A stretch of DNA of 64,000 nucleotides, from contig JASHNQ010000112.1 of NCBI GenBank assembly GCA_030041545.1, forward strand, positions 1-64,000, given 5' to 3'. How positions within the stretch are numbered: the stretch's first letter is position 1; every line of letters starts with the position of its first letter. The notes below the pieces were generated by a model that made no database searches, was not told the origin of the DNA, and saw only the letters and a list, made by a program, of their open reading frames with translations. This document shows positions 1 through 64,000 of the stretch, piece after piece. This DNA comes from a candidate division FCPU426 bacterium (GTDB taxonomy: Bacteria > Oederibacteriota > Muellerivitia > Muellerivitales > Muellerivitaceae). Position numbers and translations under genes: made by a program.

Positions 1-129
1 GCCGACGACCGTTTGGACGACATCCGGGCCAAGTCGCACGACGACGAGCACTACCGCTGGTGGCTCAAAGGATCGCTGTATCACCACCAGAACATCATCC
101 CCATGCACATGCCTTCCCCGGCGGAATGA
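1..129 (+). CDS. C-terminal fragment of an unidentified protein
   Basis: The first 42 codons are open in frame 1 and end at TGA 127-129. The visible peptide is polar and aromatic-rich, with an RWWLKGS stretch and several His residues, and has no motif that I can assign. The gene starts before the window. The coordinate end is firm because the only stop in this frame is at 129, but the coding status rests on too few codons to be sure. Confidence 0.45.
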   Translation, partial: ADDRLDDIRAKSHDDEHYRWWLKGSLYHHQNIIPMHMPSPAE

Positions 130-186
130 CGTTGCCGGGACTTTGGACCGGCCCTAAACCGGTTTTTAGCGGTAAAATGAATCGTT

Positions 187-930
187 ATGGAAGCTAATCC
201 CAACGCCCACCCACGCCTACCGCGCTTGCTGGCCGGTTTATTGGCGTTCCTGCTCGCCGCCCCTCCGACCCTCTGCCTGGCCGGGGACTCCAGCCCTTCC
301 TCATTCACCTCCGACGAGAATAACTACCCCAAGCTGGTAATCGGCCCAGGGGACATGCTTTTCATCCAGGTCTACGGCGAAAATGGAACGCCCCTGGACA
401 CCGCCGCCACGATGGGAGGCAACAACCAATTACCCACCAATTACGAGGTGGACTCGGACGGGGTGATCGAATTTCCGTTCTTGGGACGGGTGAAACTGGG
501 GGGATTAACGCCGGTGGAAGCCAGCGAGAAGATCGCGGGGCTGCTTTCCAAGCCCCGCAAGGTGACGGTGTTGATCCAGGTTTCCAATACTTATTGGGTA
601 TCGGTCTTGGGCAACGTCAGCAAACCGGGGAAGTACCAGATCATGGGCCGGCCCACGATCTTGTCCGCCTTGGCCGACGCCGGAGGCCCCCTGCCGGGGT
701 CGGATTTGGGGGGCACGATCTTGCTGCACGACAGCGTGAAAAAGAAGATCGACCTGAACCAATATTTTTCAGGGGAAGGGAACATCGATACCGGGCCTTA
801 CCTCTACCCCGGCGACACCCTCATGATCCAGAAAAGCCCCTGGCCGGACCTGGGAGCCATCGCCATCGTGGCCTCCATCCTGGCCAGCGGGGCCATCATC
901 ACGGTCGAACTGAGCGAGTTGCACCACTGA
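187..930 (+). CDS. Polysaccharide export protein (Wza/SLBB family)
   Basis: The 247-residue protein probably forms the outer-membrane or periplasmic part of a capsule/exopolysaccharide export channel. It begins with a basic-hydrophobic signal segment (residues about 10-32). A Poly_export domain follows (about 50-130), starting at VIGPGDMLFIQVYGE, and then an SLBB-type domain (about 135-200) with VSVLGNVSKPGKY. A second YPGDTLMIQKS motif precedes a hydrophobic C-terminal segment (about 222-240). The Cys in the signal region lacks a good lipobox, so lipidation is uncertain. The autokinase at 1248 is the expected partner. Confidence 0.88.
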   Translation: MEANPNAHPRLPRLLAGLLAFLLAAPPTLCLAGDSSPSSFTSDENNYPKLVIGPGDMLFIQVYGENGTPLDTAATMGGNNQLPTNYEVDSDGVIEFPFLGRVKLGGLTPVEASEKIAGLLSKPRKVTVLIQVSNTYWVSVLGNVSKPGKYQIMGRPTILSALADAGGPLPGSDLGGTILLHDSVKKKIDLNQYFSGEGNIDTGPYLYPGDTLMIQKSPWPDLGAIAIVASILASGAIITVELSELHH

Positions 931-940
931 GGCAAAAACA

Positions 941-1236
941 AGTTAGGAGTGTGGAGTTAGGAATCAGGGAGGCGACTATCCCATCACAACACGTAAAAAG
1001 GAATCTTTTAAAGAAGCAAAGAATTTTTATAAACCGCCGATAACGACCGATGAACGCCGATAACGGCTTCTCATTTAAGACTTATTCAAACTTATCGGCG
1101 TCCACCGGATTTGATCGGCGGTTAAAAGCCTTCGGCTTTACGTGTCATCAAGGGATACTTACCATTGTTGAGTTTAAGGTGTTGGAATTGGAAGTGAGAA
1201 ATCAACTCCTAACTCCTCACTCCTAATTCCTAACTC
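941..1236. repeat. Long imperfect palindrome with heptamer-repeat ends
   Basis: The gap between the export gene and the autokinase folds back on itself. The left end carries heptads of the AGTTAGG type (941-968), and the right end carries the complementary AACTCCT heptads (1204-1236). Inside these, CTATCCC/GGGATAC and ACACGTAAA/TTTACGTGT pair. The core ACCGCCGATAA...GATAA (about 1031-1063) faces ATCGGCGTCC...GGCGGTTA (1092-1123). The whole unit of about 296 bp is non-coding. It could be a repeat element or a strong RNA hairpin between the two genes. Confidence 0.7.
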
Positions 1237-1247
1237 GAACTGGATGG

Positions 1248-2942
1248 ATGATGAATCCAAGTAACCTCGACAACCTAGATAACGGTTTTTCCCCCTCCAA
1301 CGGGAACGAGGAGGATTTGAACCTCAGCGAGATCCTGCGCGTGGCCATATCCCACGCCAAGTTTATTGGCATCACCGTGGCCCTTTTCCTGGCCCTGGCC
1401 CTGCTTTACGCCTTCCTCTGGCCCAAGACCTATGAGGCCGTCACCACCGTCAAGGTCCCGGACGCCTCCCAAACCGCCCAGGGCATGCTACGCCAACTCG
1501 TGCCAACCGGCAGCGGCGACCCGGTGGAAACCTACGTGGAAATTTGCCAATCCCAGTCCGTGGCCGAACAAGTTGTCCAAGCCTTGAACCTTTCGACAAA
1601 GCCCGAGTACTTGGATTTGACCGGCCAAGATATCGTGAGGAGGCTTCTTAAAAGCACCGTCAAGGTCTCCAATGTGAAGACTTCCAATATCCTTTCGATC
1701 AATGCCAAGTCTCATGACCCCAAACTGGCGGCCGACCTGGCCAATGCCTGGGCCCAAGCCTTTATTGCTGTCAACCTGGACCTTTCCCACAAGGGCGCGG
1801 AATCCAAAAGGGAATTCCTAGAGGGCCAGGCAAAGGACATGCGGCAAAGGCTGGCCAATCCCGACCTGCGCTTGAACGACGAATCCAAGGCCGACGAACT
1901 CATCTACGCCCAGCTTTTGCAGGATCTTCAGCAGGCCAATATCGAGTCCAAGGTGAACGACGCGGGCATCGTGGTGGTGGATAACGCGGTGGTTCCCGAA
2001 AAACCTGTCAGCCCTAAGAAACTACTGTCCCTTCTGCTGGCCTTCTTTCTGGGCCTGGTTGTGGGGCTCCAGGGGGCCTTCCTGCTCGAAAAGATGCAGG
2101 ACCGCGTGAAGGACGATGAAGTTTTGGCCAAGGTCGCGGGCTTGCCCAACTTCGCGGTGGTGCCCGACTTCCGGCAGGATTACCCTGCGGGCCTTACACC
2201 CCCGGGCGCCTCCGAGAAATTCAGCCCCAAGTTCCTCATCCATAATTCCGTATTCGAGCACGCCTATTACCGCGAAAGCTTCAAGGTGCTTCGCACCAAC
2301 CTCACCTTTGCCCGGGCCGACAAGCCGCTCAAGGCCATGGCCGTGCTTTCACCCGGCCCGGAGGAAGGGAAGAGCCTGGTGAACGCCAACCTGGCCATTT
2401 CCCTGGCCCAGGGCGGCAAGAAGACGCTCTTGATCGACACGGACCTGCGCAAATCCTCGGTGCGTAAAATCTTTGGCCTTGAAAACGGCATGGAAACGGG
2501 CCTCCCCCTGGCCCTGACCGGCCAGAAGCCCTGGCGGGAAATGGTGCGCCCCTCAGGCGTGGACAACCTGGACCTTTTGCCCAACACCGTGGCGCCACCC
2601 AACCCGGCCGAGCTTTTGGGCAGCGAGGCCATGAAAAAGCTCATCGGGGAAGTCGAGGCCGCCTATGACTTCGTGGTCTTCGACGGCGCGCCCATCCTGC
2701 CCGTCACGGACTCGGTGGTGCTCTCCACCCTCCTGGACGGCGTGGTGCTCATGGCCCGGTTCAACGCCACCCGCTCCTCCAACGTCCGGCGGGCCCTTGA
2801 GCAATTAAAACGGGTTGGAACCAACGTGGTAGGGACGGCCCTCAACTACGTTCCCACCAAAAAAGGCCTCTACGGTTACGGCTACGGTTATGGCTACGGC
2901 AACTACAAGTACCACGAGGACAAGGAAGCGGTGAAGAAGTGA
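1248..2942 (+). CDS. Chain-length determinant / tyrosine autokinase (Wzc-type)
   Basis: The 564-residue protein joins a Wzz chain-length domain to a BY-kinase and should control polysaccharide polymerisation and export at the inner membrane. Two membrane segments (about 38-60 and 255-278) flank a periplasmic region. The cytoplasmic kinase has Walker A SPGPEEGKSL (about 366-375), Walker A' LLIDTDLRKS (about 392) and Walker B FVVFDGAPI (about 474). The C-terminus (about 541-560) is a Tyr-Gly ladder, GLYGYGYGYGYGNYKY, which is the expected autophosphorylation cluster. A second ATG lies one codon downstream. The stop overlaps the next gene's GTG. Confidence 0.9.
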   Translation: MMNPSNLDNLDNGFSPSNGNEEDLNLSEILRVAISHAKFIGITVALFLALALLYAFLWPKTYEAVTTVKVPDASQTAQGMLRQLVPTGSGDPVETYVEICQSQSVAEQVVQALNLSTKPEYLDLTGQDIVRRLLKSTVKVSNVKTSNILSINAKSHDPKLAADLANAWAQAFIAVNLDLSHKGAESKREFLEGQAKDMRQRLANPDLRLNDESKADELIYAQLLQDLQQANIESKVNDAGIVVVDNAVVPEKPVSPKKLLSLLLAFFLGLVVGLQGAFLLEKMQDRVKDDEVLAKVAGLPNFAVVPDFRQDYPAGLTPPGASEKFSPKFLIHNSVFEHAYYRESFKVLRTNLTFARADKPLKAMAVLSPGPEEGKSLVNANLAISLAQGGKKTLLIDTDLRKSSVRKIFGLENGMETGLPLALTGQKPWREMVRPSGVDNLDLLPNTVAPPNPAELLGSEAMKKLIGEVEAAYDFVVFDGAPILPVTDSVVLSTLLDGVVLMARFNATRSSNVRRALEQLKRVGTNVVGTALNYVPTKKGLYGYGYGYGYGNYKYHEDKEAVKK

Positions 2943-3307
2943 AAAGAGCCGCTGAAAAAACCATCCGCGAAATGGCGTCCGTCATCGCCCAAAAGGTGCG
3001 ACCGGCCAAAGTGATCCTTTTCGGCTCCCACGCCCGGGGCACGGCGGGACCGTCCTCGGATGTGGATTTTTTGGTCGTGGAGAAACAGGGTTTTGGCCCC
3101 GGGCGCAGCAGGCGCGGGGAAATGGTGAGAATATCAAAATCACTATCACCTTACCGCGTTCCAACGGATATCCTCGTTTATTCCTTGGATGAGTTTGAGT
3201 ATTGGTCCGATTCCCCCAATCACGTCGTGGGACGGGCAGTCCGGGAAGGCCGGACCCTCTATGAGCGAACTGGACGGGGAACCCACAAAAAGAAGATGAA
3301 GTCATGA
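2939..3307 (+). CDS. Nucleotidyltransferase-domain protein (MNT-like)
   Basis: This 122-residue protein has the minimal nucleotidyltransferase signature GSHARG followed by SDVDFLVVE (residues about 30-46), the metal-binding core of the pol-beta-like fold. It starts at a GTG that overlaps the kinase stop (GTGA), and its TGA overlaps the ATG of the next gene, so it is translated with the polysaccharide genes. MNT proteins are often antitoxins paired with HEPN proteins, but no HEPN gene is adjacent. The substrate and role here are unknown. Confidence 0.75.
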   Translation: MKRAAEKTIREMASVIAQKVRPAKVILFGSHARGTAGPSSDVDFLVVEKQGFGPGRSRRGEMVRISKSLSPYRVPTDILVYSLDEFEYWSDSPNHVVGRAVREGRTLYERTGRGTHKKKMKS

Positions 3308-4902
3308 AAATTTTCCACCTCCAATTCATCTTCCTCAGCGCGCTGGTTTTTTCCTTTGTGTTGACCCCTCTTTTCCGCCACTTGGCCTTGCGTCTTCGCA
3401 TCGTGGACAGGCCCGGCCACCGCAAGACCCACAAGGCGCCCGTTTCCTACCTGGGCGGGCCGGCCCTCCTGCTTTCCTTCCTGCTTGCTTTTGGGCTCAC
3501 CCTATGGGTCTCCAACGGTTTGGGAGATACCTTGACCTTCCGGGGCTATACCAAGGCCCTTTTCATCCTGGGCCCAACCCTGGGCGTGGCCCTGGTGGGT
3601 CTGCTGGACGACGTGAGGAACCTTTCGGCGCGGTACAAGTTCATGGGCCAGGCGGTTTTCGCCCTTGCCTTCACCTTTTTCGGCTTCCAGTTCCAGGTCC
3701 TGCACCTTCCGGGCCTGCCGCCGGTCAGCCTGGGGCTTTTGAGCGTGCCCGTGACCGCTTTCTGGATTCTCTCGGTGGTCAACGGTTTCAACATGATCGA
3801 CGGCGTGGACGGCCTGGCGGCGGCCGCGGGCGCGGGCTCCCTGGTGCTTTTGGCCGTGGCCAGCACCTACACCGAAAACAGCCTGGAATTGCTCCTTGCC
3901 TTGGGCGCCCTGGGCGCCCTGCTGGGTTTCCTGCCCTTCAACTGGAAGCCCGCTTCCATCTACCTGGGCGACGCGGGGTCGGGAGCCATGGGCATGTTCC
4001 TGGCCTGTTCCCTGGTGGCCCTGGGGCAAGGCTATGGCCGGCCGTTACCCGACGGCGCGCCGAACTGGGGGCAGCCCTTTCTTTACCAAATCCTCACCGT
4101 GACCCTTCTGGTGGCCTACCCAGCCGCGGAAATCCTATTGTCCGTCACCCGAAGGCTCCTCAGGGGCCGGCCGGTCTGGCGGGCGGACAAGGGCCATATC
4201 CACCACCGGCTCCTCAACTTGGGCTGGCAACCCCAAGGCATTTGCCTGGCGGCCCTGGGGTTCACACTCCTTCCGGGACTGGCCGCCTTGACCACCCTGG
4301 CCAAGTACCATGGTTGGGCCGCTTTTATCCTGGTGCTTATGGGCCTCATCCTCGGCTTCGGGCTCTCCGCCCTGGGTTTCCTGGACTTCCTCAAGCCTAA
4401 TTTGATCGACCGCCTCAGGCCCCACTACCAGATCGCCCACCATTTCATCTCCATGCAGAAGATCAAGCTGACCCTGGCGGGCAGCCGGGAGGATGTATTG
4501 GCCCTGGTGGACCAGGCCTGCCAGGAGCTGGGGGTTAAAAGTTACCGGTTGATCGTCATGGCCGACGAGAAACTCCAAGGAGGGGTGGATTACACCCATA
4601 ATTTCGATCCCACGCGCCTTTCCGAATTGGAGCCCAGCCAGCGGGGACCGGTGGACCGGGTGCAACTGTCCGGCGGCCTGGGAGGGGCGGAATGGATGTT
4701 CGAACCCCAATCGGCCGAGGGGGAACTGGACGTGGAGTACCGGGTGCTTCTAAGCGAGTTCATGCGGGAGGCCCTGGAAAAGACGGCCCAACTGGGCCGC
4801 CACCAGGCCACCCTGGAGCTTCCCAGCGTGGTGGCCTTCCCCCAGCGCCACGTCAGCGGGCACCACCTGCGCAAGAGAAACCACAACGAAAAGAGCAGCT
4901 AG
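3304..4902 (+). CDS. Undecaprenyl-phosphate sugar-1-phosphate transferase (WecA/TagO family)
   Basis: This multi-pass membrane enzyme probably transfers a sugar-1-phosphate (often GlcNAc-1-P) to undecaprenyl phosphate, which starts a lipid-linked polysaccharide repeat unit. Family motifs are in order: LLDDVRNLSARYK (about 100), NGFNMIDGVDG (about 160), IYLGDAGSG (about 220) and DKGHIHHRLL (about 296). At 532 residues it is much longer than TagO/WecA (about 350). The extra C-terminal 150 residues after the last membrane segment are soluble and unassigned. The ATG overlaps the upstream TGA. Confidence 0.88.
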   Translation: MKIFHLQFIFLSALVFSFVLTPLFRHLALRLRIVDRPGHRKTHKAPVSYLGGPALLLSFLLAFGLTLWVSNGLGDTLTFRGYTKALFILGPTLGVALVGLLDDVRNLSARYKFMGQAVFALAFTFFGFQFQVLHLPGLPPVSLGLLSVPVTAFWILSVVNGFNMIDGVDGLAAAAGAGSLVLLAVASTYTENSLELLLALGALGALLGFLPFNWKPASIYLGDAGSGAMGMFLACSLVALGQGYGRPLPDGAPNWGQPFLYQILTVTLLVAYPAAEILLSVTRRLLRGRPVWRADKGHIHHRLLNLGWQPQGICLAALGFTLLPGLAALTTLAKYHGWAAFILVLMGLILGFGLSALGFLDFLKPNLIDRLRPHYQIAHHFISMQKIKLTLAGSREDVLALVDQACQELGVKSYRLIVMADEKLQGGVDYTHNFDPTRLSELEPSQRGPVDRVQLSGGLGGAEWMFEPQSAEGELDVEYRVLLSEFMREALEKTAQLGRHQATLELPSVVAFPQRHVSGHHLRKRNHNEKSS

Positions 4903-4942
4903 GGGCCACCCCCGGCCCCTGTTATTTTTCCCCCAAGGCCGC

Positions 4943-4978
4943 TTGTTTTTGGAGACAACCGGCATACAATCCTTGTAT
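4943..4978 (+). promoter_or_regulatory. Promoter with palindromic operator of the RHH/PIN pair
   Basis: A -35-like TTGTTT (4943-4948) is followed after 16 bp by a -10-like TACAAT (4965-4970). The -10 lies inside the inverted repeat ATACAA-TCC-TTGTAT (4964-4978). Ribbon-helix-helix antitoxins normally repress their own promoter through such sites, and the antitoxin starts 32 bp downstream. The site was inferred by eye. Confidence 0.5.
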
Positions 4979-5009
4979 AGGTGAAGAACGATCCTGCCGG
5001 AGGCCTTCC

Positions 5010-5255
5010 ATGAAAACTTCGACCATCAATTTGTCCATACCCCGTGACCTGCTGGAAAAAGCCGACCGGGAGGCGAAAAGGGAATCCCGGAGCCGGTCCG
5101 AATTGATGCGGGAAGCCCTCCGGAAATACCTCGAGGACCGCGCCGGTTTGGATAATCTCCTGGCCTATACCACCGCCCATGTCAGGAAGCTGGGACTCGT
5201 CCCAAGGGACGTTGAAACCGCGATCCGGGAATACCGGGCGGCGAAGAAAAGGTGA
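5010..5255 (+). CDS. Ribbon-helix-helix antitoxin (CopG/VapB-like)
   Basis: The 81-residue protein starts with a typical RHH strand, STINLSIPRDLLEKADREAK, followed by a second helix RSRSELMREALRKYLED. This makes it a DNA-binding antitoxin that should repress its own promoter and neutralise the PIN protein encoded next. I chose ATG 5010 because CCGGAGG lies just upstream and the RHH strand begins there; the same frame stays open further upstream. Its TGA overlaps the GTG start of the toxin (GTGA). Confidence 0.85.
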   Translation: MKTSTINLSIPRDLLEKADREAKRESRSRSELMREALRKYLEDRAGLDNLLAYTTAHVRKLGLVPRDVETAIREYRAAKKR

Positions 5256-5788
5256 AAAAAGTCGTTTTCGACACCAACGTCTGGGTCTCGGCCTTTGGCT
5301 TCCAAGGGCGGGTCCGCTCCATATTGGATCCCGGCCACCACGGGAAGTTTGAGGTGGCGGTATCCCCGGCCATCCTTGAGGAGGCGGCCCGGGTGTTGGG
5401 CGGGCCCAAGTTCCGGTTTCCGCCCGGGGCCGTGGCGGCAGTGGAGGGCGCAATCAGGAAACTCGCCCGCGTGGTTCGGCCCACGGAACAACTGGAGGTG
5501 GTCAAGGCTGACCCGGATGACGACCCTGTTTTGGAATGCGCCGTGGAGTCGGGCGCGGAGATCATCGTATCGGGCGACCGGCATCTGCTGGACCTTGGCG
5601 CTTTTAGGGGCATCCGTATCCTGGGCCCCGCGGAGTTTTTGGATGAGTTGGAACGGGAAGAGGGCCCTGGGACGGAAGATGTCCCCGCCGCCCGCGAGGC
5701 CCCTTCGGCCTACCGGGTTGGCCGGGCTCCCCGTACAAAGGCTGGGAAGGGCAAGCCCAAAGGGGGCAGGGGCGGGAGTAGGGATTGA
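5252..5788 (+). CDS. PIN-domain toxin, COG1569-like
   Basis: A PIN-fold ribonuclease of the putative toxin family paired with RHH antitoxins. The acidic metal-binding residues are visible in VVFDTNVWVSAFG (Asp7), ILEEAARVL (about 40), DPDDDPVLECA (about 88-98) and VSGDRHLLDLG (about 111). The fold ends near residue 135. A roughly 40-residue Pro/Gly/Lys-rich tail follows and resembles the tail of the unrelated DUF3368 toxin at 6893 (EGPG, then REAP-Ala/Ser-AY, then a basic end). Expression is coupled to the antitoxin by the 4-nt overlap. Confidence 0.85.
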   Translation: MKKVVFDTNVWVSAFGFQGRVRSILDPGHHGKFEVAVSPAILEEAARVLGGPKFRFPPGAVAAVEGAIRKLARVVRPTEQLEVVKADPDDDPVLECAVESGAEIIVSGDRHLLDLGAFRGIRILGPAEFLDELEREEGPGTEDVPAAREAPSAYRVGRAPRTKAGKGKPKGGRGGSRD

Positions 5789-5796
5789 AGGGTGGT

Positions 5797-5958
5797 TATT
5801 CTTCCAATTAACGTGACTAAATCACGCTAATTGGAAGAATAGGGGACAGTCCTTGGGGTGAATTGTTACTATTAGTAACAATTAAAATAAGGGATTTTGG
5901 GGGGTATCCTGCTATTCTTCCAATTAAGTTGCGGCCCACAATTTAATTGGAAGAATAG
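5797..5958. repeat. Three palindromes, two with TTCTTCCAATTA arms
   Basis: Two hairpins share the same arm. At 5797-5841, TATTCTTCCAATTA pairs with TAATTGGAAGAATA around an inner CGTGA/TCACG stem. At 5912-5958, CTATTCTTCCAATTAA pairs perfectly with TTAATTGGAAGAATAG over 16 bp. Between them, AATTGTTACTA-T-TAGTAACAATT (5861-5883) is a perfect 23-bp palindrome. There is no following T-run, so they look like REP-type repeats or operators for the gene at 6014. The 225-bp gap holds no credible gene. Confidence 0.75.
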
Positions 5959-6013
5959 GCGGCCTGGGTGTTTACCCGCTGAACATAGTGAATCTCAGGT
6001 TGTGGGGGACAAT

Positions 6014-6507
6014 ATGCCTCAAAATCCGTTAGCAGGGTTTCTCAAGGGCCTGTTTGGCCGCCCAACACACCCCTCCCCGCAGGCCCCCCCTATGCCGAGG
6101 CCACCAGCCGAGGCAAGAGTCTTGGGTGCATCGGAGCAAGTTGGAGGCTCCGATATCCCCCGGTCCCAGCCGACCCTCGAAACGCCCTCTTTAAATAAAA
6201 TAGTAGTACGCAGAAAGCCGTTACCCCACTCCCCACCTCCGAAGCCTACCTGAACCGCAAAAAAGGCCGGAAGAATTTCCGCGACAGTTACGCGGATGCA
6301 CGGAAGCTTTATGAGGGCATCCAGCGCAGGGGTGAGGCCTCGCCCGGGGACCTGGCCCAGGAATCGGGGATGGCCCGGAGTACCCTGGCCTACCACCTGA
6401 AACGGCTGGCCAAGTATGGCTACATTGAGCGCCTGGGCGGTGGCCGCAGCATCCGCTACCGGGCCACGGGAAAGCCCTTAGGCAGGATTGATGAAGGAAC
6501 CGTGTGA
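6014..6507 (+). pseudogene. Frameshifted winged-helix regulator
   Basis: ATG 6014 opens a frame encoding a Pro-rich N-terminus (MPQNPLAGFLKGLFGR...) that stops at 6253. The continuation is in another frame, open from 6199 to TGA 6507, and encodes a winged helix-turn-helix. Its core is DLAQESGMARSTLAYHLKRL followed by a wing YIERLGGGRSIRYRATG. The second frame has no ATG or GTG start, so the gene appears split by a frameshift between about 6199 and 6250. A truncated copy of its 3' part lies at 7586-7698. A sequencing error or a recoding event cannot be excluded. Confidence 0.6.
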
Positions 6508-6641
6508 CGCCCACACGCCGCCAGTTGCTTTTTCGTGGATAGGTCCTAACGAGGCGCTTATCCATGCCTGCCGGTCCGTTCATGACAACCGGCTGGCAAT
6601 CGCCTATAATTATCCGAATCCTTATTCCAGGGGGTTTTTAA

Positions 6642-6893
6642 GTGAGTGTTCAAGTCTCCATTTCCATACCCGATTCGGCGTTTTCCGCCCTTCACCGCAG
6701 CCCCAAGGGCTTCGCGAAAGAACTGCGCCTCGCGGCCGCGGTGAAATGGTATGAGGCCGGCATGGTTTCCCAAGCCAAGGCCGCCGAATTGGCCGGCCTG
6801 GCCCGGGCATCCTTTTTAAGGTCCTTGGCCCGCTATAAGGTCAGCCCCTTTCAATATGACGCGACCGACCTTGCCGGTGAAATGAACGATTAG
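6642..6893 (+). CDS. UPF0175-family antitoxin
   Basis: The 83-residue protein resembles UPF0175 proteins, small helical DNA-binding antitoxins. It has an N-terminal strand SVQVSISIPD and then AAAVKWYEAGMVSQAKAAELAGLARASFLRSLARY, a helix-turn-helix-like core. The start is GTG 6642. Its TAG shares one base with the GTG start of the DUF3368 toxin, as usual for this pair. The two genes sit between the broken winged-helix gene and its truncated duplicate. Confidence 0.85.
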   Translation: MSVQVSISIPDSAFSALHRSPKGFAKELRLAAAVKWYEAGMVSQAKAAELAGLARASFLRSLARYKVSPFQYDATDLAGEMND

Positions 6894-7495
6894 TGGAAAA
6901 AAGCTGGGTTCTCGACAGCTCTTGTTTGATCCTATTCGGCAAAATCCGAAGACTCGATCTCCCCGCCACCCTTCCGGGTCCTATTTACGTTCCGATGTCG
7001 GTCAAACGCGAAATTCTCGCCGAAAAACCGCCCGATTTGGCATCGACATGGCTCAAAAGAAAGGACTGCCCGGCCCAGGTGGTTCGGGCACCCGTTCCCG
7101 CGTCCGTGCGTAAATGGGCCCTGGGCCAAGGCGAATCGGAGGTACTGGCATTCGCCTTGAAACATCGGGGTTCCACGGCGGTTTTAGACGATAGGCGGGC
7201 CCGGCTTTGCGCGAAAGAACTGGGGATTACGGTCAAAGGCACGATCGGTCTCATTTTATGGCTCAAGCAGCAGGGCCGACTTTCCAGGATTGGGCCTATC
7301 TTGGAATTGTTTCCCCATTCAGGATTTCGGCTTGATCCGGGTATTTTGCGAACGGCCTTGAAACTTGCCGGTGAGGATGACGCCGAATGGAAAGAAGGCC
7401 CAGGCGTCCGGGAAGCTCCCGCGGCTTACGGAACCGGCACCGCCTCACCGAATCCCCGGCGGGCAGGCAAGCCTAAGTCCAAGAGAAAGAAGTAA
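6893..7495 (+). CDS. DUF3368 PIN-like toxin
   Basis: The 200-residue protein matches the PIN-like DUF3368 family, the usual partner of UPF0175. It has WVLDSSCLILFGKI (first Asp, residue 7), a central GQGESEVLAFAL, the DDRRARLCAKELGI acidic motif and KGTIGLILWLKQQG. It is predicted to be a metal-dependent RNase. The last 35 residues are an added basic tail starting at KEGPG with REAPAAYGTG, closely parallel to the tail of the PIN protein at 5252. The domain proper ends near residue 165. Confidence 0.85.
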   Translation: MEKSWVLDSSCLILFGKIRRLDLPATLPGPIYVPMSVKREILAEKPPDLASTWLKRKDCPAQVVRAPVPASVRKWALGQGESEVLAFALKHRGSTAVLDDRRARLCAKELGITVKGTIGLILWLKQQGRLSRIGPILELFPHSGFRLDPGILRTALKLAGEDDAEWKEGPGVREAPAAYGTGTASPNPRRAGKPKSKRKK

Positions 7496-7500
7496 AACCC

Positions 7501-7698
7501 ATGGTTCCGACCTTTTTTCATTCTGACGTCCGCATTCGACTTTCTCATGTCTCACTCCGAACTCCTAACTTTAAAGGGATTGGCTCCCTGGCCTACCACC
7601 TGAAACGGCTGGCCAAGTATGGCTACATTGAGAGGCTGGGGGGTGGCCGTAGCATCCGGTACCGGGTCACGGGAATACCTTTAGGCCAGTTAAATTAA
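7501..7698 (+). pseudogene. Truncated duplicate of the winged-helix gene
   Basis: From 7586 the sequence repeats the 3' part of the winged-helix gene at 6383-6491. It encodes LAYHLKRLAKYGYIERLGGG followed by RSIRYRVTG and stops at 7698. The upstream part of the frame (7501-7585) is unrelated and includes an ACTCCGAACTCCTAACT tract of the heptamer-repeat type. The first helices of the domain are missing, so this is a fragment. With the copy at 6383 it forms a direct repeat of about 109 bp around the toxin-antitoxin pair. Confidence 0.7.
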
Positions 7699-7742
7699 AC
7701 GGACGGTACGTCTGCCTTTAACTTTAAAGGGGGACAATTTTG

Positions 7743-7847
7743 ATGAGTGATGAAAGAGCGGAGTCTTATTTAACGGGTGTTCGAGATTTTTCAGGGAAGC
7801 GAAAAGTCGTATTAAAATCCCTGGAGGTAAATCGAGGTAATCAATGA
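7743..7847 (+). CDS. Small ORF coupled to the next gene
   Basis: A 34-codon frame starts at ATG 7743, eight bases after AAAGGGGG, and ends at TGA 7845-7847, which overlaps the ATG of the glycosidase-like gene (ATGA). The peptide (MSDERAESYLTGVRDFSGKR...) has no recognised motif. The ribosome-binding site and the stop/start overlap are the only support. It could be a leader peptide or the relic of a longer gene. Confidence 0.35.
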   Translation: MSDERAESYLTGVRDFSGKRKVVLKSLEVNRGNQ

Positions 7848-8680
7848 TTTTAAAAATAAATTTTTTTAACATAGCCCTGACGGTTTTTGCGTTTGTTGAA
7901 ACTGCTGCGGCAGCGGAGTTTAAGATTTTTGACGCTGTGATTGGGTACAAAGACAAACCCGTCTCAATTCAAAAGGGTTTCCAAAAACTGGAAATCATTT
8001 ATGACAGCGCATTGTGGGGACCCAAGCCAGGCTCCTTTATCGGTGTCACTTGGCCTCCTTCCGAATTTTCAGATGCCGATGAAAAACGAATCCGAGGTTT
8101 AGCCCGAACCTGGGCACAAAATAAATTAGATCTAGTCTGCTTGGACATCGAGGTTTGGCCTGTTCGGGGCAATGATGATGTTGTTCAGGCCAGCATCGGA
8201 AAGTTCAAAAAGGTTATTAGTTGGATCCGTGAAGAAGCCCCAAATTTAAAAATCGGTATTTATGGGGCGCCTCCTGTTCGAGATGTTTATAGGGCCATCC
8301 AATCACCGGATTCAAAAGCCTACCAAGATTGGGCTACGGAAAATCAAAAGTTAAAGCCGTTGGCTGACCAAGTAGATGTTATTTTTCCGAGTCTTTACAC
8401 AATGACGAAGGATCCGGAAACATGGAAATCATTTGCCATGGCGAATTTGCAACAGGCCGCCCAATATGGGAAACCCGTTTATGCCTTTGTTTGGCCTCGT
8501 TATCACGATTCCATGCGTGGCCTCGCGTGGACTTTTCTTCCTGAATCATATTGGGAAATGGAGCTGCAAACAGTAAAAGGGAAAGCTGATGGTATTGTTA
8601 TTTGGGATTGGGGAAAAGGGGTATCGTGGGACGAGACTAATAGCTGGTGGAAAGCAGTAAATACAAAATTCAAAAAATAA
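7844..8680 (+). CDS. Secreted TIM-barrel glycosidase-like protein
   Basis: The 278-residue protein starts with a signal peptide (about 1-23, ending ETAAAAE). The rest reads like a TIM-barrel hydrolase. LVCLDIEVWP (about 100) has adjacent acidic residues at a strand end, as in hyaluronidase-like (GH56) enzymes. Later strands are LKIGIYGAPP, DVIFPSLY, PVYAFVWPRYHD and ADGIVIWDWGKG. The family assignment is by pattern only and no substrate can be named. It opens the AT-rich polysaccharide island, so trimming or modifying a surface glycan is plausible. Confidence 0.6.
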   Translation: MILKINFFNIALTVFAFVETAAAAEFKIFDAVIGYKDKPVSIQKGFQKLEIIYDSALWGPKPGSFIGVTWPPSEFSDADEKRIRGLARTWAQNKLDLVCLDIEVWPVRGNDDVVQASIGKFKKVISWIREEAPNLKIGIYGAPPVRDVYRAIQSPDSKAYQDWATENQKLKPLADQVDVIFPSLYTMTKDPETWKSFAMANLQQAAQYGKPVYAFVWPRYHDSMRGLAWTFLPESYWEMELQTVKGKADGIVIWDWGKGVSWDETNSWWKAVNTKFKK

Positions 8681-8685
8681 AATAA

Positions 8686-9873
8686 ATGAAACGTCAAAAT
8701 CTGAAAATATTTGGCTTGGGTATCCTGATCCTATTTGCATTTATATCAAGTTTGCAAGGAATTCAAAACGCGGTTCTAAAGCCAGGAGGAAGTCAAGATT
8801 TTGAATGGGACGCTGCTCGTAAACTCTTACATGGACAAGATCCTTATGAGTCTTGGTTAAAGAAGGGAAATGAGCAGAATATTTTTTCTGCAGTAACGCC
8901 TGGATTTGCTCCAACGGTTTATCCTCCATCTTGCTTGTTACTTGTTAGCCCTTATGCTTTGTTTTCGTGGCCAATGGCAAAAAACTTGTGGGCTATTTCT
9001 AACATCATTTTTACTTTTTTTTTAATTTTCTACAGTTTCAAGCTGTTTTTGCCCAATAAGCCTTATTGGGTATATGTTTTGATTACAACACTTTTTGTTA
9101 TTGGAACGCCTTGGAGAAATTTAATAGGGAATGGCCAAAAAACTCTATTTAGCTTAGCTTTTTTTACAATTGCAATTTTTTATTGCGAAAAAAAACCCAT
9201 TCTCTCTGGGTGGTTCCTTTCTCTCTCACTGTTAAAATACAGTTCCACGCTGCCTCTTTCTGTTTATTTTTTATATAAGAAAAAGTTTCTTCCTTTAATT
9301 TTGGCTTTGGCCATCCATGTAACGATTTATTTTTTAATTTCTTTTTATTTACTGAAAAATCCCTACGACCTCCTTAAAGAGATTTATGAAATTTCACTAA
9401 AGAGTATTGGGCTAGGTTATTTGGACATATTTTCTTTTTTTAATCAAAGGAGTTTTAATATTCCCGTATTCGTTTTATGCATATTGGCAGGTTTTCTATT
9501 TCTGATAACGATAGTGGTTTGCGTTTTTCAAAAAAAAGAAAATCAATTGGAGGTGCTTTCTCTTCTTGCGCTGGTGTCAATGGTGATTGTTCGTCACTTG
9601 CCTTATGATTTTATAGTTCTGCTTTTTCCAGTTATTTACTGTTTCCGTGCCGACACCAAGTTGAATACTTTTAAAATTTTAATCTTGATAGAAACATTTT
9701 TGATTTGGTATTTTGACCGGCTCGTGGCATTTTTGCAGAAGGTGTTGAGCTGGAATCTCTTCAGTGCTCCCATGCTTGTTTATGCCTACATATTATTCAG
9801 CTTGTATTACTTGACTATTTTTTGGGGGCTGATTTCATTATCGAAAAACGGAATAGAAACAAAGGTAAATTAG
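8686..9873 (+). CDS. GT87/DUF2029-like membrane glycosyltransferase
   Basis: The 395-residue protein is almost entirely hydrophobic with about ten membrane segments. The first extracytoplasmic loop carries DFEWDAARKLLHGQDPYESW and then PTVYPPSCLLL, the arrangement seen in GT87 (DUF2029) polyprenyl-phosphate-sugar-dependent transferases. It likely adds a sugar from a lipid carrier to a glycan on the outer face of the inner membrane. It starts five bases after the previous stop and belongs to the AT-rich operon-like run of genes. Confidence 0.65.
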   Translation: MKRQNLKIFGLGILILFAFISSLQGIQNAVLKPGGSQDFEWDAARKLLHGQDPYESWLKKGNEQNIFSAVTPGFAPTVYPPSCLLLVSPYALFSWPMAKNLWAISNIIFTFFLIFYSFKLFLPNKPYWVYVLITTLFVIGTPWRNLIGNGQKTLFSLAFFTIAIFYCEKKPILSGWFLSLSLLKYSSTLPLSVYFLYKKKFLPLILALAIHVTIYFLISFYLLKNPYDLLKEIYEISLKSIGLGYLDIFSFFNQRSFNIPVFVLCILAGFLFLITIVVCVFQKKENQLEVLSLLALVSMVIVRHLPYDFIVLLFPVIYCFRADTKLNTFKILILIETFLIWYFDRLVAFLQKVLSWNLFSAPMLVYAYILFSLYYLTIFWGLISLSKNGIETKVN

Positions 9874-9874
9874 A

Positions 9875-11323
9875 ATGAAAAATAATTTACCAACTGGCCA
9901 AAAAGCTTTTTCTAGAATCGCTGCTGAAGGGGCCGCTTGGAATATAAGTTTGGCTTTTTCAAATAAAATTATTACTGGGATAGGGCAAGTCATATTGGTT
10001 TGGCTTTTGAAACCGTCAGATATGGGTTTGGCTGGAATGGCAATGGCTATAGCCGGCTTCACGGCTTTTTTATCGGCTGGCTGGTTAGGTGATGTTCTTG
10101 TTCAAAGGGGAAATTACGCAAGAGAAGCGGGTCAGGGGTTTTGGCTTTCCATTGGTTTATATTTTTCCATGGGCCTTCTTATTTGCGCCATTGCGAGTGG
10201 GATATATTTGTTCGGACAAAGAGATTTATTTGGATTGCTTTTGACCATGGGTATATGTTCCCTTGCATCGGTATTTAGTCCCGTTTTGTATGGACATTTA
10301 AAGAACGATTTAGATTTCAAAAATATGGCTGTGGCAAATTTGTTGGAAGGATTTGCTTATACTGGCTTTTCGGTTGTTCTGGCTAAGTTCGGTTTTGGTC
10401 CATATTCATTGATCTTGCCGGCTTTGCCACGGGCTGTTATAGGTTCTGCGTACATTTTCTGGCGTGAAGGCTTTCCGTCAATTGAAGCACCACGTTTTGA
10501 CCTAATAAATGAACTTTTGAGACCAACATTATCTTTGTCGTTAACTGGCTTTTGTATTGGTTTACAGATGCAAGCACCTGTTTTTTTTGTTGGACTTGTA
10601 ACAAATTCAACTACTACAGGACTTTTTGCATGGGGGTGGACTATCGCGAGTCAGGCTGTTTTCTTATTTGCCGTTAATCTACGTCAAGTATTGATGCCAG
10701 TGATTGCCAAAATGACCATGGATCAAGTTCGTCAATCAATTGCTTCGCTAAAGGCGGCAAGGGTTTTGACCATTTTTTTGACTTTGGTTTGCGGCTCCCA
10801 AGCAATATTAGCCAAACCCATTCTCTTTAATTTTTTTCCCGAAAAATGGCATGATGCATATCGCGTTATTACTTGGATTAGTTTGAGTCTTGGATTTCAA
10901 GGCATTTTGATTTCTTGTTCTGCATGGTTGAATGCGATTGGCCAATATAAGAACTTATTATTGGTCAATGCCGGCCAGGCTATTTTGGCAAGCATTGGGG
11001 CTTTTTGGGGGGCGAAACTCAATGCACTTGAAGGAGCAGCAGTGGGTGCCTCTTTAGGAATGGGGCTAGGGGGATTTCTTTCGTTATTTTGCTTTCCCGT
11101 TCATGTGTTGAAATCACAAATAAAGCTTTTTTTATTACCGGTATTAATTTCAAGTTCACTATGGGGAATTCTATATTTTTTATTTCCTGACTCTTTTTTG
11201 TTTTTTAGTTGCTTGAAAACGGTCATTTTTTTGGTTGGGAGCGGAATAGTTTGGTTGTTATTCGACAAGGAAAAATTATTGAAAAAGACGATTTCTTCTT
11301 TTTTGTTCAAAGAGAATCTTTAA
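9875..11323 (+). CDS. Polysaccharide flippase (Wzx/WzxC-like, MOP superfamily)
   Basis: The 482-residue protein has about 12-14 membrane segments and the N-terminal pattern of polysaccharide-biosynthesis flippases: GAAWNISLAFSNKIITGIGQ, then LKPSDMGLAGMAMAIAGF and the short GWLGDVLVQRG loop. It should move lipid-linked repeat units across the inner membrane. It begins one base after the preceding stop and precedes the polymerase/ligase gene, the usual order in Wzx/Wzy loci. Confidence 0.85.
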   Translation: MKNNLPTGQKAFSRIAAEGAAWNISLAFSNKIITGIGQVILVWLLKPSDMGLAGMAMAIAGFTAFLSAGWLGDVLVQRGNYAREAGQGFWLSIGLYFSMGLLICAIASGIYLFGQRDLFGLLLTMGICSLASVFSPVLYGHLKNDLDFKNMAVANLLEGFAYTGFSVVLAKFGFGPYSLILPALPRAVIGSAYIFWREGFPSIEAPRFDLINELLRPTLSLSLTGFCIGLQMQAPVFFVGLVTNSTTTGLFAWGWTIASQAVFLFAVNLRQVLMPVIAKMTMDQVRQSIASLKAARVLTIFLTLVCGSQAILAKPILFNFFPEKWHDAYRVITWISLSLGFQGILISCSAWLNAIGQYKNLLLVNAGQAILASIGAFWGAKLNALEGAAVGASLGMGLGGFLSLFCFPVHVLKSQIKLFLLPVLISSSLWGILYFLFPDSFLFFSCLKTVIFLVGSGIVWLLFDKEKLLKKTISSFLFKENL

Positions 11324-11327
11324 ATCA

Positions 11328-12599
11328 ATGAAAAGCGTCAAAACTTTAAGTTTATCGGGAAAAATGAGCACATTAGGAGATAAAACAAAGCTCAAAGATT
11401 ATCTTTATATTTCAATTTTTTCATTTTCGATAATGGGTTACCCCCTAATTTCTATCATTCCGATTGTTCAGCAAACAGATTCAAGGCCTATTTCAATTGT
11501 TTATAGAATATTTTTCTTAGTCTTGGTTTTGTTATTTGCTTATTTGAATCTTATAAATCCGAAAGGCTTTATTACAAATAATAATTCATTTTTGAAACTA
11601 ATTCTTATAATGTGGTTTTTTTATTTGCTGAGATTTCTTCATGATTGGGCTACGAAACCGGAATTGTTACGCTTGCCGGCAGAAGAGTATTTATTTTCTA
11701 TTTTAGGGATTTCCGTAATCCCTTTTTTTTCTTTTTTTTATTTGCCATCCTTAAAAACTCTTCAAAAAACGCTTGTCACCGTATGTTATGCATCGGTACT
11801 GACTGTTTTGCTTTTGCTTATCACAGCTCTGAAATTTGACGCGACCTTTGATGAAACCGAAAGACTTGGATCCGCCACTTTAAATCCAATATCGTTTGGA
11901 CATTTGGCAGTTTCTACCTGCATTCTTCTTTTAACGTTTTTAATATTTAAAAGAAAAAATTTTTTTGAAAAAATATTCTTTACACTATTCTTAATTATTT
12001 GTTCTTTGGTTGTTATTCTTGCAAATTCCCGAGGGCCCCTTTTGGCTTTCGCTGCAACACTACCTTTTTTTACAATATATATTCTGAAGGGGAAGAAAAA
12101 GGCGAAATACATTTTCGCAATTTTGATTTTATTGATCTCCTTGGTATGTGTTTATTTTGTTTTTAACACCGATCTTTCCAAAATTGGAAAACTTAATATG
12201 AGATTTAATTTATCCGACGAAAGCGCAAAACTGAGAGCGGTTGCATTCCAAAACGCCTTTTATGAATTTTTGGATAACCCCGTTGCTGGAAATGCATTTG
12301 TTGAAACGGAATCCGAATTTTATCCTCATAACATTATTTTGGAGTGTCTGATGTCTACTGGAATAATTGGAGGAACTGTTCTTTTTTTATTACTCAAGAA
12401 AACCTTCAAGAATATTGGCCTTCTTTTGAAGGGTCATTATTCTGGGAAATGTATAGCTCTTCTTACTATTCAATTTTTTATTTCTGATATGTTTTCTGGG
12501 AGTGTCTATGCAGGTAATCCAAATTTTTGGTATTTCATGATTTTGTGTTCTACTTTAGTTAAATCAAAAGAAATAAAAAATTTTGCCAACCGCGAATAA
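11328..12599 (+). CDS. O-antigen ligase/polymerase (Wzy/WaaL-like)
   Basis: The 423-residue membrane protein has about 11-12 transmembrane segments with a large loop in the second half. ANSRGPLLAFAATLPFF and YPHNIILECLMSTGIIGG match the conserved parts of the O-antigen ligase/polymerase (Wzy_C) family, including the Arg and His of those motifs. It should polymerise or ligate exported glycan units in the periplasm. Ligase and polymerase roles cannot be separated from sequence alone. Confidence 0.8.
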   Translation: MKSVKTLSLSGKMSTLGDKTKLKDYLYISIFSFSIMGYPLISIIPIVQQTDSRPISIVYRIFFLVLVLLFAYLNLINPKGFITNNNSFLKLILIMWFFYLLRFLHDWATKPELLRLPAEEYLFSILGISVIPFFSFFYLPSLKTLQKTLVTVCYASVLTVLLLLITALKFDATFDETERLGSATLNPISFGHLAVSTCILLLTFLIFKRKNFFEKIFFTLFLIICSLVVILANSRGPLLAFAATLPFFTIYILKGKKKAKYIFAILILLISLVCVYFVFNTDLSKIGKLNMRFNLSDESAKLRAVAFQNAFYEFLDNPVAGNAFVETESEFYPHNIILECLMSTGIIGGTVLFLLLKKTFKNIGLLLKGHYSGKCIALLTIQFFISDMFSGSVYAGNPNFWYFMILCSTLVKSKEIKNFANRE

Positions 12600-12630
12600 C
12601 GAAAGTGCGTTTTAAAGAGTTTTTTTGGTA

Positions 12631-13893
12631 ATGGAATTGACTGAAAAACATGCAGCGTCGGATAATAAAAACAATTCGACTAAAATCATGCTTTTGTGGC
12701 ATCGTTTTGGACCTTATCATCATGCCCGCTTTCAAGCCGCTGCTTCCACCGGCCCCACTGTTGGTGTTGAATTTTCTGGTGAGGATCAAACCTATGCCTG
12801 GAAAAAGATAAGGCCTAATATAAGAGAGGCTGTCATCACTCTTTTTCCTGACCGCGATTCCCAAACCTGTCCATCCAATGTGATTTTTCAAAGAGTATCT
12901 GAAGTGTTTTCGTCTCAAAAGCCATCTATTGTTTTTATCCCTGGTTGGGCAGATAAAACTGCTTTAGCGGCTTTTAAATGGTGTTTGAAAAATAGTGTTC
13001 CGGCGGTTGTGATGTCTCCAAGCCAGGCCTTGGATGCTCCTCGAAGTTGGTATAAAGAGTGGGTCAAAAGCAGGATTGTTCGTCTTTACAGTGGAGGTTT
13101 GGCGGGTGGAACGCCGCAGAAAAGATACTTGGAGTCCCTGGGAATCCCCATGAACCGGATTTTGACCGGTTATAACGTCGTGGATAACGGCCATTTTGAG
13201 AACGGCGCTCGCCAAGCAAGGAAAATAAAGGTTCAACTCCGAAAACAGCTTAAAATTCCTGAAAATTATTTCATTTGTTCAGCCCGTTTTGTTCCCAAAA
13301 AAAACTTGGAAATTCTTTTGGAAGCCTATGCGAGTTATGCCCAGAGTGGATTACGAGAAGTTTGGGACTTGGTCGTTCTCGGAGACGGCCCGCTTCGGAA
13401 ACGGTTGGAAAACATTATTAAAAAGTTCGGGCTTGCGAAAAAGGTCTACATACCAGGTTTCAAGCAATACGAAGAATTGCCCTATTATTATGGCTTATCC
13501 AAAGCCCTTGTTTTGCCCAGTATTTCCGAGCAATGGGGGTTGGTGGTGAACGAGGCGATGGCCTGTGGGCTTCCTGTGATCGTGTCGAACCGTTGTGGTT
13601 GCGTGGAAGACTTGGTGCGGGAAGGTGAAAACGGTTTTATTATTGATCCTGTAAAATCCGAATCGCTAACTCAAGCCTTAATAAAAATAACTCGTTTGAA
13701 AGGACAATTGCCCCGAATGGGAAAGCGAAGCCAACAAATCGTCAAAAACTGGAGCCCGAAGACCTTCGCGAAGCAGGTTTGGAAACTGGCTGAAATGATT
13801 ACCGCAGCGCAACCGCCCAAACCAAATATCCTTGACCGATTTATATTAGATTATGTTTCACGCAAGACAATGATCGGTTATCAGGATCGATGA
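12631..13893 (+). CDS. Glycosyltransferase family 4
   Basis: The 420-residue cytoplasmic enzyme has a GT-B fold. The C-terminal half carries ICSARFVPKKNLEILLEAY, VVLGDGPLRKRLE, YIPGFKQYEELPYYY and LVLPSISEQWGLVVNEAMAC, the nucleotide-sugar-binding EX7E-type motif of GT4. The N-terminal acceptor domain is divergent. ATG 12631 is preferred over an in-frame TTG two codons upstream, but no clear ribosome-binding site is seen. Its TGA overlaps the next ATG. Confidence 0.85.
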   Translation: MELTEKHAASDNKNNSTKIMLLWHRFGPYHHARFQAAASTGPTVGVEFSGEDQTYAWKKIRPNIREAVITLFPDRDSQTCPSNVIFQRVSEVFSSQKPSIVFIPGWADKTALAAFKWCLKNSVPAVVMSPSQALDAPRSWYKEWVKSRIVRLYSGGLAGGTPQKRYLESLGIPMNRILTGYNVVDNGHFENGARQARKIKVQLRKQLKIPENYFICSARFVPKKNLEILLEAYASYAQSGLREVWDLVVLGDGPLRKRLENIIKKFGLAKKVYIPGFKQYEELPYYYGLSKALVLPSISEQWGLVVNEAMACGLPVIVSNRCGCVEDLVREGENGFIIDPVKSESLTQALIKITRLKGQLPRMGKRSQQIVKNWSPKTFAKQVWKLAEMITAAQPPKPNILDRFILDYVSRKTMIGYQDR

Positions 13894-14645
13894 AACTTGA
13901 TAAGCCCATTTTTACTTTTTCTTTCGACGACGGCCATCCAAATGATTTGAAATTAGCCCTTCTTTTTAAGAAATATTCCATTAAAGCGACTTTTTATATT
14001 ACCATTCAAAATTCCGAAAATCCGGTGATGACACCTTCTGAAATCCGCAAGATTCATTCGATGGGTTTTGAGATTGGTAGCCATGGTTTGACCCACCGCC
14101 GCCTTCCTGCGATATCCCTTGAAGCGGCTGAACAAGAGGTTTTTTTGTCCAAGAAAAAATTGGAAAAGATGCTTGGGGAAAAAGTAAAAGCTTATTGTTT
14201 CGCGGGAGGGAAGTATCAGACGCGCCATTTGAAACTTCCATTAAAAGCGGGTTATTTGTTTAGCCGTACAACTCGCTTGCTAAGGCTTTGCCATCCGGTT
14301 GAAGGTTCTTTACTGCATACTACCATGCAATATTATCCTTTGACCACTTTAGGTTACCTTAAACACCTGGTTCGAAGGCCAAATGTTTTGGCTTGGAGAC
14401 TGTTTTTCAACTCGATAGGCCATTGTGGGTTTAATGCTCCACCTAAAAAACTTGGCAGATATTTAATTGATATGGCCATTAGTGAAGGAGGATGTTTTCA
14501 TCTTCATGGACATTCCTATGAATTTAGTTCAAAAAGAGATTGGAAAGAAATCGAGGAGTTGCTTGAGTATGCTGGCAGTAAAAAACAATGTCGATGTTTA
14601 AACAATTCTGAGACTTTTTTGACGTTATCAGCTTCGAGGTTTTAA
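13890..14645 (+). CDS. Polysaccharide deacetylase (NodB/CE4 family)
   Basis: The 251-residue protein has the CE4 motifs in order: FTFSFDDGHPND (motif 1, with the Asp-Asp pair at residues about 13-14), IGSHGLTHRRL (motif 2, metal-binding His residues), KAYCFAGGKY and CFHLHGHSYEF near the end. It has no signal peptide, so it may act on a cytoplasmic or lipid-linked sugar intermediate. The ATG overlaps the previous TGA, and the TAA shares its last base with the next ATG. Confidence 0.85.
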   Translation: MKLDKPIFTFSFDDGHPNDLKLALLFKKYSIKATFYITIQNSENPVMTPSEIRKIHSMGFEIGSHGLTHRRLPAISLEAAEQEVFLSKKKLEKMLGEKVKAYCFAGGKYQTRHLKLPLKAGYLFSRTTRLLRLCHPVEGSLLHTTMQYYPLTTLGYLKHLVRRPNVLAWRLFFNSIGHCGFNAPPKKLGRYLIDMAISEGGCFHLHGHSYEFSSKRDWKEIEELLEYAGSKKQCRCLNNSETFLTLSASRF

Positions 14646-15820
14646 TGGATAGGCTTAAAATCGCTATTGTTTCCGGCATTTTGCATCCTCGTTACGGAGG
14701 CCCACCTTCGGTTATCCAAGCCCACATAAAAGGCTTAGTTCCCTATGCAGACACGACTGTTTTTGGAGTGGCCGACCCGGGGGATGAAGAAGAGCTTAAA
14801 AAAATTTATCCCGGTTGCCGATTGTTTCTGCGGACCTTCCCCAAAAGATGGTTTCGAGGTAAGGGGCTTAGGGAAGCATTGATGGCTCAAGCGGGGGATT
14901 TTGACGTCATCCACTCCCATATGCTTTGGGACTATGCGGTTTGGGCTTCTTGGAAAGCCGCGAAAAAAAACAAGAAATCTCTGATCGTTACTCCACATGG
15001 ATCCATTTTGAACGTTTGGCGCTGGAAACCACTCCACAAAGTTTTTTACCGCGAACTTATCATGAAACGATTATTCAAAGATTGCGCATTTGTTCACGCA
15101 TTGAATGCCCGTGAAGAAAAAGCTTGTCTCGATTTTGGCGTTAAATCCAATATCCGTATTATCCCAAATGGATTATCTGAAATGGAGTATTTAAAACAAC
15201 GAAGTCCCGGAGAAGCTTTGCAAAAATGGCCCCAATTGCGTGGACGCCGTGTTTTGCTGTTTATGGGAAGGCTTTCCCAGTTGAAAGGCTTAGACATTCT
15301 CCCCCAGGCTTGGGCCAATTGTCTTCAACAAACTAAAACCAAAGATTGGATTTTGGTGATTGCGGGCCCGGATTATCGAGGCTTTCAGGTTGAGGTTGAT
15401 CGCCGAATAAAAGAACTTTCTATTGAGAACTGGACCTTGATAACTGGACCGGTATTTGGGAGTTTGAAAGATTCACTATTGACCGCTTCCGAGGCTTTTG
15501 TTCTTCCTTCTTATACGGAGGGCTTCAGCATGGCCATTTTGGAAGCCATCGCCGCTAACTTACCTTGCCTCTACAGCACCGAATGTCATTTTCCTGAACT
15601 GGCTCAAAAGGAGGGAGGGTTGGAAATTGAACCGAAGCTTGATTCTTTGGTCCAAGCCCTTATTCAGGTTGTTAATCAATCATTTTCGGATTTAAAGAAA
15701 ATGGGACAAAAGGCAAATGAACTGGGTAGGCAAAAATATACTTTAGAAAAAGTGGCGCAGCAATTAATTGGAGTGTATCGAGAGGCAACGAAAAAGAATG
15801 GGAATAGTGGATTTTTTTAA
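14645..15820 (+). CDS. Glycosyltransferase family 4
   Basis: The 391-residue GT-B enzyme has HPRYGGPPSVIQAHIKGL near the N-terminus, HSHMLWDYAVWASWKAA in the acceptor domain, LLFMGRLSQLKGLDILPQAW and then AFVLPSYTEGFSMAILEAIA, the GT4 donor-binding signature. It resembles mannosyl- or fucosyl-type transferases of polysaccharide clusters, but the sugar cannot be named. It overlaps the deacetylase by one base and the FkbM gene by 23 bases. Confidence 0.87.
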   Translation: MDRLKIAIVSGILHPRYGGPPSVIQAHIKGLVPYADTTVFGVADPGDEEELKKIYPGCRLFLRTFPKRWFRGKGLREALMAQAGDFDVIHSHMLWDYAVWASWKAAKKNKKSLIVTPHGSILNVWRWKPLHKVFYRELIMKRLFKDCAFVHALNAREEKACLDFGVKSNIRIIPNGLSEMEYLKQRSPGEALQKWPQLRGRRVLLFMGRLSQLKGLDILPQAWANCLQQTKTKDWILVIAGPDYRGFQVEVDRRIKELSIENWTLITGPVFGSLKDSLLTASEAFVLPSYTEGFSMAILEAIAANLPCLYSTECHFPELAQKEGGLEIEPKLDSLVQALIQVVNQSFSDLKKMGQKANELGRQKYTLEKVAQQLIGVYREATKKNGNSGFF

Positions 15821-16526
15821 AAATTTTGTCCGTCGATCAAAAAGATTGATATGGATCATTCTTGGAAGGGACTTTTATTCAAGGCTGGACTTGAATTGCC
15901 CACGTGAAAGGTTGGGATCGGAATATGGTGGCTGGAGTATTGCGAAGGGAAAGTTACGGAAAAATTCAATTATTTATTCTTTTGGACTTGGTGAAGATAT
16001 TTCTTTTGACCTGGAATTGATAAAACAATACGGGGTGATAGTCCATGGCTTTGATCCAACTCCGAAATCTGTGCAATGGATTCATGCACAAAGCCTTCCG
16101 GAAAAATTCATCTTCCATGAATATGGAATATCAGATTTTGATGGCTTTCTGACTTTTTACGCCCCGGCCAACCCAAATCACGCTTCCTTTTCTATGATTA
16201 AGGAATCGTCAAACGCAAAAAAATCAGTTGAAGCTCGAGTAAAGAAACTTGCCACAATCATGCTGGAATTTGGGCATGAGAAGATCGATCTTTTAAAAAT
16301 GGATATTGAAGGTGCCGAGTACAGCGTTATTGGTGACTTGGCGGCATCGGGAATTAAACCGGATCAAATCCTTGTAGAGTTCCACCATCGGTTTTCAGGC
16401 GTGAACCTTCGAAAAACAAAAGAGGCGGTTGATAAACTTCGGGCAATGGGTTACGGGCTATATTCGGTTTCTCCCAATGGCGAAGAGTACTCGTTTATTT
16501 TGATGAAAAATCAAGCAAAAACTTGA
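15798..16526 (+). CDS. FkbM-family methyltransferase
   Basis: The 242-residue protein has the FkbM SAM-dependent methyltransferase layout: IIYSFGLGEDISFDLELI (SAM-binding glycine loop), VHGFDPTPKSV (acid after strand 2), then LLKMDIEGAEYSVI. The last motif is the hallmark of the family. It should O-methylate a sugar of the island's glycan. I chose ATG 15798 because the FkbM-like hydrophobic start follows it; the frame is open upstream to a TTG at 15768. The last gene of the AT-rich island. Confidence 0.85.
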   Translation: MGIVDFFKNFVRRSKRLIWIILGRDFYSRLDLNCPRERLGSEYGGWSIAKGKLRKNSIIYSFGLGEDISFDLELIKQYGVIVHGFDPTPKSVQWIHAQSLPEKFIFHEYGISDFDGFLTFYAPANPNHASFSMIKESSNAKKSVEARVKKLATIMLEFGHEKIDLLKMDIEGAEYSVIGDLAASGIKPDQILVEFHHRFSGVNLRKTKEAVDKLRAMGYGLYSVSPNGEEYSFILMKNQAKT

Positions 16527-16798
16527 ACCCTAAGATACTTTTGTTTTATCACTTCTGCCACCCTGATGACGTTGTTAGTGCTTGTCACTATACCGACCTT
16601 TGTGAGGGCCTGGCGGCGCGCGGCTATACCGAGTCCAACAAGATATCGGAAAAGTGGGCCGAGCCCAATAGTGATGCCATCGCAGGCTCCGGCATCCCGG
16701 CTCGGCACACACAAGGCACTCTCCTCGGCTTGAGGGCCTCGGAGAAGTGGGAAAGCCTGGCCCCGCTGTCACCATTGCCTATGGGTTTGTCCACCTGA
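16523..16798 (+). pseudogene. Truncated copy of the GT4 gene at 19014
   Basis: The first 34 residues (NPKILLFYHFCHPDDVVSAC then HYTDLCEGLAARGY) repeat the N-terminus of the glycosyltransferase at 19014. The frame then jumps to a segment matching the unusual internal insertion of that gene (AGSGIPARHTQG, then ALRAS-like) and stops at 16798. The rest of the enzyme is missing, so this is an internally deleted relic. Base composition becomes GC-rich from about 16610, marking the end of the AT-rich island. Confidence 0.7.
16652..16760. repeat. Two-hairpin repeat element, copy in the GT4 relic
   Basis: Hairpin 1 has an outer stem CCGAGCC/GGCTCGG and inner stem GATGCC/GGCATC. Hairpin 2 reads TCTCC-TC-GGC-loop-GCC-TC-GGAGA. 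The copy at 19805 has the same layout with different but complementary stems (CCGGGCC/GGCCCGG, GGTGCC/GGCACC, GCCCC/GGGGC). The loops and the ACAC-CAAGGC spacer are similar. This pattern of paired changes shows that base pairing is conserved. No transposase is nearby. Confidence 0.65.
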
Positions 16799-16848
16799 TG
16801 AAGTTCCAATATGGGCCGGTGTCCGCGCTCCTTTTCAATGGTTTGGGC

Positions 16849-16890
16849 TTGACACTGTCATAATCTAACAATTAAAGTTAAATTATGACA
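16849..16890 (+). promoter_or_regulatory. Promoter and inverted repeat overlapping the ATPase start
   Basis: TTGACA (16849-16854) is followed after 18 bp by TAAAGT (16873-16878). An inverted repeat, TGTCATAATCTAAC (16856-16869) and GTTAAATTATGACA (16877-16890), matches at 13 of 14 positions. It covers the promoter and includes the ATG of the ATPase gene. It may be an operator for self-control or an RNA hairpin that hides the start, because no normal ribosome-binding site is present. Confidence 0.5.
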
Positions 16891-18096
16891 CGGTACTTTC
16901 CCCGCGAAATGACCCCCCGCCTGCGGGAGGCCCTGGGCGAAATGCCGGTCGTGGTATTGACCGGACCGCGCCAGGCCGGGAAAAGCACCCTCCTCCAGAG
17001 GGACCCGGTTTTTCGCGGCAGGCGTTACGCCACCTTCGACGATTTGGCCACGCTGGAAGCCGCCCGGCGGGATCCGGAAACCTTCCTGGGGGAGGGGCCC
17101 CTGACCCTGGACGAGGCCCAACGGTTCCCGGAAATCCTGGTGGCGGTGAAGCGGGTGGTGGACCGTGCCCGGCGGCCCGGCGCCTTCTTATTGAGCGGTT
17201 CAGCCAATTTCCGCCTCCTGCGGGGCGTCTCGGAAAGCCTCGCGGGCCGGGCCGTCTACCTTGACCTCCAACCCTTCACGTCCCGCGAGACCGGCGGCAG
17301 GACGGCCCATCCGCCGGCGCTCCTGGGCTTGCTGGAGGGGAGGCCTCCCTTGGGGAAATTCCCGCCTTTTGATTTCGGGGCGGTGCTCAAGGGCGGCATG
17401 CCCAGCGTGGCCCTGGGGGAAGTGAAAAAACCCGGTATTTGGTTCCAAGGCTATGTCCAAACCTACCTGGAAAGGGACCTGAGGGACCTTCGGCACGTTG
17501 GCGACCTGGCGGCTTTCCGGCACCTGATGAGGTTAACCGCCTTGAGGAACGGCGGCATCCTGAAGGTTTCGGAACTGGCCCGGGACGCGAAGATGAACGT
17601 CATGACCTTATCCCGTTACCTTTCGTTGTTGGAGACATCCTTCCTGGTGCGGCGCCTGCCGCCTTATTTGGGAAACCAGGCGGTCCGCCTCGTTAAATCA
17701 CCCAAGCTTTATTTCACCGATTCCGGCTTGGCCGCCCACTTAGCGGGGATGGACGGCTCCGCGGCCGATCATCCCTTGAGGGGAGGGCTCCTGGAGAATT
17801 GGGTGGTCCAAAACCTGTTGGCCTTGTCCGAGGCCCATTTCGCGGATGCCGAGGGGGCCTACTGGAACATCCAAGGCCGTCATGAGGTAGATTTCGTCCT
17901 GGAGGCCGGCAAGCGGGTATTGGCCGTGGAGGTGAAGCAGGGGGCGATTTCCCGGGATGAGGATTTGAGGGGCCTGAAGGCCTTCCAGGACGCCCAAAAA
18001 GGGCCTGTGACCGGTATACTGGCCACCACGGGAAAGGAAACCTTGCCCCTGGGGAAGAATCTTTGGGCTGTTCCTATTCCGGCGCTGTTATCCTAA
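16885..18096 (+). CDS. AAA ATPase with DUF4143 domain
   Basis: The 403-residue protein has Walker A LTGPRQAGKSTLLQ (residues about 26-39) and Walker B GPLTLDEAQRFPE (about 72-82). An ALRNGGILKVSELARDAKMN helix-turn-helix-like part follows, then the C-terminal DUF4143 nuclease-like region, with LLENWVVQNLL and EVDFVLEAGKRVLAVEVKQG. The E-VD...E-K pattern recalls PD-(D/E)XK nucleases. These genes are common in mobile or rapidly turned-over regions and their function is unclear. The start lies inside an inverted repeat. Confidence 0.85.
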   Translation: MTRYFPREMTPRLREALGEMPVVVLTGPRQAGKSTLLQRDPVFRGRRYATFDDLATLEAARRDPETFLGEGPLTLDEAQRFPEILVAVKRVVDRARRPGAFLLSGSANFRLLRGVSESLAGRAVYLDLQPFTSRETGGRTAHPPALLGLLEGRPPLGKFPPFDFGAVLKGGMPSVALGEVKKPGIWFQGYVQTYLERDLRDLRHVGDLAAFRHLMRLTALRNGGILKVSELARDAKMNVMTLSRYLSLLETSFLVRRLPPYLGNQAVRLVKSPKLYFTDSGLAAHLAGMDGSAADHPLRGGLLENWVVQNLLALSEAHFADAEGAYWNIQGRHEVDFVLEAGKRVLAVEVKQGAISRDEDLRGLKAFQDAQKGPVTGILATTGKETLPLGKNLWAVPIPALLS

Positions 18097-18147
18097 AACC
18101 CGTAATCCGCTTTTCTGCGAAAATTGCAAAAAATAGGCCATTTACCC

Positions 18148-18381
18148 CGTTAAAAGCTTTTTTCTTTTCGGCCCACGCGGCACGGGCAAGCCCACATGGG
18201 CGAAGCGGATATTTCCCGGGGCCCATCGGATCGATTTGCTCCAATCCAACGTCTTCCGGGCCTACGCCGCCCGTCCCGAACGCCTCAAGGAAGCGGTTGG
18301 TGCCGCCGGAATGGAACGGACCGTCGTCATTGACGAAGTCCGGAAGGTTCCAGCCCTGCAGCCGATGATCCATCCGCCTTG
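18148..18381 (+). pseudogene. Remnant of a second AAA/DUF4143-type ATPase
   Basis: A frame open from 18148 to TGA 18381 encodes an N-terminal ATPase fragment. It reads KSFFLFGPRGTGKPTW, a Walker A in which the usual Ser/Thr after Lys is Pro, then DLLQSNVFRAYAARPERLKE and a Walker B VVIDEVRKVP. There is no start codon and the protein ends right after Walker B. The sequence differs from the intact ATPase upstream, so it is a separate decayed gene. The altered Walker A supports loss of function. Confidence 0.65.
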
Positions 18382-18394
18382 AAGGATGAAAATC

Positions 18395-19013
18395 ATGCCT
18401 AAAGTTCTTATCCTTTATCACTACGGATTCGACTCCCTTCGGTCGCCCACCGCAGGCTACCCTGATAAGGTGAAGGACAAGCTATGAAAATCCTTGTCCT
18501 TTATCATTATTACAGCCCGGATGATGTGGCACCCATTCTTACAATTGGAATGGGTACCCCCAAATCGTATGCCTCGGCTGGTGGCCTTGGCACAGGGAAA
18601 CATCATCTGGACTCGATAAAGGACGGCGACGCCTAAAATTCTTGTCCTTTATCATTATTACCGGCCAGATGATGTGGCACCCATTCCTGCAATGGGAATG
18701 GGTGCCCCCAAATCGTATGCCTCGGCTGGTGGCCTTGGCACAGGGAAACATCATCTGGACTTGATAAAGGACGGCGATGCCTAAAATTCTTGTCCTTTAT
18801 CATTACTACAGTCCAGATGATGTGGCACCCATTCCTGCAATGGGAATGGGTACCCCCAAATCGTATGCCTCGGCTGGTGGCCTTGGCACAGGGAAACATC
18901 ATCTGGACTTGATAAAGGACGGCGATGCCTAAAATTCTTGTCCTTTATCATTACGGATTCGACTCCCTTCGGTCGCTCACCGCAGGCTACCCTGATAAGG
19001 TAAAGGACAAGCT
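18395..19013. repeat. Tandem palindromic array of glycosyltransferase 5' ends
   Basis: Five units precede the gene at 19014 and each starts with a copy of its 5' end (AAATTCTTGTCCTTTATCAT and variants). Type A units: 18395-18483 and 18931-19013. Type B units: 18484-18634 (151 bp), 18635-18782 and 18783-18930 (148 bp each). Each unit folds back. GTCCTTTATCA pairs with TGATAAAGGAC. In B units AGTCCAGATGATGT pairs with ACATCATCTGG-ACT. The B units enclose two more hairpins (CCCATTCC/GGAATGGG and TGCC-TC-GGC/GCC-TT-GGCA). The A units enclose the GATTCGACTCCCTTCGG repeat. Confidence 0.85.
18484..18636 (+). CDS. Mini-ORF of repeat unit B1
   Basis: ATG 18484 opens 50 codons beginning MKILVLYHYYSPDDV, identical to the N-terminus of the enzyme at 19014. 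Repeat-encoded residues follow (GMGTPKSYASAGGLGTGKHH), then TAA. Its ATG overlaps the TGA of a similar 30-codon frame starting at 18395. A related 51-codon frame runs from ATG 18777 to TAA 18931. Unit B2 has ACG in place of ATG. It may be translated, but could be only a by-product of repeat growth. Confidence 0.3.
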   Translation: MKILVLYHYYSPDDVAPILTIGMGTPKSYASAGGLGTGKHHLDSIKDGDA

Positions 19014-19017
19014 ATGA
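18925..19017 (+). CDS. Mini-ORF directly coupled to the GT4 gene
   Basis: ATG 18925 opens 30 codons, MPKILVLYHYGFDSLRSLTA and so on, ending at TGA 19015-19017, which overlaps ATG 19014 of the glycosyltransferase (ATGA). Its own start overlaps the TAA of the preceding B3 frame. If translated it would couple the array to the downstream enzyme. Only the frame structure supports it. Confidence 0.35.
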   Translation: MPKILVLYHYGFDSLRSLTAGYPDKVKDKL

Positions 19018-20357
19018 AAATCCTTGTCCTTTATCATTATTACAGTCCAGATGATGTGGTCTCCGCGCGGCATTACACCGACCTTTGTGAGGGCCTGGTT
19101 CAACGAAATTGGGAAGTCGAAGTCTGGCCGGGAAACCGGGCCTGCCATCCCCCTTCGCAAAAACCCACTAACGTAGAGCTTCGGGGGACAGGCCGGGCTT
19201 CAAACCCATATTCCACCCAACCTGGGATGATCAACGGGGTGATGGTAAAGCGGGTTTGGCGGCCTCCTTTGAGCCAACATTCCGCCTTCGGCCGCATCGC
19301 CAATTCCCTCTGGCTCCAAAGGGCCTGGAAAAACCGGCTGAAATCCTCTTCCTATGCCCCGGACGTGATCCTGATCGGCACCGACCCGGTGTTGGCCCTT
19401 TCCTGCGCGCCCGCACTGAAAGCCCTGAGGCCCAAGGCCAAGATCGTCCATTGGTGCTTCGACCTTTACCCCGAAGCCGCGGTGGCGGACGGCGCGGTGG
19501 GGGAGGGAAGCACGCTGGTGAGGATGGCCCGGGAGCGCATGGCCAAGGGTTACGCGGCCTGCGACCTGGTGGCGGATTTGGGACCCTGCATGAAAGAAAA
19601 ACTAAAAAGTTACCAAGCGAAAAAGGGTGAAACGTTGACGCCCTGGGCCCTTAAGGAACCAGAAGAGCCGCTCCCATTCAACAAGGACGAACGCAAGGAT
19701 CTTTTCGGCGAGGCTTCCTTGGGTCTGCTTTACTCGGGCAGTTTCGGCCGGGCCCACGAATTCTACATGACCCTAAAACTGGCCCAAAGGATGAAGGAAG
19801 ACTTAGCCGGGCCCGGTGATGGTGCCTCCGCGGGCTCCGGCACCTCGGCCCGGCACACCCAAGGCTTGCCCCTCGACGCGAGGGCCTCGGGGCAGGGGGC
19901 TATTTTCTGTTACGCGGCGAGGGGAAGCCGCATGGAGGCGCTCCGGAAAGCCCGTAACCCCGAATACACCAACGTGCGCTTCGGATCCTTCGCCGCCGAG
20001 GAAAAGCTGGAGGCGCGGCTGGCGGCTCCCGACGTGCACCTGGTTTCCTTAAGGCCCGAGTGGGCCGGCATCGTGGTTCCTTCGAAGTTCTTCGGCGCAT
20101 TAGCCGTGGGCCGGCCCGTTTTGTTCGAGGGCCCCGGGGATTCGGATGTGGCGCTTTGGATCAAGGAATACGGGGTGGGCTGGGTCTTGACCCATGACAA
20201 CCTGGAGGAGGTCCGGGAAGACCTGTTGAAGTTCGCCAGGAGCCCCCAACAGAAAAGCGATATGTTCAACCGGTGCCACGAAGTTTACCAAGCCCACTTT
20301 TCAAGAGCCGCTGTGATCTCCCATTGGGATGAGGAACTTCGATCCCTCTTGTCTTAA
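19014..20357 (+). CDS. Glycosyltransferase family 4 with an in-frame repeat insertion
   Basis: The 447-residue GT-B enzyme starts MKILVLYHYYSPDDVVSARH. Later conserved parts are IVHWCFDLYPEAAVADGA, LGLLYSGSFGRAHEF, then FCYAARGSRMEALRKAR, DVHLVSLRPEWAGIVVPSKF and ALAVGRPVLFEGP. Between residues about 265 and 297, GPGDGASAGSGTSARHTQG and following Ala/Gly-rich residues interrupt the fold. This stretch is encoded by the two-hairpin repeat also found at 16652. The reading frame continues through it, so the enzyme may still work. The ATG overlaps the last mini-ORF of the tandem array. Confidence 0.85.
   Translation: MKILVLYHYYSPDDVVSARHYTDLCEGLVQRNWEVEVWPGNRACHPPSQKPTNVELRGTGRASNPYSTQPGMINGVMVKRVWRPPLSQHSAFGRIANSLWLQRAWKNRLKSSSYAPDVILIGTDPVLALSCAPALKALRPKAKIVHWCFDLYPEAAVADGAVGEGSTLVRMARERMAKGYAACDLVADLGPCMKEKLKSYQAKKGETLTPWALKEPEEPLPFNKDERKDLFGEASLGLLYSGSFGRAHEFYMTLKLAQRMKEDLAGPGDGASAGSGTSARHTQGLPLDARASGQGAIFCYAARGSRMEALRKARNPEYTNVRFGSFAAEEKLEARLAAPDVHLVSLRPEWAGIVVPSKFFGALAVGRPVLFEGPGDSDVALWIKEYGVGWVLTHDNLEEVREDLLKFARSPQQKSDMFNRCHEVYQAHFSRAAVISHWDEELRSLLS
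19805..19905. repeat. Two-hairpin repeat inserted in frame in the GT4 gene
   Basis: The insert contains hairpin 1 (GCCGGGCC/GGCCCGGC outside, GGTGCC/GGCACC inside), the spacer ACACCCAAGGCT, and hairpin 2 (TGCCCC-TC-GAC-loop-GCC-TC-GGGGCA). Compared with the copy at 16652 the stems differ by compensatory changes. It adds about 33 codons between MKEDL and FCYAARG without a stop or frameshift. Confidence 0.65.
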
Positions 20358-20395
20358 TAACACGGGGGGACTAGAACCTATTTCAAAACCTCCCT

Positions 20396-20515
20396 CACCA
20401 CGAAGTACACGAAGACCACGAAGTAAACCCAATGCTTTTTCAAGACATTTTCAACTTACTTTGTGTACTTTGTGCCCTTTGTGGTAAGAGTTTGGGTTTT
20501 GAAATGGCTTCTAGA
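20396..20515. repeat. CACGAAG-type imperfect palindrome
   Basis: The 305-bp gap between the GT4 gene and the solute-binding protein gene holds a palindrome. CACCACGAAGTACACGAAG (20397 onward) faces CTTTGTGTACTTTGTGCCC (20459 onward) and CTTTGTGGTAAG, within outer TTCAAAACC/GGGTTTTGAA arms. Related palindromes lie at 26766, 33252 and 47232. The remaining spacer has no gene that I can support. Confidence 0.65.
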
Positions 20516-20662
20516 AAATCATTCTAAACCCCATCGAAAAAAAGGCTGTAAGTTGGGCATATTTAACTGATAATTGAACCGAATATGGGGCAGGCCATTG
20601 TCCGCGTTGTGGCCCTGTGATGTACAACATCCATCAAAGTCGGCTTATAACAGGGAGGCTTT

Positions 20663-21946
20663 ATGAAAAATCTTCGGCCGGAGCTGATCGGCTTTGTTTG
20701 TCTTTTTCTCTTAATCCTGTCCGGCCTGATGCGGTGTATGGGCGACGGGGTAACCAAAATCAAGATTTATGCCTGGGGAGGCCGGGATGATACCAGGATT
20801 GTGCGCGAAGAACTCAACAACTTTCAAAAAACCCACCCCGATATCCAGGTCGAATTCCAAAACATACCCCATAGCGATTACGAAACCAAGGTTTTGACCG
20901 AGATAGCCGCTGGCTTGGCGCCCGACGTTATCCCGATCGAAGTGAACATGTTCGATAATTTTTACCTTCGGGGCACCTTGGAACCCTTGAATCCCTACAT
21001 CCAAGCCGACCATATCGATTTGAACGCTTATTATCCACAAGTCCTGGATCGCTTTACCGTGGACGGCCAGACCTACGCTATGCCCAACAACACCGCCCCC
21101 GAATGCGTTGTTTACTACAACAAAGATGCTTTCGACGAGGCGGGCCTGCCTTACCCGACTGACAACTGGACCTACGAGGACTTCGTGGCGGACGCACAAA
21201 AGGTCATGAAAAGGGACGCCCAAGGGAATGTCACCCGCTGGGGCTTTATCGACGATTGGGTCATGGATGAGGCCTGGGTTTATGATTTCGGAGGCAGCTT
21301 TACGGACGACATCAAGCATCCCACTAAATGGACCTTCGCCACGGACCCCAACACCCTCAAGGGGGAGCAGTTTCGCGCCGACTTAATCAACAAGTACAAA
21401 GTGATGCCGCCACCCTCCAGCCAGACATCCATGGGCGGGGTGGGCCACGTTTATATGTTCACCAACAGGACCGCGGCCATGTTCCTCTCCGGCATCTGGA
21501 AAACCTCAATCATCAGTTTGGAGAAGAACTTGAGATGGGATGTGGCCATGCTGCCCAAGGGCCCCGGTGGAATGCGCGGGTTTTCCACGGGTGGTTCGGC
21601 TTTTTGCATCCTGAAAAGCTCAGCCCATAAGAAAGAGGCGTGGGAACTGGTCAAGTACCTTTCGGGGCCGGAGTGCCAAAAAATAGGGGCGGAAGCAGGC
21701 GAGGCCCAGCCGGCACTCATGAAAGTAGCCGAAACGACCTTCTTAGCCAACCACCAGGACCCCCAAAACAAGAAGATGCTATTGAAGGCCGTCAAGTTTG
21801 TGAAATACTTGCCCATGTGCAAGACTTGTGGGGAAGGTTGGTCCTTTATGAACTCCGAACTGGACAGGGTCTGGGCCGGAACCGAAACCGCCGAGCAGGC
21901 CATGCAAAAATTGAAGCCGGTGTTGGAACAGCACCCTCCCCAATAA
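20663..21946 (+). CDS. Extracellular solute-binding protein, family 1 (sugar ABC type)
   Basis: The 427-residue protein has an N-terminal hydrophobic export segment (about 8-24) followed by a Cys (LMRC) that is not a good lipobox. The mature part reads KIKIYAWGGRDDTRIVREEL, then FQKTHPDIQVEFQNIP, VLTEIAAGLAPDVIPIEVNM, and later MFLSGIWKTS and FSTGGSAFCILKSSAHKKEAW, typical of periplasmic sugar-binding proteins. GGAGG-like sequence precedes ATG 20663. No permease or ATPase gene is adjacent, so the transporter partner must be elsewhere. Confidence 0.88.
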   Translation: MKNLRPELIGFVCLFLLILSGLMRCMGDGVTKIKIYAWGGRDDTRIVREELNNFQKTHPDIQVEFQNIPHSDYETKVLTEIAAGLAPDVIPIEVNMFDNFYLRGTLEPLNPYIQADHIDLNAYYPQVLDRFTVDGQTYAMPNNTAPECVVYYNKDAFDEAGLPYPTDNWTYEDFVADAQKVMKRDAQGNVTRWGFIDDWVMDEAWVYDFGGSFTDDIKHPTKWTFATDPNTLKGEQFRADLINKYKVMPPPSSQTSMGGVGHVYMFTNRTAAMFLSGIWKTSIISLEKNLRWDVAMLPKGPGGMRGFSTGGSAFCILKSSAHKKEAWELVKYLSGPECQKIGAEAGEAQPALMKVAETTFLANHQDPQNKKMLLKAVKFVKYLPMCKTCGEGWSFMNSELDRVWAGTETAEQAMQKLKPVLEQHPPQ

Positions 21947-21973
21947 CCCAGAAGGAATGATTAACCATGGTTT

Positions 21974-22011
21974 CTGCTTGTCCACGATGGGGAACCATCG
22001 TGGACAAGCAG
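21974..22011. repeat. Perfect 17-bp inverted repeat (GTCCACGATGG type)
   Basis: CTGCTTGTCCACGATGG (21974-21990) pairs perfectly with CCATCGTGGACAAGCAG (21995-22011) around a GGAA loop. It follows the solute-binding gene but has no T-run. Related copies lie at 22951 (left half only) and 23559-23590, so it behaves as a small local repeat family. A Rho-independent terminator is unlikely. Confidence 0.7.
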
Positions 22012-22105
22012 TAGTCCTGATTGGTTGTATCGGATGAAAAAAATGGGGTCTCGCCACCATTAACTGTTTTGGATCCGGATTAGTTGCCGGCGGCGGGGAA
22101 GCGTG

Positions 22106-22155
22106 TTGACAAAGCCTCCTCCGCCGTTTATATTCTAGTCAGAATAGTCAGAATT
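22106..22155 (+). promoter_or_regulatory. Sigma-70-type promoter and direct-repeat operator
   Basis: TTGACA (22106-22111), a 17-bp spacer and TATATT (22129-22134) form one of the best promoters in the window. Immediately after the -10 comes the direct repeat AGTCAGAAT-AGTCAGAAT (about 22137-22154), placed where a repressor would block transcription. It drives the antitoxin/PIN pair beginning at 22292, through a leader of about 150 nt. Confidence 0.7.
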
Positions 22156-22172
22156 AATTTGAGGAGGCCGAT

Positions 22173-22295
22173 ATGCGCCGATTCTCATTAAAGCCGGTAA
22201 CAATGAGATTCCGTTACCGGCATATGAATTTAAACATGGAAATCGGTGCGATACTGACTCCCTTGCGAATATTTTTTAAGTGGAGGTCAGCATGA
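22173..22295 (+). CDS. Leader ORF coupled to the Phd-type antitoxin
   Basis: ATG 22173 lies six bases after GAGGAGG and opens 40 codons rich in Arg and Phe (MRRFSLKPVTMRFRYRHMNL and so on). It ends at TGA 22293-22295, which overlaps ATG 22292 of the antitoxin. Inside it, GCCGGTAAC (22193-22201) pairs perfectly with GTTACCGGC (22213-22221). This arrangement would allow translational control of the pair. No relative of the peptide is recognised. Confidence 0.4.
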   Translation: MRRFSLKPVTMRFRYRHMNLNMEIGAILTPLRIFFKWRSA

Positions 22296-22540
22296 CATCC
22301 TGGCAGCTCCAAACCGCCAAGGCCCGGTTCAGTGAACTGATCCGAACAGTGAAAACCAAGGGCCCCCAATCCATTACCCTTCACGGGCATGAGGAGGCCG
22401 TCGTGATCTCGAAAAAAGACTACGACCGCCTGAAAAAAGCGAAACCCAACCTTGTTGAATTCTTCCGGAATTCCCCCTTTCACGGCGTTGACCTGAAGAT
22501 CCAACGGAACAAGTCCGTTTCCCGTAAGGTGGAATTTTGA
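22292..22540 (+). CDS. Phd/YefM-family antitoxin
   Basis: The 82-residue protein has the Phd/YefM N-terminus WQLQTAKARFSELIRTVKTK, followed by GPQSITLHGHEEAVVISKKD, which is the DNA-binding and dimerisation core. The C-terminal part should wrap the toxin. ATG 22292 has GGAGG six bases upstream, so it is better than the in-frame GTG at 22280. Its TGA overlaps the TTG start of the PIN gene. Confidence 0.88.
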   Translation: MTSWQLQTAKARFSELIRTVKTKGPQSITLHGHEEAVVISKKDYDRLKKAKPNLVEFFRNSPFHGVDLKIQRNKSVSRKVEF

Positions 22541-22950
22541 ATTACCTTTTGGATACCAACATCCTTTCTGAGCTTTTCAAAAAACACCCAGAGCCTAAAG
22601 TGACCCATTGGTTGAAGGAAGCGGAGCAGGAATCACTTTTCCTGAGCGTTTTGACGGTGGGAGAAATCCGTAAGGGGATTGAAAGGATGGAACAGGGGTC
22701 CCGAAAGGCCCGCCTCATCCAATTCCTGGAGAAAGACCTTTCGGCGCAATTCGAGGGAAGGATACTGCCCATTGACCTGGAAGTGTCCGAAACCTGGGGT
22801 CTATTGGAAGCCCAGGCGGGCCGGCCCATTCCGACGGTGGATACTCTCCTAGCCGCTACGGCCCTCGTCCACAATCTCACCTTGGTTACCCGAAACATCC
22901 AAGATTTTGGCTTTTCGAAATTGAAACTTCTGAATCTTTGGGACGAATAA
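22537..22950 (+). CDS. PIN-domain toxin (VapC/FitB-like)
   Basis: The 137-residue PIN ribonuclease begins at a TTG overlapping the antitoxin stop (TTGA). Its metal-binding acids are in YLLDTNILSELF (Asp6), LTVGEIRKGIERM (Glu about 46), PTVDTLLAATAL (Asp about 104) and LTLVTRNIQDFGF. The length is normal for the family and, unlike the two PIN proteins at 5252 and 6893, it has no C-terminal basic tail. Its partner is the Phd/YefM protein. Confidence 0.9.
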   Translation: MNYLLDTNILSELFKKHPEPKVTHWLKEAEQESLFLSVLTVGEIRKGIERMEQGSRKARLIQFLEKDLSAQFEGRILPIDLEVSETWGLLEAQAGRPIPTVDTLLAATALVHNLTLVTRNIQDFGFSKLKLLNLWDE

Positions 22951-22989
22951 ACCTGTCCACGACGGGGACCCGTAAGGAACAAACTCAAA

Positions 22990-23544
22990 ATGGATTACAA
23001 CGCTGGGAAAAATAAAAAAGTTTTTGGGAGTTTAAAAGGCGTTGCTGTTGGATTTGCCTTTGCTGTTTTTATGATAGCCGCCGGTATTCATCCGCTAAAT
23101 TACACGCTTATCATTTGCGGGTCTGTGTTTGGTATCTGGACGATCTTTCTTCTCTATTTCCTTTTTCATCCTTTTTTTAGTTATAACGACCAATGTTTGA
23201 TAAGGGCCGACCTCTTGAAGGGGTGGGGCGGAACCGAAAAAGTTGAATGGAGCGATGTTTATTCGATACATACAACAACCTTCATTCCCGAGTCTTTGAT
23301 TACGTTAAAAAATGGGAACATGATCCCCGTTAATTATTTAATTACTCCCAACCATTTAAAAGTGTTGGCGGAGGTTGTTGAGTTGGTCCGGAAGAAAAAT
23401 CCTGACGCGAAAGTTAGCCAAGAAACTTTTAAAAGCTTGGAAAAAAGACATCAACAAAAACAAATTTATTTGTTCGTCACGCTAATCCTTTTGTTTATTG
23501 TAATGATGATGTTGGCTCGGTTTCATTGGTTTGATGTCCGTTGA
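22990..23544 (+). CDS. Small membrane protein of unknown function
   Basis: The 184-residue protein has two membrane segments near the N-terminus (about 18-37 and 40-62). A soluble middle follows with GTEKVEWSDVYSIHTTTFIP and SLITLKNGNMIPVNYLI, which looks like a bacterial PH-like (YcxB/DUF-type) beta domain, and a C-terminal membrane segment (about 160-180). No function is known. The gene is AT-richer than its neighbours and is bracketed by copies of the GTCCACGA inverted repeat at 22951 and 23559, suggesting an inserted cassette. Confidence 0.65.
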   Translation: MDYNAGKNKKVFGSLKGVAVGFAFAVFMIAAGIHPLNYTLIICGSVFGIWTIFLLYFLFHPFFSYNDQCLIRADLLKGWGGTEKVEWSDVYSIHTTTFIPESLITLKNGNMIPVNYLITPNHLKVLAEVVELVRKKNPDAKVSQETFKSLEKRHQQKQIYLFVTLILLFIVMMMLARFHWFDVR

Positions 23545-23558
23545 TAATTATTCAGAAA

Positions 23559-23590
23559 CTTGTCCACGACGGGGACCCATCGTGGACAGG
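23559..23590. repeat. GTCCACGA inverted repeat, second full copy
   Basis: CTTGTCCACGA (23559-23569) faces TCGTGGACAGG (about 23580-23590) around GGGGACCCA. It is a variant of the repeat at 21974, and a left half is present at 22951. The three copies surround the Phd/PIN pair and the membrane protein gene. Confidence 0.6.
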
Positions 23591-23665
23591 GCGAGTTGGG
23601 AAAATCGGTAACCATACTTACAATTTGCCCAAGGACAGTGAAATATCCAAGTCCAACCGGAGGGG

Positions 23666-24417
23666 ATGGGGTCAGCCCGGAAATCCGCGAAAGCCTTTGA
23701 CCGACTGAAAAGCGGAGCCATTCCAGCCTATATCCGTACCCCACTCCCGAACAGATCCCCCGGAAGATACGGCTGGACAATGTCGTGCGGGATAGGAGTT
23801 GGTAGGCGAACTAACAAAGCATCGGGCAGGAGATCAAAGCCAACCCAAACCCAGGGGCGGCCCGGTTGAAGGTGGATAGGATGAAGGTTAACCGGGTCAT
23901 GAGGATATTGGGGGTCCTCAATGAGGCCGCCCGGAGGCTGGTTTTAGAGAATCTCCAAAAGTCCAGGGAAAGCCAGGAATCCGAGGGCCAGGTTTTGGAG
24001 AATCCCTAAAAACCGTTGGATAGCAGGTTCCTTCCCGGGATGCGGTTTTAGAGAATCTCCAAAAGTCCAGGAAAAGCCAGGAATCTGAGGGCCAGGTTTT
24101 GGAGAATCTCCAAAACTAGGGGGTAACCCGGCCCCTCCCCGGAACCGGTTTTTGAGAATCTCAAAAAGCCAGGGAATAGCCCGGTTTCCCAGGGCATGGA
24201 TTTTGAGAGTCTCAAAAAAACGGGGGGTAGCCCGGCCCTCTCTCAAAAACCGGATTTTGAGAGTCCCAAAAAGCCAGGGGATAGCCCTGCCTCCCGGGGC
24301 ATGGATTTTGAGAGTCTCAAAAAAGCGGTAACCAACTGGCTCATCAGCGAGAACGCCCTATTTCGGTTGACCGACCTCCACTCATGGCGGGCCGCCGTGG
24401 ACAAATATCTCAAATAA
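23666..24417 (+). pseudogene. Decayed repeat-rich gene
   Basis: Coding-like segments occur in changing frames. AFDRLKSGAIP (about 23691) is followed in another frame by LYPYPTPEQIPRKIRLDNVV, then IGQEIKANPNPGAARLKVDR and RVMRILGVLNEAARRLVLEN. Last comes an intact stretch, 24196-24417, with DFESLKK repeats ending NALFRLTDLHSWRAAVDKYL. Stops interrupt between them (for example TAG in the 23805 region and TAA at about 24007). I do not recognise the family. The pattern of Leu/Arg helices followed by short repeats suggests one former protein. Confidence 0.5.
23938..24330. repeat. Tandem degenerate repeats with TTTTGAGA/TCTCAAAA palindromes
   Basis: About seven units of roughly 50-65 bp each contain a small palindrome that drifts from TTTTAGAGAATCTCCAAAA to TTTTGAGAGTCTCAAAA. 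Each is followed by a GC-rich link such as GCCAGGGGATAGCC. In the last three units the reading frame encodes DFES-L/P-KK plus a Gly/Ser/Pro link, so the repeat was probably coding. Confidence 0.7.
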
Positions 24418-24504
24418 AAGGGTTTTTTCAGCCGGCCTCTCATCGCCTTAAAACTTCCTTCTTCCTGTTAAAATACCGCCTTCATTTCCCAGTGAAAGAA
24501 TTCC

Positions 24505-25863
24505 ATGATCGAGCCCTTCCGGACATTCCTTGATTCCCTGCGGGTTACCAGCGAGGAATGGTACGAGTTTCTTTTAAAGAAACCCCTTTTTCTCCTGGGC
24601 CAAAAGGGCCAGCAGGGGAAGGAGATGTTCCTCAACCTTCCCCGGCGGCAGGCCGTGACCATTTACGCGGGCGTCCTGTGGGTCATCCCCATCGCCATGG
24701 TCCAGCCTTATGTGAGCCTTTACATGGTCCAACTGGGCCTTTCCAACACCGAGGTCGGCGTTTACACATGCCTCATGAACGCCCTCCGGCTCCCTGCGTT
24801 GTTCCTGGGGGGATATTTTTCCGACACTTGGGGCCGGAAGAAAACCCTCATCGCCTTCGACATCCTGAGCTGGGGAGGCTATTGCCTTTGCCTGGCTTTG
24901 GCGGCCAACAAATGGTGGTGCATCGCCGCCCTCTTTTTCATGGCCACGAATTCCGGGTCCACCGCGCCCTATGTCTGCCTGCTGGCGGAGGGCGTGTCTT
25001 CCAGTAAACGGGCCGTGGTTTATTCGGCCCTGAACATCGCCAATATGGCGCCCTCCCTGCTCTTTTTCCCCCTCTTGGGCGGCCTTTGGGAATCCCAGCG
25101 CGGCTTGTTAAGGTCCAACCATGAGATGTATTGGCTCCAAACCGCCCTGGTGGCTTTAGGCATCGGGCTGCTGTGGAAATTCCTTCCCGAATCGAAGACC
25201 TATGAGAAATCTGCCTCCTCCTGGTACCGGGTTTTCAAGGAAGGCCTGGGACAATACCGGGACGCGCTGCGGGCATTTTTCCGGAAGCCCGGCGCGAAGG
25301 TTTTCCTGCTTTCCAAGTTTTTCGATGAATGGATGCTGCTTGTCTGGGGAATCTACGCTTCGTTATATTACGTCCAGCACATGGGATTGAAGGACGCTTA
25401 CCTTTCAGTGCTGTCGCAAAGTTCCTCCTATGTCATGTTCCTCGTCTTGTTCTTATTCGTTCCCAGCTTATCGGAGGGACAATTATTAAAAATCCTGGGG
25501 ATCGACCAGTTGTTCGGATTGGCGGCTTTAGCTATGCTTTGTTTCGCCCCCACGGCCGGGAACAGCGTTCTTTTAATCTGTTTACTTTCGGTCTGCCTGG
25601 GTTCGATCGGCGGGGCGCTTTATGGATCCGTCAACGCGGCGCTTTGGATGAACCTGATGGAGGAGAGGGAAAGGGCCAAGGTCGTCGCCGCCTCCTATGC
25701 CATTCTTTATATAGGGCTTTTAAGCGGATCCCTGGGCGCCGTTGTTTACGGCCATATTTCACCGCAAGTCATGTTGGGAGTCATGGTGAGCATCCGGGTG
25801 ATAAATTTTTTCCTTTGGCGCAACGTTGCGAAGCAATTAGCCGGGCCGCTCACGGCTTCTTGA
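24505..25863 (+). CDS. Major facilitator superfamily transporter
   Basis: The 452-residue protein has about 12 membrane segments and the MFS motif A GGYFSDTWGRKKTL between segments 2 and 3 (residues about 108-121). An N-terminal soluble extension of about 50 residues precedes the first segment. The substrate is unknown. The following gene is a sugar/drug-metabolite transporter 11 bases downstream, so the two may be co-transcribed. The distant upstream region is the decayed repeat gene. Confidence 0.85.
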   Translation: MIEPFRTFLDSLRVTSEEWYEFLLKKPLFLLGQKGQQGKEMFLNLPRRQAVTIYAGVLWVIPIAMVQPYVSLYMVQLGLSNTEVGVYTCLMNALRLPALFLGGYFSDTWGRKKTLIAFDILSWGGYCLCLALAANKWWCIAALFFMATNSGSTAPYVCLLAEGVSSSKRAVVYSALNIANMAPSLLFFPLLGGLWESQRGLLRSNHEMYWLQTALVALGIGLLWKFLPESKTYEKSASSWYRVFKEGLGQYRDALRAFFRKPGAKVFLLSKFFDEWMLLVWGIYASLYYVQHMGLKDAYLSVLSQSSSYVMFLVLFLFVPSLSEGQLLKILGIDQLFGLAALAMLCFAPTAGNSVLLICLLSVCLGSIGGALYGSVNAALWMNLMEERERAKVVAASYAILYIGLLSGSLGAVVYGHISPQVMLGVMVSIRVINFFLWRNVAKQLAGPLTAS

Positions 25864-25874
25864 GGGGGTAAGAA

Positions 25875-26753
25875 ATGGAAACAGGTTATCTTTATGCTTT
25901 CGCGGCTTTTTTTTGTGTCGGAAGTTACATGGTGCCGGTACGTTTCGCCAGCGCCAAGGGGCTCCAATTCCTTCCCTTTATGGGGCTGGGGATGGCGATC
26001 ATGGACCTGTTACGCATATCCTCCCTTAAAAACCTTTGGGCCCATCCCCTGTGGTTTTGGGGCTCTTTTGCGGCGGGGGTCCTTTGGGTGACCGGGCAAA
26101 CCCTGGCCAATCTAGCCTTGGAGGAAGTCAGTCTGGCCAAGGCTTCGGTCCTGTTTAATTCCAATTCCTTCATCAACATCGCTTTTGGCCTGCTGGTCTT
26201 CCATGAGGCCTCGGGATGGCGGGCGTACCTCTTCTTGCTGATGGGCGGAATCCTTCTTTTTATCGGGGCCTGGCTGGTGGCCCGTGTTTCAGCGGCCCCG
26301 TCCAAGGAAGGAAACCTGAAAAAAGGTATTTTATATGGGCTTTTGGCGGGATTTTTTTGGGGGCTTTATTTCGCGCCCACCAAGGCCGTGCAGGTTTGGG
26401 ATCCCCAGTCGACCCTTACGTCCTTGGACGTTTTAAGCGGCCTAGCCTTGGGAGGGACTTTGCCGGCCTTGGCCCTGTTCTTCTTTGGTTCCCAAAGGCA
26501 TTGGGGGTTCCGGAATGTCGCGGCCGGCGGGATCACGACCCTGCTTTGGGGGATGGGCATGAGCTGTTTTTTGCTGGCCAACCAGGCCCTGGGGCTGTCG
26601 CGGTCCGTGCCCATCGTGAACGCCAGCGGATTGGTTTACGCCCTTTGGTCGCTGTTCGTCTTCAAGGAATTCCCCCTTTCCCAATGGCATAAGGTTTTGG
26701 GAGGCACTGTTCTCGTGGTGGCCGGAGTCATCCTGATGGCTTGTTCCAATTGA
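25875..26753 (+). CDS. DMT-superfamily transporter (GRP sugar-uptake/EamA-like)
   Basis: The 292-residue protein has ten membrane segments in two repeated halves. It starts GYLYAFAAFFCVGSYMVPVRF with LEEVSLAKASVLFNSNSFIN in the first half and GFFWGLYFAPTKAVQ in the second. The pattern is nearest to the glucose/ribose uptake (GRP, GlcU-like) branch of DMT transporters. Substrate identity is not shown. GGGGG lies upstream of ATG 25875. Confidence 0.78.
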   Translation: METGYLYAFAAFFCVGSYMVPVRFASAKGLQFLPFMGLGMAIMDLLRISSLKNLWAHPLWFWGSFAAGVLWVTGQTLANLALEEVSLAKASVLFNSNSFINIAFGLLVFHEASGWRAYLFLLMGGILLFIGAWLVARVSAAPSKEGNLKKGILYGLLAGFFWGLYFAPTKAVQVWDPQSTLTSLDVLSGLALGGTLPALALFFFGSQRHWGFRNVAAGGITTLLWGMGMSCFLLANQALGLSRSVPIVNASGLVYALWSLFVFKEFPLSQWHKVLGGTVLVVAGVILMACSN

Positions 26754-26765
26754 AAAGGCGATTTA

Positions 26766-26875
26766 AACCACGAAGGCACCAAGGGCACTAAGAAAGGCAA
26801 AAAGTCGATTAAGTTTAAGATGAACACGAATCTTCTTGGTTGTTCTTAGTGTCCTTGGTGCCTTCGTGGTTCAAT
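26766..26875. repeat. CACGAAGG-type palindrome
   Basis: AACCACGAAGGCACCAAGG (26767 onward) faces CCTTGGTGCCTTCGTGGTT (26852 onward), a nearly perfect 19-bp match, with GGGCACTAAG/CTTAGTGTCC continuing the stem. It lies between the DMT transporter and the DUF1802 gene and is related to the palindromes at 20396, 33252 and 47232. Confidence 0.8.
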
Positions 26876-26930
26876 GGCTTTGCGGTTAATCCTTGAAAGT
26901 TCCCTTTGAAAATCCCATAATCTCTTCCTT

Positions 26931-27506
26931 ATGAAACTCCAGAACAACATCGCACTCAAGGAATGGGCCGTGGTCCTGAAGGCCCTGGAGGAAGGGAAGC
27001 AGACCATCCTCCTGCGCAAGGGCGGAATCCAGGAAGAGGGTGGGGAGTTCAAACCCGAGCACCCCGAGTTCTTCCTTTATCCCACTTTTGAGCATGAATC
27101 CGCCGCGGATATCAAGCCCGACTGGCGGCCGCGCCTGGCCGCCATTGAAAAGGAAAACAAGGACCCCAAACGGATCCATTTCCGCCTTTACGCCTCGGCG
27201 GAAAAAACAGAGAAAGCCACCGATTGGGAAGCCTGCAAGCGCTTGATCCCCTTCACGGTTTTAAGCGACGAAGCCTTTGAGAAAAAATTCAATTATGGCG
27301 ATTGGCAGGGCGTTTATGTTTTTATCGTGCGCGTTTATTCCTTGCCCGTGCCTATGGACCTTCCGCTGAAGCCCCCTTACGAAGGGTGCAAGAGCTGGGT
27401 GCCCTTGGAAACTTCCATGTTTACGGCGGGTTCCATGCCGGTCATCCCGGACGGGGCCTGGCCCTACACGAGGGACAAGATTTCGAAGGTCCTTCACTCC
27501 GCTTAA
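26931..27506 (+). CDS. DUF1802 family protein
   Basis: The 191-residue soluble protein matches the DUF1802 pattern: IALKEWAVVLKALEEGKQTI, then LLRKGGIQEEGGEF and FFLYPTFEHES near the N-terminus, RVYSLP in the second half, and an end with PVIPDGAW. DUF1802 has no established function. ATG 26931 is the first ATG of the frame with the conserved start. The next gene begins 49 bases downstream. Confidence 0.8.
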   Translation: MKLQNNIALKEWAVVLKALEEGKQTILLRKGGIQEEGGEFKPEHPEFFLYPTFEHESAADIKPDWRPRLAAIEKENKDPKRIHFRLYASAEKTEKATDWEACKRLIPFTVLSDEAFEKKFNYGDWQGVYVFIVRVYSLPVPMDLPLKPPYEGCKSWVPLETSMFTAGSMPVIPDGAWPYTRDKISKVLHSA

Positions 27507-27555
27507 CGTCTTTCTTTCCCCTGCGCTCCGGCCAACTTTGTCCTATGATTGTTCT

Positions 27556-28395
27556 ATGAAACTGCAACCAGTGGTAGCGGGAGCTTTTTACCCGGGAAAC
27601 CGCAGGCAACTCCAGGCGACCGTGGAGGCCTTTGGCCGGGAACAAGCCCCGGAATTGCAGGGTGAGCCGATAGGCTTTTTGTTGCCCCACGCGGGTTACC
27701 CCTACTCCGGCACGGTGGCCGCCCTGGGGTATCGCAGCCTTCCAAGTCCCGTGAAAACCGTCGTCCTAGCCGGCCCCAGCCACTATATCGCTTTCCGGGG
27801 GGTTTCGGTTTTCGACGGGGAATCGGCCCTGACCCCCCTGGGAGAAATGCCGGTGGACCAAGAGGCAGCCGAGTTTTTAATGAAATCCGACCCGCATATC
27901 GCTGAAATCCCAACCGCTTTCGCCAGGGAACACTCGGTGGAAGTGCACCTCCCCCTGATCCAAACCTATCTTCCCCAAGCCAAAGTGGTCCCCATTGTCA
28001 TGGGGCAGGGTGTGAAGGAAGCGGTGGAGCCCCTTGTCGGGGCGCTTTTGGCCCTGGCCCGGGAAAGGGAATTCCTCTTTGTGGCTTCCTCCGACTTGTC
28101 CCATTACCCGGACTACGAAACGGCGGTCAAAGCCGACCGGCAATTTTTGGACGCCTTGCTGACCGGGGATGAAAAAAAGGTGGCGGCAGCCGATGAAAAG
28201 ATCATGTCCCGGCATTATCCCGACTACTATTGCACCCATTGCGGGAAAGAGCCCGTGGGGGTGCTTTTGGGTTTCGCCAAGGGGAGGGGCGCCGGCCAAA
28301 GCCGGCTTTTGGCCTACCGCAATTCGGGCGACGTCACCGGCGACCATTCCCGCGTGGTTGGCTACGCCGCAGTGGCGTTCTGTAAACAACAATGA
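27556..28395 (+). CDS. amrB: MEMO1 family protein (AmmeMemoRadiSam system protein B)
   Basis: The 279-residue protein has the MEMO1 motifs QPVVAGAFYPGNRRQL, LLPHAGYPYSGTVAALGYR (putative metal His), LAGPSHYI, REHSVEVHLPLIQTYLP and ASSDLSHYPDYETA, and ends NSGDVTGDHSRVVGYAAVAF. MEMO1 is a metal-binding dioxygenase-like fold. With AMMECR1 and a radical SAM enzyme it forms a conserved system of unknown chemistry. ATG 27556 fits the family start; an in-frame TTG lies six codons upstream. AMMECR1 follows, but no radical SAM partner is adjacent. Confidence 0.92.
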   Translation: MKLQPVVAGAFYPGNRRQLQATVEAFGREQAPELQGEPIGFLLPHAGYPYSGTVAALGYRSLPSPVKTVVLAGPSHYIAFRGVSVFDGESALTPLGEMPVDQEAAEFLMKSDPHIAEIPTAFAREHSVEVHLPLIQTYLPQAKVVPIVMGQGVKEAVEPLVGALLALAREREFLFVASSDLSHYPDYETAVKADRQFLDALLTGDEKKVAAADEKIMSRHYPDYYCTHCGKEPVGVLLGFAKGRGAGQSRLLAYRNSGDVTGDHSRVVGYAAVAFCKQQ

Positions 28396-28422
28396 AATTG
28401 AGAATTCAAAATTGGAGTTTGA

Positions 28423-29007
28423 ATGAATCCTTCGGAAATGATCAACGAGGACGACCAGCGGCTGCTGCTACATTTGGCCCGCCATGCCATCCAGACGACC
28501 GTTCAAAAAGGCCGGCGCCTGCCCGTGGTGGAATCCCTTTCGCCCCTTTTGCGGGAGAAACGGGGCGTTTTCGTCACCCTTTGGGAGGAGGAATTAAGGG
28601 GTTGTATCGGTTTTCCTTATCCGGTGAAGCCCCTGGCTGAGGCCGTCCAGGAAGCGGCGGTCAGCGCCGCCCTTCAGGATCCCCGGTTTCCCCCCGTGCG
28701 GATGGAGGAATTGCCGAGGATTGAACTTGAGATTTCAGCGCTGACCGTTCCCAAATCGATCGAGCCTTCCCAAGTCCAAGTGGGGGTACATGGGCTCATC
28801 GCCAGCCGGGGGAACCGTTCGGGCCTTCTCCTTCCCCAAGTGGCGATGGAATACCAATGGGACGCCCAAACCTTCCTGGAACAGACCTGCGTGAAGGCGG
28901 GGCTTGAGCCGGATGCGTGGCGTGGAAAAATCAACCTCTATGCCTTTGAAGCGCAGGTTTTCAGCGAAGCCGATATGAAGAAGAAACAAAACGGTTCATT
29001 GAAATAA
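28423..29007 (+). CDS. amrA: AMMECR1 family protein (AmmeMemoRadiSam system protein A)
   Basis: The 194-residue protein shows the AMMECR1 core GVFVTLWEEELRGCIGFPYP, containing the LRGCIG motif. AVSAALQDPRFPPVRMEELP, LEISALTVP, GLIASRGNRSGLLLPQVAME and QTCVKAGLEPDAWR follow. It begins 28 bases after the MEMO1 gene, separated by a short heptamer-like AATTGAG/AATTCAA tract. The family's reaction is unknown. Confidence 0.92.
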   Translation: MNPSEMINEDDQRLLLHLARHAIQTTVQKGRRLPVVESLSPLLREKRGVFVTLWEEELRGCIGFPYPVKPLAEAVQEAAVSAALQDPRFPPVRMEELPRIELEISALTVPKSIEPSQVQVGVHGLIASRGNRSGLLLPQVAMEYQWDAQTFLEQTCVKAGLEPDAWRGKINLYAFEAQVFSEADMKKKQNGSLK

Positions 29008-29079
29008 TAAAGATGTTTTAACCGTCATTCCCCGCAATGCCGTCATTTGCATTTTTATGGAATTCTTTTCCGGGCCTCG

Positions 29080-29108
29080 TTGAAAGGCGCGCAAGCGGGA
29101 CTTATAAT
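29080..29108 (+). promoter_or_regulatory. Sigma-70-type promoter of the bifunctional-nuclease genes
   Basis: TTGAAA (29080-29085), a 17-bp spacer and a consensus TATAAT (29103-29108) precede the gene at 29225 by about 115 bp. It is the clearest -10 box in this part of the window and likely starts the transcript for the two nuclease genes and possibly the following operon. Confidence 0.65.
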
Positions 29109-29224
29109 ATGAATATATTCGGTTTCCAAACGTAAAGGCCTCGGCCGGTTGAACCCTGCCCTTGAAATAAGCGACAAGCGCTTCCCACAATAAACGGGAC
29201 AGCCCGTTGGACGGAGTTTGAGCC

Positions 29225-29728
29225 ATGATCGAAATGAAGGTGCGGGGCATCGCCATTGATCCTACCCTTAAACAACCCGCGGTCATCCTGACCGATGAGG
29301 AAGAAAAGCGGTATTTGCCCATTTGGATCGGTGTGGCCGAGGCCACGGCCATTTTCCTGAAATTGAGCGATCAGGCCATCGCCCGCCCCATGAGCCACGA
29401 CCTCTTGAAAAGCGTCATCGACGCCTTGGGCGCCAAGGTTTCCAAGGTGCTGGTGAGCGACATCAACCAAAACACCTTTTTTGCCCGCGTTTTCCTGGAA
29501 ACGCCGGCCACGGGTGAAAAGGTGGACGTGGATGCCCGGCCCTCGGACGCCATCGCGCTGGCCCTGCGTACCGGTTCGCCGATTTACGTGGCGGAGAAGG
29601 TGGTGGTGGCGCCCGGCGTCATCATCGTGGACAAAGACAAATGCAAGGAAGAGATGAACGAATTCAAAAAGTTCCTTGAGAACCTCTCGCCGACCGATTT
29701 TAATTTCCCCGGGACCAATAAGCCATGA
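29225..29728 (+). CDS. Bifunctional nuclease family protein (DUF151), copy 1
   Basis: The 167-residue protein has the BFN_dom signature: MIEMKVRGIAIDPT, PAVILTDEEEKRYLPIWIGV, EATAIFLKL, RPMSHDLLKSVIDALGAKV, then VDARPSDAIALALRTGSPIY. Family members have been linked to DNase/RNase activity, but the catalytic residues are not firmly known. A second copy follows with an ATGA overlap, so this is a tandem duplication. A promoter is visible at 29080. Confidence 0.9.
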   Translation: MIEMKVRGIAIDPTLKQPAVILTDEEEKRYLPIWIGVAEATAIFLKLSDQAIARPMSHDLLKSVIDALGAKVSKVLVSDINQNTFFARVFLETPATGEKVDVDARPSDAIALALRTGSPIYVAEKVVVAPGVIIVDKDKCKEEMNEFKKFLENLSPTDFNFPGTNKP

Positions 29729-30216
29729 TCGAAATGAAAGTAAGGGGAATTGCGGTGGACCCGGGACTCAAGATCCCCATGGTGATCCTGACGGATGAGG
29801 AAGAAAAACGCTACCTTCCCATCCCCATCGGGGTGGCGGAAGCCACGGCCATTTTCATCCAGCTCCAGGAACAGGCCATCCCCCGTCCCATGACCCACGA
29901 CCTGTTGAAAAACGTTATTGAGGTCCTGGGCGCCAAGCTGGTCAAGGTGTTGGTCAACGACCTCCACCAAAACACCTTTTTTGCGCGTTTGTTCCTCGAG
30001 TCTTCAGATTCCCGGGACAAACTGGAGGTGGATGCCCGGCCCTCGGACGCCATTGCCCTGGCCCTGCGCACCAATTCGCCCATTTTCGTCGCGGAAAAAG
30101 TAGTGGTGAACGCCACGATTGTGGATAAGGAAAAGTACAAGGAAGAAATGAGCGAGTTCAAGAAGTTCCTGGAGAACCTTTCCCCAACGGACTTCAACCT
30201 GCCAGGCCCGACCTGA
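29725..30216 (+). CDS. Bifunctional nuclease family protein (DUF151), copy 2
   Basis: The 163-residue protein is a close paralogue of the preceding gene. It shares MIEMKVRGIAVDPG, MVILTDEEEKRYLPIPIGV, RPMTHDLLKNVIEVLGAKL and DARPSDAIALALRTNSPIF. The change from PIWIGV to PIPIGV and a shorter C-terminus distinguish it. The ATG overlaps the TGA of copy 1. Two adjacent copies may form a heteromer, but this is inference. Confidence 0.9.
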   Translation: MIEMKVRGIAVDPGLKIPMVILTDEEEKRYLPIPIGVAEATAIFIQLQEQAIPRPMTHDLLKNVIEVLGAKLVKVLVNDLHQNTFFARLFLESSDSRDKLEVDARPSDAIALALRTNSPIFVAEKVVVNATIVDKEKYKEEMSEFKKFLENLSPTDFNLPGPT

Positions 30217-30327
30217 AAAACAGTTTTGAGTTATGGGCGTTGAGTTTTGTCCCACATCTCATTGCTAAAGTTTAAAACGGCCCTCCGGGTCAAATGGGTT
30301 CCTGAGGGTGGAACGAGAAAAGCGGAT

Positions 30328-30681
30328 ATGCCCCCTCAAGCTTCGAAGGGCCATTTGGCCCTGACCGACAAGCATTTTGTCCTTTTGTTCCACACCACCC
30401 ACGAGACGATGCACGCGGAGTCGGTCCTGAAAAGCCGCCGTATGCGGTTCAAGTTGATTCCCCGTCCCCGGGACATTAAGGACGATTGCGGACTGGGCTT
30501 GGTGATTGTCAAAGAAGACCGGCCCCAAGTAGAGGAAATGCTTCCGCGCGAGGACATTTACATCAAGGCGGCTTTCCATATTGAAAAGGACGGTCAATGG
30601 ATAAGGGAAAACTATCCACCGGCGCCAATCTCCTACGACTCTCCACCCTCGGAATCCAGTTCGTCCTCTCCACTTTCGTAG
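30328..30681 (+). CDS. DUF3343 putative Se/S carrier-like protein
   Basis: The 117-residue protein has the DUF3343 pattern: HFVLLFHTTHETMHAESVLK, then FKLIPRPRDIKDDCGLGLVI, with the conserved Cys before GLG. DUF3343 proteins are proposed sulfur/selenium carriers. I chose ATG 30328; the frame is also open upstream to TTG 30247. Its last 28 codons (Pro/Ser-rich, ending SESSSSSPLS) overlap the atpZ reading frame by 85 bases, which suggests that an earlier stop codon was lost. Confidence 0.72.
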   Translation: MPPQASKGHLALTDKHFVLLFHTTHETMHAESVLKSRRMRFKLIPRPRDIKDDCGLGLVIVKEDRPQVEEMLPREDIYIKAAFHIEKDGQWIRENYPPAPISYDSPPSESSSSSPLS

Positions 30682-30836
30682 GGGTTTTTTTAGGCTGGTG
30701 CCTGAAGAAGCTTTTCCATTGGGGGGATTGGGCCATCATGGCGGGATTCTTTTTCGGCGTCCTGGCCGGTTACTTCGGCCTGTTGGAGGCCGTGAGGTCC
30801 CTCAACCGTGACTCCAAGAAACCCCCGGCCCCATGA
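30597..30836 (+). CDS. atpZ: AtpZ/AtpI-like F-type ATPase assembly protein
   Basis: The 79-residue protein has two membrane helices with LLRLSTLGIQFVLSTFVGVF, then LGWCLKKLF and MAGFFFGVLAGYFGLLEAVR, the layout of AtpZ (small two-helix proteins encoded before atpI and linked to Mg2+/Ca2+ transport or c-ring assembly). The ATG overlaps the upstream DUF3343 gene by 85 bases, and the TGA overlaps the next ATG. It opens the ATP synthase operon. Confidence 0.8.
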   Translation: MDKGKLSTGANLLRLSTLGIQFVLSTFVGVFLGWCLKKLFHWGDWAIMAGFFFGVLAGYFGLLEAVRSLNRDSKKPPAP

Positions 30837-31261
30837 CCTCCCCCGCGCTCCACCGTTTCCAAGAGAAAGGTCCGCCGGCGCATCCTCCACCGGGGTGGAT
30901 TCTCAAGGTTGCCTTGGGGACCCTTGGCGGCGGGGTGACGGTCTCCGCTGTTGCTTTTGTCCTTCAAAGAAAGGAACTGGCCCTCGGCCTTTTGTTGGGA
31001 GGGTTTGTTTCCATTTTGAACCTTTTCGGTTTGCACGCCCTAACAACGAAGGTTTTGGCCAGGGGGGATAAAAAACAAACGGTTTTTTGGTTTTGGAATC
31101 TTCTGCGGTGGCTTTTTTTTGTCGCCCTATGTTGGATTCTCCTCCGAATCTCCCCCTTTTGCCTTTTGGGAGCGGCCGGAACTTATCTCTGGTTCCTCGT
31201 GGTCCTTGGGTTGGTGGGATGGCGGTCCGTTTCCACCCCGAAAAGTTCCAACAGCCAGTAG
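30833..31261 (+). CDS. atpI: ATP synthase protein I-like (AtpI)
   Basis: The 142-residue protein has four predicted membrane helices, which is typical of AtpI: VALGTLGGGVTVSAVAFVL, then LALGLLLGGFVSILNLFGLH, WFWNLLRWLFFVALCWILL and a last helix near the end. AtpI helps to assemble the c-ring. The start overlaps atpZ by four bases, and atpB follows after 164 bp. The sequence is divergent but position and topology support it. Confidence 0.72.
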   Translation: MTSPALHRFQEKGPPAHPPPGWILKVALGTLGGGVTVSAVAFVLQRKELALGLLLGGFVSILNLFGLHALTTKVLARGDKKQTVFWFWNLLRWLFFVALCWILLRISPFCLLGAAGTYLWFLVVLGLVGWRSVSTPKSSNSQ

Positions 31262-31331
31262 GCATTAGGGGGCTGGGGCTATCCTTGGTTGAGGGTTGAC
31301 CAAAAGGGTTGAAGTCATTAGACTACCCCCG

Positions 31332-31359
31332 CTTTGTGAACTTTTTCACAAAGTTTTTT
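31332..31359 (+). terminator. Possible terminator/attenuator between atpI and atpB
   Basis: CTTTGTGAA (31332-31340) pairs with TTCACAAAG (31345-31353) over a CTTT loop and is followed by TTTTTT. The form is that of a Rho-independent terminator with a weak AT-rich stem. It may separate atpZ-atpI from the structural genes or reduce read-through. Confidence 0.5.
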
Positions 31360-31425
31360 CGTTAAACGCGCTCAACGCCATTCCTTTATTCCCTAATTTA
31401 AATCGAACCCGGGAAGGTTGTTTCG

Positions 31426-32232
31426 ATGGATCAAGCCGAAAGTCCTATTCATATTCCGTTTCACTTTGGGGGCCTTGAAAACGCCATCAATACCCTCACG
31501 GTCTCCTGGTTCGTGACGTTGCTCCTTTTGGCCTTGTTCCTCATGGTGCGCGTCCATTTTCGGACGGTGCCCACCGGTCTCCAAAATTTCTTTGAGCTGA
31601 TCGTCGATTTCGTCCAGGGCCTGGCCGAACCCCTTGTCGGCCGCCACAGCGATTTCTTTTTTCCCCTTTTCTTTTATCTCTTCCTTTTCATTTTCTTCAA
31701 CAACCTGATGGGTTTGATCCCCGGAATGATGTCTCCGACTAGCCGCGTGGACGTGAACGTGGGCATGGCCTTGATCGTCTTTTTGGCCACCCATGCCTGG
31801 GGCGTCAAGGAAAAAGGCCTCCTCAAGTACCTCTCCCACTTCCTTCCCCCGCCCATCCCGATCGATCCCAAGTCGCCCCTCTGGCTGAAAATCATGATGA
31901 GGACCATTTCCATGGGGCTGATGGTGATGATGCCCGCCATCCACCTGGTGGGAGAACTGGTGCGGCCCGTTTCGCTGACCATGCGGTTGTTCGGAAACAT
32001 CATGGGGAAGGAAAAGATCCTGGCCGTTTCGGTGCTCCTGGTGATGATCCTTTGGGACGTGGCGGCTCCCTTCAAGGCCTTTTCCGTGCTTCCTTTCCTC
32101 CTTCGGGTGTTGATCGTGGTCTTGGGGGTTTTCGTGTCCTTCATCCAGGCTTTCGTGTTCATGTTCCTGTCCATGGTCTACATCGGCGGGGCGATCGAAG
32201 AACACGATGAGCACCCCGAACAACCTTCCTGA
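31426..32232 (+). CDS. atpB: ATP synthase F0 subunit a
   Basis: The 268-residue membrane protein forms the ion half-channels of F0. The essential Arg lies in SLTMRLFGNIMGKEKIL (about 185-190). Other typical parts are FFNNLMGLIPGMM, GLMVMMPAIHLVGELVRPVS and the C-terminal SFIQAFVFMFLSMVYI helix. The start is ATG 31426. The gene is followed after 112 bp by the c subunit. The C-terminus ends in a charged EEHDEHPEQPS tail. Confidence 0.93.
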   Translation: MDQAESPIHIPFHFGGLENAINTLTVSWFVTLLLLALFLMVRVHFRTVPTGLQNFFELIVDFVQGLAEPLVGRHSDFFFPLFFYLFLFIFFNNLMGLIPGMMSPTSRVDVNVGMALIVFLATHAWGVKEKGLLKYLSHFLPPPIPIDPKSPLWLKIMMRTISMGLMVMMPAIHLVGELVRPVSLTMRLFGNIMGKEKILAVSVLLVMILWDVAAPFKAFSVLPFLLRVLIVVLGVFVSFIQAFVFMFLSMVYIGGAIEEHDEHPEQPS

Positions 32233-32344
32233 CGGAAGGCTGTTCGGAATTTTGAATTCGATGTTCCCGCGCAAGCGGGATTCCCGGGGACCTGCCCCCG
32301 CTTGTTCCCTCGGATCCGTAAAACAATTAGCGAAGGAGTCGGTC

Positions 32345-32701
32345 ATGAAAAGGTTTTGGAAGGCGTTGTTCCTGACGATGGTTTTCGCGTGCCTCAACGG
32401 CGCGGTTTGGGCCCAGGCCGCGGCACCGAAGGCGGCCGAGGGAAGCGTTTGGTTTTTCGGCATGACGGTGGTGGGAGCGGGCCTGGCCATCGGCCTGGGC
32501 GCCATCGGCGCGGGCGTGGGCCAAGGTATGGCCGTGGGTAAGGCCCTGGAAGCCATGGCACGGCAGCCGGAAATGGTGGGGACCATCCAAACCAACATGT
32601 TCATTGGTTTGGCCTTCATCGAGTCCCTTTGTATTTATGCCTTGGCGGTGGCTATGATTTTAATTTACGCCAACCCCTTCAAGAGCCTGTTCGTCGGGTG
32701 A
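32345..32701 (+). CDS. atpE: ATP synthase F0 subunit c with Na+-type site
   Basis: The 118-residue proteolipid has an N-terminal signal-like segment (about 7-23, ending VWAQA) before the two c-subunit helices. The ion site residues are Gln60 (GVGQGMAVGKALE), Glu93 and Ser94 (LAFIESLCIYAL) and Tyr98. These match, with identical spacing, Gln32, Glu65, Ser66 and Tyr70 of the Na+-driven Ilyobacter tartaricus ring. Thr67 of that ring is Leu here. Sodium coupling is therefore likely but not proven. GAAGGAG precedes ATG 32345. Confidence 0.92.
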   Translation: MKRFWKALFLTMVFACLNGAVWAQAAAPKAAEGSVWFFGMTVVGAGLAIGLGAIGAGVGQGMAVGKALEAMARQPEMVGTIQTNMFIGLAFIESLCIYALAVAMILIYANPFKSLFVG

Positions 32702-32710
32702 AGTAAAACT

Positions 32711-32736
32711 TGCCTTGGGGGGCCTGGCCCCCAAGG
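32711..32736 (+). promoter_or_regulatory. GC-rich hairpin between atpE and atpF
   Basis: CCTTGGGGG (about 32712-32720) pairs with CCCCCAAGG (32727-32735) around GCCTGG. There is no T-run. A stable hairpin right after atpE may protect the 3' end of the c-subunit message, which is needed in multiple copies per complex. That role is inferred from position. Confidence 0.5.
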
Positions 32737-32757
32737 ATCATTTTGAAAAGAGAAACG

Positions 32758-33246
32758 ATGGAATTCGATTTAAATGTTTTCCTGCTTCAATTAGCCACTT
32801 TCCTCGTGGGCATGTGGCTCTCCGCCAAGATTTTCCTTCCTTATTTAAGGAAGTGGATGTCCGACCGCCAAAAACGCATTGAGGATCAATTGGCCGCCGC
32901 GGAAAAGCGCCAAAAGGACGCGGAGGCCCTCAAGGCGGAGTTCGAGAAAAAAGTGAAGGAGTTGGAGCAAAACACCGCCGACATCTTGCAGCGCACGCGC
33001 CAGGAAGCCACCAAGGGCCGCGATGAGGTGATTCAGGCCGCCCGCAAGGAAGCCGAGCTCATCCTTTCCGATGCCCGCAAGGCCATTCAGAGCGAGCGCC
33101 AGGAAGTCACCCAGGCCCTCCAAAAGGAAGTGGGGGTCCTCGCGGTCGCCATCGCGGAGAAGATCCTGCGCGCTTCGGTGGATGCCAAGGCCCAGGAAAA
33201 GCTGGTTCAAGAAGGCGTCAAGGAACTAGGAGCGAGAAAAAACTAG
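32758..33246 (+). CDS. atpF: ATP synthase F0 subunit b
   Basis: The 162-residue stalk protein starts with one membrane helix (FLLQLATFLVGMWLSAKIFL, about 9-28). A long charged coiled coil follows (KRIEDQLAAAEKRQKDAEAL onward) and the C-terminal part contacts delta. ATG 32758 gives the typical short N-terminus. A 349-bp stretch of repeats separates it from atpH, a large interruption for this operon. Confidence 0.9.
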   Translation: MEFDLNVFLLQLATFLVGMWLSAKIFLPYLRKWMSDRQKRIEDQLAAAEKRQKDAEALKAEFEKKVKELEQNTADILQRTRQEATKGRDEVIQAARKEAELILSDARKAIQSERQEVTQALQKEVGVLAVAIAEKILRASVDAKAQEKLVQEGVKELGARKN

Positions 33247-33251
33247 AATAT

Positions 33252-33574
33252 TTCACCACGAAGACACCCAGACACAAAGAACGGTTGAAAAGAAAAAGGG
33301 TTCATAAAATCGAAAATAAGATTTAGGACCCGTAACAAAACCCTGTTTTTAAGAAATATCTCCCTCTCCCTTGAGGGGAGAGGGACGGGGTGAGGGTGGC
33401 AACCGAAGGGTTTTCCACACCCCTCACCGGGTTCGACTCCCTTCGGTCGCTCACCGCAAGCCTACCCTCCTGCCCTGAGGCTCTCGAAGGGCTCCCGCAA
33501 GGGGTGAGGGTCTGCGGAGGTTTTGTTAGAGTCTCTTAGCCTTGCTCGGTGTCTTTGTGCCTTGGTGGTTCAAA
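33252..33574. repeat. Nested repeats splitting the atp operon
   Basis: The outer part is a CACGAAG palindrome: CACCACGAAGACACC (33253) and GGTGTCTTTGTGCCTTGGTG (33549). Within it, 33333-33538 is a MITE-like element also found at 57524. It begins TAACAAAACCCTG and ends GTTTTGTTAGAGTCTCT. Into this element a GGGTTCGACTCCCTTCGG repeat of about 60 bp (about 33429-33489) is inserted, because the copy at 57524 lacks it. No gene is present in this gap. Confidence 0.75.
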
Positions 33575-33595
33575 AGCCTTTTTGTCGGAGAAATT

Positions 33596-34141
33596 ATGGA
33601 ATCCGTTATCGCTGAAAAATACGCCGTAGCCCTTTTGCAAGTGGCCCGGGAGCAAAAGACCGTAGACGCCATCGGGGCCGAAATCCAATCCATCCAGAAA
33701 ACCGTTGAATCCAACGCGGACTTGAAAAATACGCTGGAACATCCCCGCGTCAAGGCGGGCGAAAAACTGTCGGCTTTGCAGGGGTTCTTGGGGCAAAAAC
33801 TGTCCACCACGATGGAAAATTTTCTCCTGTTGCTCATCGTGAAAAAACGCATCAAGCACTTGAGGGCGGTGGCGGATTATTACGAAAAGCTGCTTTGTGA
33901 AATAAAGGGAAAGGTCGTAGCCCGGGTCCTGACAGCCATATCCCTGACGGCCGCCCAAAAGCAAGTCCTCACCAACCAACTTTCCCGGATGTTGGGGCTT
34001 ACGGTGGAATTGCGGGAAGAAGTCAAACCCGGCCTCATCGGCGGCATGATGGTGTACCTGGGCGACCAGCGCATGGATGGGAGCGTATTGGGCCAGTTGG
34101 AGCGCATGAAACAAAGGCTCGTGAGGGTTGAAATCGAATAA
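33596..34141 (+). CDS. atpH: ATP synthase F1 subunit delta
   Basis: The 181-residue protein begins MESVIAEKYAVALLQVAREQ, the standard OSCP/delta start. KTVDAIGAEIQSIQKTVESN, LLIVKKRIKHLRAVADYYEK and a C-terminal REEVKPGLIGGMMVYLGDQR, characteristic of the family, follow. It connects the b stalk to the alpha/beta hexamer. ATG 33596 follows GTCGGAGAAATT. A heptamer-type spacer separates it from atpA. Confidence 0.92.
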   Translation: MESVIAEKYAVALLQVAREQKTVDAIGAEIQSIQKTVESNADLKNTLEHPRVKAGEKLSALQGFLGQKLSTTMENFLLLLIVKKRIKHLRAVADYYEKLLCEIKGKVVARVLTAISLTAAQKQVLTNQLSRMLGLTVELREEVKPGLIGGMMVYLGDQRMDGSVLGQLERMKQRLVRVEIE

Positions 34142-34283
34142 CGACGGCCCTTCGATTTGACTCAGGGCCATGAGGCTCTCGAATGGCTGACAGCTCACAG
34201 TTCGCAGGTAAGGAATAAAAGGCATTTCCGCGGAGCGGAAATAACTGAGACTTCGAACTCGAAATTTTATTTGGAGGGTTGGC

Positions 34284-35789
34284 ATGGCGATTCAAGCGGA
34301 TGAAGTGACCAAGGTCCTTAAATCCCGCATCGAGGATTTCAAGGCCGGCGCTGAGCTCATGGAAGTGGGAGAAGTGCTGAAGGTGGGCGACGGCGTAGCC
34401 GTCATTTACGGCTTGAAAAACGCCATGGCGGGTGAGCTGTTAAAATTCCCCAACGAGGTTCACGGCATCGCTTTCAACCTGGAAACCGACGTGGTGGGAG
34501 CGGTCCTCATGGGCGAAACCCGCAACGTCCACGAGGGCGACGCGGTGCACTTGACCGGCCGCATCGCCGAGGTGCCCACGGGCAAGGAACTGTTGGGCCG
34601 CGTGGTCAGCCCCTTGGGGATCGCCTTGGACGGAAAGGGGCCCCTCAAGGCCTCTTCCACCCGCCGCCTGGAGATCAAGGCCCCCGGCGTGGTGCAGCGC
34701 CAGCCGGTCAAGGAGCCCCTCCAAACCGGCATTAAGGCCATCGACTGCATGATCCCCATCGGCCGGGGACAGCGCGAGCTCATCATCGGCGACCGGCAGA
34801 CCGGTAAGACCGCGGTGGCCATCGACACGATCCTCAACCTCAAGGGCAAGAACGTCACCTGCGTTTACGTGGCCATCGGCCAGAAACAATCCACGGTGGC
34901 CCAGGTGGTACGCACCTTGGAGGAGCGCGACGCGCTCGGTTATTGCATCATCGTTTCCGCCACGGCTTCCGATCCGGCGCCGCTGCAATATATCGCGCCC
35001 TACGCCGGCTGCGCCATGGCCGAGGAATTCACCTACAACGGCGGCCACACCCTGGTGGTGTACGACGACCTCTCCAAGCAGGCTGTGGCTTACCGCGAAT
35101 TGTCCCTATTGCTGCGCCGCCCGCCGGGCCGTGAGGCCTATCCCGGCGACGTCTTCTACCTTCACTCGCGCCTTTTGGAGCGAGCCTGCAAGCTGAATGA
35201 GAAGTTGGGCGGCGGGTCCTTGACGGCCCTTCCCATCATCGAGACCCAAGCCGGGGACGTGACGGCCTACATCCCCACCAACGTCATTTCCATCACCGAC
35301 GGCCAGATCTTCCTGGAATCCAACCTGTTTTATTCCGGCATCCGGCCGGCCATCAACGTGGGCATCTCAGTCTCCCGCGTGGGCGGAAACGCCCAAACCA
35401 AGGCCACCAAGAAGGTGGCCGGCAAGCTGAAGCTCGACATGGCCCAGTACAACGAACTGGCGGCTTTCGCCCAGTTCGGCGCGGAACTGGACAAGGCCTC
35501 CATGACCCAGTTAAACCGCGGCGCCCGGCTTGTGGAGCTATTGAAGCAGCCCCAATATTCGCCCATGGAAATGGAGGAGCAGGTGGTTTCCATCTTCGCG
35601 GGCAACAACGGCTACCTGGATCCTCTGCCCCTGGATAAAGTAAAGGCCTTCGAGTCCGGGCTCCTGTCCTTCTTGAGGTCCAAGCATCCGGAAATCCTCA
35701 GGGACATCAAGGCTAAGAACGACCTCCCGGACGACACCAAGACCAAGCTGACCGCGGCCATCGAGGAATTCTCCAAGACGTTTTATTGA
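34284..35789 (+). CDS. atpA: ATP synthase F1 subunit alpha
   Basis: The 501-residue non-catalytic nucleotide-binding subunit has P-loop [15 protein letters not shown] (about 169-183), [20 protein letters not shown] (Walker B region) and [20 protein letters not shown], plus the conserved SISVSRVGG-type Arg (VSRVGGNAQ, about 370). The length is normal. TTTGGAGGG precedes ATG 34284. atpG begins 30 bases after the stop. Confidence 0.97.
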
Positions 35790-35819
35790 GATTTTCATGA
35801 CGACTGAGGACTGGTTTTA

Positions 35820-36686
35820 ATGGCCCAAATTAAAGAAATCAAAACCCGCATCAAGAGCGTGAAGAACATCGGCCAGATCACCAAGGCCATGAAGATGGTG
35901 GCTTCGGCCCGCCTGAAGCGCGCCCAGGAGCGCATTTTGGGCGCCCGACCCTATGCCATCAAGATGGCCGACGTGATGAAAAACCTCGCCTTCAAAACCG
36001 GAAAGGAAGTCCACCCGCTGTTAAGCGTGAGGGAGGGAGGTAAAACCGCGCTCATGGTCATCACAGCCGACCGGGGGCTCTGCGGCAGCTTCAATGCCAA
36101 CATCCTCCGGCAGGCTTACGCCTACATGAAGGAAAGTCCGGATACGGTGCTTTTGACCGTGGGCAAGAAGGGGAGGGACTTTTTCAAGCGCCGCAACTAC
36201 TCCATCCGACGCGAATGGCTGGGCGTGTTCCCCCGCGTAGCCATGGAAACGGTCCTGGAGATGCGGGATGAAATCGAAACCTTGTTCATCACCGAAAAGT
36301 TCAAGGCTGTCAAGATCCTCTACACCGAATTCAAAAGCGTCATCCAGCAAAAGACGGCCATGGACACCCTTTTGCCCATCAAGGTGGAGGAACTGCCGGG
36401 TGAGGGGCCAAAGAAGGACTGCGTGGCGGGGGATTACGAGTTTGAGCCCAGCCTGGAGGCCATCCTGGAAAAACTGATCTCCCAATACCTGGCCACCCAG
36501 ATCCACCGCTATCTCCTGGAAAGCTTTTCCTCCGAAATGGGGGCCAAGCGCAACGCCATGGAGGCGGCCAGCAAGAACGCCAGCGAGATGATGTCCAAAT
36601 TGACACTGGAGTTCAACCGCGCCCGCCAGGCCATGATCACCAAGGAAATCGCCGAAATCGTGGGAGGGGCCGCCGCGTTGCAATAA
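35820..36686 (+). CDS. atpG: ATP synthase F1 subunit gamma
   Basis: The 288-residue central rotor subunit starts MAQIKEIKTRIKSVKNIGQI, then TKAMKMVASARLKRAQ. It contains MVITADRGLCGSFNANIL (about 78-95) and ends with the C-terminal helix NAMEAASKNASEMMSKLTLE, then FNRARQAMITKEIAEIVGGA. The length is typical. Its last codons form the left arm of a perfect inverted repeat (36674-36713). Confidence 0.96.
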   Translation: MAQIKEIKTRIKSVKNIGQITKAMKMVASARLKRAQERILGARPYAIKMADVMKNLAFKTGKEVHPLLSVREGGKTALMVITADRGLCGSFNANILRQAYAYMKESPDTVLLTVGKKGRDFFKRRNYSIRREWLGVFPRVAMETVLEMRDEIETLFITEKFKAVKILYTEFKSVIQQKTAMDTLLPIKVEELPGEGPKKDCVAGDYEFEPSLEAILEKLISQYLATQIHRYLLESFSSEMGAKRNAMEAASKNASEMMSKLTLEFNRARQAMITKEIAEIVGGAAALQ

Positions 36687-36713
36687 GGGAGCATTGCCCC
36701 TTATTGCAACGCG
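36674..36713. repeat. Perfect inverted duplication of the atpG 3' end
   Basis: CGCGTTGCAATAAGGG (36674-36689, which includes the atpG stop codon) pairs perfectly with CCCTTATTGCAACGCG (36698-36713) across an 8-nt loop. The right arm is followed by no T-run. It looks like a fold-back copy of local sequence more than a typical terminator. Confidence 0.7.
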
Positions 36714-36718
36714 AGTTT

Positions 36719-36813
36719 GAAGTTCTAAGTTCTTAGTTTTAAGTTTTGGAGGCTTCCGCGAAGCGGAAGTTTCATTAACTTAGAATTCAAAACTTAGAAC
36801 TTAAAACTAATAG
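36719..36813. repeat. Heptamer-periodic palindromic spacer
   Basis: The left arm reads AAGTTCT-AAGTTCT-TAGTTTT-AAGTTTT (36719 on) and the right arm AACTTAG-AATTCAA-AACTTAG-AACTTAA (36778 on). They are joined by a CTTCCGCGAAGCGGAAG hairpin. The two arms are complementary. Tracts of the same 7-nt rhythm appear at many other gene boundaries in the window. Confidence 0.75.
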
Positions 36814-38250
<1,437 letters not shown>

Positions 38251-38304
38251 ATGAGCAGATGACAGTTCACAATTGACAGTCGACAGCAAGGAAAACAAAA
38301 AGCA

Positions 38305-38739
38305 ATGTCGAAAATACTCAAAATCGATGTGGTGGCGTCCAACTTTCCGGTTATTTCCCAGGAGGCCCATTTGGTCGTGCTTCCAGGAGAAGTGGGGGAA
38401 TTCGGGGTTATGGCCGGACACATGTCCCTTTTGTCCAGCTTGAAACCCGGGACCCTGCGCATCATCAACGGCCAAGAGCGGGCGATTTATTACCTTGCGG
38501 GCGGCTTCGCCGAAGTGAACGCCCATTCCGTCACTGTCCTTGCCGAAGAATACGTGAAAGCCGGGGAAATCGACGTGGAAGACGCCAGGAAAATCAAAAA
38601 ACAATCCGAAGACCTCCTAGCGAAAAAAAAAGAGGGGACGGACCTCAAGGCCGCCCAACTGGCCCTCCACCGCGCGGAAGCCCGCTTGAAGGTGGCTGAA
38701 GAGTTCAAAGAGTTTAAGAAGGCAATAAATAGCTCCTGA
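38305..38739 (+). CDS. atpC: ATP synthase F1 subunit epsilon
   Basis: The 144-residue subunit has the N-terminal beta domain (FPVISQEAHLVVLPGEVGEF, then GVMAGHMSLLSSLKPGTLRI) and a C-terminal two-helix domain (EDARKIKKQSEDLLAKKKEG, then AQLALHRAEARLKVAEEF). It is the regulatory subunit at the foot of the central stalk and closes the atp operon. The ATG is at 38305. Confidence 0.93.
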   Translation: MSKILKIDVVASNFPVISQEAHLVVLPGEVGEFGVMAGHMSLLSSLKPGTLRIINGQERAIYYLAGGFAEVNAHSVTVLAEEYVKAGEIDVEDARKIKKQSEDLLAKKKEGTDLKAAQLALHRAEARLKVAEEFKEFKKAINSS

Positions 38740-38928
38740 AAAATACACAAGGGATGGTCGTTTAGGAAAAACCCTCCCCTTGTCATTGTGATAGGGCGTT
38801 TCTTAAGGTTGTAAAGTTATAACTTTGTGCTTTTTGAAGGTGCTAGAATGGCTTTGTACAACGGGGATAATATCGCCTCATTAAAGCTTTTTTTGATCAG
38901 TTGCCGTTAGAGAAAAACGGAGAAAACA

Positions 38929-39201
38929 ATGCCAGATCAATTCAAGGTAGTGAAGATTCAAATTCCCCCATCTATGGAAGAAGTTAATGCTTATGAAATA
39001 CCCGTTAAAGAATCCATCGAAAGATGGAGTGAAATCGAATTGGAAGATGGGACGAAATTACGTATTAAATTGACTGTTGCTGGAGCACATAGGCTTGTGG
39101 GGAAGTATGACCCTCAAGGAAATCCTATATACAATCTTCAAGCGATGCCTCAAATGGTTCCTGTATATACTCCCGACGACCTTAAGAAAAGGATTTTGTA
39201 A
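38929..39201 (+). CDS. Hypothetical protein of the AT-rich islet
   Basis: The 90-residue protein (MPDQFKVVKIQIPPSMEEVN and on) is not recognised. It contains RWSEIELEDGTKLRIKLTVA and GKYDPQGNPIYNLQAMPQMV, suggesting a small beta-rich domain. The gene shares its last base with the ATG of the next one. The three genes from here to 40189 are clearly AT-richer than the atp operon, so they may have been acquired together. Confidence 0.6.
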   Translation: MPDQFKVVKIQIPPSMEEVNAYEIPVKESIERWSEIELEDGTKLRIKLTVAGAHRLVGKYDPQGNPIYNLQAMPQMVPVYTPDDLKKRIL

Positions 39202-39704
39202 TGAGCTCATCGCTTTTAGAAAGAAACACCTTGGTTTTGGAACAATTTACGGGGAAAAAACTTATTCCGCAAGAAAACTTTGAGGAATATGAAGTTCCGC
39301 GACCCGCCTTAGTTCGATGGGATCCGCAAAATTCATCGACGAAAATTAATTATTCAACAACATACTGGTCTTGTGTTCCAGTCAACTTAACTAATTTAGT
39401 TAATGTTTCCTTTGCTTTGGAACAATTTAAATTTGAATACCTTACTGCAAAATGGCAAGCAGAAAGAGCCGGGATGTCGGCCCCGGAAGATATTTTTAAT
39501 TGCGATTCTTATAAAAATATTTTGTTGATGGGCTCAATTATTAAAGAATTTATCCGGGAAAGATTGGAAGACGAAACTCTTAAATCCGACTTCTGGTTTG
39601 ATGCCTTGGAAAGGTTGCACTCTGGTTTCAGCCCAGTTGATGAAGAAGATGCTGGAGATTTAAAAGCGATAAATAAAGCTTGGCTAAATTTCCTTAAAAG
39701 ATAA
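39201..39704 (+). CDS. Hypothetical protein of the AT-rich islet
   Basis: The 167-residue soluble protein is not recognised. The N-terminal part reads VPRPALVRWDPQNSSTKINY with Trp/Cys nearby (YWSCVPVNL), and the C-terminal half is helical with IKEFIRERLEDETLKSDFWF. It overlaps its upstream neighbour by one base and is five bases from the next gene, so the three form one unit. Confidence 0.6.
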   Translation: MSSSLLERNTLVLEQFTGKKLIPQENFEEYEVPRPALVRWDPQNSSTKINYSTTYWSCVPVNLTNLVNVSFALEQFKFEYLTAKWQAERAGMSAPEDIFNCDSYKNILLMGSIIKEFIRERLEDETLKSDFWFDALERLHSGFSPVDEEDAGDLKAINKAWLNFLKR

Positions 39705-39709
39705 ACCAA

Positions 39710-40189
39710 ATGAGTTGTTATTGGAAAAAAGAGTGGTTTGATAATTTAGACCCAGAAAACCCGATAAATTTCGATCCCAATTTTAGCGACCCTGATCCTA
39801 ACTACAATTGTATTGGTTGGGCTATAGACCCGGAAATCCCCAAAAATTGGTGGCCGGCCGGACCGCCTAATTACAGATGGCCAAAGTCTTTACTATTTGA
39901 TAAAAGGCCAACCTTGGAAAATTTTTTAAAGGCTTTTTCAACACAGGGTTATTTGCCTTGCGCCGATGGAAGCTTAGAAGAAGGTTATGAGAAAGTTGTT
40001 TTATATGCTATGACCGATCATTTTGGGAACCCTTCAATAAAACATGCCGCACGTCAATTACCGGATGGAAAATGGACTAGTAAATTTGGTGAATGTGAAG
40101 ATGTAACGCATTTTACTGTTGAAGATATAAATGGGTCGTTATATGGACAAGTTGCTCAGTTTCTAAAGCGCAAACGTAAATTCGCGTAG
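39710..40189 (+). CDS. DUF7689-like protein
   Basis: The 159-residue protein shows a pattern that I associate with the DUF7689-type family. NYNCIGWAIDPEIPKNWWP, NYRWPKSLL, LENFLKAFSTQGYLPCADGS and EKVVLYAMTD are followed by KHAARQLPDGKWTSKFGECE, then TVEDINGSLYGQVAQFLKR. The Asn-Cys and His-Ala-Ala-Arg-Gln motifs recall a compact papain-like or immunity-type fold. The function is unknown, and the family name is from memory without a search. Confidence 0.6.
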   Translation: MSCYWKKEWFDNLDPENPINFDPNFSDPDPNYNCIGWAIDPEIPKNWWPAGPPNYRWPKSLLFDKRPTLENFLKAFSTQGYLPCADGSLEEGYEKVVLYAMTDHFGNPSIKHAARQLPDGKWTSKFGECEDVTHFTVEDINGSLYGQVAQFLKRKRKFA

Positions 40190-40283
40190 TTTTCTTAAAA
40201 AACACGTTTACCAAATTATCAAATAACTTCGGCGGACCTAAAAGTTTTTGTTACTTGAGTTAACGGATTATTGTAGGAATCCT

Positions 40284-40616
40284 TTGGAATTCAAAGCTCT
40301 CAGACCTTCCTTTTATCCCGTTCTCGATGAACCTGCCCCAGCCGACAACAGCATGGAGATTGTGGAAGTCCAAGGGCAAAGAATCGTCCTTATTAAACGC
40401 TTTGGAAAAATTTACGCCCTCGACAACACCTGCCCTCACCTGGGCGGTTCTTTGGGACGCGGTGCCCTGAAGGACAACACTGTCATCTGTCCCCTCCATC
40501 ATTGGACGTTCGACCTTTCGACGGGCCGGGCCGTTGAAGGCGTTCCCGATGAACGGGTTGCGGTTTACGAGGTGAAGGCCGAAAATGGCAAAATTATGGG
40601 GGAATTATCCTTCTGA
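40284..40616 (+). CDS. Rieske [2Fe-2S] ferredoxin-like protein
   Basis: The 110-residue protein binds a Rieske cluster through CPHLGG (about 51-56) and CPLHHWTFDLSTGRAV (about 70). This is the nitrite reductase small-subunit or dioxygenase-ferredoxin type. It is an electron-transfer protein whose partner is not nearby. I chose TTG 40284 because AGGA lies six bases upstream and the domain needs the residues before the internal ATG 40353; the frame is open further upstream. Confidence 0.82.
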   Translation: MEFKALRPSFYPVLDEPAPADNSMEIVEVQGQRIVLIKRFGKIYALDNTCPHLGGSLGRGALKDNTVICPLHHWTFDLSTGRAVEGVPDERVAVYEVKAENGKIMGELSF

Positions 40617-40687
40617 AACGTAATCTTGATTTGGCCATCCATAAAGATAAAATAGTTTTGGTGTTCTTGTAACAAAGGGTATGCAAC

Positions 40688-41107
40688 ATGATCGTGGGAT
40701 TGGGTGTGGATTTGATCGAGATCGAACGGGTGAAGCAGGCCCATGAGAAATACGGCCGGCGCTTCATCGAACGCCTTTTCACGCCCGCGGAAGCCCACTA
40801 TTGTCTCAAGAAAAAAGACCCTTACCCCTCCTTGGCCGGCCGTTTCGCGGCCAAGGAAGCCGTCATCAAGGCTTTCAGTTACGGATTCGGGGGCCGTTGG
40901 AAGTGGACCCAAATTGAAGTCATCCGTGAGTGGAGTGGCAAACCCGGTTTGAAATTGACCGGCATCATGGAAAAGCTCAGGAAACAAAGAAAAATTGGGA
41001 ACATACTGTTAACTATTGCCCACAGCAAGCGGGATGCCACCGCCACGGTGATCTTCGAAAGCACAAAAAAGTCTTTTTCAACTCGAAGATCGCGAAAAAG
41101 ACAATAA
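40688..41107 (+). CDS. acpS: Holo-[acyl-carrier-protein] synthase
   Basis: The 139-residue enzyme transfers 4'-phosphopantetheine from CoA to acyl carrier protein. The family motifs are MIVGLGVDLIEIERVKQA (Asp8), then RLFTPAEAHYC and SLAGRFAAKEAVIKAFSYGF (Glu/Lys of the active site), and HSKRDATATVIFE at the end. The last 15 residues are a basic tail beyond the usual family length. Confidence 0.92.
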   Translation: MIVGLGVDLIEIERVKQAHEKYGRRFIERLFTPAEAHYCLKKKDPYPSLAGRFAAKEAVIKAFSYGFGGRWKWTQIEVIREWSGKPGLKLTGIMEKLRKQRKIGNILLTIAHSKRDATATVIFESTKKSFSTRRSRKRQ

Positions 41108-41185
41108 AAACCGAAAAAAGAAAACGTATGAAATGAAAAATTTCTTATCTTTCTTTCGCGGCCTTCGCGGTGTAGAGGTTCTAAG

Positions 41186-42688
41186 ATGATCGAGTCACGC
41201 CTTTATAAACCACGCCAATTAAGCCCGCCCCAATGGTTTTGGTTCCTGGCTTTCATGGGCCTTTTGACGCGCCTGCCTTTCTTGAGAATTTTTTCCGCCG
41301 AAACCACCGACGGCGTGCTTTGCCTCACCTATTTTTCCCCCGATTTGGCCCCAACTCCCCGCTTTATCATCCTTCCCGGCTATCCCGCCCTGCTTTGGGT
41401 GGGACAACACCTGGGGATGCCCGATTGGTTGTGGGGGAGGCTGGTTTCGAGCCTGGCAGGCCTTCTTTTCCTGATCCCCTTGTGGAAACTCGCCCGCCGA
41501 TGGGTGCCTTCGGAAATGGCGGGGATCATCTGCCTCATGGCGCTTTTTTCCCCCCTTTTGTGGGAGTGGTCCCTCCAGGTCATGCCCGATACCCTTTTCC
41601 TGGCGGCCTTTTGGTGGTGTTTGGAAAGGCTGGTGACGGTTTATGTCGAGAAGAAGCCGACCGCCTGGTGGCAGGCCTGCCTAGCCGGGGCGGTCGCCGC
41701 CGTTACACGGCCCGAAGGGTTCATCCTGTTGCCCTGGCTTTTGGTTTCAGGGGTGTCCCTCAATCGGGAGGGAGTTTGGAAAAAATTGGGAGGGCTGGCG
41801 CTCCTTTGGGCGGGGCCCCTCTATTTCATCAGTCAAAAGCTCATGACGCTCCTTTACGCCTACCAGGAAGGAATGGGTTTTACCCAAGGGGCGGGGCGCA
41901 TACGGTTTCCCTTCGTTAATTTCATCGACCACTTTTATACTTATCTTTCCCAACCCCTTTATGTTTTCACCCCACTGGTTTTTTGGTTCGCGGTGTTGGG
42001 ACTGGCCAAGATGGCCCGGCGAAGCGGACCGGAGGGGGAAGCTTTCCGGAAAATCCTACTCCAGGTTTACGTGATCGTCTTTATTTCGCGGTTGATTCCG
42101 GCAACCTACCAGGACCGGCACATGATGCCCTTCCTGCCTTTTTTGCTGCTGGCCGCAGGCTACCAATTGGAATCCTTCTTTGAGAGCCTGGAACAGCATC
42201 AGGGAACTGTGCGCTTGATGTTCTGGAAAAACGGGGTTTTGACCCTTTGCCTGGCCTGGCTTGCGCTTTTTTCCTCCGCGGCGCTCATCAGCGAGAACGA
42301 CTCCTTCGGCGATATCAAACGTTCTTCCGAATTCCTCAAGACCCTTCCCCCCGACGCCAGGATTTATTCGGACGAAGTCCCCAAGACCCAATATTGGTCC
42401 GGCCGCAAGGTCGAGCTCATGCCTTACCTTTACGAGAACACCCAGTTCAACCCCAAGCCCGGCGATATCGTCGTGCTCCACAGTTTTTACGTGCCCCGGC
42501 TCAGTTTCGTGGACCGCCACTTGATCGACGTCCACGACGCCAAAGTTCTCCATGAGGAAATGAGCATGGTCGTTCCGCTTTTAACCGACCTTATGGAAGA
42601 CCCAGAATTGCAAAACCGGACCATGGCCACGGCCTTCCGCTTCAAACCCCAGTTTTTCAGAAGCCGGGTCTATCTGATAAGAAAATAA
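41186..42688 (+). CDS. GT39-like membrane glycosyltransferase
   Basis: The 500-residue protein has about ten membrane segments. The first loop contains RLPFLRIFSAETTDGVLCLT, with acidic residues as in ArnT/PMT-like GT-C enzymes. MAGIICLMALFSPLLWEWSL, MPDTLFLAAFWWCLERL and AAVTRPEGFILLPWLL follow. After about residue 370 a periplasmic domain (SDEVPKTQYWSGRKVELMPY) is present. It should transfer a sugar from a polyprenyl carrier to an unknown acceptor. Confidence 0.78.
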   Translation: MIESRLYKPRQLSPPQWFWFLAFMGLLTRLPFLRIFSAETTDGVLCLTYFSPDLAPTPRFIILPGYPALLWVGQHLGMPDWLWGRLVSSLAGLLFLIPLWKLARRWVPSEMAGIICLMALFSPLLWEWSLQVMPDTLFLAAFWWCLERLVTVYVEKKPTAWWQACLAGAVAAVTRPEGFILLPWLLVSGVSLNREGVWKKLGGLALLWAGPLYFISQKLMTLLYAYQEGMGFTQGAGRIRFPFVNFIDHFYTYLSQPLYVFTPLVFWFAVLGLAKMARRSGPEGEAFRKILLQVYVIVFISRLIPATYQDRHMMPFLPFLLLAAGYQLESFFESLEQHQGTVRLMFWKNGVLTLCLAWLALFSSAALISENDSFGDIKRSSEFLKTLPPDARIYSDEVPKTQYWSGRKVELMPYLYENTQFNPKPGDIVVLHSFYVPRLSFVDRHLIDVHDAKVLHEEMSMVVPLLTDLMEDPELQNRTMATAFRFKPQFFRSRVYLIRK

Positions 42689-42714
42689 ATTATGAATTGT
42701 TAATTTTGAATTGT

Positions 42715-42753
42715 GGTTAATTCCCATCCGGAAAAACCGGATGGGAATTAACC
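42715..42753. repeat. Perfect 17-bp inverted repeat before the nnr gene
   Basis: GGTTAATTCCCATCCGG (42715-42731) pairs perfectly with CCGGATGGGAATTAACC (42737-42753) around an AAAAA loop. No T-run follows. It lies 35 bp before the start codon and is preceded by an AATTATG-AATTGTT-AATTTTG heptamer tract (42689-42713). Confidence 0.75.
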
Positions 42754-42788
42754 AAAGCTCGGAACTTTTTAGGAATTTGGAGGCAACG

Positions 42789-44468
42789 ATGAAGCTCGCA
42801 ACCTCGCAAGACATGCGAAAAATCGACGAACTGGCCGTCAAGGAACATGGGCTCACCGTCGCCCAGCTCATGGAAGCCGCCGGGGCCGCCGTGGTCAAGG
42901 CCATGGAGGAATCCTGGGATGATTTGCCGGAAAAGACCGTGGGCATCCTTTGCGGCAAGGGCAACAACAGCGGGGATGGGCTGGCGGCAGCGCGCCTGCT
43001 TAAGCAAAAGAAAACCAGCGTGGTGGTGATCCTGACCGGCGAAGAGGAAGACCTTGCGCCGGAAGCGCGGTCCCAATACCACAAAGCCAAGACCGCGAAG
43101 GTCCCCATCATCCCCCTCTTGAGCGCAGAAGGCATGGCCACCGCCAAGACGGCCCTCGGGGAATGCGACCTCCTGGTGGACGCCCTTTTCGGAACAGGAC
43201 TTTCAAGGCCCACCGAGGGAATCAGCCGGGAGCTGATCCAAGCGGCCAAGGGATTAGGAAAGCCCGTGGTGGCCGTGGACATCCCCTCGGGCCTTTCGGC
43301 GGATTCGGGTTCACCCCTGGGGGAGGCACTTCCGGCCCAATTAACGGTGACTTTCGGGCTTGCCAAGGTTGGCTTTTACACACCTATCGGTTCCACTTTC
43401 ACCGGCCGGGTGGTGGTGGATGATATCGGGTTCCCCCCCGCCTTGTTGGAATCCCCCTTTTTAAGGCACGAGATGACCGAATTGGAAACGGTCCAAAGGG
43501 CCCTCCCCAAGTACGACGAAAACACCCACAAGGGGACCCGGGGACGGCTCGTCATCGTGGCGGGCGCCACGGGGTTGACCGGGGCGGCAGCCTTGAGCGC
43601 CTATGGCGCCCAGCGCATCGGCGCAGGGCTGGTGACCGTGGCTTGCCCCGAGAGCCTCATCCCCATCCTCGGCGCCAAGCTGACCGAGCCCATGACCGCG
43701 CCCGTGCCCGAGGTGGAAGGCGGATTCCTTTCCCTCAAGGCTACGGGCCGCATCCTTTACCTGACCGCCAACGTGAACGCGGTGGTCATCGGCCCCGGCA
43801 TCGGACGCCACCGGGAAACGGCCCAATTACTGCGGGAAGTTCTCACGAAGCTCACCGTGCCCATGGTGGTGGACGCCGACGCCCTCAACCTGTTGGGGGG
43901 ACAGATGGACATCTTCAAGGCCGTTCGGGCGCCAGCGGTTTTAACCCCGCATCCGGGCGAGGCGGCCTGGCTTTTAAAGACCACCATCGCGGAAGTGGAG
44001 CAAAACCGGGTGAAAGTTGCGAAGCAAATAGCCGAAGGCTATAATGTGACCGTTGTCCTTAAGGGACGCTTCAGCGTGATTGCCGGCCCTGACGGCAGAG
44101 TCCGCGTCAACCCCACGGGGAACCGCGGACTGGCTACGGGCGGCACCGGGGACGTCCTTTCCGGGATCGTAGGCGGGCTTTTGGCCCAGCGCCTTTCGCC
44201 ATTTGACGCGGCCATCGCCGGCGTTTACCTACACGGTTTGGCGGGCGAAAAAGCCAGCCGACGGCTCGGTCCCGACGGGTTGTTGGCGGGGGATCTGCTG
44301 CCCCTGCTTCCGCGCTTGCTAAGGCAGATACGAGAAAACGACCGGGAGCCCCTATGGCGGCCGTCGCACCCGAACTCCAAAACCAGTGGGAAGCCTTCCT
44401 CAAGCTCGTCCAAGTCCGTGAACCGCGACTCTTCGAACACCTCCAAACCGCGCGGATCAAGGAAGTAA
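42789..44468 (+). CDS. nnr: Bifunctional NAD(P)HX epimerase/dehydratase
   Basis: The protein repairs hydrated NAD(P)H. The N-terminal epimerase (about 1-215) has LMEAAGAAVVKAM, CGKGNNSGDGLAAARLL and DALFGTGLSRP. The C-terminal ADP-dependent dehydratase (about 235-510) has HKGTRGRLVIVAGATGLTGA, PHPGEAAWLL, and GNRGLATGGTGDVLSGIVGG with the catalytic Asp in GTGD. After the family end (LLPRLLRQI) it continues for about 38 Ser/Lys-rich codons that overlap the next gene by 115 bases, suggesting loss of the original stop. Confidence 0.93.
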   Translation: MKLATSQDMRKIDELAVKEHGLTVAQLMEAAGAAVVKAMEESWDDLPEKTVGILCGKGNNSGDGLAAARLLKQKKTSVVVILTGEEEDLAPEARSQYHKAKTAKVPIIPLLSAEGMATAKTALGECDLLVDALFGTGLSRPTEGISRELIQAAKGLGKPVVAVDIPSGLSADSGSPLGEALPAQLTVTFGLAKVGFYTPIGSTFTGRVVVDDIGFPPALLESPFLRHEMTELETVQRALPKYDENTHKGTRGRLVIVAGATGLTGAAALSAYGAQRIGAGLVTVACPESLIPILGAKLTEPMTAPVPEVEGGFLSLKATGRILYLTANVNAVVIGPGIGRHRETAQLLREVLTKLTVPMVVDADALNLLGGQMDIFKAVRAPAVLTPHPGEAAWLLKTTIAEVEQNRVKVAKQIAEGYNVTVVLKGRFSVIAGPDGRVRVNPTGNRGLATGGTGDVLSGIVGGLLAQRLSPFDAAIAGVYLHGLAGEKASRRLGPDGLLAGDLLPLLPRLLRQIRENDREPLWRPSHPNSKTSGKPSSSSSKSVNRDSSNTSKPRGSRK

Positions 44469-45043
44469 CCAAGTACAACCTGGTCGTTTACGCCCACACG
44501 GCGGACGATTTGAAGGAAATCGAGGTCGGCCTCAAAGTCTATCACGACAAGGTCCGGGACTTCGTTTCCATGGTTTTCGGCGACGCCAAGGGCATCAAAA
44601 CCGAACTGGCCTCGGAGGAAGACTGGCAGGCGGCGGCGCCGGCGGCTCCCCCCCCTTCCCCGGCTGTCGCCCCAGGGGCTCCGGCGGGACCGCCTACCCT
44701 CACGGTGGGGGCTGACCAAAACGAGCTTTTAAAGGTGCTGGAGGCTTCCATCCGCCAGAAACTGGAGGCCGAAATCAAAGCCTCATTGCAGGCCGCCGCG
44801 GCCAGCCCTGAAGCCCAGCGGGAAATGCTCCGCGAATTGAAGGAGGATTTTGAGCAGGAGGAGGAAAACCGGCGCCTGGCCGTGCGGATGGCCCTCATCG
44901 CCGAGGGGGATAAGATCCTGACCCAATTGGTCATGGTTTGGCAGCAGGCCAAGCAAAACGGTGACGGCGGGCCCCAGTGGAACGAAGTCAAGCAGCGTTT
45001 GCTGGAACTTTTGGACGCCACGGTCCAATTGACGCACTCGTAG
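44354..45043 (+). CDS. Unknown protein, DnaX-C-terminal-like N-terminus
   Basis: The 229-residue protein starts with QNQWEAFLKLVQVREPRLFE and KYNLVVYAHTADDLKEIEVG, which resembles the C-terminal binding domain of DNA polymerase III tau in pattern only. A Pro/Ala linker follows (about 98-118), then a charged coiled coil with EMLRELKEDFEQEEENRRLA and a helical end. The function is unknown. It starts within the 3' end of the nnr gene. Confidence 0.65.
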   Translation: MAAVAPELQNQWEAFLKLVQVREPRLFEHLQTARIKEVTKYNLVVYAHTADDLKEIEVGLKVYHDKVRDFVSMVFGDAKGIKTELASEEDWQAAAPAAPPPSPAVAPGAPAGPPTLTVGADQNELLKVLEASIRQKLEAEIKASLQAAAASPEAQREMLRELKEDFEQEEENRRLAVRMALIAEGDKILTQLVMVWQQAKQNGDGGPQWNEVKQRLLELLDATVQLTHS

Positions 45044-45049
45044 AAAAAC

Positions 45050-45240
45050 AGTTTTGAGTTCTGAGCTCTAAGTTTTGAGTTGTGGGTATTTTTGGATTCA
45101 AGGATGAACGCAAAAATTTCACTAACTCATGCCGATTCTCACAATGAAAAATACTCAATGGGATCGGTATAGTCCCACAAACCACTAACACCATTTATGA
45201 GATGTGGGACAAAACTCAACACTTAAAACTCAAAACTTGG
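45050..45240. repeat. Heptamer-periodic tracts, complementary ends
   Basis: AGTTTTG-AGTTCTG-AGCTCTA-AGTTTTG-AGTTGTG (about 45052-45086) faces AACTCAA-CACTTAA-AACTCAA-AACTTGG (about 45212-45239). The middle holds no gene. The spacing of 7 nt and the complementarity match the tracts at 941/1204 and 36719/36778. Confidence 0.7.
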
Positions 45241-45297
45241 TTAATGGTCGGTTTTGTAGAGGCCGTACATCAAATTGAAATGTGAAAGGACCATGTC

Positions 45298-45900
45298 ATG
45301 CTTAACCAATACATCGGTTCAGCGTTGGGTTTCATCTTGTTGACCTTCATGACCTCCACCATCACTTTCGTGGTGGTTGTTTTCGGGGTGATGCTGAGGC
45401 GAAAAATCCTCCTGTGGGACGACCAGTGGAAGGAAAACATCGAAGCCACGGGTGTTTCCATCGGGGAATTCGCCGACGACTTGGAAAGAACATTCCATAA
45501 GGTCCGCTCCACCTTCCGGCTGTTGGGTTTCTTTCTTTTCGTCATCGTGGCCCTGATGGGCCTGGTGGTTTACGCGGGTTTCATGCCCAAGCCCGAACTG
45601 GGACCTTTCCAAGTGATGAGCAGCTTATGGCTGTTGCTGCTGTTGGTTTTGTCGGCGGTTTTGCCGGCCCTGGTTTGTTTCGGCGTGGGCACCTACCTGG
45701 CGGAAACCATGTTGTTAAAGGCCAACACCTTCGCATGGCAAGTGGCACGGGAAGACTTCAAGGAAAAAAAAACCAAAAGGCAGATGGTTGAGAAAGCCAA
45801 GGAACTCAAGGCCAAGCGGGAAGCCATGCGGGCCGCCGCCGCGGCCGCGCCACCGGGCGAGGCCGGCAAACCGGCACCCGCCGCCCCTGGCGGCAAATAA
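45298..45900 (+). CDS. Membrane protein with coiled-coil Ala/Pro tail
   Basis: The 200-residue protein has three predicted membrane segments (about 8-32, 75-97 and 108-135) and a cytoplasmic charged region EDFKEKKTKRQMVEKAKELK. It ends in an Ala/Pro/Gly-rich tail with AAAAAAPPGEAGKPAPAAP. I do not recognise a family. ATG 45298 follows AAAGGACC. The next gene (a lipoprotein) starts 18 bases after the stop, and the GT2 gene overlaps that one. Confidence 0.65.
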   Translation: MLNQYIGSALGFILLTFMTSTITFVVVVFGVMLRRKILLWDDQWKENIEATGVSIGEFADDLERTFHKVRSTFRLLGFFLFVIVALMGLVVYAGFMPKPELGPFQVMSSLWLLLLLVLSAVLPALVCFGVGTYLAETMLLKANTFAWQVAREDFKEKKTKRQMVEKAKELKAKREAMRAAAAAAPPGEAGKPAPAAPGGK

Positions 45901-45917
45901 GCGCCCGGCCTAATCCG

Positions 45918-46349
45918 TTGATCCCCCCTTCCAACTCCGACAAAAACCAAAACTTTCACCGCGTCCCTTGGCCCAGATCCAAGGGGGGGCGGTTCCATTT
46001 CTTTTTTTGTTTCGCATTATTCCTGGCGCTCGTCTCCGGATGCGCCTCCATCGGCGTGCGCAATTCCAACCTTCAACTCCAAATCACCCCCCAGCCCGTG
46101 ATGCGGGGCAAGCCCGCCCTGGCCCAAATCAACGCCCCCTTGGACGCCCAAAAGGTCACGGGGGTCGTTCTGGTTACCGGCAGCCCCCAGTTGATTTTCC
46201 AGAAGGACGCGGACAAGGGGCTTTGGTATTTTTACGGCACCATCCCCTTTTCCCCCTGGGTGCTTCCGGGCGACTACAAAGTGCGGGTCATGGTTTACAC
46301 GGCCCAAGGCCCGCCGCACTACGTTGAAATGAAAGTCACCTTGAAATGA
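45918..46349 (+). CDS. Small lipoprotein
   Basis: The 143-residue protein has a basic N-terminus, a hydrophobic stretch FHFFFCFALFLALVSGC ending in a lipobox LVSGC (Cys about 42), and a mature part of about 100 residues. The mature part is beta-rich (LQLQITPQPVMRGKPALAQI, GLWYFYGTIPFSPWVLPGDY) and looks like an Ig-like fold. The start is probably TTG 45918, but a later start is possible because the N-region is long. Its TGA overlaps the next ATG. Confidence 0.65.
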   Translation: MIPPSNSDKNQNFHRVPWPRSKGGRFHFFFCFALFLALVSGCASIGVRNSNLQLQITPQPVMRGKPALAQINAPLDAQKVTGVVLVTGSPQLIFQKDADKGLWYFYGTIPFSPWVLPGDYKVRVMVYTAQGPPHYVEMKVTLK

Positions 46350-47218
46350 AAGAGAAAAGCGTCTCCGTGGTCATCCCGGCCTTCAACGAGGAAAAGGCGG
46401 TGGCCGGAGTGGTCCGGGAGATAAGACGGGTTTTAACGCGCTCCCGGATTCCCTATGAGGTCCTGGTGGTGGACGACGGCAGCCGGGACCAAACGGCCTC
46501 CCAAGCCCATGAAGCCGGGGCGCGGGTGGTTTCCATGGGCGAGAACCGGGGTTATGGGGCTTCCATCAAGGCCGGCATGCGGGAATCCCAATTTGGCCTC
46601 ATCGCCATTACCGACGCGGACGGAACCTATCCAGCCGGGGAACTACCGGAATTGATCCGCATGGTGGAAACAGCCGACATGGCCGTGGGCGCGCGGGTCA
46701 AGCCCGGGGCGGCCATCCCTTCTTTAAGGCGTTTCCCCAAGTGGCTATTGGGCAAGTGGGCCAATTACCTGGCGGACCGCAAAATCCCGGATTTAAACTC
46801 GGGGTTAAGGGTCTTCAAAAAGAACATCGCGGCGAGATATGAGGGGCTCTGCCCCAATGGTTTTTCCTTCACCACTACCATCACCCTGGCCTTGGAATGC
46901 CATGGTTATATCGTCAAATACCGGCCCATTTCCTACGCCCCACGCATTGGGGAATCCAAAATCCGCCCTTTCCGGGACACCTTCAACTTTTTTTCGCTGG
47001 TTTTACGGGTCGTTATGTACTTCAAACCTTTGAAGATTTTTATCCCCTTAAGCGGTATCATATTCCTTATCGGGCTGGGTTTAGGAGTGACCACCTGGAT
47101 GAACCACCAGCCCTTCACCGGCGCCACCCTGTTCCTACTGGTCGCCAGCCTCCAAATTGCCCTCTGGATCGCCATCACCGGACTTTTAGCCGATTTGCTC
47201 GTCAAACGAGGAAGATAG
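46346..47218 (+). CDS. Glycosyltransferase family 2 (dolichol/polyprenyl-phosphate type)
   Basis: The 290-residue protein has SVVIPAFNEEKAVAGVVREI, LVVDDGSRDQTASQAHEAG and LIAITDADGTYPAGELPELI (the DXD-type metal site), all typical of DPM1/DpgS-like GT2 enzymes. Two C-terminal membrane helices follow (about 232-250 and 258-282). It likely makes polyprenyl-phosphate-sugar used by the GT-C enzymes in the window (8686, 41186). The ATG overlaps the lipoprotein's stop. Confidence 0.88.
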   Translation: MKEKSVSVVIPAFNEEKAVAGVVREIRRVLTRSRIPYEVLVVDDGSRDQTASQAHEAGARVVSMGENRGYGASIKAGMRESQFGLIAITDADGTYPAGELPELIRMVETADMAVGARVKPGAAIPSLRRFPKWLLGKWANYLADRKIPDLNSGLRVFKKNIAARYEGLCPNGFSFTTTITLALECHGYIVKYRPISYAPRIGESKIRPFRDTFNFFSLVLRVVMYFKPLKIFIPLSGIIFLIGLGLGVTTWMNHQPFTGATLFLLVASLQIALWIAITGLLADLLVKRGR

Positions 47219-47231
47219 TGTCATGCAAACA

Positions 47232-47336
47232 TTAAGAAACCACGGAGGAGGTCACGGAGCACACGGGGGAAGGGTTGAAGTCAAAGACGCGAAAAGGAAT
47301 AAGAACCTCCGTGTGCACCGTGTCCCCCGTGGCTAA
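47232..47336. repeat. CACGGAG-type palindrome
   Basis: AACCACGGAGGAGGTCACGG with AGCACACGG (47232 on) faces CCTCCGTGTGCACCGTGTCC and CCCGTGGCT (47307-47335). It is the fourth member of the CACGAAG family in the window and fills the gap before the radical SAM gene. Confidence 0.7.
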
Positions 47337-47348
47337 AAGGATTAAAAG

Positions 47349-48767
47349 ATGAAGGTTTTGCTCATCAACCCGCCGTCCGAACATATGATCACCACCAATA
47401 TCCCCTCGGTGGTGGACGAGGAGCGGGGGTTCAACCCGCCCCTTGGCCTTCTTTACGTGGCGGGCTACGCCAAGGCCAGGACGCAACACGAGATTTTGGT
47501 CCTGGACTGCCAGGTGGAGGAAGTCTCCCAGGATGAAGTGGAGGACCGCATCCGGGGTGTCATGCCCGACGTGGTGGGCATCCAGGCCCTCACCTTCACC
47601 ATCATCGACGCACGCATGGTCGCCCAAGCCGCCAAGCGGGCCAACCCAAAGTGCAAGGTGGTCATGGGAGGCCCCCACGTACACATCTTCGCCCGCGAGA
47701 CCCTGGCCATGAGCGAGGTGGACTTCGCCATCAAGGGCGAGGGGGAACTAGCCTTTTCCCAGCTTTTGTCCGCCTTGGAAGGACAGATGCCCTTCGACAA
47801 GGTTTTCGGCCTGGCCTACCGCGATCCGGCAACGGGGCAAATCAAGGATAACCCGCCGGCCCCCCCGGTGGAGGACCTGGACAGCCTACCCTACCCGGCC
47901 CGGGAGTTGACGCCCGTGGACAAGTATTATTCCCTCATCGCCAAGCATAACCCCATCACCACCATGTTCACCAGCCGGGGTTGCCCCTACCGTTGCCTTT
48001 TCTGCGACCGGCCCACCATGGGCCGCAGGTTCCGCAGCCATTCGGCCCTGGCCGTGGTCAGCGAAATGGAGGCCTGCGTGAAAATGGGCATCCGGGAGTT
48101 TTTCATATACGACGACACCTTCAACGTCAACCGCAAGAGGGTTTTCGAGATTTGCGGGGAAATCAAGAAGCGGAAGCTCAACATCGCTTTCGACATTCGG
48201 GCGCGCGCCGACCGCATGGACGAGGAAATGCTGAAGGAACTGTCCTCGGCGGGTTGCGACCGCATCCACTACGGGGTGGAGTCGGGCAATGAGGACGTCT
48301 TGGAAACCCTCCTGAAGGACTTGGACTTAGACCACGTCCGGAAGATGTTCAAGGCCACCCGCACCCACGGCATGAAGACCCTCGCTTATTTCATGATCGG
48401 CAATCCCGGTGAAACCCGGGAAATGGCCTTGAACACCATCGCCTTCGCCAAGGAATTGGACCCCGACTTCGTTCATTTCTCCGTTTTGACGCCCTTTCCC
48501 GCCACGGCCATTTATTACAAGGCGCTGGAGGAAGGCCGTTTCGAGCGGGACTATTGGGCCGAGTTCGCCAAGAATCCCACGCCCGACTTCAAGCCGAGGC
48601 TTTGGGAAGAATACATGAACCGTGACGAATTGATCGACCTCTTGAAACACGCCTACAAGTCCTTTTACCTGAGGCCCAAGATGTTCGTCAAGAACATGGC
48701 CTACACCCATTCGCCGGTGGATTTTTTCCGCAAAGCCCGTGCCGGATTGAAGATGATTCGCATATAA
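47349..48767 (+). CDS. B12-binding-domain radical SAM protein
   Basis: The 472-residue protein has an N-terminal cobalamin-binding fold (KVLLINPPSEHM, GIQALTFTIIDARMVAQAAK, VVMGGPHVHIF). The radical SAM motif TSRGCPYRCLFCDRP (about 203-217, CxxxCxxC) follows, then KMGIREFFIYDDTFNVNR and GVESGNEDVLETLL. Members modify lipids, bacteriochlorophyll or natural products; the substrate here is unknown. It is not the AmmeMemoRadiSam radical enzyme, which lacks the B12 domain. Confidence 0.9.
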   Translation: MKVLLINPPSEHMITTNIPSVVDEERGFNPPLGLLYVAGYAKARTQHEILVLDCQVEEVSQDEVEDRIRGVMPDVVGIQALTFTIIDARMVAQAAKRANPKCKVVMGGPHVHIFARETLAMSEVDFAIKGEGELAFSQLLSALEGQMPFDKVFGLAYRDPATGQIKDNPPAPPVEDLDSLPYPARELTPVDKYYSLIAKHNPITTMFTSRGCPYRCLFCDRPTMGRRFRSHSALAVVSEMEACVKMGIREFFIYDDTFNVNRKRVFEICGEIKKRKLNIAFDIRARADRMDEEMLKELSSAGCDRIHYGVESGNEDVLETLLKDLDLDHVRKMFKATRTHGMKTLAYFMIGNPGETREMALNTIAFAKELDPDFVHFSVLTPFPATAIYYKALEEGRFERDYWAEFAKNPTPDFKPRLWEEYMNRDELIDLLKHAYKSFYLRPKMFVKNMAYTHSPVDFFRKARAGLKMIRI

Positions 48768-48805
48768 TCTCCCCGTCTCGAAAACCCCTAAGGATTCCCG
48801 GCTTC

Positions 48806-49807
48806 ATGAAACGCTTCCTCCACTACCTGCCTGTCATCGTCGGAATCCTCCTATTCGTCCTGGTCATCCGCATGTGGAAGGTCAGCCTTTCCGATACACT
48901 GGACATGCTCCGGCATTCGGATTGGCGCTTCCTGGCGGCGGCCCTTTCGACTTACTTGGCCATGGTGTATATCAAGGGCGTCCGGTGGAGCTATCTTTTA
49001 AAGATGCAGGGAGCGGCCTATTCCGTTTGGAACTGTTTCCTTATCTACATGGGCACCCTCTATTTGGGTAACGTGACCCCAGGCCGGGTGGGTGACTTCG
49101 CCAAGGTTTTTTACCTGAAGAAGGATTTGGGCTTTTCCATGGGCCGGGGAATGGCCAGCGTATTGGTGGACAGGGTTTTCGACCTCTATCTCCTCTTGGT
49201 GTTGGGGGGACTGGGAATCCTGGTAAACCCCATGCCGGAGGACCCGGCTTCCGCCAAGATGGTCCTGGCGGTCAAGGCTTTCTTCGTCATCCTGGTGCTG
49301 ATCACCCTCCTGGCCTTCAACAAAAAGATCGGGGGCATGCTCCTGAAAGCCGCTTTCCAGCGCCTGATGAAGCAGGAACACCGGGACAAGACGGAACGGA
49401 TGTACGAGGAATTCCATACGGGAATGGCGGCCTTTTACAAGCCTTCCATCCTCGTGCCGGTGTTTCTTTCGGTGGTTTCCTACCTCTTCTTTTTCTGGGG
49501 CTGTTACATGGTGGCTCAATCCTTCGGCTTGGGCATCAATGTGTTTTACCTTTCTTTTTGCGTCTCCATCGTCAATATCGTTTCCCTTCTGACGCTGTTG
49601 GGCATGGGAACGCGGGAAACGGCGTTACTTATCCTGTTCGGGTTGGTGCACTTGACCCCGGACCAGTCCATTACCTACTCGCTGCTTCTGCTCTTCGTCG
49701 GCGTCATCCTTTTCAGCCTATTAGGCTTGCTCTGCTTCGCGGTCAAACCCATACAATTGGATGGTTTATCCGGGGCCAAAAGCGACAACCTTTCCTCGAC
49801 CACATAA
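48806..49807 (+). CDS. Lysylphosphatidylglycerol synthase TM-region / UPF0104 flippase-like protein
   Basis: The 333-residue membrane protein has about eight helices with the family motifs LSTYLAMVYIKGVRWSYLLK, then YLGNVTPGRVGDFAKVFYLK, GRGMASVLVDRVFDLYLLLV and LGMGTRETALLILFGLVH. Such proteins flip or attach groups to lipids. Adjacency to a B12 radical SAM gene and a GT2 gene suggests a lipid-modification function, but nothing fixes the substrate. Confidence 0.85.
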   Translation: MKRFLHYLPVIVGILLFVLVIRMWKVSLSDTLDMLRHSDWRFLAAALSTYLAMVYIKGVRWSYLLKMQGAAYSVWNCFLIYMGTLYLGNVTPGRVGDFAKVFYLKKDLGFSMGRGMASVLVDRVFDLYLLLVLGGLGILVNPMPEDPASAKMVLAVKAFFVILVLITLLAFNKKIGGMLLKAAFQRLMKQEHRDKTERMYEEFHTGMAAFYKPSILVPVFLSVVSYLFFFWGCYMVAQSFGLGINVFYLSFCVSIVNIVSLLTLLGMGTRETALLILFGLVHLTPDQSITYSLLLLFVGVILFSLLGLLCFAVKPIQLDGLSGAKSDNLSSTT

Positions 49808-49930
49808 AAAAGTTTCTCCCCCCCGCCGTAAAATCCCAAAGAAAAATGATGAAATTGTTTGGAAGTTGATGGAAGGGTGTTCGCCAGCGGCATTGCCGCC
49901 CCCTCGCGCCGGTGATATAGTGTCGCCCCC

Positions 49931-50713
49931 ATGTCCCCCCATTGTCCCCGCCCGACAAAATTTTGGATGGGCCTTGGATTTCTGGCCTGGATGGCCGTTT
50001 CCTGCGCCCCCGCGCCGCCTCCGGCCGCCGAACCGAAGGGAAATTTCGAGGACGCCCAGAAGCTTTACGACGAGGGCAGGCTGGGTGACGCGGAAAAAAT
50101 CCTCCTCGGGCTTGAGAAACAAAATCCCTCCAGCGCCCAAGTCCATTATTTATTGGGAAGGATTTTCAAGGAGACCCAGCGGCCCGACCAGGCCATCGTG
50201 GAATTGGAAGGGGACGTCAATTTGGACCCCTCGAACGCCGCGGCTTACGCCACCTTGGCGCGGCTTTACCAGTCCAAGGGCCTTTTCGACCAGGCCCTGG
50301 CCTCGGCGCTGGCCGCGCGCAAGCTCGATCCGGAAGCGGGCGGCGTTTACAACATCCTGGGCTCGGTTTATTTCGATAAGGGCGATTACGAGGAAGCGGT
50401 CAAAAGTTATGAAAGGGCTTTAACCTATGACGCGGATTCCGCCTGGGTTTATAATAACCTCGGCTTGGTTTACATCCAGCTGAAGAAGTGGCCCGACGCG
50501 GAGCAACAGATGAAAAAGGCCATCGAAGCCGACCCCGAAAACGCCGTGGCCCATAACAACTTGGGGGTGGTCCTGAACCAAAAGGGGGAACCTGAAAAGG
50601 CTCTCCAGGAGTTCAAAACGGCCTTTTCCCTGGATCCGGGCTACCAAAAAGCGTCCCAAAACATCGCCGACACCCAAAAAATGATCAAACGGTTGAAAAG
50701 AAATAAAAACTGA
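49931..50713 (+). CDS. TPR-repeat lipoprotein
   Basis: The 260-residue protein has a signal with lipobox-like AVSC (Cys about 25), followed by a Pro-rich linker and about six tetratricopeptide repeats. Examples are NFEDAQKLYDEGRLGDAEKI, AAAYATLARLYQSKGLFDQA, AWVYNNLGLVYIQLKKWPDA and AVAHNNLGVVLNQKGEPEKA. It should be a periplasm-facing scaffold. ParA begins 17 bases after the stop. Confidence 0.88.
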   Translation: MSPHCPRPTKFWMGLGFLAWMAVSCAPAPPPAAEPKGNFEDAQKLYDEGRLGDAEKILLGLEKQNPSSAQVHYLLGRIFKETQRPDQAIVELEGDVNLDPSNAAAYATLARLYQSKGLFDQALASALAARKLDPEAGGVYNILGSVYFDKGDYEEAVKSYERALTYDADSAWVYNNLGLVYIQLKKWPDAEQQMKKAIEADPENAVAHNNLGVVLNQKGEPEKALQEFKTAFSLDPGYQKASQNIADTQKMIKRLKRNKN

Positions 50714-50730
50714 CCTTTTTAAGGAACAAG

Positions 50731-51489
50731 ATGGCGCGGATCATCTGCATCACCAACCAAAAAGGGGGGGTGGGGAAGACCACCACCGCGGTCAACCTGG
50801 CCTCCTGCATGGCGGCTATCGAGAAAAAGACCCTCCTGGTGGACATGGACCCCCAAGGCAATTCCACCAGCGGCGTGGGGCTGGACAAGAATGAGTGCGA
50901 CCCCAACATCTATAACGTGATCATGGGCGACGCGGATGTCCTGGGCGCCATCCGGCCCACGGAATTAAAAAAGCTGTTTTGCGTTCCCTCGAACGGCCAA
51001 TTGACCGGCGCCGAGGTGGAATTGGTGGGCTTGGAGGAAAGGGAGACGCGCCTGAAGAAGGCCCTTTCCGCCGTTGAAAAAGACTTCGATTTCATCCTTA
51101 TTGATTGCCCCCCTTCCCTCGGTTTCCTGACCTTGAACGCCCTGGTGGCCGCCGACTCGGTGCTGATCCCCGTGCAAAGCGAATATTACGCCTTGGAGGG
51201 CCTGAGTTCCCTGATGGAAACGGTGGAACGGGTGAGGGAAAGCCTAAACCCCCGGCTTGAAATCGAAGGGGCACTATTGACCATGCATGATTCCCGCACG
51301 CGGCTCGCCAGCCAGGTTTCGGAGGAAGTGCGGAAGTTTTTCGGCGAAAAAGTGTACAATACGGTCATCCCGCGCAATGTCCAGCTCTCCGAATCGCCGT
51401 CCTTTGGGAAGCCCATCATCCTTTACGACATCCGCTCCAGCGGGGCGCAGGCCTATTTGAACCTCACCAAGGAGATCGTCAGGCATTGA
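50731..51489 (+). CDS. parA: Chromosome-partitioning ATPase ParA (Soj)
   Basis: The 252-residue protein has the deviant Walker A ITNQKGGVGKTTTAVNLA (residues about 6-23), KKTLLVDMDPQGNSTSGVGL (Walker A'/switch) and FILIDCPPSLGFLTLNAL (Walker B). It drives segregation with ParB encoded next. The length is typical of chromosomal Soj. AAGGAAC precedes ATG 50731. Confidence 0.95.
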   Translation: MARIICITNQKGGVGKTTTAVNLASCMAAIEKKTLLVDMDPQGNSTSGVGLDKNECDPNIYNVIMGDADVLGAIRPTELKKLFCVPSNGQLTGAEVELVGLEERETRLKKALSAVEKDFDFILIDCPPSLGFLTLNALVAADSVLIPVQSEYYALEGLSSLMETVERVRESLNPRLEIEGALLTMHDSRTRLASQVSEEVRKFFGEKVYNTVIPRNVQLSESPSFGKPIILYDIRSSGAQAYLNLTKEIVRH

Positions 51490-51536
51490 AAACCATTTTG
51501 AATTCTCAGCCATAAATTTTAAACAAGGAAGCCTTA

Positions 51537-52400
51537 ATGGCCGCCAAAAAAGCCCTGGGCCGGGGGCTCGACGCCCTTATCCCCAAAAAATTAACCGAAG
51601 AGAAAAAAGGCGCGGCCCAGCAGGTGCCCCTTTCCAAGGTGAGGCCCAACCCCTTCCAGCCCCGCAAGACCTTCCGCCCTGAGGACCTCCAGGAATTGGT
51701 GGCCTCGGTCAAGGAACGGGGAATCCTCCAGCCCATCCTGGCGCGCAAAAAGGGGGACGCTTGGGAAATCATCGCGGGTGAGAGGCGTTACCGCGCCGCG
51801 CAGAAACTAGGACATTTGACCATCCCGGTCATCGAGGTACAGGCATCGGACGTGGAATCCCTGGAGCTGGCCCTCATCGAGAACCTGCAGCGGTCGGATC
51901 TTTCGCCCCTGGAGGAAGCCGAGGGCTACCGCCGGCTGCAGGACGAGTTCAACATGACCCAGGAACAGATCGCCCAAAAGGTGGGGAAGGACCGCGCCAC
52001 CGTGGCTAACGCCATGCGGCTTCTCAAGCTCTCACCGGAGGTGAAGGCCATGCTGGCCTCCGGGGAACTGAGCGCGGGCCACGCGCGGGTTTTGGCCGCG
52101 CTGCCCACCCCTTTGGACCAATACAAGTGGGCCGAACGCATCGTGCGGCAGGGGTTCACGGTCCGCGACGTGGAGAAATGGCTGCAAAACCAGAAGGGCC
52201 CGGTTCGGAAAACCCGCTCCAATGGAAAGCCCAAGGACGCCAATACCGCCAAGCTCGAGGACAACCTGCGCGACTGGCTCGGCACCAAAGTGACGATTAA
52301 AACCCAGGGCCGCCAAAGGGGCGCGGTTTGCTTCGAATATTATTCGCTGGACGACTTAGACCGGATACTCAACCTCTTCCGCAAGGCCGGCTACCGTTGA
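51537..52400 (+). CDS. parB: Chromosome-partitioning protein ParB (Spo0J)
   Basis: The 287-residue protein begins KKALGRGLDALIPKK, the usual ParA-stimulating N-terminus. VPLSKVRPNPFQPRKTFRPE, the CTP-binding WEIIAGERRYRAAQKLG and LALIENLQRSDLSPLEEAEG, and a helix-turn-helix VGKDRATVANAMRLLKL follow. It binds parS sites, none of which was recognised in the window. ATG 51537 lies 47 bases after parA. Confidence 0.95.
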   Translation: MAAKKALGRGLDALIPKKLTEEKKGAAQQVPLSKVRPNPFQPRKTFRPEDLQELVASVKERGILQPILARKKGDAWEIIAGERRYRAAQKLGHLTIPVIEVQASDVESLELALIENLQRSDLSPLEEAEGYRRLQDEFNMTQEQIAQKVGKDRATVANAMRLLKLSPEVKAMLASGELSAGHARVLAALPTPLDQYKWAERIVRQGFTVRDVEKWLQNQKGPVRKTRSNGKPKDANTAKLEDNLRDWLGTKVTIKTQGRQRGAVCFEYYSLDDLDRILNLFRKAGYR

Positions 52401-52617
52401 AAAAATAATTTTTAATCCCTAGTAGTTGAGGGAAGGATGAAGTACGGGAATTTCCGTGTCCCTATTCGCCCACTAAAAACACTAAAAACGACCTTCACCA
52501 TTTACTTATCATTTATTTTGGTTGCGGCCCCCGGCCGCACTAAGTTAAATTAATTCCACGAAAGAAACCGGGACGATCGGGTTCCGGCAACTTGCGTTTT
52601 AAGGAGGAGAGCTAAAC

Positions 52618-52902
52618 GTGGGAACAACTGCTGCAGAACAGATAGCCAAAAAAATGGAGACGGAAGTCAAGCGGCTCGCGCCCCAAGCCGTGATCCGCAA
52701 CGACTATTCCAGCTACAAGGACGATGGAGTGGACATTTACGTGTACGCTCCCCGGAAAGTGGCCGACATGTTGCGCGGGCGACTGAAAGGCACCATGGCC
52801 GCCGAATTGCGGCGCGTGAACGGCGTCCGGGCACGGCTGTTGATGGAGGATATTGAAAACATGACGGCCGAGGCTAAGAAGAAATACGGAATCCCTGCTT
52901 AA
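52618..52902 (+). CDS. Conserved-looking small protein, function unknown
   Basis: The 94-residue protein starts at GTG 52618, ten bases after a strong AAGGAGGAG. It reads AAEQIAKKMETEVKRLAPQA, VIRNDYSSYKDDGVDIYVYA, then KGTMAAELRRVNGVRARLLM: a compact alpha/beta domain with charged helices. I do not recognise the family. It is a single-gene unit closed by a good terminator at 52941. Confidence 0.7.
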   Translation: MGTTAAEQIAKKMETEVKRLAPQAVIRNDYSSYKDDGVDIYVYAPRKVADMLRGRLKGTMAAELRRVNGVRARLLMEDIENMTAEAKKKYGIPA

Positions 52903-52940
52903 TTTAGGACTCGTTTAAAAACGTTTTCAGCAATTAGGAT

Positions 52941-52978
52941 AAAAAAACCCCTTTCGTGAAACGAATAGGGGTTTTTTA
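52941..52978 (+). terminator. Rho-independent terminator
   Basis: AAAAAACCCCT-TTCGT pairs with ACGAA-TAGGGGTTTTTT around GAA, giving a strong stem with a T-run on either strand. It closes the small gene at 52618. Confidence 0.88.
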
Positions 52979-53069
52979 TTAATAAATGCAAGATGAGATT
53001 GTTGCATGGTTGCTTTGAATGAAGGATTAAATGAGGCAACCATAGTGCTTTAGCACAAGGTCGCTTTTT

Positions 53070-53099
53070 GTCCCTGGAACCCGGTTCCAGGGACTTTTT
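53070..53099 (+). terminator. Perfect palindrome with T-run
   Basis: GTCCCTGGAACC (53070-53081) and GGTTCCAGGGAC (53083-53094) form a 12-bp stem around one base and are followed by TTTTT. It could be a second terminator after 52618, placed between two transcription units. The 299-bp spacer 52903-53201 holds nothing else clear. Confidence 0.6.
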
Positions 53100-53201
53100 C
53101 AACAGTCTCAGTTTAGAATGAAGGTCGACATGGGTTTGATTTTAGTTGCGGCCTGACCCGCTGAGCCACTTGTGTCGAAATTTTTGTTTTGAAGGTATGG
53201 A

Positions 53202-53765
53202 ATGCCCTTTTCCGTGGAACTCTTTTTCGACCCCAAATCCTCCCTAGCGGTGCGCCAATGCGCCGAGGCCTTGGAGAAAGTCAAGGTCCCTTCTATTTTT
53301 TCCACCCTGGGGGCTGCCCCCCATGTGAGCCTGGCGGTCTTCGAGCAGTACAACCCGGACCGCCTGCACGCGCTTTTGAAAAAGTTGGCCTCAAGTTTTC
53401 CCTCCACGAACTTCCAATTGGCCAGCCTGGGAACCTTCCCTGGGAGGGAAGGGGTGTTTTTCCTGGCGCCGATTGTCACAAGCTCCATTTTGGAAGTCCA
53501 TTCCAAGCTCCACCGGGCCATTCCGGGGGTGGTGGAAGGCTCCTGGGTCTACTATCTTCCCGGCCAATGGGTGCCCCATTGCACCCTCTCCATCCAACTG
53601 ACGGCCTCCCAGTTGGCCCATGGTTTTGAGCTGCTGCGCCGAAGGGGTTTTTCCATCCGGGGACGCTATCACCGGCTGGCCCTGGTGGAAACCCAGCCGG
53701 GCCGCATCAAACCCGTTCGGCAGATTTATTCCATGCCCCTCTCCGGTAAAAAAGAGAATCCTTAA
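53202..53765 (+). CDS. 2'-5' RNA ligase family 2H phosphoesterase
   Basis: The 187-residue protein carries the two HxT/S-type motifs of the 2H fold: PHVSLAVF (about 44-50) and PHCTLSIQL (about 126-133). FDPKSSLAVRQCAEAL is near the start. It is expected to act on cyclic or 2'-5' phosphodiester RNA ends, although the real substrates of bacterial members are poorly known. ATG 53202 is preceded by GAAGGTATGGA. Confidence 0.82.
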   Translation: MPFSVELFFDPKSSLAVRQCAEALEKVKVPSIFSTLGAAPHVSLAVFEQYNPDRLHALLKKLASSFPSTNFQLASLGTFPGREGVFFLAPIVTSSILEVHSKLHRAIPGVVEGSWVYYLPGQWVPHCTLSIQLTASQLAHGFELLRRRGFSIRGRYHRLALVETQPGRIKPVRQIYSMPLSGKKENP

Positions 53766-53866
53766 CCGCAACCTCTTGGCCAAAAGCCGAAGGGTCGCAG
53801 TTCGGAGGTCGTTTTTGGGTTCAAGAAGTCGTTGTGGACTGTGGACTGCCAACTGAGGACTGCCCT

Positions 53867-54541
53867 ATGCGGTTGAGCGTCATTGTCCCGGCCTACCGGG
53901 AGGGGGAAGAAGCGGCCCTCCAAATCCACCGCTTGTCGAGGCATCCCCGCGTTTTTGAGGTGATCGCGGCATGGTTTGACTGCCCGCCTTCCTTTACCAG
54001 GATTTTAAGGAGAATTCCCAAGGTCAAAATGGTCCTAACGCCCAAGAAGGGGCGGGGACTGCAAATGAACCTGGGCGCAGCTGCGGCGCAAGGGGATCTT
54101 TTACTATTTTTGCACGCGGATTCATGGGTGGAACCCGGGGGAATCGAAGAGCTGGTAGAAACCATGCGGCAAATGGATTGGGTGGGCGGGGCCTTCCGGT
54201 TGAAGTTCAACCACGCCTCGTGGCGATACCGCCTTAAATCCTGGAGCGCCCATTTAAGGTCGCAAGCGCTGGGAATGTCCTATGGCGACCAGGGTTATTT
54301 TGTCCGCCGGACGGTTTTTGACCGATTGGGGGGGTTCCCCAACCTTCCCCTTTTCGAGGATGTAGGGTTTTTTGACAGGTTGAAGAAGCAGGGGCCCTGG
54401 ATATTGCTCAAATCCAAGGTGGTTACTTCCGTCCGGCGGTTTGAAAGGCAAGGCTACTGGAAGGCAACGCTGAAAAACGTCATTTGGATCCTATTGTTCA
54501 AGATGGGTGTACCCGCCGATTGGCTGGCGAAAAGGTATTAA
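53867..54541 (+). CDS. Glycosyltransferase family 2, TIGR04283-like
   Basis: The 224-residue enzyme reads MRLSVIVPAYREGEEAALQI, TPKKGRGLQMNLGAAAAQGD, LLLFLHADSWVEPGGIEELV and MSYGDQGYFVRRTVFDRLGG, then NLPLFEDVGFFDRLKKQG. This is the pattern of TIGR04283 glycosyltransferases (linked to arsenosugar or similar pathways in some bacteria). Here the context gives no pathway. The frame is open upstream to 53834 through a TGTGGAC heptamer tract, but the domain starts at ATG 53867. Confidence 0.85.
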   Translation: MRLSVIVPAYREGEEAALQIHRLSRHPRVFEVIAAWFDCPPSFTRILRRIPKVKMVLTPKKGRGLQMNLGAAAAQGDLLLFLHADSWVEPGGIEELVETMRQMDWVGGAFRLKFNHASWRYRLKSWSAHLRSQALGMSYGDQGYFVRRTVFDRLGGFPNLPLFEDVGFFDRLKKQGPWILLKSKVVTSVRRFERQGYWKATLKNVIWILLFKMGVPADWLAKRY

Positions 54542-54560
54542 ATTTCCCATTTTTAGAAAG

Positions 54561-54592
54561 GGTTTTGTAAGGCTTAAAAAGCCTTCAAAACC
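54561..54592. promoter_or_regulatory. Hairpin after the GT2 gene
   Basis: GGTTTTG-TA-AGGCTT (54561-54575) faces AAGCCT-T-CAAAACC (54579-54592), a stable stem 20 bp after the stop codon. There is no clear T-run after it. It may be a weak terminator or 3'-end stabiliser. Confidence 0.5.
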
Positions 54593-54686
54593 ATTGGTTT
54601 TCCCACTTATCCACAACCTTTTGACTGTTTTCGTAATAAAACCCCATCCCATTGGGTAGGTTTAACCCAAAAATGGTGTTTTCGTC

Positions 54687-54715
54687 TTGACTCTCCTAAA
54701 ACCACCCCTTATAGT
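54687..54715 (+). promoter_or_regulatory. Promoter of the porin leader
   Basis: TTGACT (54687-54692), a 17-bp spacer and TATAGT (54710-54715) fit a sigma-70 promoter. Transcription from about 54722 would give a leader of about 350 nt before the porin gene. Confidence 0.6.
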
Positions 54716-54735
54716 CTTGCCAATTGTGTGGGAAG

Positions 54736-55048
54736 TCCCTGGTTTCAACGAATTTAAGTCATTTTGGCCTTTAACCAGGGAAATGCCTGGATTCAGCCAA
54801 GGGTGTTTCGGCCTGCCTGGACCGGAGGAACATGGAAGGGGCCCTTTTGGGAGCGGCTCCTAATCATGGGTTTCGGGGGTTGAGAGTTAAAGCCTTGGGC
54901 TTGAAGATTGGCAATACCACGTGGTTTTAGGGGGAAGTATTGGGTTTTGCACTCTTCCCTGAGGAGTGCATCCCATCCGGCTTCGCTCAAAGCTTCGCCG
55001 GACAAGAAAGCTGGAATGGCTGCGCTTTTCCCTGAGATAAGCACAGCC
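54736..55048 (+). ncRNA. Structured leader upstream of the porin gene
   Basis: Several hairpins follow the promoter: TCCCTGGTT/AACCAGGGA (54736-54744 with 54773-54781); TGCACTC/GAGTGCA (54948-54970); TCCGGC/GCCGGA (about 54976-55002); GGCTG-C-GCTT/AAGC-A-CAGCC (55018-55048). The second and last have the same nine-base loop TTCCCTGAG, and CAGGGAA in the first right arm (54776-54782) could pair with either loop. The last hairpin ends 13 bases before the ribosome-binding site. It may be a cis-regulatory RNA; no known class was recognised. Confidence 0.45.
54832..54930 (+). CDS. Possible leader peptide
   Basis: ATG 54832 follows CGGAGGAAC and opens 32 codons (MEGALLGAAPNHGFRGLRVK and on) ending at TAG 54930. 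The good ribosome-binding site is the only support. It lies between the first and second hairpins of the porin leader and could be involved in control. Confidence 0.3.
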   Translation: MEGALLGAAPNHGFRGLRVKALGLKIGNTTWF

Positions 55049-55074
55049 CAAAAAAGCTACAAGGAGAGAGAAGC

Positions 55075-56307
55075 ATGAAGAAAGGACTTTTGCTTTTGTT
55101 AGCTGGTCTCATGGCCTTCTTCGGCATGTCGGCGAAAGCGATGGCCGACGCCAGGACGGATTCCATGAGCGCGGATGTCCGGGAAATCGGCGATATCGAC
55201 CTGATCTGGTATTACCCGAACATGATTTTGGACTATAAGGGTACGGCTGATTTCCGGCTGAACACTAATGGGTTGGGCGGTACTTTTGGGGATGGAGTAG
55301 GTGAATGGGGTGGGGTGATTGTGGATGAAACCTCCACCTTGGGTGGGGTGGTTGCCACCTACGTCAACCGTCCTAACACTTTGGAAACAACGGCTGGCAC
55401 CCTGATCGCGCCATTACCCGTTTTGGGCACCCCGCTTCGTTCTTATTTCACGCCAGCGGGGAACATAACCTCCGACGCCACCAATATTTTTGACGAATTC
55501 TGGGCCACGGATTTGGGCGGAGGTTCCAACCTTGGTTTCCACTTCGGTTATGGGGACAACGGCTTGCCGGCCGACCAAGCCGCGCAATGGTCCCTTTCCG
55601 CCGGCTTGGGTGTCGGGGCTGTCGGGCCGTTCAATACCTTGAACATCCACGCGGATTACGCCACGGAGGACATCACCGACACCGCATTGGCCACCAATAA
55701 CAAGAGCCAAGGCATTTCCAGCGTCAAGGTCGGCGTCTTGGGCCGTTCGGATGTCAGCGACACGAATTACATCAATTCGTTCCTTGATTTAACCTTTGAT
55801 AACGACAATTTGACCAATTTGGATGACGAAACCGCGAGCGACACCACTTTGGTTTTGGGTCTGGCCTGCAACCACAAGATCGACTCGGGCAAGGGTCTTC
55901 TTTCCACCGGCCTGATGTTCGGGTGGCTGGGTGGCGACACCGAAACCGAAGCCACGACTACGAAAATTTACGACGACGAGAATACGTGGGATCTTTTGTG
56001 GAACGGTTCGGTTGAAGCCGAAGCCACGGACTGGTTGACGGTTCGCGCCGGTCTCCAGAAGCTTATAGTGGGCCGCCAGTTCGAATCCAACCCAGCCTCC
56101 TACACCGACAATAGTTCGGGAGATGATGTGGCGTTCAGCACCGGTTTTGGCATCAACTGGGAAAACTGGGTGTTGAACGGCGATGTGGAAGCCGAAACGC
56201 TGGAAGGCACTATCAGTGGAGTCCAACCTGGAAAAGGCATTTTCTTCGGTGGCGCTGGCGAAAACATCGTGACCGTGGAGGAAGCCGACCTTTCGTACAA
56301 GTTCTAA
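55075..56307 (+). CDS. Outer-membrane beta-barrel protein (porin-like)
   Basis: The 410-residue protein has a signal peptide (about 1-24, SAKAMADA). The mature part alternates polar and hydrophobic strands: LDYKGTADFRLNTNGLGGTF, SNLGFHFGYGDNGLP, WSLSAGLGVGAVGPFNTLNI, FSTGFGINWENWVLNGDVEA. It ends with ...DLSYKF, a C-terminal Phe expected for BAM-inserted barrels. No family-specific motif was recognised. AAGGAGAGAG precedes ATG 55075. A long structured leader and a strong terminator flank it, so it is a highly expressed single gene. Confidence 0.8.
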   Translation: MKKGLLLLLAGLMAFFGMSAKAMADARTDSMSADVREIGDIDLIWYYPNMILDYKGTADFRLNTNGLGGTFGDGVGEWGGVIVDETSTLGGVVATYVNRPNTLETTAGTLIAPLPVLGTPLRSYFTPAGNITSDATNIFDEFWATDLGGGSNLGFHFGYGDNGLPADQAAQWSLSAGLGVGAVGPFNTLNIHADYATEDITDTALATNNKSQGISSVKVGVLGRSDVSDTNYINSFLDLTFDNDNLTNLDDETASDTTLVLGLACNHKIDSGKGLLSTGLMFGWLGGDTETEATTTKIYDDENTWDLLWNGSVEAEATDWLTVRAGLQKLIVGRQFESNPASYTDNSSGDDVAFSTGFGINWENWVLNGDVEAETLEGTISGVQPGKGIFFGGAGENIVTVEEADLSYKF

Positions 56308-56320
56308 GATCGGTTAAGTT

Positions 56321-56352
56321 AAAACCCCGCTCCTTCGGGAGCGGGGTTTTTT
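56321..56352 (+). terminator. Rho-independent terminator of the porin gene
   Basis: AAAACCCCGCTCC pairs with GGAGCGGGGTTTT around a TTCG tetraloop, followed by nine T residues. It is the strongest terminator in the window and lies 14 bp after the stop. Confidence 0.95.
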
Positions 56353-56383
56353 TTTGTCCGAAGCGTATGGACAGGTTAATAAA

Positions 56384-56490
56384 CTTCCCCCTTTGAAAAA
56401 GGGGAAGGGGGTATTAGCCTTTGTTGGAGACGCCGGGAAAGACTAACTCCCCCTTCTTCCCCCTCTTTCAGGGGGGAAACACATTTTGTT
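56384..56490. repeat. TTCCCCCTT-type palindrome
   Basis: CTTCCCCCTTTGAAAAAGGG with GAAGGGGG forms a small hairpin (56385-56413). The outer GGGGGTATTAG then faces CTAACTCCCCCTTCTTCCCC (56440 on). It occupies the 312-bp gap between the porin and the next gene, which otherwise shows nothing coding. Confidence 0.6.
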
Positions 56491-56619
56491 TGTGAATTGC
56501 AAAACAAACAAAATGATTTTGAGATGGGTTCTAAAAAAACAAGTTTGTTTAATGGTTGAAACGGCACAGGGGACCCTTTAAGGTATCCCCGTCTTAAAGG
56601 CTCAAATTCAAGGAAACAA

Positions 56620-57420
56620 ATGAAAACTTCGAAAACACTGATGATGTTAATGTTGGGAGTCGGGTGGACCCCGGTTTTATGGGCCCAGACGCCTACGGCC
56701 GAACCCACTCCCTCCGGCCCGGCTTCCCTGCAGTTGGAGGAACAAAGGCTTGAGATCGAAAAGTTAAAGCTGGAGAACGAGAAGCTGCAATTGGAACTGG
56801 AAAAAGCCCAGTTTCAGGCCACCCAAACAGCCGTTCCGCAAGGAAAAAACCAAACCTCCCAAGGCAACACCAAAGGCGACGTGAAAGTTTACCAAAGCGA
56901 TGCTTCCCAAAAGGCGGAGGAACTGGCCAAGGCCAACAAGGACAAGGAAAACCTGCTGGTACTGGACCTGGTGAACGGGGAAGTTTGGAACAAAGGGGTG
57001 CGCTATAACCTCCACGAGCTTTACACCCTGGCGGAGGACCGGGGATGGAAGATGGGTAAAAAACTGGATGAAATGGACACTTCCAACCACGAACGATACC
57101 TTTACCAGTACAGGAATATCAGCCTTTTGAAATACGAGAACCGGGACCGCGGCATTTTCAAGATGACCGCGCCAGCCAGCCCGGACGACCTGGATTTCCT
57201 GACGCCCGAGGGGATTTCCTTCGCCTCCCCGGATGGCGACGTCCGGGATGCCTTTGAGAACGTGTATTTTTCCTATGACCGGGAGGGCCATGAGGGCCGC
57301 CGGATGGCGCTGCGATACGATCATTCCCGGGGCCTGGCTTTTGACGACAAGATCGAGGTGGTTTTTGACAAGGACGGCAAGATGGCGGAGTTGAGGTACG
57401 GGGTTTTGGACGAAAGGTGA
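56620..57420 (+). CDS. Periplasmic coiled-coil protein, function unknown
   Basis: The 266-residue protein has a signal peptide (about 1-22, VLWAQT). A Leu/Glu heptad coiled coil follows (LEEQRLEIEKLKLENEKLQL onward, about 38-65), then a linker and a globular C-terminal half (DREGHEGRRMALRYDHSRGL, KIEVVFDKDGKMAELRYGVL). The family is unknown. ATG 56620 follows AAGGAAACAA. Confidence 0.68.
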   Translation: MKTSKTLMMLMLGVGWTPVLWAQTPTAEPTPSGPASLQLEEQRLEIEKLKLENEKLQLELEKAQFQATQTAVPQGKNQTSQGNTKGDVKVYQSDASQKAEELAKANKDKENLLVLDLVNGEVWNKGVRYNLHELYTLAEDRGWKMGKKLDEMDTSNHERYLYQYRNISLLKYENRDRGIFKMTAPASPDDLDFLTPEGISFASPDGDVRDAFENVYFSYDREGHEGRRMALRYDHSRGLAFDDKIEVVFDKDGKMAELRYGVLDER

Positions 57421-57523
57421 AAAGGCAGTTCACGGTTCACCGTCGGCAGTTCACAGTAAAGGCGTTGGCTTTAAGCCCCTCGCGGTAATCAAAGACTTTG
57501 GAACGGGGATGAGATTAAGGTTC

Positions 57524-57670
57524 TAACAAAACCCTGTTTTTAAGGAATATCTCCCTCTCCCTTGAGGGGAAAGGGATGGGGTGAGGGTGGCCAACTGCAG
57601 GGTTTTCCACACCCCTCACCCTCTCCCGCAAGGGGCTAGGGTCTGCGGCGGTTTTGTTAGAGTCTCTAAG
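57524..57670. repeat. MITE-like element with TCTAACAAAAC ends
   Basis: The ends TCTAACAAAAC (57522) and GTTTTGTTAGA (57651) are inverted repeats of 11 bp. Between them are CCCTCTCCCTTGAGGGGAAA, CCCCTCACC and GGGCTAGGG stems. A second copy at 33333-33538 matches closely and carries an extra internal repeat. No transposase is present. Two heptamer tracts (57424-57460) lie just upstream. Confidence 0.75.
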
Positions 57671-57698
57671 ATAAAGCAAGGAATTTTGGAGGAATTCA

Positions 57699-58040
57699 AT
57701 GGATTCAGCTTACGCGCAGACGACCACCTCGGCGACAACCGCGCCCGCCAAGCCGGCGCCGGGGGCCGTGTCCCCGACCGCGGGGATCATTTCCTTCGCG
57801 CCGTTCATCGCCATTATGGTGCTTTTTTACTTCCTCATGATTCACCCCCAAAGCAAGGAACGTAAGAAAAAGGAGGAGATGCTTTCGGCCATCCAGCGGG
57901 GGGACCGGGTTTTGACCCGGGGGGGCATCTATGGGACGGTGGCCGACATCAAGGAACAGATCCTGATCCTCAAAATAAGCGACAACAGCAAGGTGGAAGT
58001 TGACCGTTCCTACGTGGAAACGGTCCAAAAACAATCCTGA
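57699..58040 (+). CDS. yajC: Preprotein translocase subunit YajC
   Basis: The 113-residue protein has an Ala/Pro N-terminus, one membrane helix (ISFAPFIAIMVLFYFLMIHP, about 33-52) and the cytoplasmic YajC domain QSKERKKKEEMLSAIQRGDR, VLTRGGIYGTVADIKEQILI. It assists SecDF. SecD and SecF genes do not follow, which is unusual. The start is ATG 57699. Confidence 0.92.
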   Translation: MDSAYAQTTTSATTAPAKPAPGAVSPTAGIISFAPFIAIMVLFYFLMIHPQSKERKKKEEMLSAIQRGDRVLTRGGIYGTVADIKEQILILKISDNSKVEVDRSYVETVQKQS

Positions 58041-58305
58041 CACCTTCCCGAAACTAATACCAACGTAGTATGTTAAAATATTTGTGCAATTTTGGTGATT
58101 CCCCGGATCGGGAGGCAAAGCGCTTCTTGAGGAAAGGTCCAACCCTAAGACGCAAGTCCGCGCCTTTGTTAAGACTAATATTTGTCAAGACCTTCCGTCG
58201 CGCGAGTTTTTTACCTGGAAATAAGAATCGCCCTAAAACAATTGCGATATAATTCCATCGATCCTGAAATAAGGCCTCAAACCTCACCGAAGGCGGCGGA
58301 ATTCT

Positions 58306-58848
58306 ATGAGCGATATTTTAACGGCCCAAGAATTATCGACGTACCTGAAGATCACCACCACGACTATCTATAAATTGGCCCACCAGGGCGAAATCCCTTC
58401 CTTCAAAATCGGCAGCGAGTGGCGCTTTAAAAAAGAATTGGTCGACCGGTGGCTGGAGAACGGGGCGGGGCACGCGCCCAGGAAAGTCTTGATCATTGAC
58501 GATGAACCGGCCCTTTGCGAACTTTACAAGAGGGCCTTGGACCGCAAGAAGTTCCTGGTGGATTCCGTCCATTCCGGCAAGGAAGGGATCCAGGCCGCCT
58601 GCCAAAACAATTACGATTTCATTTTCCTCGACTTGAGGATGCCGGTCATGAACGGCGTGGAGGTTTTCGGGGAATTGAAAAAGTCGGGGATAAGATCCCT
58701 CGTGGTGATCGTGACGGCTTACCCGGACAGCGACCTCTTAAGCGAAGCCATGAAACTGGGCCCCCTGACGGTCATCCTTAAACCCTTCGACCTGAATGAG
58801 ATCCAAAGGGCCGTTGAATCCCTTGTTTTAATGACCTCCCGGGCGTAA
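58306..58848 (+). CDS. HTH (MerR/excisionase-type) fused to response-regulator receiver
   Basis: The 180-residue protein has an N-terminal helix-turn-helix_17 domain (LTAQELSTYLKITTTTIYKL, then EWRFKKELVDRWL, about 5-50) and a C-terminal receiver (KVLIIDDEPALCELYKRALD, FIFLDLRMPVMNGVEVF with the phospho-Asp, VTAYPD, ILKPFD). DNA-binding before receiver is the reverse of most response regulators. No histidine kinase is adjacent. It has its own terminator (58924). Confidence 0.88.
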   Translation: MSDILTAQELSTYLKITTTTIYKLAHQGEIPSFKIGSEWRFKKELVDRWLENGAGHAPRKVLIIDDEPALCELYKRALDRKKFLVDSVHSGKEGIQAACQNNYDFIFLDLRMPVMNGVEVFGELKKSGIRSLVVIVTAYPDSDLLSEAMKLGPLTVILKPFDLNEIQRAVESLVLMTSRA

Positions 58849-58923
58849 AACCAGTTCGCGGCTGACAAATCACAGTCGTCGGCAACGGATTCCAAAACCC
58901 CACGCAAGCCTCCCGTGAAAGGA

Positions 58924-58957
58924 AAAGCCCCTTCGGGCGACGAGCGAGGGGTTTTTT
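58924..58957 (+). terminator. Rho-independent terminator
   Basis: AAGCCCCT pairs with AGGGGTTTT around TCGGGCGACGAGCG, followed by a T-run. It ends the regulator gene at 58306. The heptamer-like tract GGCTGAC-AAATCAC-AGTCGTC (about 58860-58882) lies between the gene and the terminator. Confidence 0.82.
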
Positions 58958-59030
58958 AGACTTTCCTCCCAAAGTTTTCCGCGCCATCCTACAATAGCCC
59001 TTTCAAGTCCATGTCCGGAGTTCCTCAAAC

Positions 59031-60485
59031 GTGAAGGCTTCATCGGAAATCCAAGGCAGTCGGCTTGAGCTGCGAGCCGTGGAAGCCGGGCCTCAAATCC
59101 CCGATTTCATCTCCCTTTGGGAGCAATGGACCGCCCAAGGCCCGGCTGTTCTGCTGGAAAGCGCGGGCCAACTGGGTGAGGCGAACCAATGGACGATCCT
59201 GGCCGGGGCGCCCGAACGCGAGTTTTTCGAAAAAGACGGCCAGGCCTGGTGGAAGGATTCCTCCGGCGCCGAACCTTCTCCCTTGGGACTTTTGGATTTC
59301 GCGGATGAAGCGGCCCCCATCCAATCCGCGTTCCTGCCGCTCCCTTTCTGCCTTTCCTCCGCCTGGTTCGGCGTTTTAAGCTACGACTTCGGGAAAAGAA
59401 TAAACTCCACGCGAATCAACCGCGGAGCCCATTCGACTCACTCCGTTCGCCCAGGGGAACGCGCGGGGATCGCGGAGAAACCCCGTGTATCCGATTTTTA
59501 TTTTTTCAAGCCATCCCGTGTGGCGGCGTTCAACCGGCTAACCAGGAAAACTTATCGCTTCGGGCGGGATGCCCCGGGCGCGATTGGGACGCCCGGCAAA
59601 TCCCAGGAACCTTTTAACATCCAGGGGCTTAAGGCGCTCATGGACGCCCCCAGGTACCAAAGCATGGTCCTGCGCGCCCAGGAATATATTGCCCAGGGCG
59701 ACATCTACCAGGCCAACCTGGCCCAGGGTTTCCAAGCCCGGTGGGAGGGAGGCGCTGGGACCCTTTACCGGATATTGCGCGAAAGGAATCCGGGACCCTT
59801 CATGGGCCTTTTTCAGGGGAAAGGCATTACGGTGGTTTCCTCCTCCCCCGAACGCCTGGCGGCGGGGAAGGGGGATTGGCTGGAAACCCGCCCCATCGCG
59901 GGCACGCGCCCGCGCGGAAAGGACGGCCTCAAGGATTCGCGGATGCGGGTGGAATTGGAAACCAATTCAAAGGAACAGGCGGAACATTTGATGTTGGTGG
60001 ATTTGGCCCGCAACGACCTTGGCCGGGTGTCCCGTTATGGAACCGTGGAAGTGGAGCGTTACGCCCAGGTCGAATCCTATGCCATGGTCCACCACCTGGT
60101 TTCAACCGTGCGGTCCCAAAGGCGCCCCAGCGCGACCCTCTCCGAAATTTTGAAATCCCTGTTTCCGGGCGGAACCATCACGGGCTGTCCCAAGATCCGC
60201 TGCATGGAGATCATCGAGGAATTGGAAGGCGCCCCACGGGGTTTTTACACCGGAAGCATGGGCTATTTGGCACCCGGGCCTTGTTTTGACTTCAATATCC
60301 TCATCCGAAGCTTCACCCTTTGGGAAGACGGCTTGCTTGAATTCAAGGCCGGTGCGGGCATTGTGGCGGATTCGGACCCCCCAAGGGAGTATGGGGAAAC
60401 CCTTTATAAGGTGGAGGCGCTGGCCCAAGCCCTGGGTACAACGCTTCTTAAAGGCGAGAATCGAATTTTGAATTATGAATTCTAA
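59031..60485 (+). CDS. pabB: Chorismate-utilising synthase component I (PabB-like)
   Basis: The 484-residue enzyme has the chorismate-binding core: QGDIYQANLAQGFQARW, VVSSSPERLAAG, LETRPIAGTRPRG, MLVDLARNDLGRVSRYGTVE and SLFPGGTITGCPKIRCMEII. The pabC-like neighbour and folD indicate p-aminobenzoate synthesis. However, the residue in PIAGT is Ala where many PabB enzymes have the catalytic Lys (PIKGT), as in anthranilate synthase TrpE, so specificity is uncertain. No glutamine amidotransferase is nearby. A short repeat-encoded insertion lies at 59431. The start is GTG 59031. Confidence 0.83.
   Translation: MKASSEIQGSRLELRAVEAGPQIPDFISLWEQWTAQGPAVLLESAGQLGEANQWTILAGAPEREFFEKDGQAWWKDSSGAEPSPLGLLDFADEAAPIQSAFLPLPFCLSSAWFGVLSYDFGKRINSTRINRGAHSTHSVRPGERAGIAEKPRVSDFYFFKPSRVAAFNRLTRKTYRFGRDAPGAIGTPGKSQEPFNIQGLKALMDAPRYQSMVLRAQEYIAQGDIYQANLAQGFQARWEGGAGTLYRILRERNPGPFMGLFQGKGITVVSSSPERLAAGKGDWLETRPIAGTRPRGKDGLKDSRMRVELETNSKEQAEHLMLVDLARNDLGRVSRYGTVEVERYAQVESYAMVHHLVSTVRSQRRPSATLSEILKSLFPGGTITGCPKIRCMEIIEELEGAPRGFYTGSMGYLAPGPCFDFNILIRSFTLWEDGLLEFKAGAGIVADSDPPREYGETLYKVEALAQALGTTLLKGENRILNYEF
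59431..59465. repeat. GATTCGACTC-type repeat inside pabB
   Basis: ATTCGACTCACTCCGTTCGC inside the coding sequence matches ATTCGACTCCCTTCGGTCGC of the tandem array (18427, 18958) and the copy at 33429, with three differences in the first 23 bases. It encodes GAHSTHSVRPGERAG, an extra segment between the FGKRINSTR and FYFFKPSRV parts, where relatives have a shorter link. Confidence 0.5.
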
Positions 60486-61332
60486 TTTCATTTTTATGGA
60501 CGGCCAGCTTATACCGTTATCCGGGGCTAAGTTATCCCCCTTGAACACGGCGCTTCTTTTCGGGGAATCCCTCTTTGAAACCTTGCCCGTTTACCATGGC
60601 ACACCGCTTTTCCTTCAGGAACACCTGGCCCGCCTGGAAAAGGGATGCCGGTTCCTAGGCTGGCGCCTTCCCGCCCGGCAGGTTTTTGAAAAAGCCATCC
60701 GGCTTTACGCGGGCCAAACGAGGGGCCATTTCGCTATCCGTTTCAGCTTGGTCCAGGAATTGGACCCTCCGGCCAGCCCAAGGGGATTTTCAAAAAAACG
60801 GCCCCGCCTTTTCGCGGCGGTCCGACCCTTAAGACACCGCCCGGAGTTTTTTACCCCTCCCGTGGGCCGGGCCGGCGTCAGCCCTTGGGTGGTTCCAGGC
60901 CCCGGTTCGGTGCCGGGGGAGTTTAAGTGGATTTTTTACATGATGGTCCGCCACGATTTCCGCAAACACCCGGAATGGGATGAAATGTTGCGGCTCAACG
61001 AAAAAGGTTATGTCGTGGACGGGGGAAGCTCCGCCCCACTCTGGGCCGCGGATGGCGTGGTTTACGCCCCACCCCTTCGCCAAGGGGGGCTCGAAAGCGT
61101 AACCCGCGTGAAAATCCTTGAACTATGCCGGCGGCTGGGGATCCGCGTGCTGGAAAGGCCCTGGCGGCCTTCCAATGTCCTGGAAAGAGGTGAACTGTTT
61201 TTCGCCGGGTCCGGCGTCGGAATCCTGTCCGTATCCCATCTTATTGGAAAACCGATCAAGCGCTCCGGCACGCTGGCCTTGCGGCTTTGGCAGCACTACC
61301 GGCAATGGACGATTCAAAACACAAAGTTTTAA
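60475..61332 (+). CDS. pabC: Class IV aminotransferase, probable aminodeoxychorismate lyase
   Basis: The 285-residue PLP enzyme has FMDGQLIPLSGAKLSPLNTA, then LLFGESLFETLPVYHGTPLF, the catalytic-Lys region GEFKWIFYMM, and VVDGGSSAPLWAADGVVYAP. The usual VTEG-SSN motif is altered (Asp for Glu, Ala for Asn), so activity should be tested before assuming PabC. The gene overlaps pabB by 11 bases inside an AATTTTG-AATTATG heptamer tract that supplies the overlapping stop and start. Confidence 0.82.
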   Translation: MNSNFIFMDGQLIPLSGAKLSPLNTALLFGESLFETLPVYHGTPLFLQEHLARLEKGCRFLGWRLPARQVFEKAIRLYAGQTRGHFAIRFSLVQELDPPASPRGFSKKRPRLFAAVRPLRHRPEFFTPPVGRAGVSPWVVPGPGSVPGEFKWIFYMMVRHDFRKHPEWDEMLRLNEKGYVVDGGSSAPLWAADGVVYAPPLRQGGLESVTRVKILELCRRLGIRVLERPWRPSNVLERGELFFAGSGVGILSVSHLIGKPIKRSGTLALRLWQHYRQWTIQNTKF

Positions 61333-61370
61333 GTTTTAAAAACTTAGAATTGATCCTAGGGGGAGGAACC

Positions 61371-62222
61371 ATGGCTTTGATATTGGATGGAAACGCGGTT
61401 TCAAAGGCCGTGCAGGAGGGAATCGCCCGGGAATTTGAAAAAGTGAAGCCGACCGGCCGAAGACCGGGGTTGGCGGTCGTGCTGGTGGGGGATAATCCCG
61501 CCTCGGTCGTCTATGTGGGCCGCAAGAAGAAAGCCTGCGAAACCCTGGGTTTTTTCTCCGAGGAACACCGCCTGCCGGCAGGAACCCCCGAAGGCGAGTT
61601 ACTAGGGCTCGTGCGCTCCCTCAACCAAAATCCCGCAATCCACGGCATCCTCGTCCAATTGCCCCTTCCGGGACATCTCAACCCCCAAAAGGTCATCGAA
61701 ACCATCGACCCCCGCAAGGATGTGGACGGCATGCATCCCTTCAGCCTGGGAAAGTTGGTGGCCGGATTGCCGGGCCTGAGGTCCTGCACCCCGGCTGGGG
61801 TGATGGCCATGCTGGACCACTATAAGATTCCAGTGGGTGGGAGGAGGGCGGTGGTCATCGGCCGCAGCATCATGGTGGGCAAGCCCATGGCCCAGCTTTT
61901 GATCGAAGCCAACGCGACGGTCACCGTCTGCCACAGCAAAACCCGGGATATCGCCGGCGTTGTGCGCGAAGCCGAGGTGGTGGTGGCGGCCATGGGCAAA
62001 CCGAAATTTGTCACGACGGACATGGTCCGCGAGGGCGCGGTGGTTGTGGATGTCGGCATCAACCGCACGCCGGAGGGTAAACTGGTCGGGGATGTGGATT
62101 TTGACGCCGTAGCCCCCAAGGCTTCGGCCATTACCCCCGTGCCCGGCGGAGTGGGGCCCATGACCATCGCCTTATTGATGAAAAATACCTATCAGGCGTT
62201 TTTGGAACAGAAAGGCAGTTGA
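61371..62222 (+). CDS. folD: Methylenetetrahydrofolate dehydrogenase/cyclohydrolase
   Basis: The 283-residue bifunctional C1-folate enzyme shows YVGRKKKACETLGF (Lys of the cyclohydrolase site), ILVQLPLPGHLNPQKVIETI, GRSIMVGKPMAQLLIEANAT (NADP-binding) and PVPGGVGPMTIALLMKNT. ATG 61371 follows GGGGGAGGAACC. It belongs to the pabB-pabC-folD-coaE run. Confidence 0.96.
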   Translation: MALILDGNAVSKAVQEGIAREFEKVKPTGRRPGLAVVLVGDNPASVVYVGRKKKACETLGFFSEEHRLPAGTPEGELLGLVRSLNQNPAIHGILVQLPLPGHLNPQKVIETIDPRKDVDGMHPFSLGKLVAGLPGLRSCTPAGVMAMLDHYKIPVGGRRAVVIGRSIMVGKPMAQLLIEANATVTVCHSKTRDIAGVVREAEVVVAAMGKPKFVTTDMVREGAVVVDVGINRTPEGKLVGDVDFDAVAPKASAITPVPGGVGPMTIALLMKNTYQAFLEQKGS

Positions 62223-62299
62223 CGGTCGACAGTCGGCAGCAAAGCCTTTAGAACCTTCGCTGTCGACGGTGGACAGATGGCTGTAGGTTGGAGTTAAAA

Positions 62300-62914
62300 A
62301 TGAAGCGTCCCCTTTTAATCGGCCTCACCGGCGGGATAGGAGCGGGTAAAAGCCTTGTCCTGGAATTGCTGCGGGAAAAGGGAGTCCCCGTACTTCAGAC
62401 CGACCATCTCGGCCATCAGTTGCTTTCGGAAAAGGCTTTTGCCCGATCTATTGTCCGGCGTTTTGGGAAAGGGGTTTTGGGGAAAAATGGAAGAATAGAC
62501 CGCCAAAAGCTCGGTCGGGAGGTGTTCAACAATGCCGCCCGGCGGGTCCAATTAAACCGGTTATCGCATCCGGAAATTTTAAGGAGGGTGGAGCTTTGGG
62601 CCAGGCGCCAGGCCCGGATGTCGCCCCGAGCGCCCCTTGTGGTGGAGGTCCCGTTATTGTTTGAAAGCGGCTTAGGCCGTTTTTTTGACGGCGTTCTTTG
62701 CGTATCCGCCCCCTTAGGTTTAAGGCGCAAGCGCTTATTAAAAAGAGGTTGGAGCCTGGAGGAAATTAAACGCCGGGAAAAATCCCAATGGGCCCAGGCC
62801 CCCAAAAATAAGAAATCGGATTGGGTTATTTTCAACCGAAACGGCCGAAAAGAACTAAAATACGCCGTTAACCGTTGGTTGGAAGATTTGAATAAATTTA
62901 ACCGGCAATCATGA
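62300..62914 (+). CDS. coaE: Dephospho-CoA kinase
   Basis: The 204-residue enzyme phosphorylates dephospho-CoA in the last step of CoA synthesis. It starts PLLIGLTGGIGAGKSLVLEL (P-loop, about 6-19). VLQTDHLGHQLL, the CoA-site VEVPLLFESGLGRFFDGVLC and KRGWSLEEIKRREKSQW follow, and it ends DWVIFNRNG. ATG 62300 is preceded by GGAG. Heptamer tracts fill the 77-bp spacer after folD. Confidence 0.94.
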   Translation: MKRPLLIGLTGGIGAGKSLVLELLREKGVPVLQTDHLGHQLLSEKAFARSIVRRFGKGVLGKNGRIDRQKLGREVFNNAARRVQLNRLSHPEILRRVELWARRQARMSPRAPLVVEVPLLFESGLGRFFDGVLCVSAPLGLRRKRLLKRGWSLEEIKRREKSQWAQAPKNKKSDWVIFNRNGRKELKYAVNRWLEDLNKFNRQS

Positions 62915-62948
62915 ACTCGGACGAAGGCCACTGATGTATGCATGATTG

Positions 62949-62988
62949 AGTGACACCGAACGCTTTTCCAGATATGGCGTTTGGTGTC
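62949..62988. repeat. Inverted repeat after coaE
   Basis: TGACACC-GAACGC (62950-62962) faces GCGTTTGGTGTCA (62976-62988) around TTTTCCAGATATG, a nearly perfect 13-bp stem. There is no T-run. It sits between coaE and the signalling gene and may be a terminator-like structure or repeat. Confidence 0.6.
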
Positions 62989-63097
62989 ACCCTATACCAT
63001 GTGAACATCAGTCGTTTAGGAACGTCATTGCCGCAACGAAGCCGCCTTTTCCATCCACGTTTAGCTACGTTTACTCTCGCGAGCTGGAACGCCCGTC

Positions 63098-64000
63098 ATG
63101 CCGAAAATCCTAAACCTTGAAAAGCTGAGCCTTTACCAAAGATGGGTCTTGGTGGTGGGGGTTTCCCTTTTGGCGGCAGCGGCTTGTTTCCTGGCGGCCC
63201 AAAGGGGAGGAAACCTGCTTTCCGCCTCGCTCCTTTTTTTCCTGCCGCTGTCCCTGTCCGCGGTCCTATTGGATTTGAACGCCACCGCCGCCCTCTCTGT
63301 CCTGGTCATTTTGGGCGCCTTTTTAAACCTCCTCTCGGCCTCGGCTCCGGCTTGGGTCTTGACAGTTTTCATCCTGGGGGCGGTGGTCAATTACGCCGCC
63401 TGGTACCGGTGGATCAAGGCCGGGGAATCCCTGGAGTTCCAATTCCAAAAGGCCCGGGAAGAATTGGAATTGGCCATGAACGACGCCAGGATCGCCCACG
63501 AGAAGGTGCAGGGCGCCCACCAGGCCAACCAGATCAAGATACAACGTTACACCGCCTTAAACGAACTGGCCCGCCGATTGGCCATGAGCCTTAAAACCCA
63601 GGAAGTGGTCGTGCTTTTGATCGAAACCATTTCCAAGACCTTCATGGCGCCGGGGGGCGTCTATGCCTTTTTACTTTTCGACAGCAGCATCGGCAAAGCC
63701 CTTCACTCGGTGCGCTACAGCGTGGATACGGAAATGGAGGTACGGCTCAACCGGGAAAGGCTCAATCCAGCCGAAACTTTCAACGCCTGGGTGGTGTCCC
63801 AGGACAAACCCCTTTATATCAACGACACCGCCAACGATTTCCGGTTCCAGAACTACCCAGTGGAAAACAAGAAGATTCGAAGCCTCGTTTCTGCCCCCCT
63901 GATGGCGGGACACGAAATGCTGGGGTTGATCCGAATGGAAAGCTGTTTTCCATCCTCCTTCCGGCAGGAGGACGCCCGCTTGCTATCCAATTTCTGCGAT
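63098..64000 (+). CDS. GAF-domain membrane signalling protein (3' end beyond window)
   Basis: ATG 63098 opens a frame of 301 codons with no stop before the window ends. Residues about 16-110 are hydrophobic with four membrane segments (WVLVVGVSLLAAAACFLAAQ; LSVLVILGAFLNLL). A coiled coil (FQFQKAREELELAMNDARIA) and a GAF domain (about 165-300: LNELARRLAMSLKTQEVVVL, YAFLLFDSSIGKALHSVRYS, VSAPLMAGHEMLGLIRMES) follow. The output domain, probably a diguanylate cyclase, kinase or phosphatase, lies outside. The start assignment is from the first ATG with a plausible hydrophobic N-terminus. Confidence 0.82.
   Translation, partial: MPKILNLEKLSLYQRWVLVVGVSLLAAAACFLAAQRGGNLLSASLLFFLPLSLSAVLLDLNATAALSVLVILGAFLNLLSASAPAWVLTVFILGAVVNYAAWYRWIKAGESLEFQFQKAREELELAMNDARIAHEKVQGAHQANQIKIQRYTALNELARRLAMSLKTQEVVVLLIETISKTFMAPGGVYAFLLFDSSIGKALHSVRYSVDTEMEVRLNRERLNPAETFNAWVVSQDKPLYINDTANDFRFQNYPVENKKIRSLVSAPLMAGHEMLGLIRMESCFPSSFRQEDARLLSNFCD

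Follow-up and report, generated by a model that had tools for sequence, protein, structure and literature searches.

A small palindromic element occurs in roughly 130 interspersed copies across one bacterial family of the candidate division FCPU426. It consists of a first hairpin followed by a covarying, clamped second hairpin, is present at given sites in some orthologs and missing from the same sites in others, and lies in frame within genes that include those for IleRS and DnaE. We consider it likely, at a probability of about two in three, that this is a family-specific, nonautonomous mobile element of ~60 to 95 nt that moved as single-stranded DNA in folded form, with its clamp triplet pairing with the insertion flank. 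We found no account of such an element among the open-licence papers listed for FCPU426, Rickettsia palindromic elements, and related topics.

Element plan, copies in the window, and distribution

We analyzed a stretch of 64,000 nt from the source genome (G000), here called the window. Comparison of its copies with the units of a tandem array gave a common plan, in which hairpin 1 and a short ACA-like spacer precede a core of 39 to 40 nt that forms hairpin 2. The core is laid out as NNC-AARNC-5 bp-TC-3 bp-loop-3 bp-TC-5 bp-A-GNN, i.e., a 3-bp clamp, CAARNC, a 5-bp stem, a TC/TC mismatch, a 3-bp stem, and the loop. NNC and GNN, the outer triplets, pair with each other, and the clamp that they form is a third helix, which joins the triplet whose last base is the C of CAARNC to the triplet at the 3′ end of the element. 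Hairpin 1 is branched and ~49 nt long in type A copies and simple and shorter in type B copies; its stem score reached 8 or more in 74 of 108 copies versus 18 of 626 control windows. The unpaired features of the core are also kept, CAA in 71 and the TC/TC mismatch in 68 of the 82 cores that are 39 nt long. The features in the window, including a host gene for a glycosyltransferase (GT), are as follows.

6088-6154, minus strand: type B copy outside the array, core 6088-6126
16658-16749, plus strand: type A copy 1; branched hairpin 1 at 16658-16706, ACA, core 16710-16749
18395-19013, plus strand: tandem array of 148-nt units, each combining a repeated GT gene start with a type B copy and an inverted GT start
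18528-18597, plus strand: type B copy of array unit 1; simple hairpin 1 and core 18559-18597
18676-18745, plus strand: type B copy of array unit 2, core 18707-18745
18824-18893, plus strand: type B copy of array unit 3, core 18855-18893
19014-20357, plus strand: glycosyltransferase-4-like gene, 447 aa, host of type A copy 2
19806-19897, plus strand: type A copy 2, in frame within the GT; branched hairpin 1 at 19806-19854, ACA, core 19858-19897

An earlier, sequence-only reading of the window had placed the type A copies at 16652 and 19805, within 6 nt of the positions given here. The differing stem pairs that it quoted (CCGAGCC/GGCTCGG versus CCGGGCC/GGCCCGG, GATGCC/GGCATC versus GGTGCC/GGCACC, and TCTCC/GGAGA versus GCCCC/GGGGC) are correct, and the second hairpin that it saw in the array is common to all three units; the minus-strand copy at 6088, the clamp helix and its match to the insertion flank, and the argument for DNA from the pairing pattern were absent from it. 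Type A copy 1 sits within a relic of a GT start. The array units form long imperfect palindromes (fold z-scores of −3.9 and −7.2), and the array looks like the outcome of template-switch copying followed by tandem duplication.

Some copies contain an additional hairpin module (CCC..GGGCGAT..ATCG) between hairpin 1 and the core (L035, upstream of and including the core at 1501-1540 on the minus strand; L053, 1881-1919; L072; L068; and L081). The module is missing from the orthologous copy L076 in G002, and modules therefore insert into the element itself. The window also holds a 34-nt repeat (CGGATTCGACTCCCTTCGGTCGC..) at 18424, 18954, and 33428; 30-nt palindromic repeats (CTTGTCCACGATGGGGAACCATCGTGGACA) at 21977, 22952, and 23559, around a 137-aa open reading frame (22537-22950); and a 104-nt unit in four degenerate tandem copies (23940-24355).

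A first covariance model, made from nine cores, gave 22 matches in the source genome at E ≤ 1 and 20 at E < 1e−4; six of these 20 copies lie in the window. Among 59 relatives searched with the same model, seven genomes of the same family yielded 108 matches, and one weak match in a genome outside the family (G012) was discounted. The further copies expected from the sequence-only reading were thus found in large numbers, both in the genome and in its relatives. With a second model of 74 cores and a threshold of E ≤ 1e−4, there were 130 matches in all eight family genomes (G000, 20; G001, 15; G002, 7; G003, 49; G004, 1; G005, 8; G006, 28; and G007, 2) and none in 37 nonfamily genomes of candidate phylum FCPU426, one of them from the same order. 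Shallow scoring of 384 genomes (17 candidates per genome) matched eight, all from this family. A pattern scan of named genomes, with a pattern that fits only 9 of the 110 known copies, produced six matches, each of them from candidate division FCPU426. IMG/VR, scanned by pattern, yielded none, and spread by viruses was set aside.

Filled and empty sites, reading frames, and insertion flanks

The element is mobile, as the same site is filled in some orthologs and empty in others. A type A copy occupies the same site in the GT genes of G000 (the window) and G003, while the G001 ortholog has its type A copy at another site and those of G004 and G005 carry none. Measured from stop to stop, the two orthologs without a segment are 409 and 410 aa long and the three with one are 452, 454, and 460 aa long; the segment is therefore not a shared part of the enzyme. 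In a helicase-nuclease gene (UvrD-helicase/PD-(D/E)XK nuclease by Pfam), type B copies occupy three sites in G005, G006, and G007, with each copy missing from the other two genomes. A class I tRNA synthetase gene (Pfam tRNA-synt_1; by our own reading, IleRS) carries a copy in G002, and this copy is lacking in six other genomes with the gene. Likewise, a copy in the gene for DNA polymerase III alpha (DnaE; Pfam) is private to G001 and absent in seven others, and a third gene has a copy in G000 that four others are without. The inserts in all of these genes (GT, helicase-nuclease, IleRS, DnaE, and the third gene) keep the frame. Together with the genome-wide copies and the covariation described below, these empty sites support the proposal, made from the window alone, that the two-hairpin element is mobile, carries compensatory changes, and is tolerated as an in-frame insertion.

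The helicase-nuclease gene of G007 (L126) also has a different in-frame insert (PSPLGGEGRVRG.. in translation), to which two repeats of the kind CTCCCTTGAGGGG in the window (33333-33400 and 57524-57591) look related. Separately, the GT of the window has ~15 further residues (19143-19205) that are missing in four orthologs; the DNA there looks palindromic and is perhaps a remnant of another insertion.

To evaluate reading frames across all copies, we applied a codon-usage score, trained on the genes of the window, to the flanks. Both flanks scored as coding in 22 of the 107 copies having two usable flanks, and in 17 of the 22, though not in the other 5, a single strand and frame continue across the copy (P = 3e−5 by a binomial test against one third); these 17 copies are not fully independent, because one shared site (the GT of G000 and G003) is included. 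In-frame copies were found on either strand of the genes and use several frames. Neither flank scored as coding in 53 copies, and about half of the copies are therefore probably intergenic. By alignment, the copy in the GT adds 32 to 33 residues, in agreement with the ~33 first estimated. An AlphaFold2 model of the window GT, made with five sequences and of modest confidence (mean pLDDT, 65.6), predicts the insert as a disordered loop (residues 265 to 294) between a helix and a strand, with two 10-residue blocks at 23 and 28. In the frame used, the insert would be translated as a flexible linker peptide, which may be why copies persist in genes, and selection would remove insertions that break the frame.

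We also compared the flanks of filled and empty sites. In IleRS, the uninterrupted site of G000 has a single CAGGTGG, and the copy in G002 is flanked by this sequence on each side. The copy in the helicase gene of G005 is flanked by GACCGTA in the same way, and the empty site in G007 reads GACCGAA. The 3′ triplet of the clamp (GGT in IleRS and GAC in the helicase gene) falls within the flank repeat, and its partner triplet (ACC and GTC, respectively) falls within the element. Of 81 copies, 12 have the 3′ triplet again in the left flank at offset −4 (5.0 expected; 0 of 300 shuffles) and 8 have it at offset −5 (3.4 expected). Flank repeats are clear in few copies, measuring 7 nt in the two clean cases, and their register varies; a signal of fixed-register flank identity had a z-score of 4.4 as the best of 221 offsets. 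Exact flank repeats of at least 6 nt were not above chance (5 of 87 copies versus 5.3 expected), and a target duplication of fixed length was rejected on this ground. An outer stem that encloses the whole element, as in the array, is not general either (best z-score of 132 offsets, 2.05). Overall, the flanks lend moderate support to guide-like pairing of the clamp triplet with the insertion flank, which falls short of proof.

In the mechanism that we propose, the element would move as a folded single DNA strand recognized by an enzyme of the host or of the element, and the conserved TC/TC mismatch and CAARNC would be the features recognized. The clamp triplet might serve as a guide by pairing with the 3′ flank, and since these triplets vary, variants with different triplets might sit at different targets. 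A bolder version, in which a hairpin with its own variable guide triplet is maintained purely as single-stranded DNA, is moved by an enzyme outside the known hairpin transposases, and adds peptides to core enzymes throughout the family, is conceivable, and we hold it to be rather doubtful.

The same features can be read as those of a REP-like or IS200/IS605-derived element mobilized by a Y1 (HUH) transposase. Such an element would have two hairpins and a stem mismatch, and excerpts of the literature on IS608 (PMC5934647) and REP (PMC8266576) likewise describe a triplet 5′ of the hairpin foot that pairs with a triplet 3′ of the foot. However, the element ends are not enriched in GTAG or CGTC, and Y1_Tnp had no match at E 1e−6 in G001, G002, or G003, which hold 15, 7, and 49 copies, respectively. 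Copy number is therefore not tied to a Y1 transposase, the copy-richest genome being without one, and the enzyme was rejected as a partner; our consideration of Y1 transposases and tyrosine recombinases yielded no mobilizing enzyme. We regard this origin as improbable, if still worth keeping in view.

Pair covariation and the level of folding

Pairs were counted in an ungapped alignment of 74 cores. This set leaves out 21 cores of 40 nt, four of 38 nt, and two of 39 nt with a shifted layout (L049 and L103), and one 35-nt core had been dropped earlier. A MAFFT alignment of 101 cores, in which the length gap fell outside the loop, was kept out of the counts. Standard pairs made up 93.9% of the 814 pair cells, compared to 68.6% in shuffles and 47.6% at most when the partner was slid. 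Double changes are present at all 11 core pairs and account for 193 cells (46.8 in shuffles), and one-sided changes account for only 12. The clamp is 94.6% paired, and its outer position shows five types of standard pair. Covariation, first suspected from matched differences between two copies, therefore lies far beyond chance by both controls. Part of it probably arose in place and not during movement, because some sites hold a copy in several genomes (the GT site in G000 and G003, and a site in another gene in G000, G003, and G006), and the stems of these copies are altered, with broken pairs as well as double changes.

Such changes in place, like the double changes without intermediates, would also be produced if DNA template switching recopied one arm from the other during replication, the element being spread by the same errors and its pairing being under no selection. 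Template switching is described as a source of double changes in RNA genes in an excerpt of one study (PMC8794818), and the inverted GT gene start on the other side of the element in the array fits such events. Nevertheless, the conserved unpaired CAA and TC/TC require selection or recent common ancestry, dispersed insertion in eight genomes is left unexplained, and the outer stem is generally not extended. As an alternative to a mobile element, template switching thus seems unlikely to us.

Structured RNAs tolerate G·U pairs and mostly do not tolerate A·C mismatches, and counting G·T against A·C is therefore a simple means of asking whether a covarying palindrome acts as DNA or as RNA. After 7 of 110 records were dropped and duplicates were merged, 97 distinct cores remained, with 25 G·T and 33 A·C among 1,067 pair cells. 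For comparison, the acceptor and T stems of 30 tRNAs, out of 41 found in the source genome, had 14 G·T and 1 A·C among 360 cells (P = 4e−4 by Fisher's test for the element against the tRNAs). Unlike in tRNAs, G·T is not favored over A·C in the element, so the structure looks to be a DNA-level one. This argues that it is constrained, or copied, at the level of DNA, although mismatches of both kinds in decayed copies could dilute a former preference for G·T. Strong covariation and conserved loops would also be expected of a duplicated structured RNA (a regulatory element or a noncoding RNA). Besides the absent G·U preference, however, the copies lie on both strands of coding genes, in many unrelated genes, and are without an Rfam match: there were no matches in the window and only two chance-level matches, below the gathering score, among six loci. 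We consider an RNA origin very unlikely.

An attC-like target of a tyrosine recombinase, as in integrons, is the least credible source: on contig 26 of G000, a tandem pair of tyrosine recombinase genes has two copies of the element as neighbors, but close relatives of these recombinases adjoin no other copy among the loci examined, and RYYYAAC/GTTRRRY, the end motifs of attC sites, are missing from the core consensus. With an association at one locus only, the recombinase was rejected as a partner. At this locus (L213, 7673-9769), one copy precedes the first recombinase gene, and the second copy encodes the C-terminal residues of the first recombinase and overlaps the start of the second gene.

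Comparison with known palindromic elements

Palindromes that dwell in genes are a striking feature of Rickettsia and of some REP-bearing genomes, and the FCPU426 element is an independent case in another phylum, where insertion into core genes is seen directly by comparing orthologous sites with and without the element. Like MITEs, the element is small, nonautonomous, and present in many copies. It differs from them in that its two flanks or ends generally do not pair with each other, that no parent transposon was found, and that there is no exact target duplication of fixed length over 87 copies.

Rickettsia palindromic elements are described, in an excerpt of one source (PMC10969869), as short palindromic repeats of ~150 bp in unrelated genes, often in frame and adding tens of residues; some of them are reported to end in CGTC in R. 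conorii, according to part of another (PMC3733652). Going by these accounts, the FCPU426 element is also palindromic and in frame in unrelated protein genes but is 60 to 95 nt long, has a two-part fold, a clamp, and a TC/TC mismatch, and belongs to another phylum. CGTC/GACG is about as frequent at its ends as in control windows. The likeness to Rickettsia palindromic elements that had been drawn from the window therefore holds for the way of living and not for membership, as the tag, the architecture, and the lineage all differ.

REP sequences are dispersed palindromes recognized as single-stranded DNA, with a stem mismatch, some of which lie within recB and repair genes, in the excerpts of PMC3733652 and PMC8266576. 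To that extent, the FCPU426 element resembles REP/BIME sequences with RAYT (TnpA-REP), being a dispersed palindrome with a stem mismatch that is also found within genes. In contrast to them, it lacks the GTAG tag, which stood near the 5′ end of a single copy and near the 3′ end of a single copy among 93, and its copy-richest genome is without a Y1 transposase. We therefore do not class it as REP, given the missing GTAG/CGTC tags and a copy number that is not tied to Y1.

The ends of IS200/IS605 elements and their nonautonomous derivatives offer a further likeness. In IS608, as an excerpt of one report has it, a guide lying 5′ of a hairpin foot forms pairs with cleavage and target sites, the cleavage site being 3′ of the foot, and changing the guide can change the target (PMC5934647). 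The covarying 3-bp clamp of the FCPU426 element stands in the position that such a guide would have, as far as that excerpt describes it. The element differs in its variable triplets, in the apparent short flank duplication of two clean cases, and in having no linked transposase; IS200/IS605 elements insert 3′ of a fixed target tetranucleotide and are not known to duplicate their target. If its clamp is a guide, natural variation would supply many pairs of guide and target with which to test the rule.

Follow-up and report, generated by a model that had tools for sequence, protein, structure and literature searches.

The array of five repeat units upstream of a glycosyltransferase (GT) gene in a candidate division FCPU426 bacterium probably consists of two dispersed, non-autonomous repeat elements that accumulated within duplicated 5' ends of this gene. 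The array is real and belongs to a wider family of repeats in related genomes, where the B-type pieces also lie inside other genes and between repeated gene ends. All coordinates refer to the window, the whole stretch of 64,000 nucleotides that was analysed; G001 is the genome of a congener of the bacterium studied here.

The array and its surroundings

Reading of the window and repeat finders confirmed an array of five units at 18395-19013 in the order A1-B1-B2-B3-A2 (A B B B A), bearing out the tandem arrangement and the two insert types (three B and two A) described in the initial annotation. Each unit contains the first 25-45 bases of the GT gene at 19014 together with an insert. The features of the array and its surroundings are listed below.

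6088..6134, - strand: another core of the dispersed B-type element (63.9 bits)
16523..16798, + strand: diverged GT-head fragment of ~35 codons with a B-type element after it (core 16702-16749), an additional fragment upstream of the array
18395..18483, + strand: unit A1, with GT head, A-type dispersed repeat (18425-18461) and a UTR-like end with a Shine-Dalgarno sequence
18484..18628, + strand: unit B1, with GT head, B-type two-hairpin element (~18528-18597) and an inverted copy of the GT head
18629..18776, + strand: unit B2, with the layout of B1, ACG as start codon and the element at ~18676-18745
18777..18924, + strand: unit B3, with the layout of B1, the element at ~18824-18893 and inverted arms at 18792-18823 and 18896-18920
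18925..19013, + strand: unit A2, with GT head, A-type repeat (18955-18991) and a UTR carrying the enzyme's Shine-Dalgarno sequence; the end of its mini-ORF at 19017 overlaps the enzyme's ATG
18993..19042, + strand: predicted hairpin with the GT Shine-Dalgarno sequence in its stem and the GT ATG and the A2 stop in its loop (-21.3 kcal/mol, z -4.6); absent from the fold predicted for the G001 ortholog
19014..20357, + strand: GT gene, with weak GT4-like N-terminal domain matches just below the Pfam cut-offs
19805..19900, + strand: in-frame B-type element within the GT gene (core 19850-19897), a stretch missing at the same position of the G001 ortholog, whose element sits elsewhere

The B units, 93-97% identical to one another, form three direct-repeat copies of 171 nt with a spacing of 148 nt; these 171-nt copies are 94-95% identical. 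Additionally, A1-B1 and A2-enzyme form two direct-repeat copies of 135 nt with a spacing of 530 nt and 95% identity. The TRF score of the array was 850. The chain of mini-ORFs described earlier (18395-18487, 18484-18636, 18777-18931 and 18925-19017), with its stop/start overlaps, was found at these coordinates on reading, as was the ACG that replaces the start codon of B2, which begins at 18629. A scan of 18000-19200 for promoter and terminator consensus sequences found none.

Directly past the element, each B unit carries the GT head in reverse complement, followed by the gene's upstream region and then by the start anew. The inverted arms are genuine, but they do not span the whole 40 bases initially assigned to them. 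In the B units, the arms consist of GTCCTTTATCA plus AGTCCAGATGATGT, an exact match of 25 nt with one 7-nt gap, which is above chance (2 of 20,000 random window pairs reach an equal score); in the A units, the inverted match covers 11 nt (CTTGTCCTTTA; 7 of 20,000 pairs). Folding of a B unit gave the three-way junction that had been predicted for it (DNA, -40.2 kcal/mol, z -7.2).

A DUF4143 ATPase gene (16885-18096) separates the older GT-head fragment from the array, and by eye it is followed at ~18155-18385 by an apparent N-terminal fragment of a similar ATPase. Searching the genome contigs confirmed no relatives of the GT.

The A insert proved to be a second dispersed repeat when the array was searched against the window's genome and its relatives. 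Its motif, GGATTCGACTCCCTTCGGTCGCTCACCGCAGG, occurs at 13 other places in the window's genome and at more in the relatives, and the matches often belong to longer repeats.

The B element: distribution, structure and insertion in genes

At ~70 bp, the B insert is a structured element with two hairpins. At E<=1e-4, a first covariance model of its core, built from nine copies, found at least 18 copies in the window's genome and at least 96 copies overall, in 7 of the 8 sampled genomes of the window's family and in 0 of 37 other genomes of the phylum; these copy counts are lower bounds, with the best first-look candidates from the searches and fetched stretches being scored. A second, broader model, built from 120 matches, detected the element in all 8 sampled family genomes and in 0 of 36 other genomes of the phylum. 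An exact core match was present in a public contig of the candidate division FCPU426 bacterium isolate palsa_1180, and the search of viral contigs, plasmids and phages gave no match. As far as sampled, the B element is restricted to one family of candidate division FCPU426.

Most copies share a layout of hairpin 1 (with a variable stem), CA-NNC-AARNC, hairpin 2 and CA-GNN, and hairpin 2 mostly comprises a variable base, a TC/TC internal loop and GGC-TKGTG-GCC. In the core, hairpin 1 is followed by a helix of 3 bp and a conserved AARNCT bulge, with hairpin 2 coming last. The NNC/GNN triplets were exactly complementary in 85 of 107 copies. Over 12 stem pairs, 90.5% of cells were paired compared with 67.7% after shuffling, and two-sided changes numbered 273 compared with 68.5 after shuffling and at most 49 in slid controls; the underlying alignment was fitted with a model already holding 7 of the 12 pairs, and the other five, including the NNC/GNN helix, are the cleaner test. 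Specifically, the three NNC/GNN pairs were 91.6% paired, with 61 two-sided changes. For hairpin 1, 75% of copies but 2% of controls scored 6 or higher. The structure of the element is thus kept while its stem sequences vary. Selection on structure could cause the covariation of the stems, as could repeated correction of the arms by template switching.

Two candidate properties of the element were rejected. It is open in all six frames in only 7% of copies (mean number of open frames 3.6, compared with 2.7 after shuffling), and a match to the SAM riboswitch (RF00162) scored 28.3 bits against a gathering cut-off of 44.4, on the opposite strand and with a 29-base filler.

By eye, several copies (L114, L132, L135, L117 and L144) seem to be nested in the hairpin-2 loop of another copy, which, if true, would fix the ends of the element. 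In two species (L067 in G000:C56 and L145 in G001:C11), an apparent tRNA gene 5' end (GGGGTAGCTCAGCTGGTAGAGCAGC) directly adjoins the element on its right.

Many B copies lie within open frames in genes, including 33 of 109 in frames of at least 300 codons, some of these frames being cut by the fetched stretch. In-frame insertion was found in QueC, UvrD-like helicases, class I tRNA synthetase, GT and others. Pfam domains of the invaded proteins also include those of a helicase with MrfA/HRQ1 domains and of short-chain dehydrogenases. In the GT gene, the element occupies one position in genomes G000 and G003 and another in G001, and these differing positions show gain or loss of the element. 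A clear direct repeat (score of at least 20) flanked 5 of 102 copies, compared with 0.9% in controls. Because so few copies show direct repeats, target duplication was rejected as a general property of the element.

Rickettsia palindromic elements (RPE) are repeats of ~100-150 bp that occur both between genes and, in frame, within conserved protein genes (PMC2229807). By layout, the FCPU426 element can be likened to RPE and to the Wolbachia coding palindromes, as it is a small palindromic repeat lying in frame within conserved protein genes (QueC, helicases, tRNA synthetase and GT). Unlike RPE, however, it is ~70 bp long with two hairpins and a conserved bulge, belongs to a different phylum, has stems that vary with compensating changes and forms arrays joined to repeated gene ends. 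The exact 21-base core pattern had no Rickettsia or Wolbachia match among 84,980 species genomes.

REP sequences are short hairpins whose subfamilies have alternative complementary stem residues, some of them in repair or replication genes (PMC3733652). The FCPU426 element resembles them in its short hairpins and alternative stem residues. The unpaired GTAG/CGTC tag of REP sequences was at or near background at both ends of the element. The window's genome has 13 Y1_Tnp matches, and no convincing element copy was found within ~1.5 kb of the seven best placed Y1 (RAYT-type) transposases. A RAYT association was rejected, with no element copy seen beside these seven and no transposase linked to the element. 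The Y1_Tnp copies on G000 contigs C22, C48, C49, C85 and C95 have near-equal scores; at least three lie in open frames of 315-345 aa, and one has an internal stop.

Bacterial MITEs are small, non-autonomous and dispersed, and they usually carry terminal inverted repeats and target site duplications. The FCPU426 element shares the former properties, whereas target duplications are rare (5 of 102 copies). The hairpins lie within each half of the element, and inspection by eye showed no long terminal pair.

No report of the element family was found in the top-ranked titles and abstracts of the open-access literature on FCPU426. The element adds a strongly structured family of coding palindromes, with no report found, in a poorly known phylum.

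Repeated gene ends and the proposed growth of the array

The element also lies between repeated gene ends at two more genes, secA and nth. For nth, which encodes endonuclease III, the single tail of G001 lacks the element; G002 carries one element flanked by two tails, and in G000 two elements alternate with three tails, giving 0, 1 and 2 element copies, respectively. At the secA tail, there are 0 copies in G006 and G007, 1 in G003 and G000, and 2 in G005. The repeated secA tail measures ~21 nt in G003 and ~66 nt in G000, each with one element. A comparison of the locus in relatives, suggested in the initial annotation, gave a GT locus without the array in G001, and copy number varies among species at secA and nth. 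The birth and growth of element/gene-end arrays can be traced in this series of related genomes (nth 0/1/2, secA 0/1/2 and GT 0/5).

When the flanks of ~100 copies were compared, long duplications were found at nth, secA and the GT array only. Because so few of the ~100 copies show it, insertion does not automatically produce a gene-end duplication. The duplicated ends may mark those insertions into important genes that were tolerated by selection, as the gene is still present in one intact copy.

Under the best explanation, the B element is non-autonomous, palindromic and REP/RPE-like, gene ends are duplicated along with it, and expansion proceeds by template switching and slippage. The element inserts into genes in frame, and insertion at a gene end can be accompanied by duplication of this end, leaving one intact gene copy. 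The duplicated part is the head, upstream, in the case of GT and the tail, downstream, in the case of secA and nth. Slippage during replication, or unequal recombination, would then add or remove copies of the direct repeats. In the B units, the inverted arms fit one template-switch round trip, in which the nascent strand would have folded back across the hairpins, copied the gene head in reverse and rejoined the upstream region of the gene at the shared AAGGAC. One such fold-back with its return would account for the inverted arm and the tandem copy together. The comparisons show the element family with its covarying structure, the in-frame insertions, the gene-end duplications and the copy-number differences between species, whereas we infer in what order the events took place, the template switch and the element's mode of movement.

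Template switching has been discussed for the formation of coding palindromes (PMC6649704). Quasi-palindrome template-switch mutations similarly leave inverted copies near hairpins, whereas the GT array combines inverted copies with tandem duplication of the gene head. The earlier suggestion of a self-expanding palindrome is retained in part: secA and nth likewise have arrays of the element with repeated gene ends, in species-variable copy number, but the core is a dispersed element. A palindrome made of the gene end alone was discarded, since the core is dispersed and inverted gene arms like those of the B units, which are specific to this array, were found at none of the other ~100 element copies.

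Alternative explanations

Several points count against the explanation favoured above: few of the ~100 copies come with a gene-end duplication, inverted gene arms occur in this array only, and no transposase is linked to the element. The secA tails do so too, as a simple dead-duplicate model does not predict tail copies that differ only synonymously. All differences between the tail copies were synonymous in both G000 (8 of 8; L063/L202, G000:C75) and G005 (13 of 13; L173, G005:C60). Moreover, when the second secA tails of two genera are compared, the last 11 codons show 7 differences, every one of them synonymous. In a simple simulation, the neutral probability of seven synonymous-only differences was <1e-4, for a stretch picked after the alignment had been viewed. 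In the two genera, the secA tails on either side of the element resemble sequences that are both kept under protein-level selection. Three accounts are conceivable: translation of both tails, exchange of the ends with functional copies coming in from elsewhere, or a displacement that happened recently. This synonymous-only divergence poses a sharp, testable puzzle.

The pattern in all three secA comparisons would suit an exchange of cassettes, in which units of gene end plus element pass between species via short homology and functional incoming ends displace the resident end. However, a cysteine is missing from both tail 2 and tail 3 of nth in G000, as expected for dead copies, and no donor was seen. 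We regard such an exchange as unlikely. There is a similarly small chance that the palindromic element invades gene ends while bringing a functional gene-end copy, in which case the host protein would stay intact, both ends would be under protein-level selection, and arrays would build up as cassette-like duplication or swapping of termini.

Control of the enzyme by a coupled leader formed by the mini-ORFs or at least by A2, in which translation of A2 would melt the hairpin that hides the enzyme's Shine-Dalgarno sequence and output would depend on leader translation, is a rather improbable role for the array. It would agree with the ATGA overlap of the A2 stop with the enzyme start and with the position of the Shine-Dalgarno sequence in the strong predicted hairpin, a counterpart of which is predicted at A1-B1 (-23.6 kcal/mol, z -5.0). 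However, the same-genus G001 ortholog has neither the hairpin nor the array, B2 has lost its ATG, and such overlaps arise automatically when a gene start is repeated together with its upstream region. Because the G001 ortholog is without the hairpin and the B2 start is lost, a five-step ladder is unlikely. Of the translational ladder proposed initially, the step from A2 to the enzyme is structurally plausible from the predicted hairpin, but the chain is broken at B2; one coupled leader (A2) is possible on the folding model.

Phase variation, in which slippage would alter the number of units and turn the enzyme on or off, is very improbable. The 148-nt tandem direct repeats, 93-97% identical, are prone to copy-number change, and copy numbers at nth and secA do differ between species. 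However, the array lies entirely upstream of the enzyme's ATG, and gain or loss of whole units would leave the frame, the Shine-Dalgarno sequence and the start unaltered; frame-based phase variation is therefore not supported, and neither is the switch suggested in the initial annotation.

An assembly artefact is hardly credible: although the genome is a draft of 115 contigs and the repeat unit is about as long as a short read, the units show 3-7% divergence among themselves and carry two insert types, the array is internal to an 83-kb contig, and similar arrays exist in other, separate genomes.

A second palindrome-rich tandem array was observed in the window at 23940-24355, with four units of ~104 nt around GAGAATCTC-type inverted repeats.
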